Shown piece after piece: positions 1-41,485 of a stretch of DNA of 41,485 bases (position 1 is its first letter; each line of letters starts with the position of its first letter). This stretch comes from an uncultured Gemmiger sp. (lineage in GTDB: Bacteria; Bacillota; Clostridia; Oscillospirales; Ruminococcaceae), in NCBI GenBank assembly GCA_947631565.1, contig CANRLV010000014.1, positions 1 through 41,485 of the forward strand, read 5' to 3'. Position numbers and translations under genes: made by a program. The notes below the pieces were generated by a model that was not told where the DNA came from, searched no databases, and worked only from the letters and a program-made list of their open reading frames with translations.

Positions 1-52
1 AAAAGCAGCCAGCAGTTTCCCGCTGGCTGTGAAAATCCTTATTCTTTTTCAT
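1..52 (-). CDS. possible 5' end of an unidentified gene leaving the window
   Basis: An ATG at 52 on the minus strand follows an AAGAGGAC ribosome-site-like sequence and opens a frame MKKNKDFHSQRETAGCF that runs off the left edge. Only 17 codons are visible, so no function can be given. The same bases hold an inverted repeat AGCCAGC/GCTGGCT (about 9-28) followed on the minus strand by GCTTTT at the very edge. It could instead be the terminator of the nth-pyrBI operon. Which reading is right cannot be decided here. Confidence 0.3.
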   Translation of the reverse strand, partial: MKKNKDFHSQRETAGCF

Positions 53-193
53 TGTCCTCTTGACGGGTCGCAGTTCAAAGTGACGGTTTTCTTTTTAGAT
101 AACCCTATCTGGTCAGAGCTAACCGCTTATCGGCAGCGCTCTTTCTGCGATTCCATAGCGCGGTGAAGAGATCCGGGCGGGCAGCGGCCGCCT

Positions 194-397
194 TCAATCC
201 TTGACGTACAGCCCGCAGTGGCAGGGGCCGTGGAAGTCCGGGTCCGCGAGCTGGGCCTTGAATTCGGCGCAGATGCAGATGTTCTCGGGGATGTGCTGGA
301 TGCGGCAGGGGCAGTAGCCGCCGGTGCGCTTAAGGCCCTCGCGGATGGTGGCGACCAGCGCGGCGTCGCCATTCAGGCGGAATTTTGCTTTCGGCAT
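194..397 (-). CDS. small ferredoxin:thioredoxin reductase catalytic-chain-like FeS protein
   Basis: A 67-residue protein with six cysteines in the pattern CPC (29-31), CIC (41-43), CHC (59-61), the last followed by GLY. The CPC/CxC/CHC arrangement is that of the catalytic beta chain of ferredoxin:thioredoxin reductase, where four cysteines hold a 4Fe-4S cluster next to a redox-active disulfide. This protein is much shorter than the plant and cyanobacterial chain (about 110 residues) and no variable chain is seen nearby. The start is secure: AAGGAGGTC lies 4-5 bases upstream and overlaps the pyrI stop, so it is the last gene of the nth-pyrB-pyrI run. A thiol-redox or FeS role is inferred from the motif; the partner is unknown. 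Confidence 0.75.
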   Translation of the reverse strand: MPKAKFRLNGDAALVATIREGLKRTGGYCPCRIQHIPENICICAEFKAQLADPDFHGPCHCGLYVKD

Positions 398-409
398 CGT
401 TTGACCTCC

Positions 410-841
410 TTACTGCGGCTTGACCGTGAACTCCTGCTCGCAGTAGGCGCAGCGGTAGCGCCCGCTGGGCGTGAGCAGAAAGATGTGGTCGCACTCCTCC
501 TCGATGCTGGTGATGCAGCGGGGGTTGGTGCATTTGATGACGTTGACCAGGCGCTTGGGCTGCTGCGGGCGCACCTTGCGGGCGATGTGCCCGTCCTCGA
601 TGACCGTGATGGAGATCTTGGGGTCCAGGTAGCCCAGGATATCAAAGCTCAGGTGCGAGACGTCGCCCTCGATCTTGATGATGTCCTTCTTGCCGGTCTT
701 CTCGCTGCGCACGTTCTGCAACAGCGCCACGCTGGCCCCGGCCAGCTTTTCCAGCTCCATCAGGTGGTAGAGCGCCAGCCCGGTGCCGGCCGTGATGTGG
801 TCGATGACCACGCCGTTTTGGATCTCGTCGACCTTCAGCAT
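410..841 (-). CDS. pyrI: aspartate carbamoyltransferase regulatory subunit
   Basis: A 143-residue PyrI. The N-terminal allosteric nucleotide-binding domain covers roughly residues 1-95, and the C-terminal zinc domain has the four expected ligands C104, C109, C131 and C134. In the family it binds CTP/ATP and joins PyrB trimers into the regulated holoenzyme for the first committed step of pyrimidine synthesis. The start ATG lies inside the pyrB stop region (GTATGCTGA, 7-bp overlap), so the two subunits are probably translationally coupled. This gives stoichiometric production without a strong ribosome site of its own. Length and motifs are normal. Confidence 0.96.
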
Positions 842-1782
842 ACAAACGCCACCTCCCCGGTCTTGGGGTCTTTAAGCCCCAGCAGCGTCATGATCAGCGC
901 CATGCGCATATACACGCCGTTCTGCGCCTGCTCAAAGTAGGCGGCGCGGGGGTCGTCGTCGACGCCCAGGCTGATCTCGTTGACGCGCGGCAGCGGGTGC
1001 AGCACCGCCATGTCGGGGCGGGCCAGCTTCATCTTGTCCTCGGTCAGGATATAGCTGTTTTTCAGCCGCACATAGTCCTCTTCATTGAAAAAGCGCTCGC
1101 GCTGCACGCGGGTCATATACAGGATATCGAGCTCCGGCAGCGCCTGCTCCAGGCTGCGCACCTCGGTGAAGGGGATGCCGCGCGGGGCGAGCACCTCCTC
1201 GATGATATAGTCCGGCACGCGCAGCTCTTCGGGCGAGATGAGCACGAAGCGCATCCCCTCGCAGCGGGCCAGGCTTTTGATGAGCGAGTGCACGGTCCGC
1301 CCGAACTTGAGGTCCCCGCAAAGCCCGATGGTCAAGCCGTCCAGCGTGCCCTTGCGGCGGCGGATGGTCATCATGTCGAGCAGGGTCTGGGTGGGGTGGC
1401 TGTGGCCGCCGTCGCCGGCGTTGATGACCGGGATGCGGCTGTAACGCGCGGCCCGCGCCGGCGCGCCCTCCTTGGGGTGGCGCATGGCGGCGATGTCGGC
1501 ATAGCAGCTGACGATGCGGATGGTGTCGGCCACCGTCTCGCCCTTGGCCGCGCTCGACACGCCCGCGTCCGGGAAGCCGATGACCTGCCCGCCCAAATTG
1601 AGCATGGCCGCCTCGAACGAGAGCCGCGTGCGGGTGCTGGGCTCATAGAACAGCGTGGCCAGGCGCCTGCGGGCGGCCACGTTCTGATAGGCGGCCGGGT
1701 CGTCGTGGATGCGGTCGGCCAGGTCCATCAGGCGCAGGGTCTCTTCCAGCGTGAAATCCTCGGGGTCGATGAGATGTCGCAT
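835..1782 (-). CDS. pyrB: aspartate carbamoyltransferase catalytic subunit
   Basis: A 315-residue PyrB. The carbamoyl-phosphate loop PSTRTR is at 48-53, and the HPTQTLLD motif of the active site and the C-terminal HPLPR motif of the aspartate domain are present. It condenses carbamoyl phosphate and aspartate in the cytoplasm to N-carbamoylaspartate. The start has a perfect AAGGAGG 7 bases upstream. It follows nth by 21 bp in the same direction and overlaps pyrI. No PyrR-type attenuator is visible in front of it, so control is either from the nth promoter or allosteric through PyrI. Confidence 0.97.
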
Positions 1783-1803
1783 AGGCTCGCCTCCTTAATG
1801 CAG

Positions 1804-2481
1804 TCACACCGCCGCGGCCCTGGCCGGGGCGGGGGAGGGGTTCGGCGTGACGCCGTTTTTGCGGCAGATGTCCTGCAAACAGCAGTCATGGCAGTAGGGG
1901 GCCGTGCGGGCCGTGCAGACGGCGCGGCCGTGGTGCACGAGACGGTGGCAGAAATCGCTGCCCTCCTCGCCGGGGACGATCTTCCACAGCTCTTTTTCCA
2001 CCTTGGCCGGTTCCTTGACGCCGTCCACCAGCCCGATGCGGTTGCACAGGCGGATGCAGTGCGTGTCGGTCACGATGGCCGGCTTGCCGAAGACATCGCC
2101 CATGATGAGGTTGGCGCTCTTGCGCCCCACGCCGGGCAGGGCCAGCAGCGCGTCGAACGTATCGGGCACGCCGTCGTTATACTTTTCATGCAGCACGCGC
2201 ATACAGGCGCTGATGTCCCGCGCCTTGCTGTGCCCCAGCCCGCAGGGCTTGACGATGGCCTCGATGTCCGCGGGCTCCGCCGCCGCCAGCGCTGCCACGG
2301 TGGGATATTTGGCGAACAGGTCCTGCACCACCACGTTCACGCGCTCGTCGGTGCACTGGGCGGCCAGGCGCACCTCGACCAGCAGCTGCCACGCGTGGTC
2401 ATAGTCCAGCGTGCAATCGGCCAGCGGGTATTCGGCCTTGAGTCGTTCGATGCACACAAGCGCCAGTTCCTTCTTTGTCAA
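1804..2481 (-). CDS. nth: endonuclease III, DNA glycosylase/AP lyase
   Basis: Removes oxidised pyrimidines and cleaves abasic sites in base-excision repair. Counting from a TTG start at 2481 (225 residues), the helix-hairpin-helix LPGVGRK ends with catalytic Lys121 and the catalytic Asp139 lies in VTDTH. The 4Fe-4S loop has C189, C197, C200 and C206. Its spacing is C-x7-C-x2-C-x5-C, one residue longer in the first gap than the usual x6. Longer starts at ATG 2523 or ATG 2502 exist. The minus-strand promoter with its -10 at 2514-2519 would start RNA near 2507, which excludes 2523, and alignment with the family favours MTKKELALV. The start is therefore moderately sure, the identity very sure. 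Confidence 0.93.
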   Translation of the reverse strand: MTKKELALVCIERLKAEYPLADCTLDYDHAWQLLVEVRLAAQCTDERVNVVVQDLFAKYPTVAALAAAEPADIEAIVKPCGLGHSKARDISACMRVLHEKYNDGVPDTFDALLALPGVGRKSANLIMGDVFGKPAIVTDTHCIRLCNRIGLVDGVKEPAKVEKELWKIVPGEEGSDFCHRLVHHGRAVCTARTAPYCHDCCLQDICRKNGVTPNPSPAPARAAAV

Positions 2482-2510
2482 GCAAACGCCCCGTTTCCGC
2501 ATGGTTTTAC

Positions 2511-2539
2511 TTGATTCTACCATGCACAGCGGGTATAAT
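2511..2539 (+). promoter_or_regulatory. sigma-A promoter of rarA
   Basis: TTGATT (2511-2516), 17-nt spacer, perfect TATAAT (2534-2539). RNA would begin near 2546, about 30 bases before the rarA ATG, so any longer rarA frame is untranslated. It overlaps almost completely the divergent nth promoter. Confidence 0.85.
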
Positions 2540-2543
2540 GCAA
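2514..2543 (-). promoter_or_regulatory. sigma-A promoter of the nth-pyrBI operon
   Basis: On the minus strand TTGCAT (2543-2538), 18-nt spacer, TAGAAT (2519-2514). It occupies the same 30 bp as the rarA promoter on the other strand, so the -35 of each overlaps the -10 of the other. Confidence 0.6.
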
Positions 2544-2576
2544 GTAGGAAACCAAGACAGCAGGGAGGGAAACCGC

Positions 2577-3848
2577 ATGGAACCTTTGGCGCACCGCCTG
2601 CGCCCGCGCACGCTGGACGAGGTGTGCGGCCAGCGGCATCTGCTGGGGCCGGACAAGGTCTTCCGCCGCACGGTCGAAAGCGGGCACATCCCCAACATGA
2701 TCTTCTATGGCCCCTCCGGCACCGGCAAGACGACGGTGGCCAGCATCATCGCGGCCCAAAGCGGTATGCACCTGCATAAGCTCAACGGCACCACCGCCTC
2801 GACCGGCGATATCAAAAAGGTCCTGGCCGACATCGGCACGCTGGCCGGCGAGGGCGGCATTTTGCTGTATCTGGATGAGATCCAGTACTTCAACAAGCGC
2901 CAGCAGCAGAGCCTGCTCGAATGTGTCGAGGAGGGCACCGTCACCCTCATCGCCTCCACCACCGAGAACCCGTACTTTTATGTCTACAACGCGCTGCTGT
3001 CCCGCTGCACGGTGTTCGAGTTCAAGGCCCTGACCGCCGCCGACGTCGCCGACGGCCTGCGCAAGGCTGCCGCGCGTTTGGGCGAGGAGGATGCCGCCGT
3101 CGACATCGATCCGGCGGCGCTCGACTACCTGGCCCAGAGCGCCGGCGGCGATATGCGCAAGGCGCTGGGCAACCTGGAATTTGCCGTCACCGCCGCCCCT
3201 GTCGAGGACGGCCGCCGCGCCGTGACGCTCGGGATGGTGCAGCAGGTCGCGCAGCACACCGCCATGCGGTACGACAAGCTCGGCGACGACCACTATGACA
3301 TCGTCTCCGCCTACCAGAAATCCATGCGCGGGTCGGACCCCAACGCCGCTTTGCACTACCTGGCCCGCCTGCTCGAGGCCGGGGACCTGCCCAGCGCCTG
3401 CCGCCGCCTGATGGTCTGCGCCTGTGAGGACGTCGGCCTTGCCTGGCCGCAGATCATCCCCATCGTCAAGGCGGCGGTGGACATCGCCAACGCCGTCGGC
3501 CTGCCCGAGGCACAGATCCCCCTGGCCGACGCCGTCATCCTGGTGGCGACGGCGCCCAAGTCCAACTCCGGCGTCAGCGCTATCGAGGCCGCGGCCGCCG
3601 ACGTCCGCGCCGGGCGCAGCGGCCCCATCCCGCGCCAGCTGCAGAACAAGCACTACGACGGCGCCGACGCTTTGGTCAGGGGCCAGCACTACAAGTATGC
3701 CCACAGCTTCAAGGGCCATTGGGTGGACCAGCAGTACCTGCCCGACGCCATCAAGGACGCGCAGTACTATATCCCCGGCGACAACAAAAACGAACAGGCC
3801 TTTGCAAATTACTGGAAAAAAATTAAAGAGGAACAGGGTGGAACTTGA
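2577..3848 (+). CDS. rarA: replication-associated recombination protein A (AAA+ ATPase, MgsA/RarA)
   Basis: A 423-residue clamp-loader-like AAA+ ATPase. Walker A GPSGTGKTT is near residue 44, Walker B is in LYLDEIQ, and a TTENP sensor-1 motif follows. The C-terminal MgsA region carries the typical KHYDGADALVRGQHYKYAHS segment. In the family it forms tetramers, acts at stalled replication forks and binds SSB. The ATG at 2577 has GGGAGGGA 7 bases upstream and a consensus promoter 38 bases before it, so the 34-codon upstream extension of the frame is not used. A good terminator follows directly, making it a single-gene transcript. Confidence 0.96.
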   Translation: MEPLAHRLRPRTLDEVCGQRHLLGPDKVFRRTVESGHIPNMIFYGPSGTGKTTVASIIAAQSGMHLHKLNGTTASTGDIKKVLADIGTLAGEGGILLYLDEIQYFNKRQQQSLLECVEEGTVTLIASTTENPYFYVYNALLSRCTVFEFKALTAADVADGLRKAAARLGEEDAAVDIDPAALDYLAQSAGGDMRKALGNLEFAVTAAPVEDGRRAVTLGMVQQVAQHTAMRYDKLGDDHYDIVSAYQKSMRGSDPNAALHYLARLLEAGDLPSACRRLMVCACEDVGLAWPQIIPIVKAAVDIANAVGLPEAQIPLADAVILVATAPKSNSGVSAIEAAAADVRAGRSGPIPRQLQNKHYDGADALVRGQHYKYAHSFKGHWVDQQYLPDAIKDAQYYIPGDNKNEQAFANYWKKIKEEQGGT

Positions 3849-3867
3849 TTCCCAAAAGCCTGCTCAA

Positions 3868-3899
3868 AGCCGCTGTCGGCAAACGACGGCGGCTTTTTT
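3868..3899 (+). terminator. intrinsic terminator of rarA
   Basis: Stem AGCCGCTGTCG (3868-3878) with CGACGGCGGCT (3884-3894, one G-T pair), loop GCAAA, followed by a run of six T. Confidence 0.93.
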
Positions 3900-3950
3900 G
3901 CACATTGTGATTTGTTCCTGTTATTCGTAAAAATGTCACAAGTCCCCCTA

Positions 3951-3979
3951 TTGAAAAGCCGGACGCTATCCCCTATAAT
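3951..3979 (+). promoter_or_regulatory. promoter of the Fur-family gene
   Basis: TTGAAA (3951-3956), 17-nt spacer, TATAAT (3974-3979). RNA would start near 3986 and leave a leader of about 73 bases. No clear Fur or PerR box palindrome was found overlapping it. Confidence 0.85.
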
Positions 3980-4058
3980 AAACATGAGAAAAAGTTGTAT
4001 TTTTGCCGTTTATGTCCCGTCCTGACCCCATTTTCAGCGCCTTTGAAGGAGAGCCCCC

Positions 4059-4436
4059 ATGCGTTACTCACATCAGCGGGAGTTGATCCTGCGGGAGGTA
4101 CGCGCCCGCAATGACCACCCCACGGCGGAGATGATCTGCACCGCGCTGCGCGCGGAATCTCCCCGGCTCAGCCTTGGCACCGTGTACCGCGACCTGAACA
4201 CATTGGTGGAAAGGGGCGACATCCGGCGTGTGTCTGTGCCGGGCGCGGCGGACCGCTTTGACGGCGAGACCGCGCCCCACCAGCACCTGTACTGCCGCCG
4301 CTGCCACAAGGTCGAAAGCCTGTATATCCCCGCCCAGAAACTGCAGGACTTCCTCAACGCCTGCCCGGGCATCCAGGCCGAAAGCTACAGCCTGATGGCC
4401 TTTGGCCTTTGCTCGGACTGCGCCAGGGGCGAATAA
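4059..4436 (+). CDS. Fur/PerR-family metal-dependent transcriptional regulator
   Basis: A 125-residue regulator. An N-terminal winged helix (about 1-75, with TVYRDLNTL in the recognition region) is followed by the dimerisation domain carrying HQHLYCRRC and CSDC. These form the two CxxC zinc site and part of the regulatory metal site. The short N-terminus and the HxHLxCxxC form are PerR-like, sensing peroxide through Fe, but Fur or Zur cannot be excluded because the N-terminal histidines are not decisive. The start has AAGGAG 8 bases upstream. It is a single gene between two terminators; its targets are not obvious in the window. Confidence 0.9.
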   Translation: MRYSHQRELILREVRARNDHPTAEMICTALRAESPRLSLGTVYRDLNTLVERGDIRRVSVPGAADRFDGETAPHQHLYCRRCHKVESLYIPAQKLQDFLNACPGIQAESYSLMAFGLCSDCARGE

Positions 4437-4467
4437 AGCTGTTGCCATCCACTGTCCTTCTTTTTCA

Positions 4468-4504
4468 CCGGTCCCTGCGGACTCTCCGCGGGGGCCGGCT
4501 TTTG
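4468..4504 (+). terminator. terminator after the Fur-family gene
   Basis: Stem CCGGTCCCTGCGG (4468-4480) with CCGCGGGGGCCGG (4486-4498, two G-T pairs), then CTTTTG. A second, imperfect hairpin (TTTTGTG...CACAAAA, about 4500-4535) follows and may reinforce it. Confidence 0.7.
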
Positions 4505-4560
4505 TGTGCCGGCGGCTATGCCGGCGGCACAAAAATCCGCCTTGATTTGTGCAGATTGCA

Positions 4561-4588
4561 TTGCATTTTTCCATGATTCTGCTATACT
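4561..4588 (+). promoter_or_regulatory. promoter of the lipase-glpK operon
   Basis: TTGCAT (4561-4566), 16-nt spacer, TATACT (4583-4588). RNA would begin near 4595, some 52 bases before the lipase ATG. Confidence 0.7.
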
Positions 4589-4646
4589 ATTGGGTAATAG
4601 TTCAACAGTCGGCCGGCCTCTCCCGGCCCGGAAAGGATGGGACCCT

Positions 4647-5585
4647 ATGGCAGACCTGCAATGCGAGCATATTTCGTATCCCTCGGCGGACGGCAAGCAC
4701 ACCATCGCCGCCTACCTGTACACCGTGCCGGACGTCCCCGTGCGTGCGGTCATCCAGCTCGTCCACGGCATGACCGAGTATGTCGGCCGGTATGAGCACG
4801 TGGCCAAATTCTACGCGGAGCACGGCATCGCCTTTGCCGGCAACGACCACCTCGGCCACGGCCACAGCATCGCCGAGGGCGAGACCCGCGGCCATTACGG
4901 CGAGAAGGACGGCCGCCTCAACGTGCTCAAGGACATCCACACCTTCAACGGTATGCTGCGCGAGCGCTTTGCCGGCCTGCCGCTTATCCTGTACGGGCAC
5001 AGCATGGGCAGCTTTTATGCCCGCTGGTATGCCGAGGTCTGGCCCGAGACCATCAGCGCCCTTATCATCAGCGGCACGGCCGGCCCCAGCCTGACCAACT
5101 TTGCGGGGGCGCGTGTGCTGAGCGTGCTGGCCAAAACGATGGGGGAGACGGCTGTTTCGCAAAAGGTCGTGCACCTGGTGCACGGCAAGCCAAAGCCCGG
5201 CGAGGACCCGAACGGCTGGCTCACGCGCGACACCGCCTGGCGGGACGAGCTGCTGTCGGACGGGATGGGAGGCTTTACCTTCACCGTCGGCACCTATCGA
5301 GAGATGGTCAAGGTACTGGACCACGTCAGCTCCAAGCGCTGGGCGCAGCACATCCCCAAAAAGCTGCCCATCCTGCTCATTGCCGGCGACCAGGACCCCG
5401 TGGGCAGCTGCGGCAAGGGCGTGCGCGACGTGTGGCAGATGCTGGGCGACGCCGGCGTCGAGGATCTGACCTGCCAGATCTGGGAGGGCGGCCGCCACGA
5501 GATGCACAACGAGACCAACCGTGACGAGGTGTTCGACTACTGCCTCGGCTGGATCGAGGACCATATCGGGAAGGAGCAGGCATGA
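4647..5585 (+). CDS. alpha/beta hydrolase, monoacylglycerol lipase/lysophospholipase type
   Basis: A 312-residue serine hydrolase. The oxyanion segment is [12 protein letters not shown], the nucleophile elbow GHSMGSF has its serine near residue 117, the acid Asp is in AGDQDPVG, and the His is in GGRHEMHNE near the C-terminus. This layout and the DHLGHGHS motif are those of the monoacylglycerol lipase/lysophospholipase group (Hydrolase_4). No signal peptide is seen, so it is likely cytoplasmic. The ATG at 4647 follows GAAAGGATGGG, and the promoter just upstream rules out the longer frame. Its stop overlaps the glpK start by 4 bp. This suggests release of glycerol from a monoacyl- or glycerophospho-lipid followed by phosphorylation; the substrate is inferred. 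Confidence 0.85.
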
Positions 5586-7069
5586 GCAAAAAATACGTTA
5601 TCGCGCTGGATTCCGGCACGACCTCCTGCCGTGCCATCCTGTTCGACGCCAAACAGAACATCTGCGGCGTCACCCAGCGGGAGTTCACGCAGTATTACCC
5701 CCACCCCGGCTGGGTGGAGCATGACCCCATCGAGATCTACAGCTGCCAGTCCGGCGTACTCAGCGAGCTGATGGCCCGCACCGGCGCCGACCCGGCCGAC
5801 ATCGCCGGCATCGGCATCACCAACCAGCGCGAGACTACCGTCGTGTGGGAGAAGGCGACCGGCAAGCCCATCGCCAACGCCATCGTCTGGCAGTGCCGTC
5901 GCACGGCGCCGCTGGTCGAGCAGCTGGTCAAGACCATGCCGGCCGAGGTCATCCGGCAAAAGACGGGCCTCTTGCCGGACGCCTACTACTCGGCCACCAA
6001 GATCCGCTGGCTGCTCGACCACGTCGAGGGCGCGCAGCAGCGCGCCGAGGCCGGCGAGCTGCTGTTCGGCACGGTGGACAGCTGGCTCATCTACAAGCTG
6101 ACCGGCGGCAAGGTCCATGTGACCGACGCCACCAACGCCGCCCGCACCATGCTGTACAACATCCATACGCTGGAGTGGGATAAGGACATCTGCGCGGCTT
6201 TAAACATCCCGCTGTGTATGCTGCCGCCGGTCAAGAGCTCGAGCGAGGTGTACGGCACCGTCAACATGGCGGGCGTCGAGGTGCCCATCGCCGGGGCCGC
6301 CGGCGACCAGCAGGCGGCGCTGTTCGGGCAGGCGTGCTTTGCCCCCGGCGACGTCAAGAACACCTACGGCACCGGCTGCTTCATGCTCATGAACACCGGT
6401 GCCGAACCGGCCGAAAGCCAAAACGGCCTGGTCACCACCATCGCCTGCCGTTTGGGCGATACCGTCGAGTACGCGCTCGAGGGCAGTGTGTTCGTGGGCG
6501 GCGCGGTCATCCAGTGGCTGCGCGACGAGCTCGGTCTCATCCGCGAGAGCGCCGACAGTGAGTATTTTGCCGCGAAGGTAAGCGACGCGAACGGCGTGTA
6601 TGTGGTGCCGGCGTTCACGGGGCTCGGCGCACCCTACTGGGATATGTACGCCCGCGGCGCCATCTATGGCCTGACGCGCGGCGCCAACCGCAACCACATC
6701 ATCCGCGCGGCGCTGGAATCCATCGCCTACCAGAGCGCCGACGTGCTGCGCGCCATGCAGGCCGACACGGGGCTTGCCTTGCGCGAGCTGCGCGTGGACG
6801 GCGGCGCCTCAGCCAACGACCTGCTCATGCAGTTCCAGGCCGACATCACCGGCGCCGTCGTGCGCCGCCCACTCATCCGCGAAACGACGGCCCTCGGCGC
6901 CGCCTACCTGGCGGGCCTTGCCACCGGCGTGTGGCAGAGCCGCGACGAGATCAAACAACAGTGGACGCTGGAGCGTACTTTTAAACCAAAGATGGGCCGC
7001 CGGCAGGCAAAGCGCCTGTACAAGGGCTGGCAGGACGCCGTCGCCCGCACCCGCAGCGGGCAGGGATAA
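5582..7069 (+). CDS. glpK: glycerol kinase
   Basis: A 495-residue FGGY kinase that makes glycerol 3-phosphate from glycerol and ATP. It has the N-terminal phosphate-binding [55 protein letters not shown] and the C-terminal [16 protein letters not shown]. The usual DQGTT reads DSGTT here. The stretch between SSSEVYG and VPIAG is short (TVNMAGVE) and has no histidine. Many Gram-positive GlpK proteins carry there a His that is phosphorylated by HPr, so PTS activation may be absent. It starts by ATGA overlap with the lipase. No glpF or glpD is in view. Confidence 0.96.
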
Positions 7070-7087
7070 AAGGCAAACAACAAGCAA

Positions 7088-7113
7088 GCGCCCCGGCAAA
7101 AATGCCGGGGCGC
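7088..7113. terminator. bidirectional terminator between glpK and the convergent dehydrogenase
   Basis: Perfect 10-bp stem GCGCCCCGGC (7088-7097) with GCCGGGGCGC (7104-7113). It is placed in the 70 bp between two convergent genes; T-tracts are weak on both sides. Confidence 0.7.
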
Positions 7114-7139
7114 AAAACTTTACAGTGCGCAGCGCTGCG

Positions 7140-7940
7140 TCACGGACGCTGGCCCATGCCGCCCTCAAGGGTGAGGGTCTCGCCGTTCATATACTTGAAG
7201 TCGGGGCTGGCGAGCTGCACGCAGACGCGGCCGATCTCCAGCTCGGCGTCGCCATAGTGGCCGGCCGGGGGCATGTGGACGTTGGCCTTGAAGGCGTCCG
7301 GGTACGCCTTCTGGAACTGCTCGAGTTGGCTGGTCCAGGCCAGCGGGCAGACGATGTTGACGTTGATGCCGTCGGGGCCCCACTCGGTGGCGGCGACGCG
7401 AGTCAGGCCGCGGATGCCCTCCTTGGCGGCGGCGTAGGCGCACTGGCCCTTGTTGCCGAAGAGCCCCGCGCCGGACGCAAAGTTGATGACGCTGCCCTTG
7501 CTCTGCTTCAAGTAGGGGTAGCAGGCCTTCATATAGTAGAAGGCAGCGTACAGGCCGCTGTACAGGGCCAGATTGAACTGGTCGGTGGTGTGGTCGGCCA
7601 GCGACACGCCGGAGGCCGAGGCCTGGGCGTTGTTGATGAGCACGTCGATGCCGCCGAACGTCTCGACGGTCTTGGCGACGACGCCGTTGACGACGGCCTC
7701 ATTGTCGGCGCCGGCGTTGACGTCGGCCTGCATGATGAGAACCTTGATGCCGTACTTCTCCTCCAGCTCGGCCTTGGCGTCCTCAAGCTTTTTGACGTTG
7801 CGCCCGGTGATGACGAGGTTGCAGCCCTCCTTGGCGTAGGCGGTGGCGATGCCGTAGCCGATGGAGCCGCAGCGCCCGTCGCTGAGCACGGCGCGGCCGG
7901 CGCCGGTGATGATGGCGGTCTTACCAGTCAGGAAACCCAT
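7140..7940 (-). CDS. atypical short-chain dehydrogenase/reductase
   Basis: A 266-residue Rossmann-fold oxidoreductase. The family motifs NNA, a serine in NFASGAG and YAAAK (Tyr and Lys of the catalytic site) are all present. The cofactor loop is unusual. Instead of TGxxxGxG the sequence is TGAGRAVLSDGRCGSIGYG, with about seven extra residues before GSIGYG. This recalls the spaced glycine loop of FabI-type enoyl reductases. ITGRN after beta-2 could fit NADP(H), but this is a guess. The start has AAGGAG 9 bases upstream and a consensus promoter. It is a single gene, the substrate is not recognisable, and the tail GGMGQRP is normal for the family. Confidence 0.85.
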   Translation of the reverse strand: MGFLTGKTAIITGAGRAVLSDGRCGSIGYGIATAYAKEGCNLVITGRNVKKLEDAKAELEEKYGIKVLIMQADVNAGADNEAVVNGVVAKTVETFGGIDVLINNAQASASGVSLADHTTDQFNLALYSGLYAAFYYMKACYPYLKQSKGSVINFASGAGLFGNKGQCAYAAAKEGIRGLTRVAATEWGPDGINVNIVCPLAWTSQLEQFQKAYPDAFKANVHMPPAGHYGDAELEIGRVCVQLASPDFKYMNGETLTLEGGMGQRP

Positions 7941-8010
7941 AGAAATACACTCCTTAACGATGTGTTTTGCCGTTGGCCGCCGCGCCTTGTGCGCGGCGGT
8001 CCGCTGGGGT

Positions 8011-8039
8011 TGATTCTACCATATTTCGGACCGGTATGC
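8011..8039 (-). promoter_or_regulatory. promoter of the short-chain dehydrogenase
   Basis: Minus strand TTGCAT (8039-8034), 17-nt spacer, TAGAAT (8016-8011), about 65 bases before the start codon. Confidence 0.8.
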
Positions 8040-8072
8040 AAGAAAAAAGACAGCGTTTTTCAAGAAAATTCG

Positions 8073-8093
8073 TTGGTGCGGAAGATGGGACTT
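8073..8093 (+). repeat. 21-bp copy of the tRNA-Leu 3' end (candidate att site)
   Basis: Identical to 8250-8270, the 3' end of the tRNA-Leu gene including the encoded CCA complement, and in the same orientation 177 bp away. Such a duplicate is what tyrosine-recombinase elements leave at the far end after integrating into a tRNA 3' end. Confidence 0.75.
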
Positions 8094-8249
8094 TCCCGCG
8101 CGCTGCGCGGCGCTCGACGTTGAGGCAATCTTTGCGGCCTTGGTTCCGCTGCTGGCATCTGTCCAGGAGGGCGACAAAAACAAAGTGTGTTAGAAAGTGT
8201 GTTACCAGCATGAAAAAGGCGCTATTTCTTACGAAATAGCGCCAATTTT
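8094..8249. mobile_element. probable remnant of a deleted integrative element between att-like repeats
   Basis: These 156 bp lie between the two copies of the tRNA 3' end. On the plus strand an open frame reads through 8092-8190 and ends DVEAIFAALVPLLASVQEG then DKNKVC and a stop at 8191. It points toward the tRNA, as the tail of an integrase gene often does next to its att site. No recombinase motif survives, so integrase origin is inference. The rest is the tRNA terminator hairpin at 8218-8243. Confidence 0.4.
8213..8243 (-). terminator. terminator of tRNA-Leu
   Basis: Perfect 11-bp stem GGCGCTATTTC (8218-8228) with GAAATAGCGCC (8233-8243), loop TTAC, followed on the minus strand by TTTTT (8217-8213). 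Confidence 0.9.
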
Positions 8250-8250
8250 T

Positions 8251-8334
8251 TGGTGCGGAAGATGGGACTTGAACCCACACGTCGTCGACACACGCACCTC
8301 AAACGTGCCTGTCTGCCTATTCCAGCACTTCCGC
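8251..8334 (-). tRNA. tRNA-Leu (anticodon GAG)
   Basis: Reading the minus strand, the acceptor GCGGAAG pairs with CTTCCGC, followed by discriminator A and an encoded CCA (8253-8251). The anticodon stem CACGT/GCGTG holds loop TTGAGGT, with anticodon GAG at 8300-8298 reading CUC. The long variable arm (TGTCGACGACG region) and GGTTCAAGTCC T-loop are typical class II tRNA-Leu. A consensus promoter lies 18 bp upstream and a terminator 8 bp downstream, so it is an independent unit. Confidence 0.96.
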
Positions 8335-8351
8335 ATATCTGTGCAAGGGCT

Positions 8352-8381
8352 ATTCTAGCACACCCCGGCGGGCAAAGTCAA
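8352..8381 (-). promoter_or_regulatory. promoter of tRNA-Leu
   Basis: Minus strand TTGACT (8381-8376), 18-nt spacer, TAGAAT (8357-8352), 17 bases before the mature 5' end. Confidence 0.85.
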
Positions 8382-8394
8382 GCCCTTGCGGCGC

Positions 8395-8419
8395 AAAAAG
8401 TCCCGGCCGGGCGGCCGGG
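8395..8419 (-). terminator. terminator of the DUF5684 gene
   Basis: Minus-strand stem CCCGGCC/GGCCGGG (8419-8413 with 8408-8402), followed by ACTTTTT. It lies directly upstream of the tRNA promoter. Confidence 0.8.
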
Positions 8420-8440
8420 GCGGTTTGTGTGTGATGCCTG

Positions 8441-8929
8441 TTACTGCGGCCCCTGGTACTGCGCGCTGCCAAAGCCCAGCATCATCAAAAAGACGGGCTG
8501 CAAAAAGATGAGGCCCAGCGTGTATCCGATGCCTTTGCCGAAGGCCTTGGCAGTCTTGTAGTTGAGCAGGATATACAGCACCATGCTGGCGACCATGCAC
8601 ACGGCGCCCACCATCTGCATGGGCGTCATCGACGCGCCCTCGGCAACGGCCTGCGGCTGGGTGTAGAACACCACGGCGTTGAGCACGATGGTCACCCAGA
8701 ACCACACCGTGGACCATACCTTGCTGTACAGCACATAGTTGTTGTAGACGGGGATCAGCGACTTCCAGCCCCCCTCACCGGCCTTGGTGAAGATGCGCCA
8801 GGTGGCCGCGATGTTGAGCGCCACCCAAAGGATGCCGATCACGACGATAACAGCCGCGGCCGCGCCCAGGGCCGCAAACAGGGTGTTGAGCGCATCACTG
8901 CCGGCAGTATTCGTTGTCACAGTAGACAT
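8441..8929 (-). CDS. DUF5684-type four-helix membrane protein
   Basis: A 162-residue membrane protein. About four hydrophobic segments lie near 16-42, 70-90, 105-125 and 132-152. Between the first two is the signature WRIFTKAGEGGWKSLIPVYNNY, which I recognise from the small DUF5684 family whose function is unknown. The N-terminus is Ser/Thr-rich with no signal peptide. The start ATG at 8929 has AGGAGGAG about 7 bases upstream and a consensus promoter. It is a single-gene unit flanked by its own promoter and terminator. No context suggests a role. Confidence 0.8.
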   Translation of the reverse strand: MSTVTTNTAGSDALNTLFAALGAAAAVIVVIGILWVALNIAATWRIFTKAGEGGWKSLIPVYNNYVLYSKVWSTVWFWVTIVLNAVVFYTQPQAVAEGASMTPMQMVGAVCMVASMVLYILLNYKTAKAFGKGIGYTLGLIFLQPVFLMMLGFGSAQYQGPQ

Positions 8930-8991
8930 TTTGCTCCTCCTCTATGGATACCATGATTTTGTGCCCGTATCCGGGCGTTGGTACGAGATAT

Positions 8992-9020
8992 AGTATACGC
9001 CGCCCGCGGCGCTTTGTCAA
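8992..9020 (-). promoter_or_regulatory. promoter of the DUF5684 gene
   Basis: Minus strand perfect TTGACA (9020-9015), 17-nt spacer, TATACT (8997-8992). RNA would begin near 8985. Confidence 0.9.
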
Positions 9021-9098
9021 GAACGGGCAAAAGGACCTCTTTGTGCAAAATCCACAACTTTTTGCGGCCCTGGCAGGAAAGATTCTCCGCCATCCCTT

Positions 9099-9127
9099 TT
9101 GCAATTTGTCCGCCGTTGTGGTACGAT
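9099..9127 (+). promoter_or_regulatory. probable promoter of guaB
   Basis: TTGCAA (9099-9104), 17-nt spacer, TACGAT (9122-9127). An alternative -10 (TAGTAT, about 9140) exists, so the exact start is open. Confidence 0.55.
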
Positions 9128-9197
9128 ACTCTCAACCTGTAGTATAGTACCTTACCACGCTGTACCACACCTGCCGCACGGAAAAGGAGAAGTATCT

Positions 9198-10700
9198 ATG
9201 GCCTACTATTTCCCGGAGCCTTCCCGCACCTTTGGCGAGTATCTGCTGGTCCCCGGCTATTCCTCAGCCGAGTGCATCCCCGACGCCGTAGACCTGCGCA
9301 CCCCGCTGGTCAAGTACCGCAAGGGGCAGGAGGATTGCCCACTCGTGCTGAACATCCCGATGGTATCCTCCATCATGCAGTCGGTCTCGGGCGAAAAGCT
9401 CGCCATCGCGCTGGCCAAACAGGGCGGTATCTCGTTCATTTACGGCTCCCAGACGCCGCAGCAGGAGGCCGAGATGGTGCGCCGCGTCAAGGCCTACAAA
9501 AAGGGCTTTGTCACCAGCGATTCCAACCTGCCGCCGACGGCGACGCTGGGCGACGTGCTGGAGCTCAAGGCCCGCACCGGGCACTCCACCGTCGCCATCA
9601 CCGACGACGGCACCGCCCACGGCAAGCTGCTGGGCATCGTGGCCAGCCGTGACTACCGTCTGTCCCGCATGGGGCCGGAGCTCAAGGTGACCTCCTTCAT
9701 GACGCCGCTGGAAAAGCTGGTCACCGCCCCCGCCGACACCTCGCTGCATGACTGCAACGACATCATCTGGGACAACAAGATCAACTCTCTGCCGCTTGTC
9801 GACGCCGAGGGCCGGCTGCAGTACATGGTCTTCCGCAAGGACTACGATTCCCACAAAGAGAACGTCAACGAGCTGCTGGACGACAACAAGAGCTATGTGG
9901 TGGGCGCCGGCATCAACACCCGCGACTATGCCGAGCGCGTGCCCGCCCTCGTCGAGGCCGGCGCCGACGTGCTGTGCATCGACTCGTCCGAGGGGTACTC
10001 AGCCTGGCAGGAGCAGACGCTGGCCTGGATCCGCGAGCGCTACGGCGACACCGTCAAGGTGGGCGCCGGCAACGTCGTGGACCGCGACGGCTTTATGTGC
10101 CTGGCCAGGGCCGGGGCCGACTTTGTCAAGATCGGCATCGGCGGCGGCTCCATCTGCATCACGCGTGAGACCAAGGGCATCGGCCGCGGGCAGGCCACGG
10201 CGGTCATCGAGGTCGCCAAGGCCCGCGACGAGTATTACAAAGAGACCGGCATCTATGTGCCCATCTGCTCCGACGGCGGCATCGTGCATGACTACCACAT
10301 CACGCTGGCGCTGGCCATGGGCGCCGACTTCGTCATGCTGGGCCGCTACTTCGCCCGCTTTGACGAAAGCCCGACGAATCTTTTGCGCGTGGGCGGCAAC
10401 TACGTCAAGGAATACTGGGGCGAGGGCTCCAACCGCGCCCGCAACTGGCAGCGATATGACCTGGGCGGCGCCGCCAAGCTGAGCTTTGAGGAGGGCGTGG
10501 ACAGCTATGTGCCCTACGCCGGCCCGCTGGCCGAGGGCGTGCAGAGCACGCTGTACAAGGTGCGCTCCACCATGTGCAACTGCGGCGCGCTCTCCATCCC
10601 CGAATTGCAGGAGAAGGCCCGCCTGACCGTGGTGTCGTCCACCTCCATCGTTGAGGGCGGCAGCCACGACGTTATCCTAAAAAACAGCCCCAATCCGTAA
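9198..10700 (+). CDS. guaB: IMP dehydrogenase, clostridial/protist-like type
   Basis: A 500-residue IMPDH that oxidises IMP to XMP with NAD in guanine nucleotide synthesis. The barrel is interrupted by a CBS-pair region (about 95-220, including TSDSNLPP and GIVASRDYR). The catalytic loop [20 protein letters not shown] puts the active-site Cys at 320 and the mobile flap carries the RYDLGG region. The N-terminus ([20 protein letters not shown]) differs from the usual bacterial FDDVLL form and matches a divergent group I recall from clostridia and protists. The loop reads GGGSIC rather than GPGSIC. ATG 9198 has AAAAGGAGAAG upstream. It is a single gene, ended by a terminator. Confidence 0.93.
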
Positions 10701-10723
10701 ATTTTTGTACATCCATACCGTAG

Positions 10724-10752
10724 GGGCCGCCCCAAGTGGCGGCCCGCTTTTT
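10724..10752 (+). terminator. terminator of guaB
   Basis: Stem GGGCCGCC (10724-10731) with GGCGGCCC (10738-10745), then GCTTTTT. The ribosome site of the next gene (GCAGGAGGG) follows immediately, so downstream expression is probably by read-through. Confidence 0.9.
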
Positions 10753-10765
10753 GCAGGAGGGAAAA

Positions 10766-11707
10766 ATGGTCATCACCCTCACCCTCAACCCCGCGCTGGA
10801 CCGGACCGCCGCCGTGCCGGCCGTGCGCCCCGGCACGCTGCACCGTTTGCAGGCGCTCCGCACCGACATCGGCGGCAAGGGCATCAACGTCTCCCGCGCC
10901 GTGGCGGCGCTGGGCGGGCGGACGCTGGCCTGCGGCTTTGCGGCGGGGCAAGCCGGCCGCTTTTTGTGCGCCGCGCTCGACCGGCAGGGGATACCGCACG
11001 ATTTTGTGACCCTGCCGGGCCAAACGCGCACCAATTTAAAGCTGGTCACGCCGGACGGCGCCCTGACCGAGTTCAACGAGCCCGGCCCCGCCGCCGCGCC
11101 CCGGGATATTGAGGTGCTGGCCCAACGGCTGGAAGCGCTGGCCCGGCCCGGCGTGCTGTTCGTGCTGGCGGGCAGCGCCGGGCCCGGCGTGCCGGCGGAT
11201 ATCTATGCAAGCCTGACCGCACGCCTCAAGGGCCGCGGCGCCGCCGTGCTGGTCGACGCCGACGGACCGCTGCTGGCGGCGGCGCTGGAGGGGACCGTGC
11301 CGCCCGACATCGTCAAGCCCAACGCCGGCGAGCTGGCCGGGTATCTCGGCCTTGACGCGGCGGCGCTTGCCCCCGACAGGCTGCCCGACCTGGCGCAGAC
11401 ACTGCTGGCGCGCGGCGTGGGCACGGTGTGCGTCTCGCTGGGGGCAAAGGGCGCGGCGCTCTTTACCCAAAACGGCGGCTGGTACGCGCCCGCCGTGCCG
11501 ATACCGGTGCAGAGCACCGTCGGCGCCGGCGATACGATGGCGGCGGCGCTGGCGCTGGGCCGGCAGCAGGGCATGGCCCCGCCGGCCAGCCTGCGCCTGG
11601 CCGTGGCCGCCGCCGCGGCCGCCTGTATGCTGCCCGGCACCTGCCCGCCGGACCGAGCCGCCGCCGAGGCGCTGGCCGAACGGGTAGAGATACAAGCACT
11701 GTCCTAA
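10766..11707 (+). CDS. pfkB: PfkB-family sugar kinase, 1-phosphofructokinase/tagatose-6-phosphate kinase type
   Basis: A 313-residue ribokinase-fold kinase. The TLNPALD start, GGKGINVSR near residue 36 and the anion-hole/catalytic motif GAGDTMAAA near 252 define the 1-phosphofructokinase/tagatose 6-phosphate kinase subfamily. GAGDS is more common than GAGDT, but Thr is tolerated. It uses ATP on a sugar phosphate in the cytoplasm. No fructose PTS or DeoR regulator is adjacent, so the sugar cannot be fixed from context. AGGAGGG lies 6 bases before ATG 10766. No separate promoter was found and the guaB terminator precedes it by 14 bp. Confidence 0.88.
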   Translation: MVITLTLNPALDRTAAVPAVRPGTLHRLQALRTDIGGKGINVSRAVAALGGRTLACGFAAGQAGRFLCAALDRQGIPHDFVTLPGQTRTNLKLVTPDGALTEFNEPGPAAAPRDIEVLAQRLEALARPGVLFVLAGSAGPGVPADIYASLTARLKGRGAAVLVDADGPLLAAALEGTVPPDIVKPNAGELAGYLGLDAAALAPDRLPDLAQTLLARGVGTVCVSLGAKGAALFTQNGGWYAPAVPIPVQSTVGAGDTMAAALALGRQQGMAPPASLRLAVAAAAAACMLPGTCPPDRAAAEALAERVEIQALS

Positions 11708-11828
11708 AAATCAAAAGCAAAGCTTAGGCGATCTTTAAGCATTTGCATACCCTTCCTTAAAGCACCTGCCGGCCCTGCCCGCTACAATGGAGAGAGGACA
11801 GGACCGCTTGTCCGGGAAGGGTGTTTTT

Positions 11829-12782
11829 ATGGCTTTGCGTTCCCGCCGCCATTGGGGGCCGGCCGGGCTTACACGGCTGTTTTGTGTCACGTTGCTTCTC
11901 ACACTGGGGGCGGGGCTGCTGCTGCGCCCGCGTGGGGCCGCCCCGGCGGACGCCCCGCCGCCGCCCACGGCCGCGCCGGCATATACCGTTGACCTCTCGA
12001 CGCTCTATAGCCCGCACGCTGTCCTGACAGAGGCCGGGACCGGCACGGTGGTCGCCGCGCACGGCGAGGCGGAGCCCATCTACCCCGCCTCCATGACCAA
12101 GATCATGACCGTGCTGCTGGCGCTGGAAGAATTGCCCGACCTTGACGCCGTGCTCACCGTGCCGGAGAACATCTTTGCCGGGCTGTGGGCAGCCAACGCC
12201 TCGATGGCCGGCTTCCAGCCGGGGGAGGCGGCCACGGTGCGGGACCTTGCCTACGGCGCGATGCTGCCCTCGGGGGCCGAGTGCAGCCTGACGCTGGCGC
12301 TGGCCGCGGCGGGCAGCGAGGAAGCGTTTGTAGAGCAGATGAACGGGAAAGCTGCCGAGCTCGGCATGGCGGATACACATTTCTGCAATCCGACCGGTTT
12401 GCACGACCCCGGTCACGTTTCCACTGCCGCCGATATCGCCCTGCTGCTGCGCGCGGCGCTGCAAAATGCGGATTTCCGCGCCATCTTTACCGCCCACAGC
12501 CATACCGTGCCGCCGAGCGATCTGCACCCCGAGGGCTTTACCGTGCGCAGCACGCTGTTCCGTGACCTGAACGGCCCGCAGGTGACGGGCGGCGAGATAT
12601 TGGGCGGCAAGACCGGCTATACCGACGAGGCCGGGCACTGCATGGCCAGCATGGCCAACCTGGGCGGCCGGGAATACATCCTTGTCACCGCCGGCGCCCC
12701 CGGCGATGTTCGGAGTGAGGATTTCCATATCCTCGACACCCGCAACGTCTACAGTCAGCTCGGCGCACAGCTCGCCCAATAA
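11829..12782 (+). CDS. D-alanyl-D-alanine carboxypeptidase (DacF-like penicillin-binding protein)
   Basis: A 317-residue peptidase S11. A membrane-targeting N-terminus (hydrophobic 15-33) is followed by a Pro/Ala linker. The active-site motif SMTK is at 88-91 and KTG is at 261-263. It trims the terminal D-Ala from peptidoglycan stem peptides outside the membrane. The second motif, normally SxN (SGN), reads SGA-E at 148-151. The Asn is replaced, which may mark a subfamily or lower activity. GGGAAGGGTG lies 7 bases upstream of ATG 11829; an ATG at 11787 is in frame but has no comparable site. TACAAT at 11783 lacks a good -35, so the promoter is uncertain. Confidence 0.9.
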   Translation: MALRSRRHWGPAGLTRLFCVTLLLTLGAGLLLRPRGAAPADAPPPPTAAPAYTVDLSTLYSPHAVLTEAGTGTVVAAHGEAEPIYPASMTKIMTVLLALEELPDLDAVLTVPENIFAGLWAANASMAGFQPGEAATVRDLAYGAMLPSGAECSLTLALAAAGSEEAFVEQMNGKAAELGMADTHFCNPTGLHDPGHVSTAADIALLLRAALQNADFRAIFTAHSHTVPPSDLHPEGFTVRSTLFRDLNGPQVTGGEILGGKTGYTDEAGHCMASMANLGGREYILVTAGAPGDVRSEDFHILDTRNVYSQLGAQLAQ

Positions 12783-12786
12783 GCAT

Positions 12787-12820
12787 CCCGGGCCCACACG
12801 GCTTGCCGTGCGGGCCCGGG
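12787..12820. terminator. strong hairpin between convergent genes
   Basis: Stem of 16 bp, CCCGGGCCC(A)CACGGC (12787-12802) with its complement (12805-12820, one mismatch). It has no T-run of note on either side. It probably ends the carboxypeptidase and hydrogenase transcripts. Confidence 0.65.
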
Positions 12821-12834
12821 ACCTTATGTTAGCA

Positions 12835-14562
12835 TCACGCGCGGGGCGGGGTCAGGTCCCAGGCGCTCTGGTCGGTGTGCAGCAGGTGGTGGGCCTTCTC
12901 GGACAGGGGCTTGCCGAGGTACTCGTCATACACCTGCTTGATGAACGGGTTGTCGTGGCTGAAGCGGATGGCCGACTTCTCGTCCAGGTCGCGCAGCACC
13001 TCGCCGCGCACGTCCGCCAGCTCCACACCGTCGGTGATGGGCTGGCCGCCGCCGCCGGCGCAGCCGCCCGGGCAGGCCATGATCTCGACAAAGTCATACT
13101 GCGCCTTGCCGGCCTTGATGGCCTCGAGCAGCTTGCGCGCGTTGCCAAGGCCGCTGGCAATGGCGATTTTGAGCGTCGCATCGCCGACCTTCACGTCGCG
13201 CTCGCGCCAACCCTCCATGCCGCGGATGGCGCTGAAAGCGTCCGGGTCGGGGTTCTTGCCGGTGACCAGATAGTGCGCGCTGCGCAGCGCGGCTTCCATC
13301 ACGCCGCCGGTGGTGCCGAAGATGACGCCGGCGCCGGTGCCCAGGCCCAGCGGCTGGTCGAAATCGCTCTCGGGCAAAATCTCCAAGATCTGCCCGCTGG
13401 AGCGCAGCATACGGCCCAGCTCGCGGGTGGTCAGCACCATGTCGACGTCCTGTGCGCCGCTGTCGCTGACCTGCGGCACGTCGCACTCATACTTTTTGGC
13501 CGTACAGGGCATGAAGGACACGCTCACGATCTTGTCGGGGGCGACGCCCAGCTTCTCGGCGAACCAGGTCTTGGCAATGGCGCCGAACATCTGCTGCGGG
13601 CTCTTGGCGGAGCTCAGGTTGGGCAGGAACTCGGGGTAGTTCTGCTTGACGAAGCGCACCCAGCCCGGGCAGCAGCTCGTGAACATCGGCCAGTGCTCCT
13701 TGGTCTTCATGCGCTCCAGCAGCTCGCTGCCTTCCTCCATGATGGTCAGGTCGGCGGCAAAGTCGGTGTCGAACACATAGTCGAAGCCCATCGCCTTCAT
13801 CGCCGTGACCATGCGCCCGACGGTGGCTTTCTTCTGCGGCACACCGGCGTCGGCGCCCCAGGCGCTGCGCACAGCAGGCGCCACCTGGGCCAGCACGATC
13901 TTTTCGGGGTCGGCCAGCGCGTCCAGCAGCTTCTGTGTGTCGTCGCGCTCATGCAAAGCGCCGACCGGGCAGTGGGTGATGCACTGCCCGCACAGCGAGC
14001 AGTTGATGTCCTGGATGGAAGCGCCCTCGCGCAGGCCCACGGTGGTGCGGTAGCCGGTGCCGACCACGTCCCACACGCCCAGGCCCTGGATCTTGTCGCA
14101 GACGTTGATGCAGCGCAGGCACTTGACGCACTTGTCGCGGTCGCGGATGAGCGGCACGTCCTGCGGCCAGTTGTTGGGCTTGTAGCTGACCTCGTAGGGG
14201 ATGGTGGTGATGTTCAGGTCCTGCGCCAGGCTTTGCAGCGTGCAGTTGCCGCTGCGCACACAGCTGGTGCAGGCGGTGTTGTGGGCGGAAAGGATCAGCT
14301 CCACATTGGTGCGGCGGGTGTTGCGCACGCGCGGGGAGTTGGTGTGGATGACCATGCCGTCCTCGGCCAGCGTGTTGCAGGCCGCGCACAGGTTCTCGTT
14401 GCCCTCGACCTCGACCACGCACACGCGGCAGGCGCCGATCTCGTTGATCTCTTTCAAGTAGCACAGGGTCGGGATCTTGATGCCCGCCATGCTGGCGGCC
14501 TCGAGGATGGTCGCGCCGTCGCGCGCCGTGACCTGCTTGCCGTCGATCGTCAGTTTTACCAT
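12835..14562 (-). CDS. hydA: [FeFe] hydrogenase catalytic subunit (NuoG-like, HydA/HndD type)
   Basis: A 575-residue group A [FeFe] hydrogenase. A plant-type 2Fe-2S domain (C34, C45, C48, C59) is followed by the His-Cys3 cluster (H94, C98, C101, C107). Two 4Fe-4S clusters come next (C145-C155, C188-C198). The H-cluster motifs are L1 TSCCPGW (295-301), L2 MPCTAKKYE (351-359) and L3 EIMACPGGC continuing to GGGQP (493-508), all intact. It evolves or consumes H2 in the cytoplasm. It overlaps the preceding flavoprotein by 7 bp (ATGGTAA). In bifurcating hydrogenases the partners are NuoF-like HydB and NuoE-like HydC. Here neither is present and a GltD-type protein stands in. Confidence 0.96.
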   Translation of the reverse strand: MVKLTIDGKQVTARDGATILEAASMAGIKIPTLCYLKEINEIGACRVCVVEVEGNENLCAACNTLAEDGMVIHTNSPRVRNTRRTNVELILSAHNTACTSCVRSGNCTLQSLAQDLNITTIPYEVSYKPNNWPQDVPLIRDRDKCVKCLRCINVCDKIQGLGVWDVVGTGYRTTVGLREGASIQDINCSLCGQCITHCPVGALHERDDTQKLLDALADPEKIVLAQVAPAVRSAWGADAGVPQKKATVGRMVTAMKAMGFDYVFDTDFAADLTIMEEGSELLERMKTKEHWPMFTSCCPGWVRFVKQNYPEFLPNLSSAKSPQQMFGAIAKTWFAEKLGVAPDKIVSVSFMPCTAKKYECDVPQVSDSGAQDVDMVLTTRELGRMLRSSGQILEILPESDFDQPLGLGTGAGVIFGTTGGVMEAALRSAHYLVTGKNPDPDAFSAIRGMEGWRERDVKVGDATLKIAIASGLGNARKLLEAIKAGKAQYDFVEIMACPGGCAGGGGQPITDGVELADVRGEVLRDLDEKSAIRFSHDNPFIKQVYDEYLGKPLSEKAHHLLHTDQSAWDLTPPRA

Positions 14563-16394
14563 TTGGTCCAGCGCTCCTCTCTGCTGCCGCGGAAGGCGCC
14601 GTAGCCGTAATGGTCACAGCGCAGGCAGCGGCTGCACTCCTGCTTGGCTTCCTCGTCGGTCATGCCGATCTCCATGATGTCAAAGTCATCGCTGCGGTCG
14701 CTGGGGTCGCGCTCCACCATGTTGATGCGGCCCACAGCGCCGCGCGCCTGGTGCCTGGCGGCCGGGATCTCGGGCGGGGCGGGCGGCTCGCTGTGGAAGC
14801 CCAGATACTCGTCGATGTTGCCGGCTGCGGTCTTGCCGGCCTCGATGGCGCGGATGGCCGTGCTCGGCCCGCTCGAGCAGTCGCCGCCGGCGAACACGCC
14901 GGGCAGCCCGTCGATGGCGGTGAAGGTATCGCTCAGCAGCTGGTTCCACTTGGTGGGCACGCCCTCGTCGGCCAGCTCCTTGCTGTCGATGACCTGCCCG
15001 ATGGCGCCGATGATGATGTCGCAGGGGATACGCTCCTCGGGCCGGGCCGCGTTCACGGGCTTGGGGCGGCCGCGGTCATAGGGGCCGGGGATCTGCGGCG
15101 CCACAATGAGCGCCACGGCGTTGCCGGCCTCGTCGACCTCGACGCGCAGGGGCGACTTCAGCGGCACGATGTCGCAGCCCTCGGCAATGGCGCCCTCGAC
15201 CTCCTCGACCTGGGCGGTCATGTCGACCTGGCGGCGGCGGTACACGCACTTGACGGTTTTGGCGCCCAGGCGCTTGGCGGTGCGGGTCACGTCCATGGCG
15301 ACGTTGCCGCCGCCGACCACGACGACGTCTTTGCCGGTCAGGTCCATCGGCTTGCCGTCGCCCATGTCGCGCAGCATCTGCACGGCCGAGAAGACGTTGG
15401 GTGCGTCGTCATGCTCGACGCCCAAAGCGCGCCAGGTATGCGCGCCGATGGCCAGATACACGGCGTCGTACTCCTTGCGCAGGGCGTCCAGCGTGATGTC
15501 CTCGCCGATGCGCACGCCGAGCTTGACCTCGACGCCGGTCGAGAGGATGACCTCGATGTCCTCGTTCAAATACTTGTCCGGCAGGCGGTAGCGCGGGATG
15601 CCGTAGCGCAGCATCCCGCCCAGCTGGTCACGCTGGTCGAACACCGTCACGCTGTGGCCCATCAAACGCAGGAACCACGCGGCGGTCAGGCCGCTGGGCC
15701 CGCCGCCGACGACGGCGATCTTTTTGCCGGTATCGGGGCCGCAGGCGGGGGCGGGCACATGGCCGGCCTTATCCACCGCCACCCGCTTGATGCCGCGGAT
15801 GTTGATGGCATCGTCGACCAGGCTGCGGCGGCAGCGGCCCTCGCACGGGTGCTCGCACACCAGCGCGCAGGCGTAGGGGAAGGGGTTGTCCTTGCGGATC
15901 AGGCGCACGGCGTCGGCGTAGCGGCCTTCCTTGACAAGGGCGATGTAGCCGGGGATGTCGACGTGGGCCGGGCAGGCGCGGCGGCAGGGCACGGGCTTGA
16001 ACTCGGCCACGCAGCGGTGCTTCTGCACATGAGACACGAAGTCCTCCCGCGCGCCCTGCAGGGCGGCCAGCACGCTGCGGCCGGCCTCGGCACCGATGGC
16101 GCAGTCGGACGAATCCATCGTGACGCGGGCCGTGCGTTCCAGCATCGTAAGGTCCTGCATGGTGCCGTCGCCGTCCAGGATCTTGTACATCAGCTTGCGC
16201 ATCTGGTCGAGCCCGACGCGGCAGGGCACGCATTTGCCGCAGCTCTGCGAAAGGCACAGCCCGACCAGCGCGGCGGTCTGCTCCACCGCGCAGTTGCCCT
16301 CCGGCGCAGCGGCGTTGCGGTGTGCCAGGTCCTCGTACAAAAGGTCCATCGTCTTTTGTACGCGGTCGGCACGGATGATCTGCAATCTACTCAA
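14556..16394 (-). CDS. fusion of NuoF C-terminal FeS domain with GltD/NfnB-like FAD-NAD(P)H oxidoreductase
   Basis: A 612-residue electron-transfer partner of the hydrogenase. Residues about 40-115 are the 4Fe-4S domain of NuoF (SCGKCVPCRVG, C52/C55/C58/C98) without the FMN/NADH part. Residues 130-560 are glutamate-synthase-small-subunit-like, with N-terminal FeS cysteines (C137, C141, C180, C184, C188) and FAD loop VGGGPSG near 230. The NAD(P)H loop VVGGGNVAMD and AGGDCSSGPSTAI follow. The tail carries CSRCLRC (C-x2-C-x2-C). It should take electrons from NAD(P)H through FAD to the FeS chain of the hydrogenase, or the reverse. Which pyridine nucleotide is used is not clear from sequence. The first gene of the operon. 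Confidence 0.9.
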   Translation of the reverse strand: MSRLQIIRADRVQKTMDLLYEDLAHRNAAAPEGNCAVEQTAALVGLCLSQSCGKCVPCRVGLDQMRKLMYKILDGDGTMQDLTMLERTARVTMDSSDCAIGAEAGRSVLAALQGAREDFVSHVQKHRCVAEFKPVPCRRACPAHVDIPGYIALVKEGRYADAVRLIRKDNPFPYACALVCEHPCEGRCRRSLVDDAINIRGIKRVAVDKAGHVPAPACGPDTGKKIAVVGGGPSGLTAAWFLRLMGHSVTVFDQRDQLGGMLRYGIPRYRLPDKYLNEDIEVILSTGVEVKLGVRIGEDITLDALRKEYDAVYLAIGAHTWRALGVEHDDAPNVFSAVQMLRDMGDGKPMDLTGKDVVVVGGGNVAMDVTRTAKRLGAKTVKCVYRRRQVDMTAQVEEVEGAIAEGCDIVPLKSPLRVEVDEAGNAVALIVAPQIPGPYDRGRPKPVNAARPEERIPCDIIIGAIGQVIDSKELADEGVPTKWNQLLSDTFTAIDGLPGVFAGGDCSSGPSTAIRAIEAGKTAAGNIDEYLGFHSEPPAPPEIPAARHQARGAVGRINMVERDPSDRSDDFDIMEIGMTDEEAKQECSRCLRCDHYGYGAFRGSREERWTKW

Positions 16395-16485
16395 AGCGCT
16401 TATCCCTCCATCTGTGTTTCGGGGTCTGTGTGGTACGCGGCCGGCCCCGGCGGGGCATGCTGCGAACCTTTACGGATATACAAAT

Positions 16486-16494
16486 GATACCATA
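16486..16494 (-). promoter_or_regulatory. possible extended -10 promoter of the hydrogenase operon
   Basis: Minus strand TGG-TATCAT (16494-16486), no recognisable -35, about 92 bases before the first start codon and abutting the T-run of the upstream terminator. Confidence 0.35.
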
Positions 16495-16527
16495 AAAAAA
16501 CGCCGTTGCCTAGGCTTTAGCAACGGC
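16494..16527 (-). terminator. terminator of the cation exporter gene
   Basis: Minus strand stem GCCGTTGC (16527-16520) with GCAACGGC (16509-16502), then GTTTTTTT. Confidence 0.93.
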
Positions 16528-16573
16528 TAACTTGGGAAAATGTTCAAAAAATGTCAAAGTCTGCGCTGGGTCG

Positions 16574-17506
16574 TCATTCGCTTTGCGGCGGCGCGCCGGC
16601 CTGCCGGGACGGCGGGTCCTGCGGCGCGGGGTTGACGTGCACCATGATGTGCTTGACCTGCGGGAATTCCTGCTCGATGGCGGCGTGCACGCGCTCGGCG
16701 ATGGCATGGGTCTCGCGCAGCGGCATATCACCGTCGGCGGCGATCTCCATGTCGACGTAGATGCGGCTGCCGAACTCCCGCGTGTGCAGCACATCCACAC
16801 CCAGCACACCGGGCTGGGCGGCGGCGCAGCGGCGCAGCGCCGCCTCGGTCGCCTCATCACAGGAATGGTCCACCATCTTGTCGGTGGCATCGCGGAAGAT
16901 ATCATAGGCGGCCTTCAGGATAAACAGGCAGATGACAAGGCTGGCCGCCGGTTCCAGCAGCGTGTAGCCCAGCCGCGCCCCGGCGATGCCGATGAGCGCG
17001 CCGATGGAGGAGAGCGCGTCGCTGCGGTGGTGCCAGGCGTCGGCCAGTAAGGCGCCGGAGTCGATGGCCTTGGCGGTGCGGCGGGTATAGCGGTACATCG
17101 CCTCTTTTACAGCGATGGACACGGCCGCCGCCGCCAGCGCCAGCACCCCCGGCACCGGCACGCCCGCGGCCCCGCCGAACAGCAGCGCCAGCGCCGCGCG
17201 CCCGATGGCAACCCCCGCCAACGCCAGCACGACGGCCAGCAGGACGGCGGCCACGCACTCGAACCGTTCGTGGCCGTAGGGGTGCTCTTCGTCGGCGTCC
17301 TTGGCGGCAAGGTTGACCCCGATGATGACGATGAAGGTGCTGAACACGTCCGACGCCGAGTGCACGGCATCGCTGAGCATGGCGCCGGAATGCGCCAGCA
17401 GCGCCGCCGCCAGCTTGAACACCGTCAGCACCAGGTTGGCGCCGATGCTCACGGCCGAGACGCGCATTGCCGCCGCCCGCCGTTCCTCAGGGGTCGAAAC
17501 CGTCAT
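16574..17506 (-). CDS. cation diffusion facilitator exporter, probably Co2+/Ni2+
   Basis: A 310-residue CDF transporter. Six membrane helices lie in the N-terminal two-thirds. Helix II carries SDAVHSASD (D46, H49, D53), HPYGHER (75-81) lies in the loop after helix III, and helix V carries WHHRSDALSS. The C-terminal cytoplasmic dimer domain ends near 290 with a disordered tail. It exports divalent metal by proton antiport. ATG 17506 has AAAGGCGGTG upstream; longer in-frame starts lie within the regulatory leader. The leader contains a NiCo riboswitch, which points to cobalt or nickel rather than zinc as the physiological signal. Confidence 0.92.
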   Translation of the reverse strand: MTVSTPEERRAAAMRVSAVSIGANLVLTVFKLAAALLAHSGAMLSDAVHSASDVFSTFIVIIGVNLAAKDADEEHPYGHERFECVAAVLLAVVLALAGVAIGRAALALLFGGAAGVPVPGVLALAAAAVSIAVKEAMYRYTRRTAKAIDSGALLADAWHHRSDALSSIGALIGIAGARLGYTLLEPAASLVICLFILKAAYDIFRDATDKMVDHSCDEATEAALRRCAAAQPGVLGVDVLHTREFGSRIYVDMEIAADGDMPLRETHAIAERVHAAIEQEFPQVKHIMVHVNPAPQDPPSRQAGAPPQSE

Positions 17507-17536
17507 ATCTGCACCGCCTTTCGGCAAAAACTGTAT

Positions 17537-17590
17537 AAAAATGCCCACGGGCATTGGTTTTTGCAAATTTGCAAACTTCTGTCCCGTGGG
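17537..17590 (-). terminator. riboswitch-controlled terminator in the exporter leader
   Basis: Minus strand CCCACGGG (17590-17583) can pair with CCCGTGGG (17551-17544), followed by CATTTTT. The 5' arm is part of the aptamer just before its conserved GGGACAG. A metal-bound aptamer would therefore block this terminator and allow transcription. Confidence 0.75.
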
Positions 17591-17645
17591 GGTACCACTG
17601 TCACTGCGTGACCCGGCTCCGGGTCGCCCCGGCCTGTTCAGTTTG
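17572..17645 (-). ncRNA. NiCo (czcD-type) riboswitch aptamer
   Basis: Minus strand. P1 CAAACT (17645-17640) pairs with AGTTTG (17577-17572). Conserved TGAACAGGC follows, then hairpin ACCCGG-AG-CCGGGT, CACGCAG, a short GTGG/CCAC hairpin and the conserved GGGACAG. The order and wording of TGAACAGGC, GACC..GAGC..GGTCA, GCAG and GGGACAG agree with the cobalt/nickel riboswitch as I recall it. It sits directly at the predicted RNA start and in front of a CDF exporter gene, the usual target. In the family metal binding turns expression on. Confidence 0.85.
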
Positions 17646-17650
17646 GGGGT

Positions 17651-17679
17651 ATTGTAGCATATGCCGCCGACCGTGTCAA
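17651..17679 (-). promoter_or_regulatory. promoter of the riboswitch-exporter transcript
   Basis: Minus strand perfect TTGACA (17679-17674), 17-nt spacer, TACAAT (17656-17651). The TGA stop of coaX (17678-17676) lies inside the -35 hexamer. Confidence 0.9.
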
Positions 17680-18452
17680 CGTGCATTTTTCTGCCACAAA
17701 AGCGCAAGGCCCTTGAACAGCAGGTCGGCGTCATACTGCACGGTGCGGCGGCAGCGCGGCAGGATGGCGGGCGCCAGCCCGCCGGTGGCGACAACGGTCA
17801 GCGGCGCGCCGAGCTCCGCCTCGACGCGGTCGGCCAACCCGTCCAGCATGGCCGCCGTGCCGTGGATGGCCCCGCTGCTCAAAGCAGCGGCCGTGTCGGC
17901 GCCAATGACCGGCGCGGCCGCGTCCGGCGCGATGTTGGGCAGCTGCGCCGTCCCGGCATTGAGCGCGCGCAGCCCGGTCTGCACACCGGGCAGGATGATG
18001 CCGCCCAGAAAGCGCTTTTCGGCGTCCACCAGATTGCAGGTGGTGGCGGTGCCCAGGTCCACAGTCAGCAGCGGCAGGGGATAGGCGGCGGCCGCCGCGG
18101 CCGCGTCGGCGATGCGGTCCTGCCCCAGGCGCTCCGGCGCGGGGATGACAAAGGTCAGGCCGGTGTCCAGCGTATGACGGACCAAAAGTGCTTCCCGCCC
18201 GGTCAGGCGGCGGCAGGCGGCGGCGAGTGTCGCGGTCAGGCCCGGCACCACGCTGCATAAGATCACGCCCTCGCACGCGGCGGTGTCAAAGGCCAGCCGG
18301 TCGAGCAGGAACTTGAGCTCGGCGGCGTACTCGTCCGCCGTGCAGCGCGGCCGCGTGACCATGCGCGTGGTGCTGCGCACGGCGGTGTGGCCCGGGCCGT
18401 CCAGCAGCCCGATGCAGATGTTGGTGTTGCCGATGTCCACGGCCAGCAGCAC
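17676..18452 (-). CDS. coaX: type III pantothenate kinase
   Basis: A 258-residue CoaX, the first step of coenzyme A synthesis. It has the ASKHA phosphate motif DIGNTNICIGL at 6-16, the central DLGTATTCNLVDAE and GGIILPGVQ, and ATGGLAP near the C-terminus. The family needs a monovalent cation and is not inhibited by CoA. The start is a GTG at 18452, preceded by AAAAAGGGGG about 10 bases upstream. A promoter with its -10 at 18494-18489 excludes the longer frame that begins at 18548. It is divergent from coaBC, the later step of the same pathway, and no terminator separates it from the exporter promoter. Confidence 0.93.
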   Translation of the reverse strand: MLLAVDIGNTNICIGLLDGPGHTAVRSTTRMVTRPRCTADEYAAELKFLLDRLAFDTAACEGVILCSVVPGLTATLAAACRRLTGREALLVRHTLDTGLTFVIPAPERLGQDRIADAAAAAAAYPLPLLTVDLGTATTCNLVDAEKRFLGGIILPGVQTGLRALNAGTAQLPNIAPDAAAPVIGADTAAALSSGAIHGTAAMLDGLADRVEAELGAPLTVVATGGLAPAILPRCRRTVQYDADLLFKGLALLWQKNAR

Positions 18453-18488
18453 GCGCGCCGCCCCCTTTTTGCAGAATATCGTGCCCCT

Positions 18489-18517
18489 ATTATACCGGGC
18501 GGCGGGGGATTTTGCAA
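18489..18517 (-). promoter_or_regulatory. promoter of coaX
   Basis: Minus strand TTGCAA (18517-18512), 17-nt spacer, perfect TATAAT (18494-18489). Confidence 0.88.
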
Positions 18518-18552
18518 TACGGCGGGCGGCAGTGGATTTTTTGCGCAAGGTA

Positions 18553-18561
18553 TGCTATACT
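18553..18561 (+). promoter_or_regulatory. extended -10 promoter of coaBC
   Basis: TGC-TATACT (18553-18561) with a poor -35 (TGGATT at 18533-18538, 17-nt spacer). It lies back to back with the coaX promoter, about 16 bp between their -35 boxes. Confidence 0.65.
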
Positions 18562-18596
18562 GGAGACAAGCTTCTGACCAAAGGAGGGCACACAGG

Positions 18597-19796
18597 ATGA
18601 CGCTGCAGGGCAAGACCGTGGTGCTGGGCGTGACGGGGGGCATCGCCGCCTACAAGATGCCGAACGTCGCCCACGCGCTCAAAAAGCTGGGCGCCGACGT
18701 TCATGTGGTGATGACCAAAAACGCAGCACAGTTCATCACGCCGCTGGTGTTCGAGACGCTGACGAACAACCGCTGCGTCGTCGATATGTTCGAGAGGGAT
18801 TTCCAGTATGACGTCGCGCACGTCTCGCTGGCGCAGGCGGCCGACGTGCTGCTCATCGCGCCCGCCACCGCCAATGTGCTGGCCAAGCTGGCGCACGGCA
18901 TTGCCGACGATATGCTCACCACCGTTACCCTGGCCGCTACAGCCCCTAAGCTCGTGGCCCCGGCCATGAACACCCAGATGCTGCAAAACGCCGTCACGCA
19001 GGACAACCTTGCCATCCTGCGCGGGTACGGCTTCACCGTCATCCCCCCGGCGTCGGGCACGTTGGCCTGCGGCGATGCCGGCGCGGGGCGTTTGCCGGAC
19101 GAGGGGCTGCTCGTCGACTATGTGCTGCGCGCCGTCGCCTGTGACCAGGACCTGCGCGGGCGCAAGATCGTCGTCACCGCCGGCGCCACCGAGGAGCCGC
19201 TGGACCCCGTGCGGGTGCTGACCAACCGTTCCACCGGCAAGATGGGCTACGCCATCGCCCGCGCCTGCATGCTGCGTGGGGCCGACGTCACGCTGCTGGC
19301 GGCGCAGAACATCACGCTGCCGCCGGTGCCGTTTGTAAAGACAGTAAACTTTACATCGGCCGCCAGCCTGTTTCTGGCCGTCAAGGAGCACGCAATGAAC
19401 GCCGACGCGCTCATCATGGCGGCCGCCGTGGCCGACTACCGCCCGGCCGCCGTGGCCCCCAACAAGCTCAAGAAGCAGGACGGCGCGCTGACGCTGGCGC
19501 TCGAACGCACCGAGGACATCCTCGAATGGGTGGGCAGTCACAAGCCGGCCGACCTGTTCGTCTGCGGCTTCTCGATGGAGACCGAGAACCTGCTGGAAAA
19601 CTCCACCGCCAAGCTGCGGCGCAAAAACCTCGACATGGTCGTCGCCAATGACCTGGGCACGCCCGGTGCGGGCTTCGGCGTCGACACCAACGTCGTCACC
19701 CTCATCACGCCGGCCGGCAGCGAGGCGCTGCCTTTGCAGAGCAAGGACGATGTCGCCCACGTCATCGCCGACCGCATCGCCGCCGCGCTGCGGTAA
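18597..19796 (+). CDS. coaBC: bifunctional phosphopantothenoylcysteine decarboxylase/synthase
   Basis: A 399-residue Dfp. The N-terminal FMN-dependent CoaC half (1-180) has GGIAAYK, the PAMN motif and the flap SGTLACGDAGAGRLP with the catalytic Cys. The C-terminal CoaB half (about 185-399) has TAGATEEPLDPVRVLTNRSTG and AAAVADYRP with a following KLKK. It adds cysteine to 4'-phosphopantothenate and decarboxylates the product. AAAGGAGGG lies 9 bases before ATG 18597. The stop is followed at once by GGAGG of the acyltransferase gene, so the two are probably co-transcribed. Confidence 0.96.
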   Translation: MTLQGKTVVLGVTGGIAAYKMPNVAHALKKLGADVHVVMTKNAAQFITPLVFETLTNNRCVVDMFERDFQYDVAHVSLAQAADVLLIAPATANVLAKLAHGIADDMLTTVTLAATAPKLVAPAMNTQMLQNAVTQDNLAILRGYGFTVIPPASGTLACGDAGAGRLPDEGLLVDYVLRAVACDQDLRGRKIVVTAGATEEPLDPVRVLTNRSTGKMGYAIARACMLRGADVTLLAAQNITLPPVPFVKTVNFTSAASLFLAVKEHAMNADALIMAAAVADYRPAAVAPNKLKKQDGALTLALERTEDILEWVGSHKPADLFVCGFSMETENLLENSTAKLRRKNLDMVVANDLGTPGAGFGVDTNVVTLITPAGSEALPLQSKDDVAHVIADRIAAALR

Positions 19797-19810
19797 GGAG
19801 GTAAATCGTT

Positions 19811-20795
19811 ATGATGAAAAAACGCTATGCGAATATCGAACTGCTGAGGATACTTGGCTGTATAGCAGTCATAACCCACCACCTGGTGCAGCAGGGCGCT
19901 GAACGTTTCGGGGGGGGGTTACACGGGATATTATTGGATCAACGGCACCCGGTTTGCCGTGCCGTGCTTTTTGATGATCACCGGCTGGATATGGCTGGAT
20001 GAAAACAAAACATTCAACACTGCGAAATGCTTAAAAAAAGTTTTGATCCCGTTGTTTTCTTTCGGATATGTCTACGCCTTGATGGAGCTTGTGTATGCGG
20101 AAAGGAAAGTAACCCTGCCGATCCTGTTCAAAGCGTTTGGGAACATCCTCTCCGACAAGCTTTGGACCCATATGTGGTATTTGTATATGCTGGCAGGGAT
20201 TTACCTTGTTATACCGGCGTTGAAGCTGCTGCTCAGGAATCTCGATGACAAGCAGCAGCAATATCTGTTGGCTGTATTGACCGTTTTTACGATCCTGTTC
20301 CCGACCCTGCGAATCATGACCGGATTTGAGGTCGGTTTTTATCTGCCGGTCCAGACACCGTATCTTTTGTATCTTCTGTTGGGTCATTATCTGGCAAAAC
20401 GGCCGATCCCTGTAAAGTACGCGGCGGTCAATTTACTTTGTGCCCATATGTTCCTTTTCCTTTCTGTCTTTATTCTGGACGGCGATTTGGGGTATGCCCA
20501 TTTCGCGATATTGTGGATGAGCGGCGCATATTTTATCCTCGCGGTGTCCCTGCAGCCTGCCTGTGAAAAAATCGACGGGGCGGTACTGTCCTACATCGGC
20601 AGAAAAACGTTTGGGATATACATTTTGCACGCGCTGTTTATCAATGTGATATACAAGGTCGTAAAGTTTGACCCGTTCGTGCTGCCAAATGGGGCAAATT
20701 GGCTGCTGTTGACAGCCGGCGTGTTCATTCTTTCCTTTCTGACGACAGTCATCATCCAAAAAATACCGATCATCAACAAAATATTCTGCATTTGA
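19811..20795 (+). pseudogene. acyltransferase 3 family membrane protein, interrupted by a frameshift in a G9 tract
   Basis: The frame starts at ATG 19811 (MMKKRYANIELLRILGCIAV, the usual R..H-type first helix). It shifts at nine G (19910-19918) and would stop at 20001. Removing one G restores FGGGYTGYYWINGTRFAVP and the frame to 20795, giving about 327 residues and ten membrane helices, normal for acyltransferase 3 proteins that O-acetylate glycans or lipids. The second part alone could start weakly at GTG 19959. Codon choice is clearly more AT-rich than in its neighbours, which suggests horizontal transfer. It follows coaBC with a good GGAGG. It is either a phase-variable gene, a pseudogene or a sequencing error. 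Confidence 0.85.
19910..19918 (+). repeat. G9 homopolymer at the frameshift
   Basis: Nine consecutive G inside the acyltransferase gene. Eight would keep the reading frame. Poly-G tracts of this length are common slippage sites in phase-variable surface-modification genes. Confidence 0.9.
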
Positions 20796-20817
20796 GCCAC
20801 GGCCGGAATAGCGCTCG

Positions 20818-20870
20818 GCCCCCTTTGCATAGGATGCTTTGCAAAAGCAACATAGGCAAGGGGGCTTTTT
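20818..20870 (+). terminator. terminator-like hairpin ending at the asnB start codon
   Basis: Outer stem GCCCCCTT (20818-20825) with AAGGGGGC (20858-20865), inner hairpin GCTTT/AAAGC, then TTTTT directly followed by the asnB ATG at 20871. The 3' arm AAGGGGG is also the only ribosome-site-like sequence for asnB. Confidence 0.75.
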
Positions 20871-22721
20871 ATGTGCGGCATCGCGGGCCAGGTGGGGCAG
20901 GACCCCCGCCAAAACGCCGAGCAGTATAAGATCTACTGCGCCATGCAGCAGTCGCTTTCGCGCCGGGGGCCGGACCAGCGCGGTATGTACATCGAGGGAC
21001 CGGCGGCGCTCATCCACGCGCGGCTGGCCGTCGTGGACCTGGACGGCGGGCGCCAGCCCATGCAGTATGAGCAGGGCGGCGAGTGCTATGTGCTCGTGTA
21101 TAACGGCGAAGTGTACAACACGCCGGAGCTGCGCGCCGAGCTCTGCGCACTGGGGCACACGTTCCAGGGCCATTCCGACACCGAGGTGCTGCTCCACGCC
21201 TATGCCGAGTGGGGCGAGGATTGCCTTGCCAGGCTCAACGGCATTTTTGCCTTTGCGGTCTGGCAAAAGCGGGCCGGGCGGCTGTTCCTGGCCCGCGACC
21301 GCTGCGGCGTCAAGCCGCTGTTTTACGCGCTGCGCGGCGGCACGCTGATCTTTGGCTCCGAGCTCAAGACGCTGCTCTGCCATCCGCTGGTGCCGCCCCG
21401 CGTCGACGCTGCGGGCCTTGCCGAGGTGCTGCTGCTGGGTCCGGGGCGCACACCGGGCTGCGGCGTGTTTTCGGGCGTGCGGGAGCTGCGCCCCGGCGAG
21501 TGCGCGGTGTTCAGCAGCGCCGACGGCACGCTGCAAACGCGCCTTTACTGGCAGCTCGTTGACCACGAGCACCCGGACGATTTTGCCGCCACGGTCCGGC
21601 GCGTGCGGGAGCTCGTGCTCGACGCCATCGAACGGCAGCTCGTCTCCGATGTGCCGGTGGCGACGTTTTTGTCCGGCGGGCTGGATTCCAGCATCATCTC
21701 GGCCGTGGCCAGCGAGGTGTTCAAAAAGCAGGGCAGGCCGCTGCACACCTTCTCGGTCGGGTACCGGGACAACAAGCAGTATTTCCACGCCACCAAATTC
21801 CAGCCCAGCCCCGACGCGCCCTACATCCGCAGGATGAACGCCGCGCTCACGGCCCGCCACCACTGGATCACCCTGGATACCGCCGACCTGGTGCCGGCGC
21901 TGTACGCGGCCACCGAGGCCCGCGACCTGCCCGGCATGGCGGACGTCGACGCCTCGCTGCTGGCTTTCTGTGAGCACATCAAGCCCCACGCCACGGTGGC
22001 GCTTTCCGGCGAGTGCGCGGACGAGATCTTCGGCGGCTACCCGTGGTACCGCGATAAGACCGTCCGGGAGCGCTACGGCTTCCCGTGGGCACAGTCGACA
22101 GCCTACCGCGCAAGCTTTCTGCGCCCCGGCGTGCTGGGGGACATCGACCCCGCCGCCTTTGTTGACGAGCGCTACCAACAGACCCTGGCCGAGACCTCGG
22201 TGCGCGAGGGCCTCTCGGCCGACGAGCGCCGGATGCGCCAGATGGTCAACCTCAACTTCCGCTGGTTCATGCAGACGCTGCTCGACCGCAAGGACCGTAT
22301 GAGTATGTGGCATTCGCTGGAGGTGCGCGTTCCTTTCTGCGACCACCGCATCGCCGAGTACCTGTACAGCACCCCGTGGGAGTTCAAGGACCATGAAGGC
22401 CGCGAGAAGGGCCTGCTGCGCGAGGCGATGCGCGGCGTATTGCCGGATGAGGTGCTCTGGCGCAAAAAGAGCCCCTACCCCAAGACCTGGCACCCGGCCT
22501 ATCTCGCCGCGGTCAGCGAACGGCTGCGCGCCGTCATCGCCGACCCGGCGGCGCCGCTGCTGCGCCTCTTGCAAAAGCAAAAGCTGGAGGCGCTGCTCGC
22601 CGGCGACGACGGCCGCGACGGTACACCCTGGTACGGCCAGCTGATGACCCGCCCCCAGACCATCGCCTGGTTCCTGCAGCTCGACCACTGGCTGCGGCAC
22701 TACAGGGTGGAGCTTGTGTAG
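20871..22721 (+). CDS. asnB: asparagine synthase (glutamine-hydrolysing)
   Basis: A 616-residue AsnB that makes asparagine from aspartate, glutamine and ATP. The N-terminal glutaminase begins MCGIAG, with Cys2 as nucleophile after Met removal, and includes RRGPD and YNGEVYN. The C-terminal synthetase has the PP-loop LSGGLDSS near 267-274 and ALSGECADEIFGGYPWY. The required Cys2 fixes the start at 20871, although the ATG sits right behind a terminator-like hairpin. No clear promoter was seen between the acyltransferase stop and this gene. Expression may depend on read-through or on unfolding of that hairpin. Confidence 0.96.
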   Translation: MCGIAGQVGQDPRQNAEQYKIYCAMQQSLSRRGPDQRGMYIEGPAALIHARLAVVDLDGGRQPMQYEQGGECYVLVYNGEVYNTPELRAELCALGHTFQGHSDTEVLLHAYAEWGEDCLARLNGIFAFAVWQKRAGRLFLARDRCGVKPLFYALRGGTLIFGSELKTLLCHPLVPPRVDAAGLAEVLLLGPGRTPGCGVFSGVRELRPGECAVFSSADGTLQTRLYWQLVDHEHPDDFAATVRRVRELVLDAIERQLVSDVPVATFLSGGLDSSIISAVASEVFKKQGRPLHTFSVGYRDNKQYFHATKFQPSPDAPYIRRMNAALTARHHWITLDTADLVPALYAATEARDLPGMADVDASLLAFCEHIKPHATVALSGECADEIFGGYPWYRDKTVRERYGFPWAQSTAYRASFLRPGVLGDIDPAAFVDERYQQTLAETSVREGLSADERRMRQMVNLNFRWFMQTLLDRKDRMSMWHSLEVRVPFCDHRIAEYLYSTPWEFKDHEGREKGLLREAMRGVLPDEVLWRKKSPYPKTWHPAYLAAVSERLRAVIADPAAPLLRLLQKQKLEALLAGDDGRDGTPWYGQLMTRPQTIAWFLQLDHWLRHYRVELV

Positions 22722-22747
22722 TTTTCACACATCTTTACCAAAATTTT

Positions 22748-22776
22748 TTGTTTTTATCACAAACCCCTGCTATAAT
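22748..22776 (+). promoter_or_regulatory. promoter of the ABC exporter operon
   Basis: TTGTTT (22748-22753), 17-nt spacer, perfect TATAAT (22771-22776). RNA would begin near 22783, inside the 5' arm of the leader hairpin. Confidence 0.85.
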
Positions 22777-22780
22777 ACCC

Positions 22781-22817
22781 TTTGGGCCGCCCCCTGTCTG
22801 GCGGGCGGCGGCCCAAA
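22781..22817 (+). promoter_or_regulatory. perfect 11-bp hairpin at the 5' end of the ABC operon leader
   Basis: TTTGGGCCGCC (22781-22791) is the exact complement of GGCGGCCCAAA (22807-22817), followed by GGGGCATTTTG. It may stabilise the mRNA 5' end, attenuate it, or serve as the asnB terminator; the T-run is poor. Confidence 0.5.
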
Positions 22818-22851
22818 GGGGCATTTTGTTACAGAAAGGGAGCGCGCGTCC

Positions 22852-23931
22852 TTGCTTGAAGTCGAACACCTGTCCAAGTGCTACGGCGGCCGTCTGGCGG
22901 TGGAGGACCTTTCCTTCACCGCCGCCGACGGCTGCGTGTACGGCCTTTTGGGGCCCAACGGCGCCGGCAAATCCACCACGATGAACATCATCACGGGCTA
23001 TCTGTCGCCCACGGCGGGCGCCGTGCGGGTGGACGGGCACGATATCCTGGCCGAGCCCAGGGCCGCCAAGGCCGCGCTCGGCTACCTACCCGAGCAGCCG
23101 CCGCTTTATAACGACATGACGGTGGGGGAGTACCTCTCCTTTGCAGCGGCGCTCAAGGGCATACGCCCCAGGGCCGCCCGTGCCGCCGAGGTGCGCAGGC
23201 AGGCGCAGCGCACCGGCGTCTGGGAGCTCGAGCACCGGCTGCTGCGAAACCTTTCCAAGGGCTACCGCCAACGCGTGGGGCTGGCCGCCGCGCTGCTCGG
23301 CGAGCCGCCGGTGCTGATTCTGGACGAGCCGACGGTCGGGCTGGACCCGGCCCAGGTCATCGAGGTGCGCGAGCTGGTCCGGGAGCTCGGCAAGAGCCAC
23401 ACCGTCATCCTCTCCAGCCATATCCTGAGCGAGGTGCAGGCCGTGTGCGACCGCGTGCTCATCCTCTCGCACGGGCGGCTGGCCGCCGAGGGCACGCCGG
23501 CCGAGCTCTCGGCGCGGCTGGCCGGGGGCAGCGTGCTCGCGGTCACCGCGCAGGGCGACGAGGCGGCCGTGCTTGCCGCCGCGCAAAGCGTGCCGGGCCT
23601 CGGCGCGGTCACCGTCACCGCCGCGCAGGACGACGAGGTCAGCTTTACCGCCGCCGTGCTGCCCGACGCACCAGCGGGAGACCCGCGCGCCGCGCTCTCG
23701 GCTGCATTGGCCGCCGCCGGCTGCCCGGTCCTGAGCCTGACGCGCGAGGACCTGAGCCTGGAGGATATCTTCTTACAGCTGACCGGGGAGGACCCGGCCG
23801 CCGCGGTGCCGGATGCGGCGGCGGAGCCGGACGCACCGGAAATCCCGGCGCCTCCGGCGGATCTGCCCGCGCCGGAAACGGAGCCCGAGCCGGCTGCTCC
23901 GGCGCCCAACGAAACGGAACAGGAGGGGTGA
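22852..23931 (+). CDS. ABC transporter ATP-binding protein, GldA-like
   Basis: A 359-residue ATPase. Walker A GPNGAGKST is at 34-42, the signature LSKGYRQRV at 134-142, Walker B VLILDEP at 154-160 and the H-loop in SSHIL. A Pro/Glu/Ala-rich tail of about 50 residues (from GEDPAAAVPD) is extra to the family. The preferred start is TTG at 22852 (MLEVEHLSKCYGG), with AAAGGGAG 9 bases upstream. A longer in-frame start at 22714 lies before the promoter and is excluded. First gene of a four-gene operon with a permease, a GldG-like protein and a DUF4340 fusion, the standard layout of Gld-type exporters. Confidence 0.92.
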   Translation: MLEVEHLSKCYGGRLAVEDLSFTAADGCVYGLLGPNGAGKSTTMNIITGYLSPTAGAVRVDGHDILAEPRAAKAALGYLPEQPPLYNDMTVGEYLSFAAALKGIRPRAARAAEVRRQAQRTGVWELEHRLLRNLSKGYRQRVGLAAALLGEPPVLILDEPTVGLDPAQVIEVRELVRELGKSHTVILSSHILSEVQAVCDRVLILSHGRLAAEGTPAELSARLAGGSVLAVTAQGDEAAVLAAAQSVPGLGAVTVTAAQDDEVSFTAAVLPDAPAGDPRAALSAALAAAGCPVLSLTREDLSLEDIFLQLTGEDPAAAVPDAAAEPDAPEIPAPPADLPAPETEPEPAAPAPNETEQEG

Positions 23932-23934
23932 GGG

Positions 23935-24798
23935 ATGCTGGCGATCTTTGTGCGGGAATGGCGCGCGAGCTTTACCGGCATGGTCGGTTACATCGTCACC
24001 GCCGTCACCGTGGCCTTTTTCGGGCTGTACTGGTTCAATTACAATTTATACGGCCAATCGCCGGATTTTGGCATCGTGCTGTATTCCTCGACGATCCTGC
24101 TGCTGTTCGTGCTGCCGGCCGTGACGATGCGCAGCTTTGCCGATGAGCGCCGCAGCAAGACCGACCAGCTGCTGCTCACGGCGCCGGTGTCCATCCCGGC
24201 CATCGTCGGCGGCAAGTATCTGGCCCAGCTGGCGGTGTTCGGCGTGCCCTGCGCCGTGGCCGCCGTGCTGCCGCTGCTGCTGGCCCCGTTCGGCCCGGTG
24301 CTGTTCGTCAATGCCTATGCCGCGCTGTTTGCCTACTGCCTGCTGGCCGCCGCCTGCATCGCTGTCGGCACCTGGGTGTCGGCCGTGACCGAGAACCAGA
24401 TCGTCGCCTACCTCGCCACCTTCGGCCTGCTGCTGCTGGCCTACCTGAGCAGCGGCATCCGCACGCTGTTCACGGTGGGGGACGGCACGGCGCTGCTGGC
24501 CTTCTGTGCCGTGCTCATCGCGGCCGCCTTCACCGTCGGCTTCGTGTGCAAGAGCGTCCTGGCCGGGTGCGCGGTGTTCGCCGCCGGGGCGGCGGTGCTG
24601 GCAGCGCTCTTCTGGGCACGCCCGGCCTGGCTGGTGGCGGCCTTCTCGGCCGCGCTGCAGGCCTGCGACCTGTTCGCCCCGTTCGAGGGCTTTGTAGGCG
24701 GGCTGTTCAGCGTGGGCGGCGTCGTGTACTATCTCTCGGTCATCGCGCTGTTTTTGTTCCTGACCGGCCAGACGCTGGAAAAGCGCCGCTGGAGCTGA
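23935..24798 (+). CDS. ABC-2 type permease, GldF-like
   Basis: A 287-residue membrane protein with about six to seven helices. The segment after helix II, MRSFADERRSKTDQLLLTAPVS, is the conserved cytoplasmic motif of ABC-2 permeases of the GldF/YhaP kind. The start lies 3 bp behind the ATPase stop, with AGGAGGGG overlapping that stop, so translation is probably coupled. The sequence is normal in length and composition. The transported substrate is unknown; homologous systems were named for gliding motility but are widespread in non-gliding Firmicutes. Confidence 0.9.
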   Translation: MLAIFVREWRASFTGMVGYIVTAVTVAFFGLYWFNYNLYGQSPDFGIVLYSSTILLLFVLPAVTMRSFADERRSKTDQLLLTAPVSIPAIVGGKYLAQLAVFGVPCAVAAVLPLLLAPFGPVLFVNAYAALFAYCLLAAACIAVGTWVSAVTENQIVAYLATFGLLLLAYLSSGIRTLFTVGDGTALLAFCAVLIAAAFTVGFVCKSVLAGCAVFAAGAAVLAALFWARPAWLVAAFSAALQACDLFAPFEGFVGGLFSVGGVVYYLSVIALFLFLTGQTLEKRRWS

Positions 24799-24812
24799 GG
24801 GGGGTGCGCACG

Positions 24813-26243
24813 ATGAAGCTGCCGCATTTGCAAAAGACCGATGTCCCCGCCGATGTGCGCGGGCAGCGCCGCCGCGCCCTGCGCAGCGGCGCCTACGCCA
24901 GCGTGCTGGCCGCCGCGCTGCTGGCCGTGCTGGTGCTGCTCAACCTTGTGGTGGGCGCGCTGCCCAGACAGTACACCGAGTTCGACATCTCGGCCGGGCG
25001 GATGTTTACCCTGACCGAGACCACCAAGACCCTGCTGGCCGGGCTGGACCGGGATGTGACCGCCTATTACCTCGGCATCACCGGGCAGGAAGACCCCAAC
25101 ATCACCCACACGCTGGACCGCTACGCCGGGCTTACCTCCCACTTTACCTGGGAACAGCGGGACCCTAACCTCTACCCGGCCTTCCCGCAGCAGTACGGCG
25201 CCCAGAACGCCCGCGTGGACAGCGTGATTCTGGTCAGCGGCGACAATTCCACCGTGCTGGATTCCTACGGGGACCTGTACACGGCCGACTACGAGGCCGG
25301 CGCCTACACGCTCTCGGCCGAGAACGCCATCACCGCCGGCATCGCCCGCGTGTGCAGCACCGAGAGCTGCGTGCTCTGCCAGCTGTCCGGCCACGGCGAG
25401 CAGGAGCTGCCCGCCGGCTTTACCGACACGCTGCAAAACCTCGGCGTCAGCGTCCAAACGCTTAACTTTGCCTCGGCCGGCAGCGTGCCGGCGGAGGCGG
25501 CCGCGCTGCTCATCAACGCGCCGCAGACCGACCTGAGCGCCGACGAGGCCGACCTTGTGCGGGAGTATCTCGACGGCGGCGGGGCGCTGCTCGTCGATAC
25601 CGACCTGACCTTTGCCACCCCCACGCTGGACGCGCTGCTCGCCGAGTGCGGGCTGCACCGGCAGGAGGGTCTCTTGCTCGACGACGACCCCGACCACTAC
25701 TATTACGGCGCCAACGCGGCCTATATCCTGCCCGACATCGCCAGTACCGAGGCGACCGCCGGCATCACCCACGGCATGGCCGTCTTCACGCCGATGGCGC
25801 AGGGCATCCTGACCGACGAGGAGCCGGAATACTTCTGCACGCCGCTGCTCACCACCACCGATGCCTCCTACGCCATGCAGGACTATGCCACGGCCGAGTG
25901 GCTGCGCAAGGGCGAGGACGACCCCGCCGGGCCCTTCAGCGTGGCGGTGGCGGGCGAGAACGTGAGCACCGGCGCCCGGCTGATCTGGGTCGGGTGCGGC
26001 AATACCTTTTTGGACAGCATCGACCAGGCCGTCAACGGCGGCAACGCGCAGTTTTTGGGCAGCGCGGTCAACTGGCTCACCGGCCGGCAGGGCACGGTCA
26101 TCGACGCCAAGTCCTTAAGCGCGGCCACGCTGAACGTGCCCGCCTCGGCGGGAACGGCGCTGGGCCTTGGTTTTACCGTCGCGCTGCCGCTGGCCATACT
26201 CATCGGCGGCGCGGTGTGGTGCCTGGCCCGCCGCCGCCGCTAA
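24813..26243 (+). CDS. GldG-like ABC-associated membrane/extracytoplasmic protein
   Basis: A 476-residue protein. A short cytoplasmic N-terminus is followed by a helix near 28-50 and a large outside domain (EFDISAGRMFTLTETTK, the typical GldG opening). The domain includes a DUF4350-like Rossmann part (ALLINAPQTDLSADEADLVREYL). A C-terminal helix near 450-470 ends in RRRR. ATG 24813 follows GAGGGGGG. Such proteins accompany GldA/GldF-type exporters and probably act as the extracytoplasmic partner. No enzymatic motif is evident. Confidence 0.88.
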   Translation: MKLPHLQKTDVPADVRGQRRRALRSGAYASVLAAALLAVLVLLNLVVGALPRQYTEFDISAGRMFTLTETTKTLLAGLDRDVTAYYLGITGQEDPNITHTLDRYAGLTSHFTWEQRDPNLYPAFPQQYGAQNARVDSVILVSGDNSTVLDSYGDLYTADYEAGAYTLSAENAITAGIARVCSTESCVLCQLSGHGEQELPAGFTDTLQNLGVSVQTLNFASAGSVPAEAAALLINAPQTDLSADEADLVREYLDGGGALLVDTDLTFATPTLDALLAECGLHRQEGLLLDDDPDHYYYGANAAYILPDIASTEATAGITHGMAVFTPMAQGILTDEEPEYFCTPLLTTTDASYAMQDYATAEWLRKGEDDPAGPFSVAVAGENVSTGARLIWVGCGNTFLDSIDQAVNGGNAQFLGSAVNWLTGRQGTVIDAKSLSAATLNVPASAGTALGLGFTVALPLAILIGGAVWCLARRRR

Positions 26244-26258
26244 AAAAGGAGGAATTCG

Positions 26259-28310
26259 ATGACACGCAAAAAATGGCTGCCGCTGGCCCTGCTGGGCGCG
26301 GCCGTGCTGCTGCTGGGCGCGGCGCTGCTCGCCCTGCGCGGCCAGAATGGGGACGCGGCCGACGCCGACGCGCCGATCTGTCCGCTGACAGCGGAAGAGG
26401 TGGACCGCGTGGAATATACCTTTGCGGGCGATACGCTGTGCCTTGTCAAGGATGCGGCCGGCGCCTGGACCCTGACCGACGACCCCGCGCTGCCGCTGGC
26501 CCAGGCCGCCGTGCAGCAGACGGCCGCCGGGTTGGCGGGTCTTGTCCCCACCAGCGCGCTTGGCCCCGGGGCCGACGTGGCCGCCATGGGCTTTGACGAC
26601 CCCACCGCGCAGGTCACGCTGACCGCCGGGGAGAAGAGCTATTCCTTCACCGTCGGCGCCGTCAACGGCATGACCGACAGCTACTACCTGCGCCCGGCGG
26701 GGGAGGAAACGGTGTACACCGTCAGCTCGGTCGATTTCTCCGGTCTGTGCAAGAGCCGCCGTGCCCTGTACGCGGCGCAGACCCTAAACGAGCTGGACGC
26801 CGGCGCCCTGACCGGCATGACGGTGCAAAGCGGCGGCGAAACACTGGACTTTGTGCGCAGCGGGGAGGAATGGCAGCTCAAGGATGACCCCGGCTTTGCG
26901 CTCGACCAGGACCGCGTGCAGCGTATGGCCAACACCGTTTGCGGCATAAAGACCGAATGGACCGTCACCGCGCCCGAGGCCGACGCCGCCTACGGGCTGG
27001 ACGCGCCCAACGCCGCGGTGACGGTGACCGATGGCGGAACGTCCTGGACCGCCCGCTTTGGCGCCGACGCCGGCGACGACAACTGTTATCTGGCCGCCGA
27101 CGATGCCCCCGGCCTGGTGTTTGAGGTGCTGCGCCAGCACCGCGAGGCGTTCGCCTGCACCAAACAGTCACTGGCCGCCGCGGCGGACGAAACGCCGGGA
27201 CCGACGCCCACCCCGGCCCCCGAGACCGACCCCGTGGAGGAACTGATGCAGAGCATGACGACGGAACAAAAGATCGGCCAGCTGTTCTTTGTCCGGCCCG
27301 ACGCGCTGGACGAAACGCTCACGCAGGAGGAGATCGACGACCCCTACGCCGACGGCGTGCGCGCGCTGACCGACGATATGCGCGCCGCTCTGGCCAGGTA
27401 CCCGGTGGGCGGTATCGCGCTGTTCAAAAAGAACATCACCGACCCCGAGCAGCTGCCGGCGTTCCTTGCCGATCTGCAGGCCGCCAGCGCTGTGCCGCTG
27501 TTCCTTGGCATCGACGAGGAGGGCGGCGCCGTCTCGCGCCTTGCCAACCACCCCGAATTCATCACGCCGCAGTACGCGAGCGCGGCCGCGGTGGGGGAGC
27601 AGGGCGAGGCCGCGGCGCGCGAGATGGGCCAGAGCATCGGCGCGTATTTAAAGCAGTACGGCTTCAACGTCGATTTCGCCCCCGTGGCGGACGTGAACTC
27701 CAACCCCGACAACCCGGTCATCGGCACGCGCGCTTTCTCCGACGACGCGCAGCAGGTGGCAACGCTGGCCGCCGCCATGGCCCAAGGGCTGCAGGGCGAG
27801 GGCATCCTGCCGGTGCTCAAGCATTTCCCGGGGCATGGCGACACGGCCGAGGACAGCCATTACGGCCTGGCCACCGTGCACAAGACCCGCGAGGAGCTGG
27901 AAGGCTGCGAGTGGCTGCCCTACGGCTGGGGCACCGAGCCGCCGATCGAACAAGGCAGCTACGCGGTCATGGTCGGGCACCTGGCGGTGCCGGACCTGAC
28001 CGGCGATACCACCACCCCCGCCACCATGAGCGCCGCCATCGTCACCGACATCCTCAAAAAACAGCTCTATGACCCGATCGTCATCACCGATTCGCTCGCC
28101 ATGCAGGCCATCACCGACCAGTACGATGCCGGCACGGCGGCGGTACGGGCGCTGCAGGCCGGCTGCGACGTGCTGCTGATGCCGGCCGGCCTGGCCGAGG
28201 CGTATGAAGGCGTGTTGGCCGCCGTGCAGGACGGCACCATCACCGCCGAACGCCTGGATGCCAGCGTCGAAAAGATTTTGCGCTACAAGGCGCAGTACGG
28301 GATCTTGTAA
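26259..28310 (+). CDS. DUF4340 protein fused to a GH3 beta-N-acetylhexosaminidase domain
   Basis: A 683-residue two-part protein. Residues 5-27 form one membrane anchor, and about 35-305 is a DUF4340 module with two repeats of the EWQLKDD/YGLDAP type, normally a stand-alone fourth gene of Gld-type operons. A linker rich in Pro/Thr (PGPTPTPAPETDP, about 311-323) leads to a family 3 glycoside hydrolase (about 328-683). The GH3 domain has IDEEGG, KHFPGHGDTAEDSH (521-534, the general acid His-Asp region of NagZ-type enzymes) and the nucleophile Asp611 in ITDSLAM. It should be anchored outside and cleave N-acetylhexosamine bonds, perhaps in peptidoglycan or glycans. AAGGAGG precedes the ATG, 15 bp after gldG. 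Confidence 0.93.
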   Translation: MTRKKWLPLALLGAAVLLLGAALLALRGQNGDAADADAPICPLTAEEVDRVEYTFAGDTLCLVKDAAGAWTLTDDPALPLAQAAVQQTAAGLAGLVPTSALGPGADVAAMGFDDPTAQVTLTAGEKSYSFTVGAVNGMTDSYYLRPAGEETVYTVSSVDFSGLCKSRRALYAAQTLNELDAGALTGMTVQSGGETLDFVRSGEEWQLKDDPGFALDQDRVQRMANTVCGIKTEWTVTAPEADAAYGLDAPNAAVTVTDGGTSWTARFGADAGDDNCYLAADDAPGLVFEVLRQHREAFACTKQSLAAAADETPGPTPTPAPETDPVEELMQSMTTEQKIGQLFFVRPDALDETLTQEEIDDPYADGVRALTDDMRAALARYPVGGIALFKKNITDPEQLPAFLADLQAASAVPLFLGIDEEGGAVSRLANHPEFITPQYASAAAVGEQGEAAAREMGQSIGAYLKQYGFNVDFAPVADVNSNPDNPVIGTRAFSDDAQQVATLAAAMAQGLQGEGILPVLKHFPGHGDTAEDSHYGLATVHKTREELEGCEWLPYGWGTEPPIEQGSYAVMVGHLAVPDLTGDTTTPATMSAAIVTDILKKQLYDPIVITDSLAMQAITDQYDAGTAAVRALQAGCDVLLMPAGLAEAYEGVLAAVQDGTITAERLDASVEKILRYKAQYGIL

Positions 28311-28313
28311 AAG

Positions 28314-28362
28314 GCAAAAAACAGGCAAGGGCGCGGCCGATACGGCCGCGCCCCTGCCTGTT
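28314..28362 (-). terminator. 20-bp hairpin terminator between convergent genes
   Basis: Stem 28320-28339 with 28343-28362 (one mismatch), loop ATA. On the minus strand it is followed by TTTTTT. It also ends the plus-strand ABC operon structurally, though without a T-run. Confidence 0.9.
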
Positions 28363-28381
28363 ATGTTCATGGCGTTGGATT

Positions 28382-29335
28382 TTATGCCGCGCGCAGCGGC
28401 TCCTTGGCCGAATGCTCCAGCTTCTGGAATACCCACGGGTACACGGCCAGCAGCACGATGAGCTCCGACCCCATCATGAAGAAATACCCCCAGTTGGAGC
28501 CGATGGCGTGCACGGCGGCGGGGATGACGGTCTTTTCCCACAGGATCAGCACCAGCACGCCGGCGGCGACGCGCAGGCCCTTTTGGGTCGGGCTCACGTC
28601 CATGGTAAAGCGCACGAAGCGCCGTTCCAAAAACCAGCCCACGGTCAGGCCAAAGAACCGCCCCACATCCTTGAAGCCGTCCTTGACCATGCTGTTGGGG
28701 TCCACGACCAGCTTGCCGTCCACATAGTCCATCGGATAGCTCTTGAGCGAGATGTAGGCAAGGAACAGCGCGCTTAAGATCACGCCGGCGATGGGGATGA
28801 GAACCTCGCGCCGGGGGTCGGCGTCGATCCACTCCCACAGACGGCTGGCAAAGATGACCACCAGTATGCACTACGGTATCTTTATCTGGCTGTACGCCTG
28901 CATCTTTTTCTGGGCGCTGGACAAAAAGACCGGCAGCCTGCTGTTCCTGAACGTCGGCCTGGGGCGGTTTTTGATGCAGACGCTCAAACTGACTTTCTGC
29001 GTCTACCGGCCGTGGATCCGCAGCGCCGACATCCTGCCCATCGAGTACCCGAGCGGATACTCCTTCCCCAGCGGGCACAGCGTGACCAGCACCGCCAACT
29101 TCGGCACGCTGGCCCGGCAGTATTACAAAAAGTGCCGGCCGCTGGCCATATTCTTGCTGTTCTGCGCGGCGCTGACCATCTTCTCGCGCAATTTCATCGG
29201 CGCGCACACCCCGCAGGATGTGACCGTGGGCGGCGTGATGTGCAGGTCGCTGATCTGCAAAGCAAGATCATTGAACGCCCCGCCCAGGATATCCTCGCGC
29301 AGGTGCTGCAGCAGCAGCAGGTATTGCAGGTCCAT
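28382..29335 (-). pseudogene. PAP2-superfamily membrane phosphatase split by an internal inversion
   Basis: The minus strand starts at ATG 29335 (AGAGGAGG upstream) with MDLQYLLLLQHLREDILGG and stays in this gene to ISDLH, then loses sense near 29240. The C-terminal part (VVIFASRLWEW onward) is on the minus strand from 28866 to 28382. The middle part lies on the plus strand, 28867-29244. It includes FALDKKTG-like helix loops, CVYRPWIR, PSGYSFPSGHS and FSRNFIGAHTPQD, which are the PAP2 phosphatase motifs. Inverting 28867-29244 gives one frame of 318 codons with both joints in phase. As it stands only a truncated protein of about 70 residues can be made. Substrate class (undecaprenyl or lipid phosphates) is inferred. 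Confidence 0.9.
28867..29244 (+). other. inverted 378-bp segment inside the PAP2 gene
   Basis: Bounded by TGCAC (28867-28871) and its complement GTGCA (29240-29244). Everything inside reads in the opposite direction to the flanks. After inversion the joints read ISDL-HYGIF and GGVMC-ILVVI in frame. No longer inverted repeat and no recombinase gene was found next to it. Confidence 0.88.
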
Positions 29336-29393
29336 ACAGATTACCTCCTCTATGGTGCCATGGTATGGATGACGGACAGAAAACAGACCGTGT

Positions 29394-29414
29394 GCCCGCC
29401 GTGCCGCGGCGGGC
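29394..29414 (-). terminator. possible terminator of comM
   Basis: Stem GCCCGCCG (29394-29401) with CGGCGGGC (29407-29414), followed on the minus strand by ACACGGTCTGTTTTC. A further GC hairpin lies at about 29436-29454. Weak T-run. Confidence 0.45.
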
Positions 29415-29458
29415 GCCGGGTTCTCCATTTGTGTGCGGGCACGCGGGGCCCGCGCCGT

Positions 29459-30994
29459 TCAGCCGATGCCGAACTTGCGGTCGAGGTTGCGGTACTGCAG
29501 CGCCTCGGACAGGTGCACCGTGTCGATGACCTCGCTGCCGGCCAGGTCCGCCGCCGTGCGCGCCACGCGCAGGATGCGGTCATAGGCGCGGGCCGAATAC
29601 CCCATGCGCGCGAAAGCGCCGCGCAGCAGCGTCTCGGAGGCCGCGGTCAGCGGGCAATAGCGGCGGAGCTCGGCGCTGGGCAGTGCGGCGTTGCAGCCGA
29701 TGCCAAGCGCGGCATAGCGCTGCTGCTGCAGGGCGCGCGCCGCCGCCACGCGGGCGCGGATGGCAGCGCTCGCCTCGCCGCCGGCCGCGGCGGCCAGGGC
29801 GTCGTACTCCACCGGCACCGCCTCGACCTGGATGTCGATGCGGTCCAGCAGCGGCCCCGAGATGCGGCGGCGATACTGCTCGATGGCCGAGGGCGTGCAG
29901 GTGCATTCGTGCGTGGGGTGGCCGAGGTACCCGCATTTGCAGGGATTCATCGCCGCCACCAGCATAAAGCGGCAGGGGTAGCGGGCGCTGCCGTGCACGC
30001 GGCTCACCGTCACCGCGCCGTCCTCCAGCGGCTGGCGCAGAACCTCCAGTGTGTCGCGGTGGAACTCCGGCAGTTCGTCCAAAAACAACACGCCGTTGTG
30101 GGCCAGGCTGACCTCGCCGGGGCGCGGATTGCTGCCGCCGCCGGCGATGGCCGCCGCGCTCACGCTGTGGTGCGGGCTGCGGAAGGGCCGCGCCGCCAGC
30201 AGCCCGGTGCCGGGGCGCAGCAGCCCGGCCACCGAGTAGACGGCCGTCGTCTCCAGTGCCTCGGCGCGGGTCATGGGCGGCAGGATGCCGGGCAGGCGCT
30301 GGGCCAGCATACTCTTGCCGGTGCCGGGCGGGCCCACCATCAGCAGGTTGTGCCCGCCGGCGGCGGCCACCTCCAGCGCGCGGCGCGCGCCCTCCTGCCC
30401 GCGCACGTCGGCAAAATCCGGGCCCAGCCACGCCCCGGCCGCGTCGTAGCCGGTGGGCAGGGCGGGGGACAGCTTCGCCTCGCCGCGCAGGTGCTGCGTG
30501 ACCTCGTTGGCAGACCGGGCCGGGTAGACGGTCAGGCCGCCGTCCTCGGCTGCCACTGCGGCCTCGGCGGCATTCTCGGCCGGCACAAACAGTTCTTTGG
30601 CGCCGGCGCCGGCGGCGGCCAGCGCCATCGGCAGCACGCCGGCCACCGGGCGTAAGGTGCCGTCCAGCCCCAGCTCGCCCAAAAATGCCTGCGCGGGGTC
30701 GGGCGCGGGGATCTGCCCCTGCGCCGCCAGCAGGCCGACGAACACCGGCAGGTCGTACACGGGGCCCGTCTTGCGCACGTCGGCGGGAGCCAGGTTGACC
30801 GTGATGCGGCTGGCCGGCCACGGCCAGCGCAGGTTTTTGAGCGCCGAGCGCACGCGCTCGCTGCTCTCCTTGACGGCGGAATCCGGCAGGCCGACCATGG
30901 CAAACTGCGGCAGCCCGCCCGAGATATCGCACTCGACCGTGACCGCGTAGCCGGAAAGGCCCGTCACCCCCAAACTGGTGATGCGCGCAAACAT
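29459..30994 (-). CDS. comM: ComM/YifB-family AAA+ ATPase (Mg-chelatase-like)
   Basis: A 511-residue protein. The N-terminal ChlI-like domain (AVTVECDISGGLPQFAMVGLPD) is followed by the AAA+ core with Walker A GPPGTGKS and Walker B LFLDELPEF. The zinc-like CKCGYLGHPTHECTC loop and the C-terminal Mg-chelatase domain come next. In proteobacteria ComM is a hexameric helicase that extends branch migration during natural transformation. The role in clostridia is untested. ATG 30994 has AAAGGAGGG 7 bases upstream, and a promoter just before it removes a longer frame. Divergent from pgcA. Confidence 0.95.
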   Translation of the reverse strand: MFARITSLGVTGLSGYAVTVECDISGGLPQFAMVGLPDSAVKESSERVRSALKNLRWPWPASRITVNLAPADVRKTGPVYDLPVFVGLLAAQGQIPAPDPAQAFLGELGLDGTLRPVAGVLPMALAAAGAGAKELFVPAENAAEAAVAAEDGGLTVYPARSANEVTQHLRGEAKLSPALPTGYDAAGAWLGPDFADVRGQEGARRALEVAAAGGHNLLMVGPPGTGKSMLAQRLPGILPPMTRAEALETTAVYSVAGLLRPGTGLLAARPFRSPHHSVSAAAIAGGGSNPRPGEVSLAHNGVLFLDELPEFHRDTLEVLRQPLEDGAVTVSRVHGSARYPCRFMLVAAMNPCKCGYLGHPTHECTCTPSAIEQYRRRISGPLLDRIDIQVEAVPVEYDALAAAAGGEASAAIRARVAAARALQQQRYAALGIGCNAALPSAELRRYCPLTAASETLLRGAFARMGYSARAYDRILRVARTAADLAGSEVIDTVHLSEALQYRNLDRKFGIG

Positions 30995-31022
30995 CCGCCG
31001 CCCTCCTTTGCTCTTTTCCCCA

Positions 31023-31051
31023 AGTATACTGCATTTTGTGTTGCCGCACAA
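31023..31051 (-). promoter_or_regulatory. promoter of comM
   Basis: Minus strand TTGTGC (31051-31046), 17-nt spacer, TATACT (31028-31023). Confidence 0.78.
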
Positions 31052-31101
31052 GGGCACGGCGGGAAAAGCCGCAAAAAACAGGGTAAATTGCACAATTCTC
31101 A

Positions 31102-31130
31102 TTGACAAACCCGGCGCGCGTTGGTATATT
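31102..31130 (+). promoter_or_regulatory. promoter of phosphoglucomutase
   Basis: Perfect TTGACA (31102-31107), 17-nt spacer, TATATT (31125-31130), about 58 bases of leader. Confidence 0.9.
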
Positions 31131-31194
31131 TAGATAAACGGGGAAGAGTTTACCGCCCCACGCAGAATTTACCACGAAAGAGCAGGTGCAGACC

Positions 31195-32877
31195 ATGTAT
31201 AAGGAAATGTATGCCCGCTGGCTGGCCGCTGACCTCGACGATGCCGACCTCAAGCCGGAGCTGGAAGCCATCAGGGACGACGATGCCGCCATCCAGGACC
31301 GCTTTGCCGTGGCCCTCAAGTTCGGCACCGCCGGATTGCGCGGCGTCATCGGCGCCGGCACCAACCGCATGAACGTGTATGTCGTGCGCCAGGCCACGCA
31401 GGGCCTGGCCAACTGGGTCAAGACCCAGGGCGGCAGCCAGACCGTCGCCATCAGCTATGACAGCCGCATCAAGAGCGAGCTGTTCGCCCATACGGCCGCC
31501 GAGGTGCTGGCCGCCAACGGCATCCGGGTGCGCATCTACAAGGCATTGATGCCGGTGCCGGCGCTCTCCTTCGCCACCCGGTATTATAAATGCAACGCCG
31601 GCATCATGGTCACGGCGTCCCACAACCCGGCCAAGTACAACGGCTACAAGGCCTACGGCCCGGACGGCTGCCAGATGACCGACGAGGCCGCCGACATCGT
31701 CTACGCCGAGATCCAGAAGACCGACATCCTGACCGGCGCCAGGACCATTGCGTTTGAAAAGGGCCTGGCCGACGGCAGTATCCAGTACGTCGGCGACGAC
31801 TGCATCGAGGCGCTTTATCAGGCCATCGAGGCGCGCGCCATCCGCCCCGGCATCTGCAAGACCGCCGGGCTCAAGCTCGTGTACAGCCCGCTCAACGGCT
31901 CCGGCCTTGTGCCCGTCACCCATGTGCTGGCCGACATCGGCATCACCGACATCACCGTCGTGCCGGAGCAGCGCGACCCGGACGGCAACTTCCCGACCTG
32001 CCCGTACCCCAACCCCGAGATCTTCGAAGCGCTGCGCTTAGGGCTTGAGCTGGCCGAGAAATCCGGCGCCGACCTCATGCTCGCCACCGACCCGGACGCC
32101 GACCGCGTGGGCATCGCCGTCAAGTGCAAGGACGGCAGCTATGAGCTGCTGACCGGCAACGAGGTCGGCGTGCTGCTGCTCGACTACATCTGCGCCGGGC
32201 GCATCGAGCAGGGGACCATGCCCAAAGACCCCGTCATGTGCAAATCCATCGTTTCCACTCCGCTGGCCGATGCCGTCGCCGAGCACTATGGCGTTGAGTG
32301 CCGCAACGTGCTGACCGGATTTAAATGGATCGGCGACCAGATCGCCAAGCTGGAGGCCGCCGGCGAGGTCGACCGCTTCATCTTCGGCTTTGAGGAGAGC
32401 TACGGCTACCTGGCCGGGCCCTATGTGCGCGACAAGGACGCCATCATCGGCTCGATGCTGATCTGCGAGATGGCCGCCTACTACCGCGCCAAGGGCTCCT
32501 CCATCAAGGAAGAGCTCGAGCGCATCTATGCCCAGTACGGCCGCTACCTCAACAAGGTCGACAGCTTTGAGTTCCCGGGCCTGTCCGGCATGGACAAGAT
32601 GGCCGGCATCATGGCCGGCCTGCGCGAGACCCCGCCCAAGGACTTTGCCGGCCACAAGGTCGTCAGGGTCGCCGACTATGAGAAGAGCGCCGAGACCGGC
32701 CTGCCCGCCGCCAACGTGCTGATCTACACGCTGGACAACGGCGCCACCGTCGTCGTGCGCCCCTCCGGCACCGAGCCCAAGATCAAGACCTACTTCACCA
32801 CGCTCGGCAGGGACGTGGCCGAGGCCCAGGCCCAGAAGGACGCCCTGGCCGCCGCCGTCAAGCCGCTGCTGGCGTAA
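31195..32877 (+). CDS. pgcA: phospho-sugar mutase (alpha-phosphoglucomutase/phosphomannomutase)
   Basis: A 560-residue enzyme of the alpha-D-phosphohexomutase family that interconverts glucose 1- and 6-phosphate. The phosphoserine loop TASHNPAKYNGYK has Ser142, the metal loop is DPDADRVG (D299, D301, D303), sugar binding is FGFEESYGY, and the phosphate loop is RPSGTEPKIK near the C-terminus. Length and order match the Firmicutes PgcA type. ATG 31195 has GAGCAGG 8 bases upstream; a GTG 9 bases earlier is in frame but less well placed. A single gene ended by a terminator that hides the next promoter. Confidence 0.94.
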   Translation: MYKEMYARWLAADLDDADLKPELEAIRDDDAAIQDRFAVALKFGTAGLRGVIGAGTNRMNVYVVRQATQGLANWVKTQGGSQTVAISYDSRIKSELFAHTAAEVLAANGIRVRIYKALMPVPALSFATRYYKCNAGIMVTASHNPAKYNGYKAYGPDGCQMTDEAADIVYAEIQKTDILTGARTIAFEKGLADGSIQYVGDDCIEALYQAIEARAIRPGICKTAGLKLVYSPLNGSGLVPVTHVLADIGITDITVVPEQRDPDGNFPTCPYPNPEIFEALRLGLELAEKSGADLMLATDPDADRVGIAVKCKDGSYELLTGNEVGVLLLDYICAGRIEQGTMPKDPVMCKSIVSTPLADAVAEHYGVECRNVLTGFKWIGDQIAKLEAAGEVDRFIFGFEESYGYLAGPYVRDKDAIIGSMLICEMAAYYRAKGSSIKEELERIYAQYGRYLNKVDSFEFPGLSGMDKMAGIMAGLRETPPKDFAGHKVVRVADYEKSAETGLPAANVLIYTLDNGATVVVRPSGTEPKIKTYFTTLGRDVAEAQAQKDALAAAVKPLLA

Positions 32878-32890
32878 AACGTTTGCGTAC

Positions 32891-32912
32891 ACGATAAAAT
32901 CACGATAAAATC
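32891..32912 (+). repeat. tandem 11-bp repeat
   Basis: ACGATAAAATC occurs twice in direct succession between the pgcA stop and its terminator. No function is evident. Confidence 0.8.
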
Positions 32913-32915
32913 AGG

Positions 32916-32946
32916 CGCGCCGGGGTTGACATCCCGGCGCGTTTTT
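32916..32946 (+). terminator. terminator of pgcA
   Basis: Perfect 9-bp stem CGCGCCGGG (32916-32924) with CCCGGCGCG (32933-32941), followed by TTTTT. The loop holds the -35 box of the rpmE promoter. Confidence 0.92.
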
Positions 32947-32954
32947 GGTATAAT
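32926..32954 (+). promoter_or_regulatory. full-consensus promoter of rpmE
   Basis: TTGACA (32926-32931), 17-nt spacer, TGG-TATAAT (-10 at 32949-32954, with an extended TG). The -35 lies in the terminator loop and the spacer covers the stem and T-run of the pgcA terminator. Confidence 0.93.
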
Positions 32955-32960
32955 ATTTCG

Positions 32961-33098
32961 GCAATCGTTTGTAAAGCTGCTCCGTTCGCACGCCGTTTGG
33001 GATGAGGCGGATGCTGGTAGCCGAAAAGTCAAGATTGTGATGAGCGCATATATCGAGTATGGCTCCTGTATCATGATCGGGAAATGAGGTGAAACGCA
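32961..33098 (+). promoter_or_regulatory. rpmE leader, candidate L31 autoregulatory region
   Basis: About 138 bases from the predicted RNA start to the rpmE ATG, long for this genome. Ribosomal protein L31 leaders of this kind are described in Firmicutes. I could not verify the motif, so this is inference from length and position. Confidence 0.35.
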
Positions 33099-33311
33099 AT
33101 GAAAGAGGGCATCCATCCCAAGTATGTGGACTGCACGATCACCTGCGCCTGCGGCAACGTCATCAAGACCCGCGCCACCAAGCCGGAGATCCGTGTCGAG
33201 GTTTGCAGCAAGTGCCATCCGTTCTACACCGGCAAGCAGAAGCTGGTCGACAGCGGCGGCCGTGTGGAGCGCTTCAAGCGCCGCTATGCCAACGTCAACA
33301 CCGGCAAGTAA
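33099..33311 (+). CDS. rpmE: ribosomal protein bL31, zinc-binding form
   Basis: A 70-residue bL31 of the large ribosomal subunit. C16, C18, C36 and C39 form the zinc site, so this is the C+ form, whose zinc-free paralogue usually replaces it under zinc limitation. The body [13 protein letters not shown] and [11 protein letters not shown] are typical. The start has GAGGTG 8 bases upstream. It is expressed from a full-consensus promoter, as expected for a ribosomal protein gene, and ends in a strong terminator. Confidence 0.97.
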
Positions 33312-33329
33312 GCTGTAAAAACCGAATCG

Positions 33330-33359
33330 GCGGCGCCGCTTTGTGCGGCGCCGCGTTTT
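33330..33359 (+). terminator. terminator of rpmE
   Basis: Stem GCGGCGCCGC (33330-33339) with GCGGCGCCGC (33345-33354), then GTTTT. Confidence 0.9.
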
Positions 33360-33392
33360 CCGCTGTAACGACCGCCCAAAAAAGGGGGACCC

Positions 33393-34040
33393 ATGGCCGA
33401 CTACCGCACCATTGAGGGGGAAACGACCTTTACGGTCGAGGAAAAGCACAGCCGTTTTATCGCCACCGCCGCCTTTGCCGACAGTGAGGACAAGGCGCTG
33501 GCGGTGCTCGCGCGCGTGCGCGCCGAAAACCGCACCGCCCGCCACAACGTCTACGCCTATGTGCTGCGCGCCGGCGGCCGTACCCGCTTTTCCGACGACG
33601 GCGAGCCCGCCAAGACGGCCGGCACGCCGGTGCTGGAATGCATCCGGCACGCCGGCCTGCAGGATGTTATCGTAGTCGTCACGCGCTATTTCGGCGGCGT
33701 GCTGCTGGGCACCGGGGGCTTGGTGCGCGCCTACACGGCGGCCGCTGCCGGCGCTTTGCAGGCGGCCGGGGCCGTGACCATGCGCGAGGTGGTCGAGGGG
33801 TCCGTCACGCTGCCCTATGCGTTGTACGAGCCGGCGCAGCGGCTGATATTGGCGGCCGGCGCCAGGCTGGCCCAGCCGCAGTTTGCCGATGCCGTCACCC
33901 TGACCTGGCGCCAGCCGGCGGGGGAGGAAAATGCCCTCTGCGCGCAGCTGGCCGGGCTTTGCCGGGGCGATGCCTCCGTCACGCTCAGCGCGCCTTTTTT
34001 TGCCCCGTTTCAGGGCTTTGCGGACACCGGCCCCAAATGA
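33393..34040 (+). CDS. YigZ/IMPACT-family protein
   Basis: A 215-residue protein of the UPF0029/IMPACT family. The N-terminal domain carries FSDDGEPAKTAGTPVLE and VTRYFGGVLLGTGGLVRAY, both family signatures. The C-terminal DUF1949-like ferredoxin fold follows. Eukaryotic IMPACT inhibits Gcn2; the bacterial role is not settled, with a link to translation or RNA proposed. AAAAGGGGG lies about 7 bases before ATG 33393. Its own promoter was not found. An AT-rich hairpin (34039-34072) follows the stop. Confidence 0.93.
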   Translation: MADYRTIEGETTFTVEEKHSRFIATAAFADSEDKALAVLARVRAENRTARHNVYAYVLRAGGRTRFSDDGEPAKTAGTPVLECIRHAGLQDVIVVVTRYFGGVLLGTGGLVRAYTAAAAGALQAAGAVTMREVVEGSVTLPYALYEPAQRLILAAGARLAQPQFADAVTLTWRQPAGEENALCAQLAGLCRGDASVTLSAPFFAPFQGFADTGPK

Positions 34041-34072
34041 TTTTGGGAAAAATTTGCGAATTTTTCAAAATC
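34039..34072 (+). terminator. AT-rich hairpin after yigZ
   Basis: GATTTTGGGAAAAATT can pair with AATTTTTCAAAATC (one bulge). A small CAAAA/TTTTG hairpin and TTTTT follow at about 34074-34098. Either may terminate yigZ transcription. Confidence 0.45.
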
Positions 34073-34140
34073 CAAAAGTGATTTTGCGGTTTTTATCGTA
34101 TTTATACACAGAAGACATCTTTTTAAGGGGGGCGGGCGCC

Positions 34141-34938
34141 GTGCGCTATCAGGACGAGAACGCCCGAACCATCGACCGCTGGGTCGCCGAAGGCTGGGAG
34201 TGGGGCGTGCCCATCGACCACGACACCTTTGTGCGCGCCGCGGCGGGGGACTGGCAGGTCCTGCTGACGCCGACCAGGCCCGTGCCCCGCGCCTGGTTCG
34301 GCGAGCTTTCCGGCAAGCGTGTGCTGGGCCTGGCCAGCGGCGGCGGGCAGCAGATGCCTGTTTTCGCCGCCGCCGGGGCCGTGTGCACGGTGCTGGACTA
34401 TTCGCCCCGCCAGCTTGCCAGCGAGCGCATAGTCGCCGCGCGCGAGGGCTATGCCATCGACATCGTGCACGCCGACATGACCCGGCCGCTGCCCTTTGCC
34501 GACGCCGCGTTCGACCTTGTCTTCCATCCCGTCTCCAACTGCTATGTGCGCGAGGTGCGGCCTGTTTTTGCCGAGTGCTTCCGCGTCCTCAAGCCCGGCG
34601 GGGTGCTGCTGGCGGGGCTGGACAACGGCATCAACTATCTGTTCGACAATGATGAAACGACCCTGCGCTTCACGCTGCCCTTTGACCCGATCGTCAACGA
34701 GGAGCAGCGCCGCTTTCTGCAAGCCGAGGACTGCGGTATGCAGTTCTCCCACACGATGGAGGAGCAGCTCGGCGGCCAGCTGGCGGCCGGCTTCGTCCTG
34801 ACCGACCTGTATGAGGACACCAACGGCGCCGGCAACCTGCACGAGCACAATGTACCCTCCTTCATCGCCACCCGCGCCGTCAAGCCGCTGCAGGACCGTA
34901 CAAAAGAAAGGAGGCCGCCCTATGCCGACCGTCCGTGA
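34141..34938 (+). CDS. class I SAM-dependent methyltransferase
   Basis: A 265-residue enzyme. The SAM loop is VLGLASGGGQQMPVFAA near residue 60, the acidic end of beta-2 is in VLDYSPRQL, motif II is HADMTRPLPF and motif III follows LKPGGVLLAG. The N-terminus RYQDENARTIDRWVAEGWEWG is a recurring opening in this clostridial group. The substrate is unknown. The start is GTG at 34141, preceded by AAGGGGGGCGGG; upstream in-frame codons overlap the AT-rich non-coding hairpins. It overlaps the next gene by 17 bp. Confidence 0.88.
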   Translation: MRYQDENARTIDRWVAEGWEWGVPIDHDTFVRAAAGDWQVLLTPTRPVPRAWFGELSGKRVLGLASGGGQQMPVFAAAGAVCTVLDYSPRQLASERIVAAREGYAIDIVHADMTRPLPFADAAFDLVFHPVSNCYVREVRPVFAECFRVLKPGGVLLAGLDNGINYLFDNDETTLRFTLPFDPIVNEEQRRFLQAEDCGMQFSHTMEEQLGGQLAAGFVLTDLYEDTNGAGNLHEHNVPSFIATRAVKPLQDRTKERRPPYADRP

Positions 34939-35941
34939 GCGCACCGAAAGCCTGGAGCGCCATACGCTGGCTCCCGCCGCCGCCAAGAGCGACGCGAGCC
35001 GCGGCCGCCGCACGCCGGAGGAGCCGGACGCCCTGCGCACCTGCTACCAGCGCGACCGCGACCGCATCCTGCACTGCAAGGCCTTCCGCCGCCTCAAGCA
35101 GAAAACGCAGGTCTTTCTCTCACCGGAGGGGGACCATTACCGCACCCGCCTGACCCACACGCTGGAGGTCAGCCAGATCGCCCGCACCATCGCCCGCGCG
35201 TTACGCCTGAACGAGGACCTGACCGAGGCCATCGCCCTCGGGCATGATTTGGGGCACACGCCCTTCGGCCACGCGGGGGAGCGCGCGCTGGACCGGCTGT
35301 GCCCCGGCGGCTTCACCCACTACCGGCAGAGCCTGCGCGTGGTGGACAGGCTGGAGAACGACGGCGCCGGCCTCAACCTGACCTGGGAGGTGCGCAACGG
35401 CATCGTCACCCACACCAGCGGCGCCTGGGCCCGCACGGCCGAGGGCCAGATCGTGCGCCGCGCCGACCACATCGCCTTTTTGAACCACGACATCGAGGAT
35501 GCCATCACCGCCGGCGTCCTGCGCGAGGAGCAGCTGCCCGTGGCCGCCGTGAGCGTGCTGGGCCACACCAAGAGCCAGCGCATCACCACCATGATCACCG
35601 ACCTTGTCGAGAACAGCCGCCTGGACGCGGCCGAGGCACCGCAGCTGCGCTTCTCGCCCCGGGTCGAGGCCGCCTACGCCATCCTCAAGGACTTTATGTA
35701 CGCCACCGTCTATGTTGACAAGGAAGCCAAGCGCGAGGAGAAAAAGGTGGACCAGCTGGTGGCCGCCCTCTATGAGCGGATGTGCGCCGACCCCAACCGG
35801 ATGCCCAACTTTTATATGCAGATCGCCTACCGGGAGGGCGTGGAGCGCGCCGCCGCCGATTACATCTCCGGCATGAGCGACGAGTATGCCACCCGCCTGT
35901 TTGAGGAATGGTTCGTGCCCCAAAAGTGGCACGTTTTGTAA
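34922..35941 (+). CDS. dgt: deoxyguanosinetriphosphate triphosphohydrolase-like protein (HD domain)
   Basis: A 339-residue HD-domain dNTPase. The opening FRRLKQKTQVF is followed by the metal ligands H79 (RLTHTLEV), H108-D109 (GHDLGHTPFGH) and D182 (ADHIAF). It should hydrolyse dNTPs to nucleoside and triphosphate; the exact base preference of these Firmicutes proteins is uncertain. AAAGGAGGC lies 7 bases before ATG 34922, inside the end of the methyltransferase gene. It leads directly into dnaG with a 33-bp gap, an order common in clostridia. Confidence 0.93.
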   Translation: MPTVRERTESLERHTLAPAAAKSDASRGRRTPEEPDALRTCYQRDRDRILHCKAFRRLKQKTQVFLSPEGDHYRTRLTHTLEVSQIARTIARALRLNEDLTEAIALGHDLGHTPFGHAGERALDRLCPGGFTHYRQSLRVVDRLENDGAGLNLTWEVRNGIVTHTSGAWARTAEGQIVRRADHIAFLNHDIEDAITAGVLREEQLPVAAVSVLGHTKSQRITTMITDLVENSRLDAAEAPQLRFSPRVEAAYAILKDFMYATVYVDKEAKREEKKVDQLVAALYERMCADPNRMPNFYMQIAYREGVERAAADYISGMSDEYATRLFEEWFVPQKWHVL

Positions 35942-35974
35942 AGCAGCACCGCGCAGAAAGGGGGCGCATCACGC

Positions 35975-37753
35975 GTGATACCGCAGGAATACATCCAGGA
36001 AGTGGTGCGCCGCACCGACATTGAGGAGCTGGTCGGGCAGTATGTGCATCTGCGCCGGCGCGGCCGCACGGCCACCGGCTTGTGCCCCTTCCACAATGAA
36101 AAAACACCCTCCTTCGTCGTCTACCCGGAGACCCAGAGCTTTTACTGCTTTGGCTGCGGGGCGGCGGGGGACGCCATCAGCTTTGTGCGCAAGTACTCCA
36201 ACCTTGGTTATGTCGAGGCGGTCAAGGCGCTGGCCTCCCGCGCCGGTATGCCGATGCCGGAGGAGGACGACCAGGGCTCCCGCGCGCGCCAGCGCCTGCT
36301 GGAGATCAACCGCTGCGCCGCCCGCTACTTTTTTGAGCAGCTCAACGCTCCCACGCCGGAGGCCGCCGCCGCCCGCGCCTACTGGCGGCAGAAGCGCGGT
36401 TTGTCCGACGCGGCCATCCGCCGCTTCGGGCTCGGCTACGCGCCCGAAGGCTACACCGGCCTGCTGCACTACCTCAAGCAGCGCGGCTTTAAAGAGGAGG
36501 AGCTCGAGACCGCCGGCCTTGTCAGGCGCAGCGCCAAGGGCAACCTGTATGACATCTTCCGCCACCGCGTGATGGTGCCCATCATCGACGTGCGCGGCGC
36601 CATCATCGCCTTCGGCGGCAGAGTGCTCGACGATTCCAAGCCCAAATACATCAACAGCCCCGAGACGGTGGTCTACCACAAATCCCGCACGCTGTTTGCT
36701 CTCAACCTGGCCAAGAAGTCCAAGAACAAGCGCTTCATCCTGTGCGAGGGCTACATGGACGTCATCAGTATGCACGAGGCCGGGTTCGACACCGCCGTCT
36801 GCGCCTGCGGCACCGCCCTGACCGCGGAGCAGGTCAAGCTGCTCAGCGAATATGCCGAGGAGGCGGTGCTCAGCTATGACAGCGACGAGGCCGGCCGCAA
36901 GGCCACCGAGCGCAGCCTGGCACTGTTCGCCAACTCGCCGATCAAGGTCAGCGTGCTCAACATCCCCGGCGCCAAGGACCCGGACGAGTTCATCCGAACC
37001 TACGGCAAGGACCGCTTTGAGCTGCTGCTCTCCGGCACCGCCAACCCGACCGAGTTCGCCTTGGGCAAGGCCAAGGACAAATATGACCTGACCCGGGACG
37101 ACGGCCGGCTGGATTATATCCGCGAGGCGGTCGACATCCTGGCCGGCAGCACGGTCACGCCCACGGCGCGGGACGTGTACGCCGGGCGGGTGGCCCAGCA
37201 GACCGGGGTGGACAAAAAGGCCATTCTTGCCCAGGTGGAAAGCACCGCGCGCAGCGGCGCGTACCGCGCCCGCCGCAAGGAGCAACGGGAGCTTTCCCAC
37301 CAGGGCATCGCCGCCGACATCCGCGTGCCGCTGGAGCACGGCGGCGAGCGCGCGCTGGGCGCAGCCAGCGCCGCCCGCCAGCTGGCCGCCGCCCTGCTGC
37401 AGGAGCCGGCGAACATCCCCTATGTTCGGGGGCAGCTTGACCTGGGCAGCGTGCCGGTGCCGGAGCTGCGGCAGGGCATCGAGGCCATCTATGCCTGCGC
37501 CGCCGCCGGCGAGCCCCTGAACCTGACCGCCCTTGCCCCGCGCCTGGACGAGAAAGCCCTGCAGCAGATCGCGCTGGCCCAGGCCCAGAACGCCGACCGC
37601 AAGCTGACCCGGCGCGACATCGATATGTTCCTGCAGCGCCTGCACGGCGCCGACCCGGACAGCAAGCGCGCCGCCGGCACCAGCAGCGAGGAATTCCGCG
37701 CCCTGTTCGACGCCGTCGCCCGCCGCAAGGCCCCCGATGCCCCGGAAACGTAG
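35975..37753 (+). CDS. dnaG: DNA primase
   Basis: A 592-residue DnaG. The zinc domain has C37, H40, C58 and C61 (CPFHNEKTPSF and CFGCG). The RNA polymerase core has a Toprim fold with the acid motifs CEGYMDV and YDSDEAG. The C-terminal helicase-binding part follows from about 430. It makes primers at the replication fork with DnaB. The start is GTG at 35975, with AGAAAGGGGG about 11 bases upstream. It precedes rpoD by 72 bp, and together with dgt forms the usual clostridial version of the macromolecular synthesis operon. No strong promoter or terminator lies between dgt, dnaG and rpoD. Confidence 0.96.
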   Translation: MIPQEYIQEVVRRTDIEELVGQYVHLRRRGRTATGLCPFHNEKTPSFVVYPETQSFYCFGCGAAGDAISFVRKYSNLGYVEAVKALASRAGMPMPEEDDQGSRARQRLLEINRCAARYFFEQLNAPTPEAAAARAYWRQKRGLSDAAIRRFGLGYAPEGYTGLLHYLKQRGFKEEELETAGLVRRSAKGNLYDIFRHRVMVPIIDVRGAIIAFGGRVLDDSKPKYINSPETVVYHKSRTLFALNLAKKSKNKRFILCEGYMDVISMHEAGFDTAVCACGTALTAEQVKLLSEYAEEAVLSYDSDEAGRKATERSLALFANSPIKVSVLNIPGAKDPDEFIRTYGKDRFELLLSGTANPTEFALGKAKDKYDLTRDDGRLDYIREAVDILAGSTVTPTARDVYAGRVAQQTGVDKKAILAQVESTARSGAYRARRKEQRELSHQGIAADIRVPLEHGGERALGAASAARQLAAALLQEPANIPYVRGQLDLGSVPVPELRQGIEAIYACAAAGEPLNLTALAPRLDEKALQQIALAQAQNADRKLTRRDIDMFLQRLHGADPDSKRAAGTSSEEFRALFDAVARRKAPDAPET

Positions 37754-37825
37754 AAAAAATGCCGTTATCCTGTAAACAGACCGACAAAACCGGACAAACT
37801 AAAAGCACAAAGGAGCGTACTACTT

Positions 37826-38923
<1,098 letters not shown>

Positions 38924-38949
38924 GCACGCCGGTATCGCTTTGTCAATTC

Positions 38950-38988
38950 GCCGCCCCGCCAAAATGTGCGGGGCGGCTTTGTGCGTTT
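38950..38988 (+). terminator. terminator of rpoD
   Basis: Stem GCCGCCCCGC (38950-38959) with GCGGGGCGGC (38968-38977), then TTTGTGCGTTTT. Confidence 0.85.
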
Positions 38989-39134
38989 TGCCCAATTTTT
39001 GCCCCGGCAGTCCGGCAGGGCAGGGGGGCATACAAGCAAAACCGTCAAAATGACCAAATTTTATCACACGGGTCCGGGCGTACAATGTCGTGCCGCGCCC
39101 CCCAAAAAGTTGCGCTGAAAAGGAAAAATAATCC

Positions 39135-39163
39135 TTGACAAGCCCTGTCCTATCCGCTATACT
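39135..39163 (+). promoter_or_regulatory. promoter of rpoB
   Basis: Perfect TTGACA (39135-39140), 17-nt spacer, TATACT (39158-39163). RNA would begin near 39170, leaving a leader of about 200 bases. It is the only strong promoter in the 445-bp rpoD-rpoB gap. Confidence 0.9.
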
Positions 39164-39176
39164 GGTAGAGTATCTT

Positions 39177-39210
39177 AAAATGGCACAATATGCCCTGAAA
39201 CCATTTTTTG
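39177..39210 (+). promoter_or_regulatory. terminator-like hairpin in the rpoB leader
   Basis: AAAATGG (39177-39183) can pair with CCATTTT (39201-39207) within a run of six T. A smaller GGCA/TGCC hairpin competes with it. It could be an attenuator close to the RNA start; the stem is only 7 bp. A GC hairpin (CGGGGG/CCCCCG) lies further down at about 39303-39318. Confidence 0.35.
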
Positions 39211-39368
39211 GCGCTGCTTCGCATGAAAAATTCGGCACATTGCCCAAAGGCGGACGCAGAACAGGAGATGGAAAGCCGGTATGTTGTCTGCCTGTGCGCC
39301 AACGGGGGACAGCCCCCGCCGGCGCGCGTCCGCAAGCAACCGTGTGGATAAGGAGTGGTCGCATCACT

Positions 39369-41485
39369 ATGGTCAATGTCAAGCCCGTACAAAACGGCAG
39401 AACCACCCGCATGAGCTTTTCCAAGATCGATGAAGCCATCGGTATGCCCAACCTCATCGAGATCCAGAAAAACTCCTACAACTGGTTCCTGGAGGAGGGC
39501 CTGTACGAGGTGTTCCGCGATGTCGGGACGATCGAGGACTATACCGGCAATCTGGTGCTGGAGTTCACCGATTTCCGCCTCGACCGCAACGGCATCAAAT
39601 ACAGCATCAAGGAATGCAAGGAGCGCGACGCCAGCTACGCCGCCCCCCTGTATGTGACGGCGCGCCTGCTCAACAAGCAGACCGGCGAGGTCAAGGAGCA
39701 GGAGATCTTCATGGGCGATTTCCCGCTCATGACCGAGTCCGGCACCTTTATCTCCAACGGCGCCGAGCGCGTCATCGTCAGCCAGCTGGTGCGCAGCCCC
39801 GGCGTGTTCTATGCCTCCACCAAGGACCGCACCGGCAAGGACCTGTTCACCGCCACGATGAACCCCAACCGCGGTGCCTGGCTGGAATATGAGACCGACT
39901 CGCAGGATGTGTTCTCGGTCCGCATCGATAAAAACCGCAAGCTGCCGGTGACGACGCTGCTGCGTGCTCTGGGCCTTGGCACCGACGAGGAGCTGCGCCA
40001 GTTCTTCGGCGCCAACGAGCCCAAGATCACCGCCACGCTGGAGAAGGACGTGGCCCATTCCACCGACGAGGGCCTGCTGGAATGCTACCGCAAGCTGCGC
40101 CCCGGCGAGCCGCCGACGGTCGAGAACAGCCGCAGCCATCTGGACGCGCTCTTCTTTGACCCGCACCGCTATGACCTGGCCCGCTTCGGCCGCTACAAGA
40201 TGAACTCGAAGCTGGCGCTGGCGCGCCGCATCACCGGCTACCGCCTTGCGGAGGACGTCATCGCCCCCCTGACCGGCGAGCTGCTGGCCGCCAAGGGCGA
40301 AAAGCTCAACGCCGCCAAGGCCGCCGAGATCGACGCCGCCGGTGTGACCCGCGTCACCGTGCTGGTCGAGCACAAGGGCGAGGAGCCGGTGCCGGTCGTC
40401 GTCGTCTCCAACGGGTGCGTGGACGCGCAGCCCTTCTTCCCGTTCGATGTCGAGAAGGAATGCGGCGTCAATGAGCGCGCCAGCTTCGCCGTTATTAAAG
40501 AGGTACTGGACGCCACCGCCGACATCGCCGACGAGACCGAGCGCACCGAGCAGCAGAAGGAGCTGCTGCGCCGCAATCTGCCGCGCCTGGTCAGCCGCAC
40601 CGTCACCCCCGACGATATCTTCGCCTCGGTCAGCTACCTGATCGGACTGGACCACGGCATCGGCCACACCGACGAGATCGACCACCTGGGCAACCGCCGC
40701 GTGCGCAGCGTCGGTGAGCTTTTGCAGAACCAGTTCCGCATCGGCTTCACCCGCATGGAGCGCGTCATCCGCGAGCGCATGACGCTGCAGAACCAGGAAA
40801 GCGGCGAGATCACGCCGCAGAGCCTGGTCAACATCCGCCCCGTCGTGGCGGCCATCAAGGAGTTCATCGGCTCCAGCCCCCTGTCCCAGTTCATGGACCA
40901 GAACAACCCGCTGGCCGAGCTCACCCACAAGCGCCGCCTGTCGGCGCTGGGCCCGGGCGGTCTTTCGCGTGACCGCGCTTCCTTCGAGGTCCGCGACGTG
41001 CACTATACCCACTACGGCCGTCTGTGCCCCATCGAGACGCCGGAAGGCCCCAACATCGGCCTGATCAGCTACCTGGCCACCTTTGCCAAGATCAACAAGT
41101 ACGGCTTTGTCGAGGCGCCCTACCGCCGCGTCGACAAGGAGACCGGCGTCGTCACCCGCGAGGTGGTCTATATGACCGCCGACGTCGAGGACGAGTATAT
41201 CGTCGCCCAGGCCAACGAGCCGCTGGACGAGCAGAACCGCTTCGTGCGGCCGCGCGTCTCCGGCCGCCACCGCAACGACATCCAGGAATTTGACCGCACG
41301 CAGGTCGATTTTATGGACGTTTCGCCGCGGATGATGGTCTCGGTGGCCACCGCCATGATCCCCTTCCTTGAGAACGACGACTGCAACCGCGCCCTCATGG
41401 GCTCCAATATGCAGCGGCAGGCCGTGCCGCTGATGGTCACCCAGCAGCCCATCGTCGCCACCGGCATGGAGTACAAGGCCGCGAC
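39369..41485 (+). CDS. rpoB: RNA polymerase beta subunit, 5' part
   Basis: The frame runs from ATG 39369 without a stop to the window end, 705 codons of a subunit usually about 1150-1250 residues long. The opening [19 protein letters not shown] and [24 protein letters not shown] are typical. The rifampicin region has the drug-sensitive residues (SQFMDQNN, then [18 protein letters not shown]). AAGGAG (39350-39355) lies 13 bases before the start. In most Firmicutes rpoB follows rplJ-rplL; here its upstream neighbour is rpoD, with a private promoter and a long leader. rpoC would be expected beyond the window. Confidence 0.97.

Follow-up and report, generated by a model that had tools for sequence, protein, structure and literature searches.

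A 378-bp inversion within a PAP2 gene of an uncultured Gemmiger sp., probably not a built-in on/off switch

Results

Organization of the PAP2 locus

The window analyzed in this work, that is, the whole stretch of 41,485 nucleotides of a single contig (CANRLV010000014.1, C14) of an uncultured Gemmiger sp., belongs to a draft bin made up of 140 contigs, with a completeness of 89.2% and a contamination of 5.05%. It harbors a gene of the PAP2 superfamily whose two ends lie on the minus strand and whose catalytic middle lies on the plus strand. The 5′ part (29245..29335, minus strand) consists of 30 codons and one base, including the start codon at 29333-29335, and is preceded, seven bases before the start codon, by the sequence AGGAGGT (29343..29349, minus strand), a likely ribosome-binding site. 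The middle part (28867..29244, plus strand) is 378 bp long, embeds both the PSGHS and the GAHTPQD motifs as well as the Pfam PAP2 match, and is bounded by TGCAC at the left joint (28867..28871) and GTGCA at the right joint (29240..29244), both read on the plus strand; these two arms are identical in inverted orientation over 5 bp and are separated by 368 bp. The 3′ part, including the stop codon, occupies 28382..28866 on the minus strand. A hairpin with 20-nt arms (95% complementary) and a 3-nt loop, a possible terminator, lies at 28320..28362 between this end and that of the convergent gene.

The minus strand of 28382-29335, left untouched and translated from the ATG at 29333-29335, runs for 70 codons before a stop. 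The predicted product is therefore about 70 residues long (101 if translation began at an upstream in-frame ATG), and the gene is a pseudogene in this assembly. When 28867-29244 is turned in silico, both joints are in phase and a frame of 954 bp without internal stops is obtained, coding for 317 amino acids. The first-pass annotation of this DNA had placed the inversion at the same coordinates and in the same frame, and its 318 codons are correct if the stop is counted. The inversion that breaks the gene is thus present in the contig, and it is known from the assembled sequence of this one contig.

The protein obtained by turning the middle matches the Pfam PAP2 family (PF01569) with an E value of 4e-18 (65.9 bits), and the plus-strand ORF 28791-29369 alone does so with an E value of 6.3e-17 (62 bits); both scores exceed the curated cut-off of 27.2, which assigns the two sequences to the PAP2 superfamily. 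The domain is significant also in two of the relatives described below (L032 and L034). With the superfamily the gene shares the domain and the stretch carrying PSGHS and GAHTPQD, to which it adds a C-terminal half of about 150 residues without a Pfam family; indeed, the 159-residue C-terminal ORF of the minus strand matched no Pfam family at an E value of 0.001. The relatives L034 and L033 scored far below the cut-offs of the NCBIfam equivalogs for SepP, PgpB, LpxE, and undecaprenyl-diphosphate phosphatase, and the nearest solved chains for L034 were those of LpxE (6ebu) and YodM/PgpB (5jki). Judging from these similarities, the intact members of the family are likely to be membrane phosphatases acting on some lipid phosphate or diphosphate.

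The PAP2 gene lies downstream of a gene on the same strand whose product bears Mg_chelatase and ChlI domains (presumably yifB) and converges with a gene bearing DUF4340 and GH3 domains. The latter is a 683-residue frame (26259-28310, plus strand) in which DUF4340 is fused to a glycosyl hydrolase of family 3, an unusual fusion, and it adjoins ABC-2 and ABC_transp_aux genes. The closest relative harboring the PAP2 gene (G028, see below) is collinear with this DUF4340-GH3 region at 69%, and it has about 2.1 kb of additional sequence between the end of GH3 and the 3′ end of PAP2 (L142 10094-12275, corresponding to 28267-28398 of the window). A search for a conserved neighbor that might point to the function revealed, besides PAP2 itself, no protein cluster occurring in more than seven of the 80 loci plus the window.

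Distribution and orientation of the gene in related genomes

The comparison of the orientation in related genomes, proposed by the first-pass annotation, was carried out on the best 80 of 116 confirmed relatives. In all 80 of them the middle of the gene is not turned, a single strand running across both joints; for L078 and L079, the alignment on that strand is split into pieces by frameshifts. Within this set the closest relative is the locus L032 of another uncultured Gemmiger sp. (CANRCB01, G028), 86% identical, against which the blastn alignment of the window follows a +/-/+ pattern across the gene. On the basis of these comparisons, the form found in the window is derived and the ancestral gene was uninverted. 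A second instance of the inverted form was found neither among the 80 relatives nor among viral contigs searched with one 18-base pattern. It is the homology that makes the arrangement more than a chance occurrence, the 5-bp repeat being weaker evidence when taken alone.

Among 35 genomes of the genus, a close orthologue (86%) occurs only in G028, besides the source genome (G000); a more distant relative (40%) was found in G031, together with two matches that are weaker still, and the matches in G002, G030, and G023 stand at 31-32%. Possible carriers of the gene were also considered and discarded: viral contigs gave no match to the protein patterns or to the one 18-base pattern of the left inverted joint, and no plasmid matched the relative L034. 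Two phage records match the same relative at 30.3% and 31.8% identity.

In the midpoint-rooted tree of 80 proteins, the window protein and 52 rows with "Lapin" in their titles form a single group (support 100/100). These rows (L032-L081, L085, and L088) are 53-86% identical to the window protein, and the other 27, without such titles, are at most 41% identical; a 53rd Lapin row (L083) stands outside the tree. Since Lapin is the French word for rabbit, these bins probably come from the rabbit gut. According to the submitters' labels, the clade includes Oscillospiraceae, Lachnospiraceae, other Clostridia, and Akkermansia, and ten Akkermansia-labelled rows stand beside two labelled Lachnospiraceae (support 100/99), an adjacency in the tree that suggests a transfer. 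The clade may represent a host-linked, horizontally spread gene, or its make-up may stem from a single large data set and from the peptide patterns chosen for the search. One bin labelled Akkermansia (CANQAC01, Lapin-001 bin87) harbors two PAP2 copies of the clade (L060 and L067) on two contigs.

Frameshifts were noticed in the alignments of four of the 80 relatives (L032, L065, L078, and L079), the last three being in or near T runs. They may correspond to pseudogenes and repeated loss, to variation by homopolymer slippage, or to errors in the assembly of the bins.

Residues and repeats at the joints

The protein alignment comprised 79 relatives, L083 (which covers residues 1-187 only) being omitted; its rabbit set has 52 rows with L032 and 51 without it. 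The residues of the turned protein at the joints, H32, M155, and C156, replace a conserved S, L, and G, respectively. Neither H32 nor M155 occurs in any of the 79 relatives, 56 of which have S at column 32; C156 is shared by two of them, G being found there in 58 of 79 and in all 52 of the rabbit set. The codons for H32 and C156 are built from the 5-bp repeat itself. If a column is considered conserved when at least 90% of the 51 rabbit-set rows agree and L032 has the same residue, 126 columns are conserved, and the window departs from them at six (24, 32, 130, 155, 156, and 224). These six include all three conserved columns adjoining the joints (hypergeometric P 6e-5, a post hoc value, the joints being already known). 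Thus, the frame is recovered when the segment is turned back, whereas the expected residues are not. The claim of the first-pass annotation that the ancestral gene was intact agrees with the orientation found in the 80 relatives, but the restored frame cannot be read as a clean copy of that ancestor, since its codons are atypical at both joints.

The repeat was compared in 77 relatives, after leaving out L083 and two more rows lacking one of the two residues. It is perfect in the window only, that is, in none of the 77. In L032 the homologous 5-mers are TGTCC and GGGCA, complementary at four of the five positions, as are those of L043 and L087; in the other 74 relatives at most three positions are complementary. 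A search with 6-bp seeds gave 186 inverted pairs, and the 25 longest of them include no longer or imperfect repeat that links both joints; one of these pairs (I2, 28763-28794 with 29224-29255) overlaps the right joint only. In the turned gene, inverted repeats of 5 bp spaced by 50 bp or more form 580 pairs. Breakpoints placed at random in this gene would show an inverted identity of at least 5 bp with P = 0.0065; therefore, it is likely that microhomology played some role in the inversion.

The state of the gene

Over 310 codons, the window and L032 show 55.3 nonsynonymous and 75.7 synonymous differences. The resulting Ka/Ks ratio of 0.187 implies that, for most of the period after the split from L032, the gene remained under constraint. 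This value and the stop-free turned frame fit a recent loss. The nearest orthologue, L032, is itself frameshifted near codon 6; thus, the loss of the gene seems to be tolerated.

Discussion

What the sequences show is the inversion, the fact that it is derived, the lack of conservation of the repeat, and the atypical codons at the joints. As to the mechanism, we lean, with a confidence that is only modest, towards the idea that an intact PAP2 gene was broken, recently in relation to the split from G028, by one inversion event of about 378 bp that was not programmed, likely through template switching or a similar event based on microhomology; according to this idea, the contig would be correctly assembled and the inverted state would be fixed. 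The polymerase would have switched template between two short imperfect inverted repeats supplied by the conserved codons of the gene itself (TGTCC and GGGCA in G028), an event that would invert the spacer and leave both arms identical. Both arms differ from the form found in L032, so that at least one substitution is needed besides the event itself; for example, a prior change of one base, in the right arm only, followed by the copying of this arm into both joints would yield the observed bases.

A study on template switching in yeast (PMC8604942) reports that such events homogenize the arms of imperfect repeats and invert spacers, and that one of them began from 5-bp arms. The likeness to the case described here is that the repeat is imperfect in the relatives (TGTCC/GGGCA in L032) and perfect in the derived form (TGCAC/GTGCA in the window), that the spacer is inverted, and that the neighboring residues are changed at the joints. 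However, the spacer inversions described in that study all have final arms longer than 9 bp and spacers that measure a few bp (spacers up to 70 bp were admitted by the screen), whereas in our case the arms are 5 bp long and the spacer is 368 bp, which counts against this route; the system studied there is yeast and not a bacterium. Among the literature titles searched, none dealt with a bacterial intragenic inversion with 5-bp repeats.

The same arrangement might also be an assembly artefact. In that case the organism would have an intact gene, and the inverted order would be due to chimeric reads or to the backward joining of a short contig, perhaps with faulty bases at its ends. The contig does belong to a draft bin with the number of contigs and the contamination reported above, the odd bases at both joints could be errors at contig ends, and the inverted form is absent from every other record searched. 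We nevertheless regard this possibility as rather unlikely, since common assemblers require overlaps far above 5 bp and about 50 kb of pairwise alignment, including about 24 kb of this contig, revealed no further small inversion, although this is a small sample. The survey was based on the window and on 20 stretches of 20 kb from each of two genomes, the source genome and G028; the pairs of stretches with at least 800 bp aligned add up to a main-strand total of 49,751 bp, part of which may have been counted twice, and the sole piece on the opposite strand was the inversion reported here. On this small part of the genome, the idea of a bad library with many inversions was discarded; the assembly thus does not look full of inverted chimeras.

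According to the first-pass annotation, the inversion might instead be a reversible switch, with the window in the OFF state. An intragenic inverton in which a recombinase flips the catalytic middle, turning the phosphatase on and off, would account for the two in-phase joints and the open turned frame, and the identity of the arms would be maintained by repeated exchange. Such invertons within genes already form a known class (Chanin et al. 2024, as cited in the review PMC11868660), and our case resembles them in the inversion within a coding sequence and in the phase of the joints; it differs in that a single orientation was found and that the repeat is not conserved and is only 5 bp long. 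Known invertons have longer repeats, and a recombination site would be expected to exceed chance length and to be kept in relatives; here, the repeat is imperfect in all 77 relatives compared. In the ON form, unusual residues would occupy three joint positions, such as a C for the G of the whole rabbit set. Matches to recombinase families, which the first-pass annotation suggested looking for, do occur elsewhere in the genome (15 to PF00589 and 5 to PF00239), but all of them are on other contigs, and neither of these two families matched this one. The 954-bp region has a single match in its own genome; hence no further contig showing the opposite orientation emerged, and none of the best 80 of 116 relatives is inverted. 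A switch would be expected to have its site in relatives and an enzyme-like ON form, and neither is seen; the reading is therefore little supported, and we consider such an inverton improbable. Highly improbable, in our view, is a version in which the 5-bp core would be the site of action: the catalytic middle of a lipid-phosphate phosphatase would be flipped by a recombinase or by recurrent template switching, and the concerted change of both arms, away from the imperfect form of the relatives, would be the trace of repeated exchange. Thus, what lies in the window is probably not a built-in on/off switch. The internal inversion breaking a PAP2 gene, as first annotated, stands, and the alternatives that the same annotation had named, i.e., a fixed mutation or an assembly artefact, are likelier than the switch.

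If the arrangement is real, it would represent a clean natural inversion of a few hundred bp between 5-bp repeats in which the bases at the joints were also changed, and it would be far larger than the template-switch inversions reported in PMC8604942. In addition, the case warns against inferring a programmed switch from an in-phase reverted frame alone; relatives should be consulted for the repeat and for the residues at the joints.
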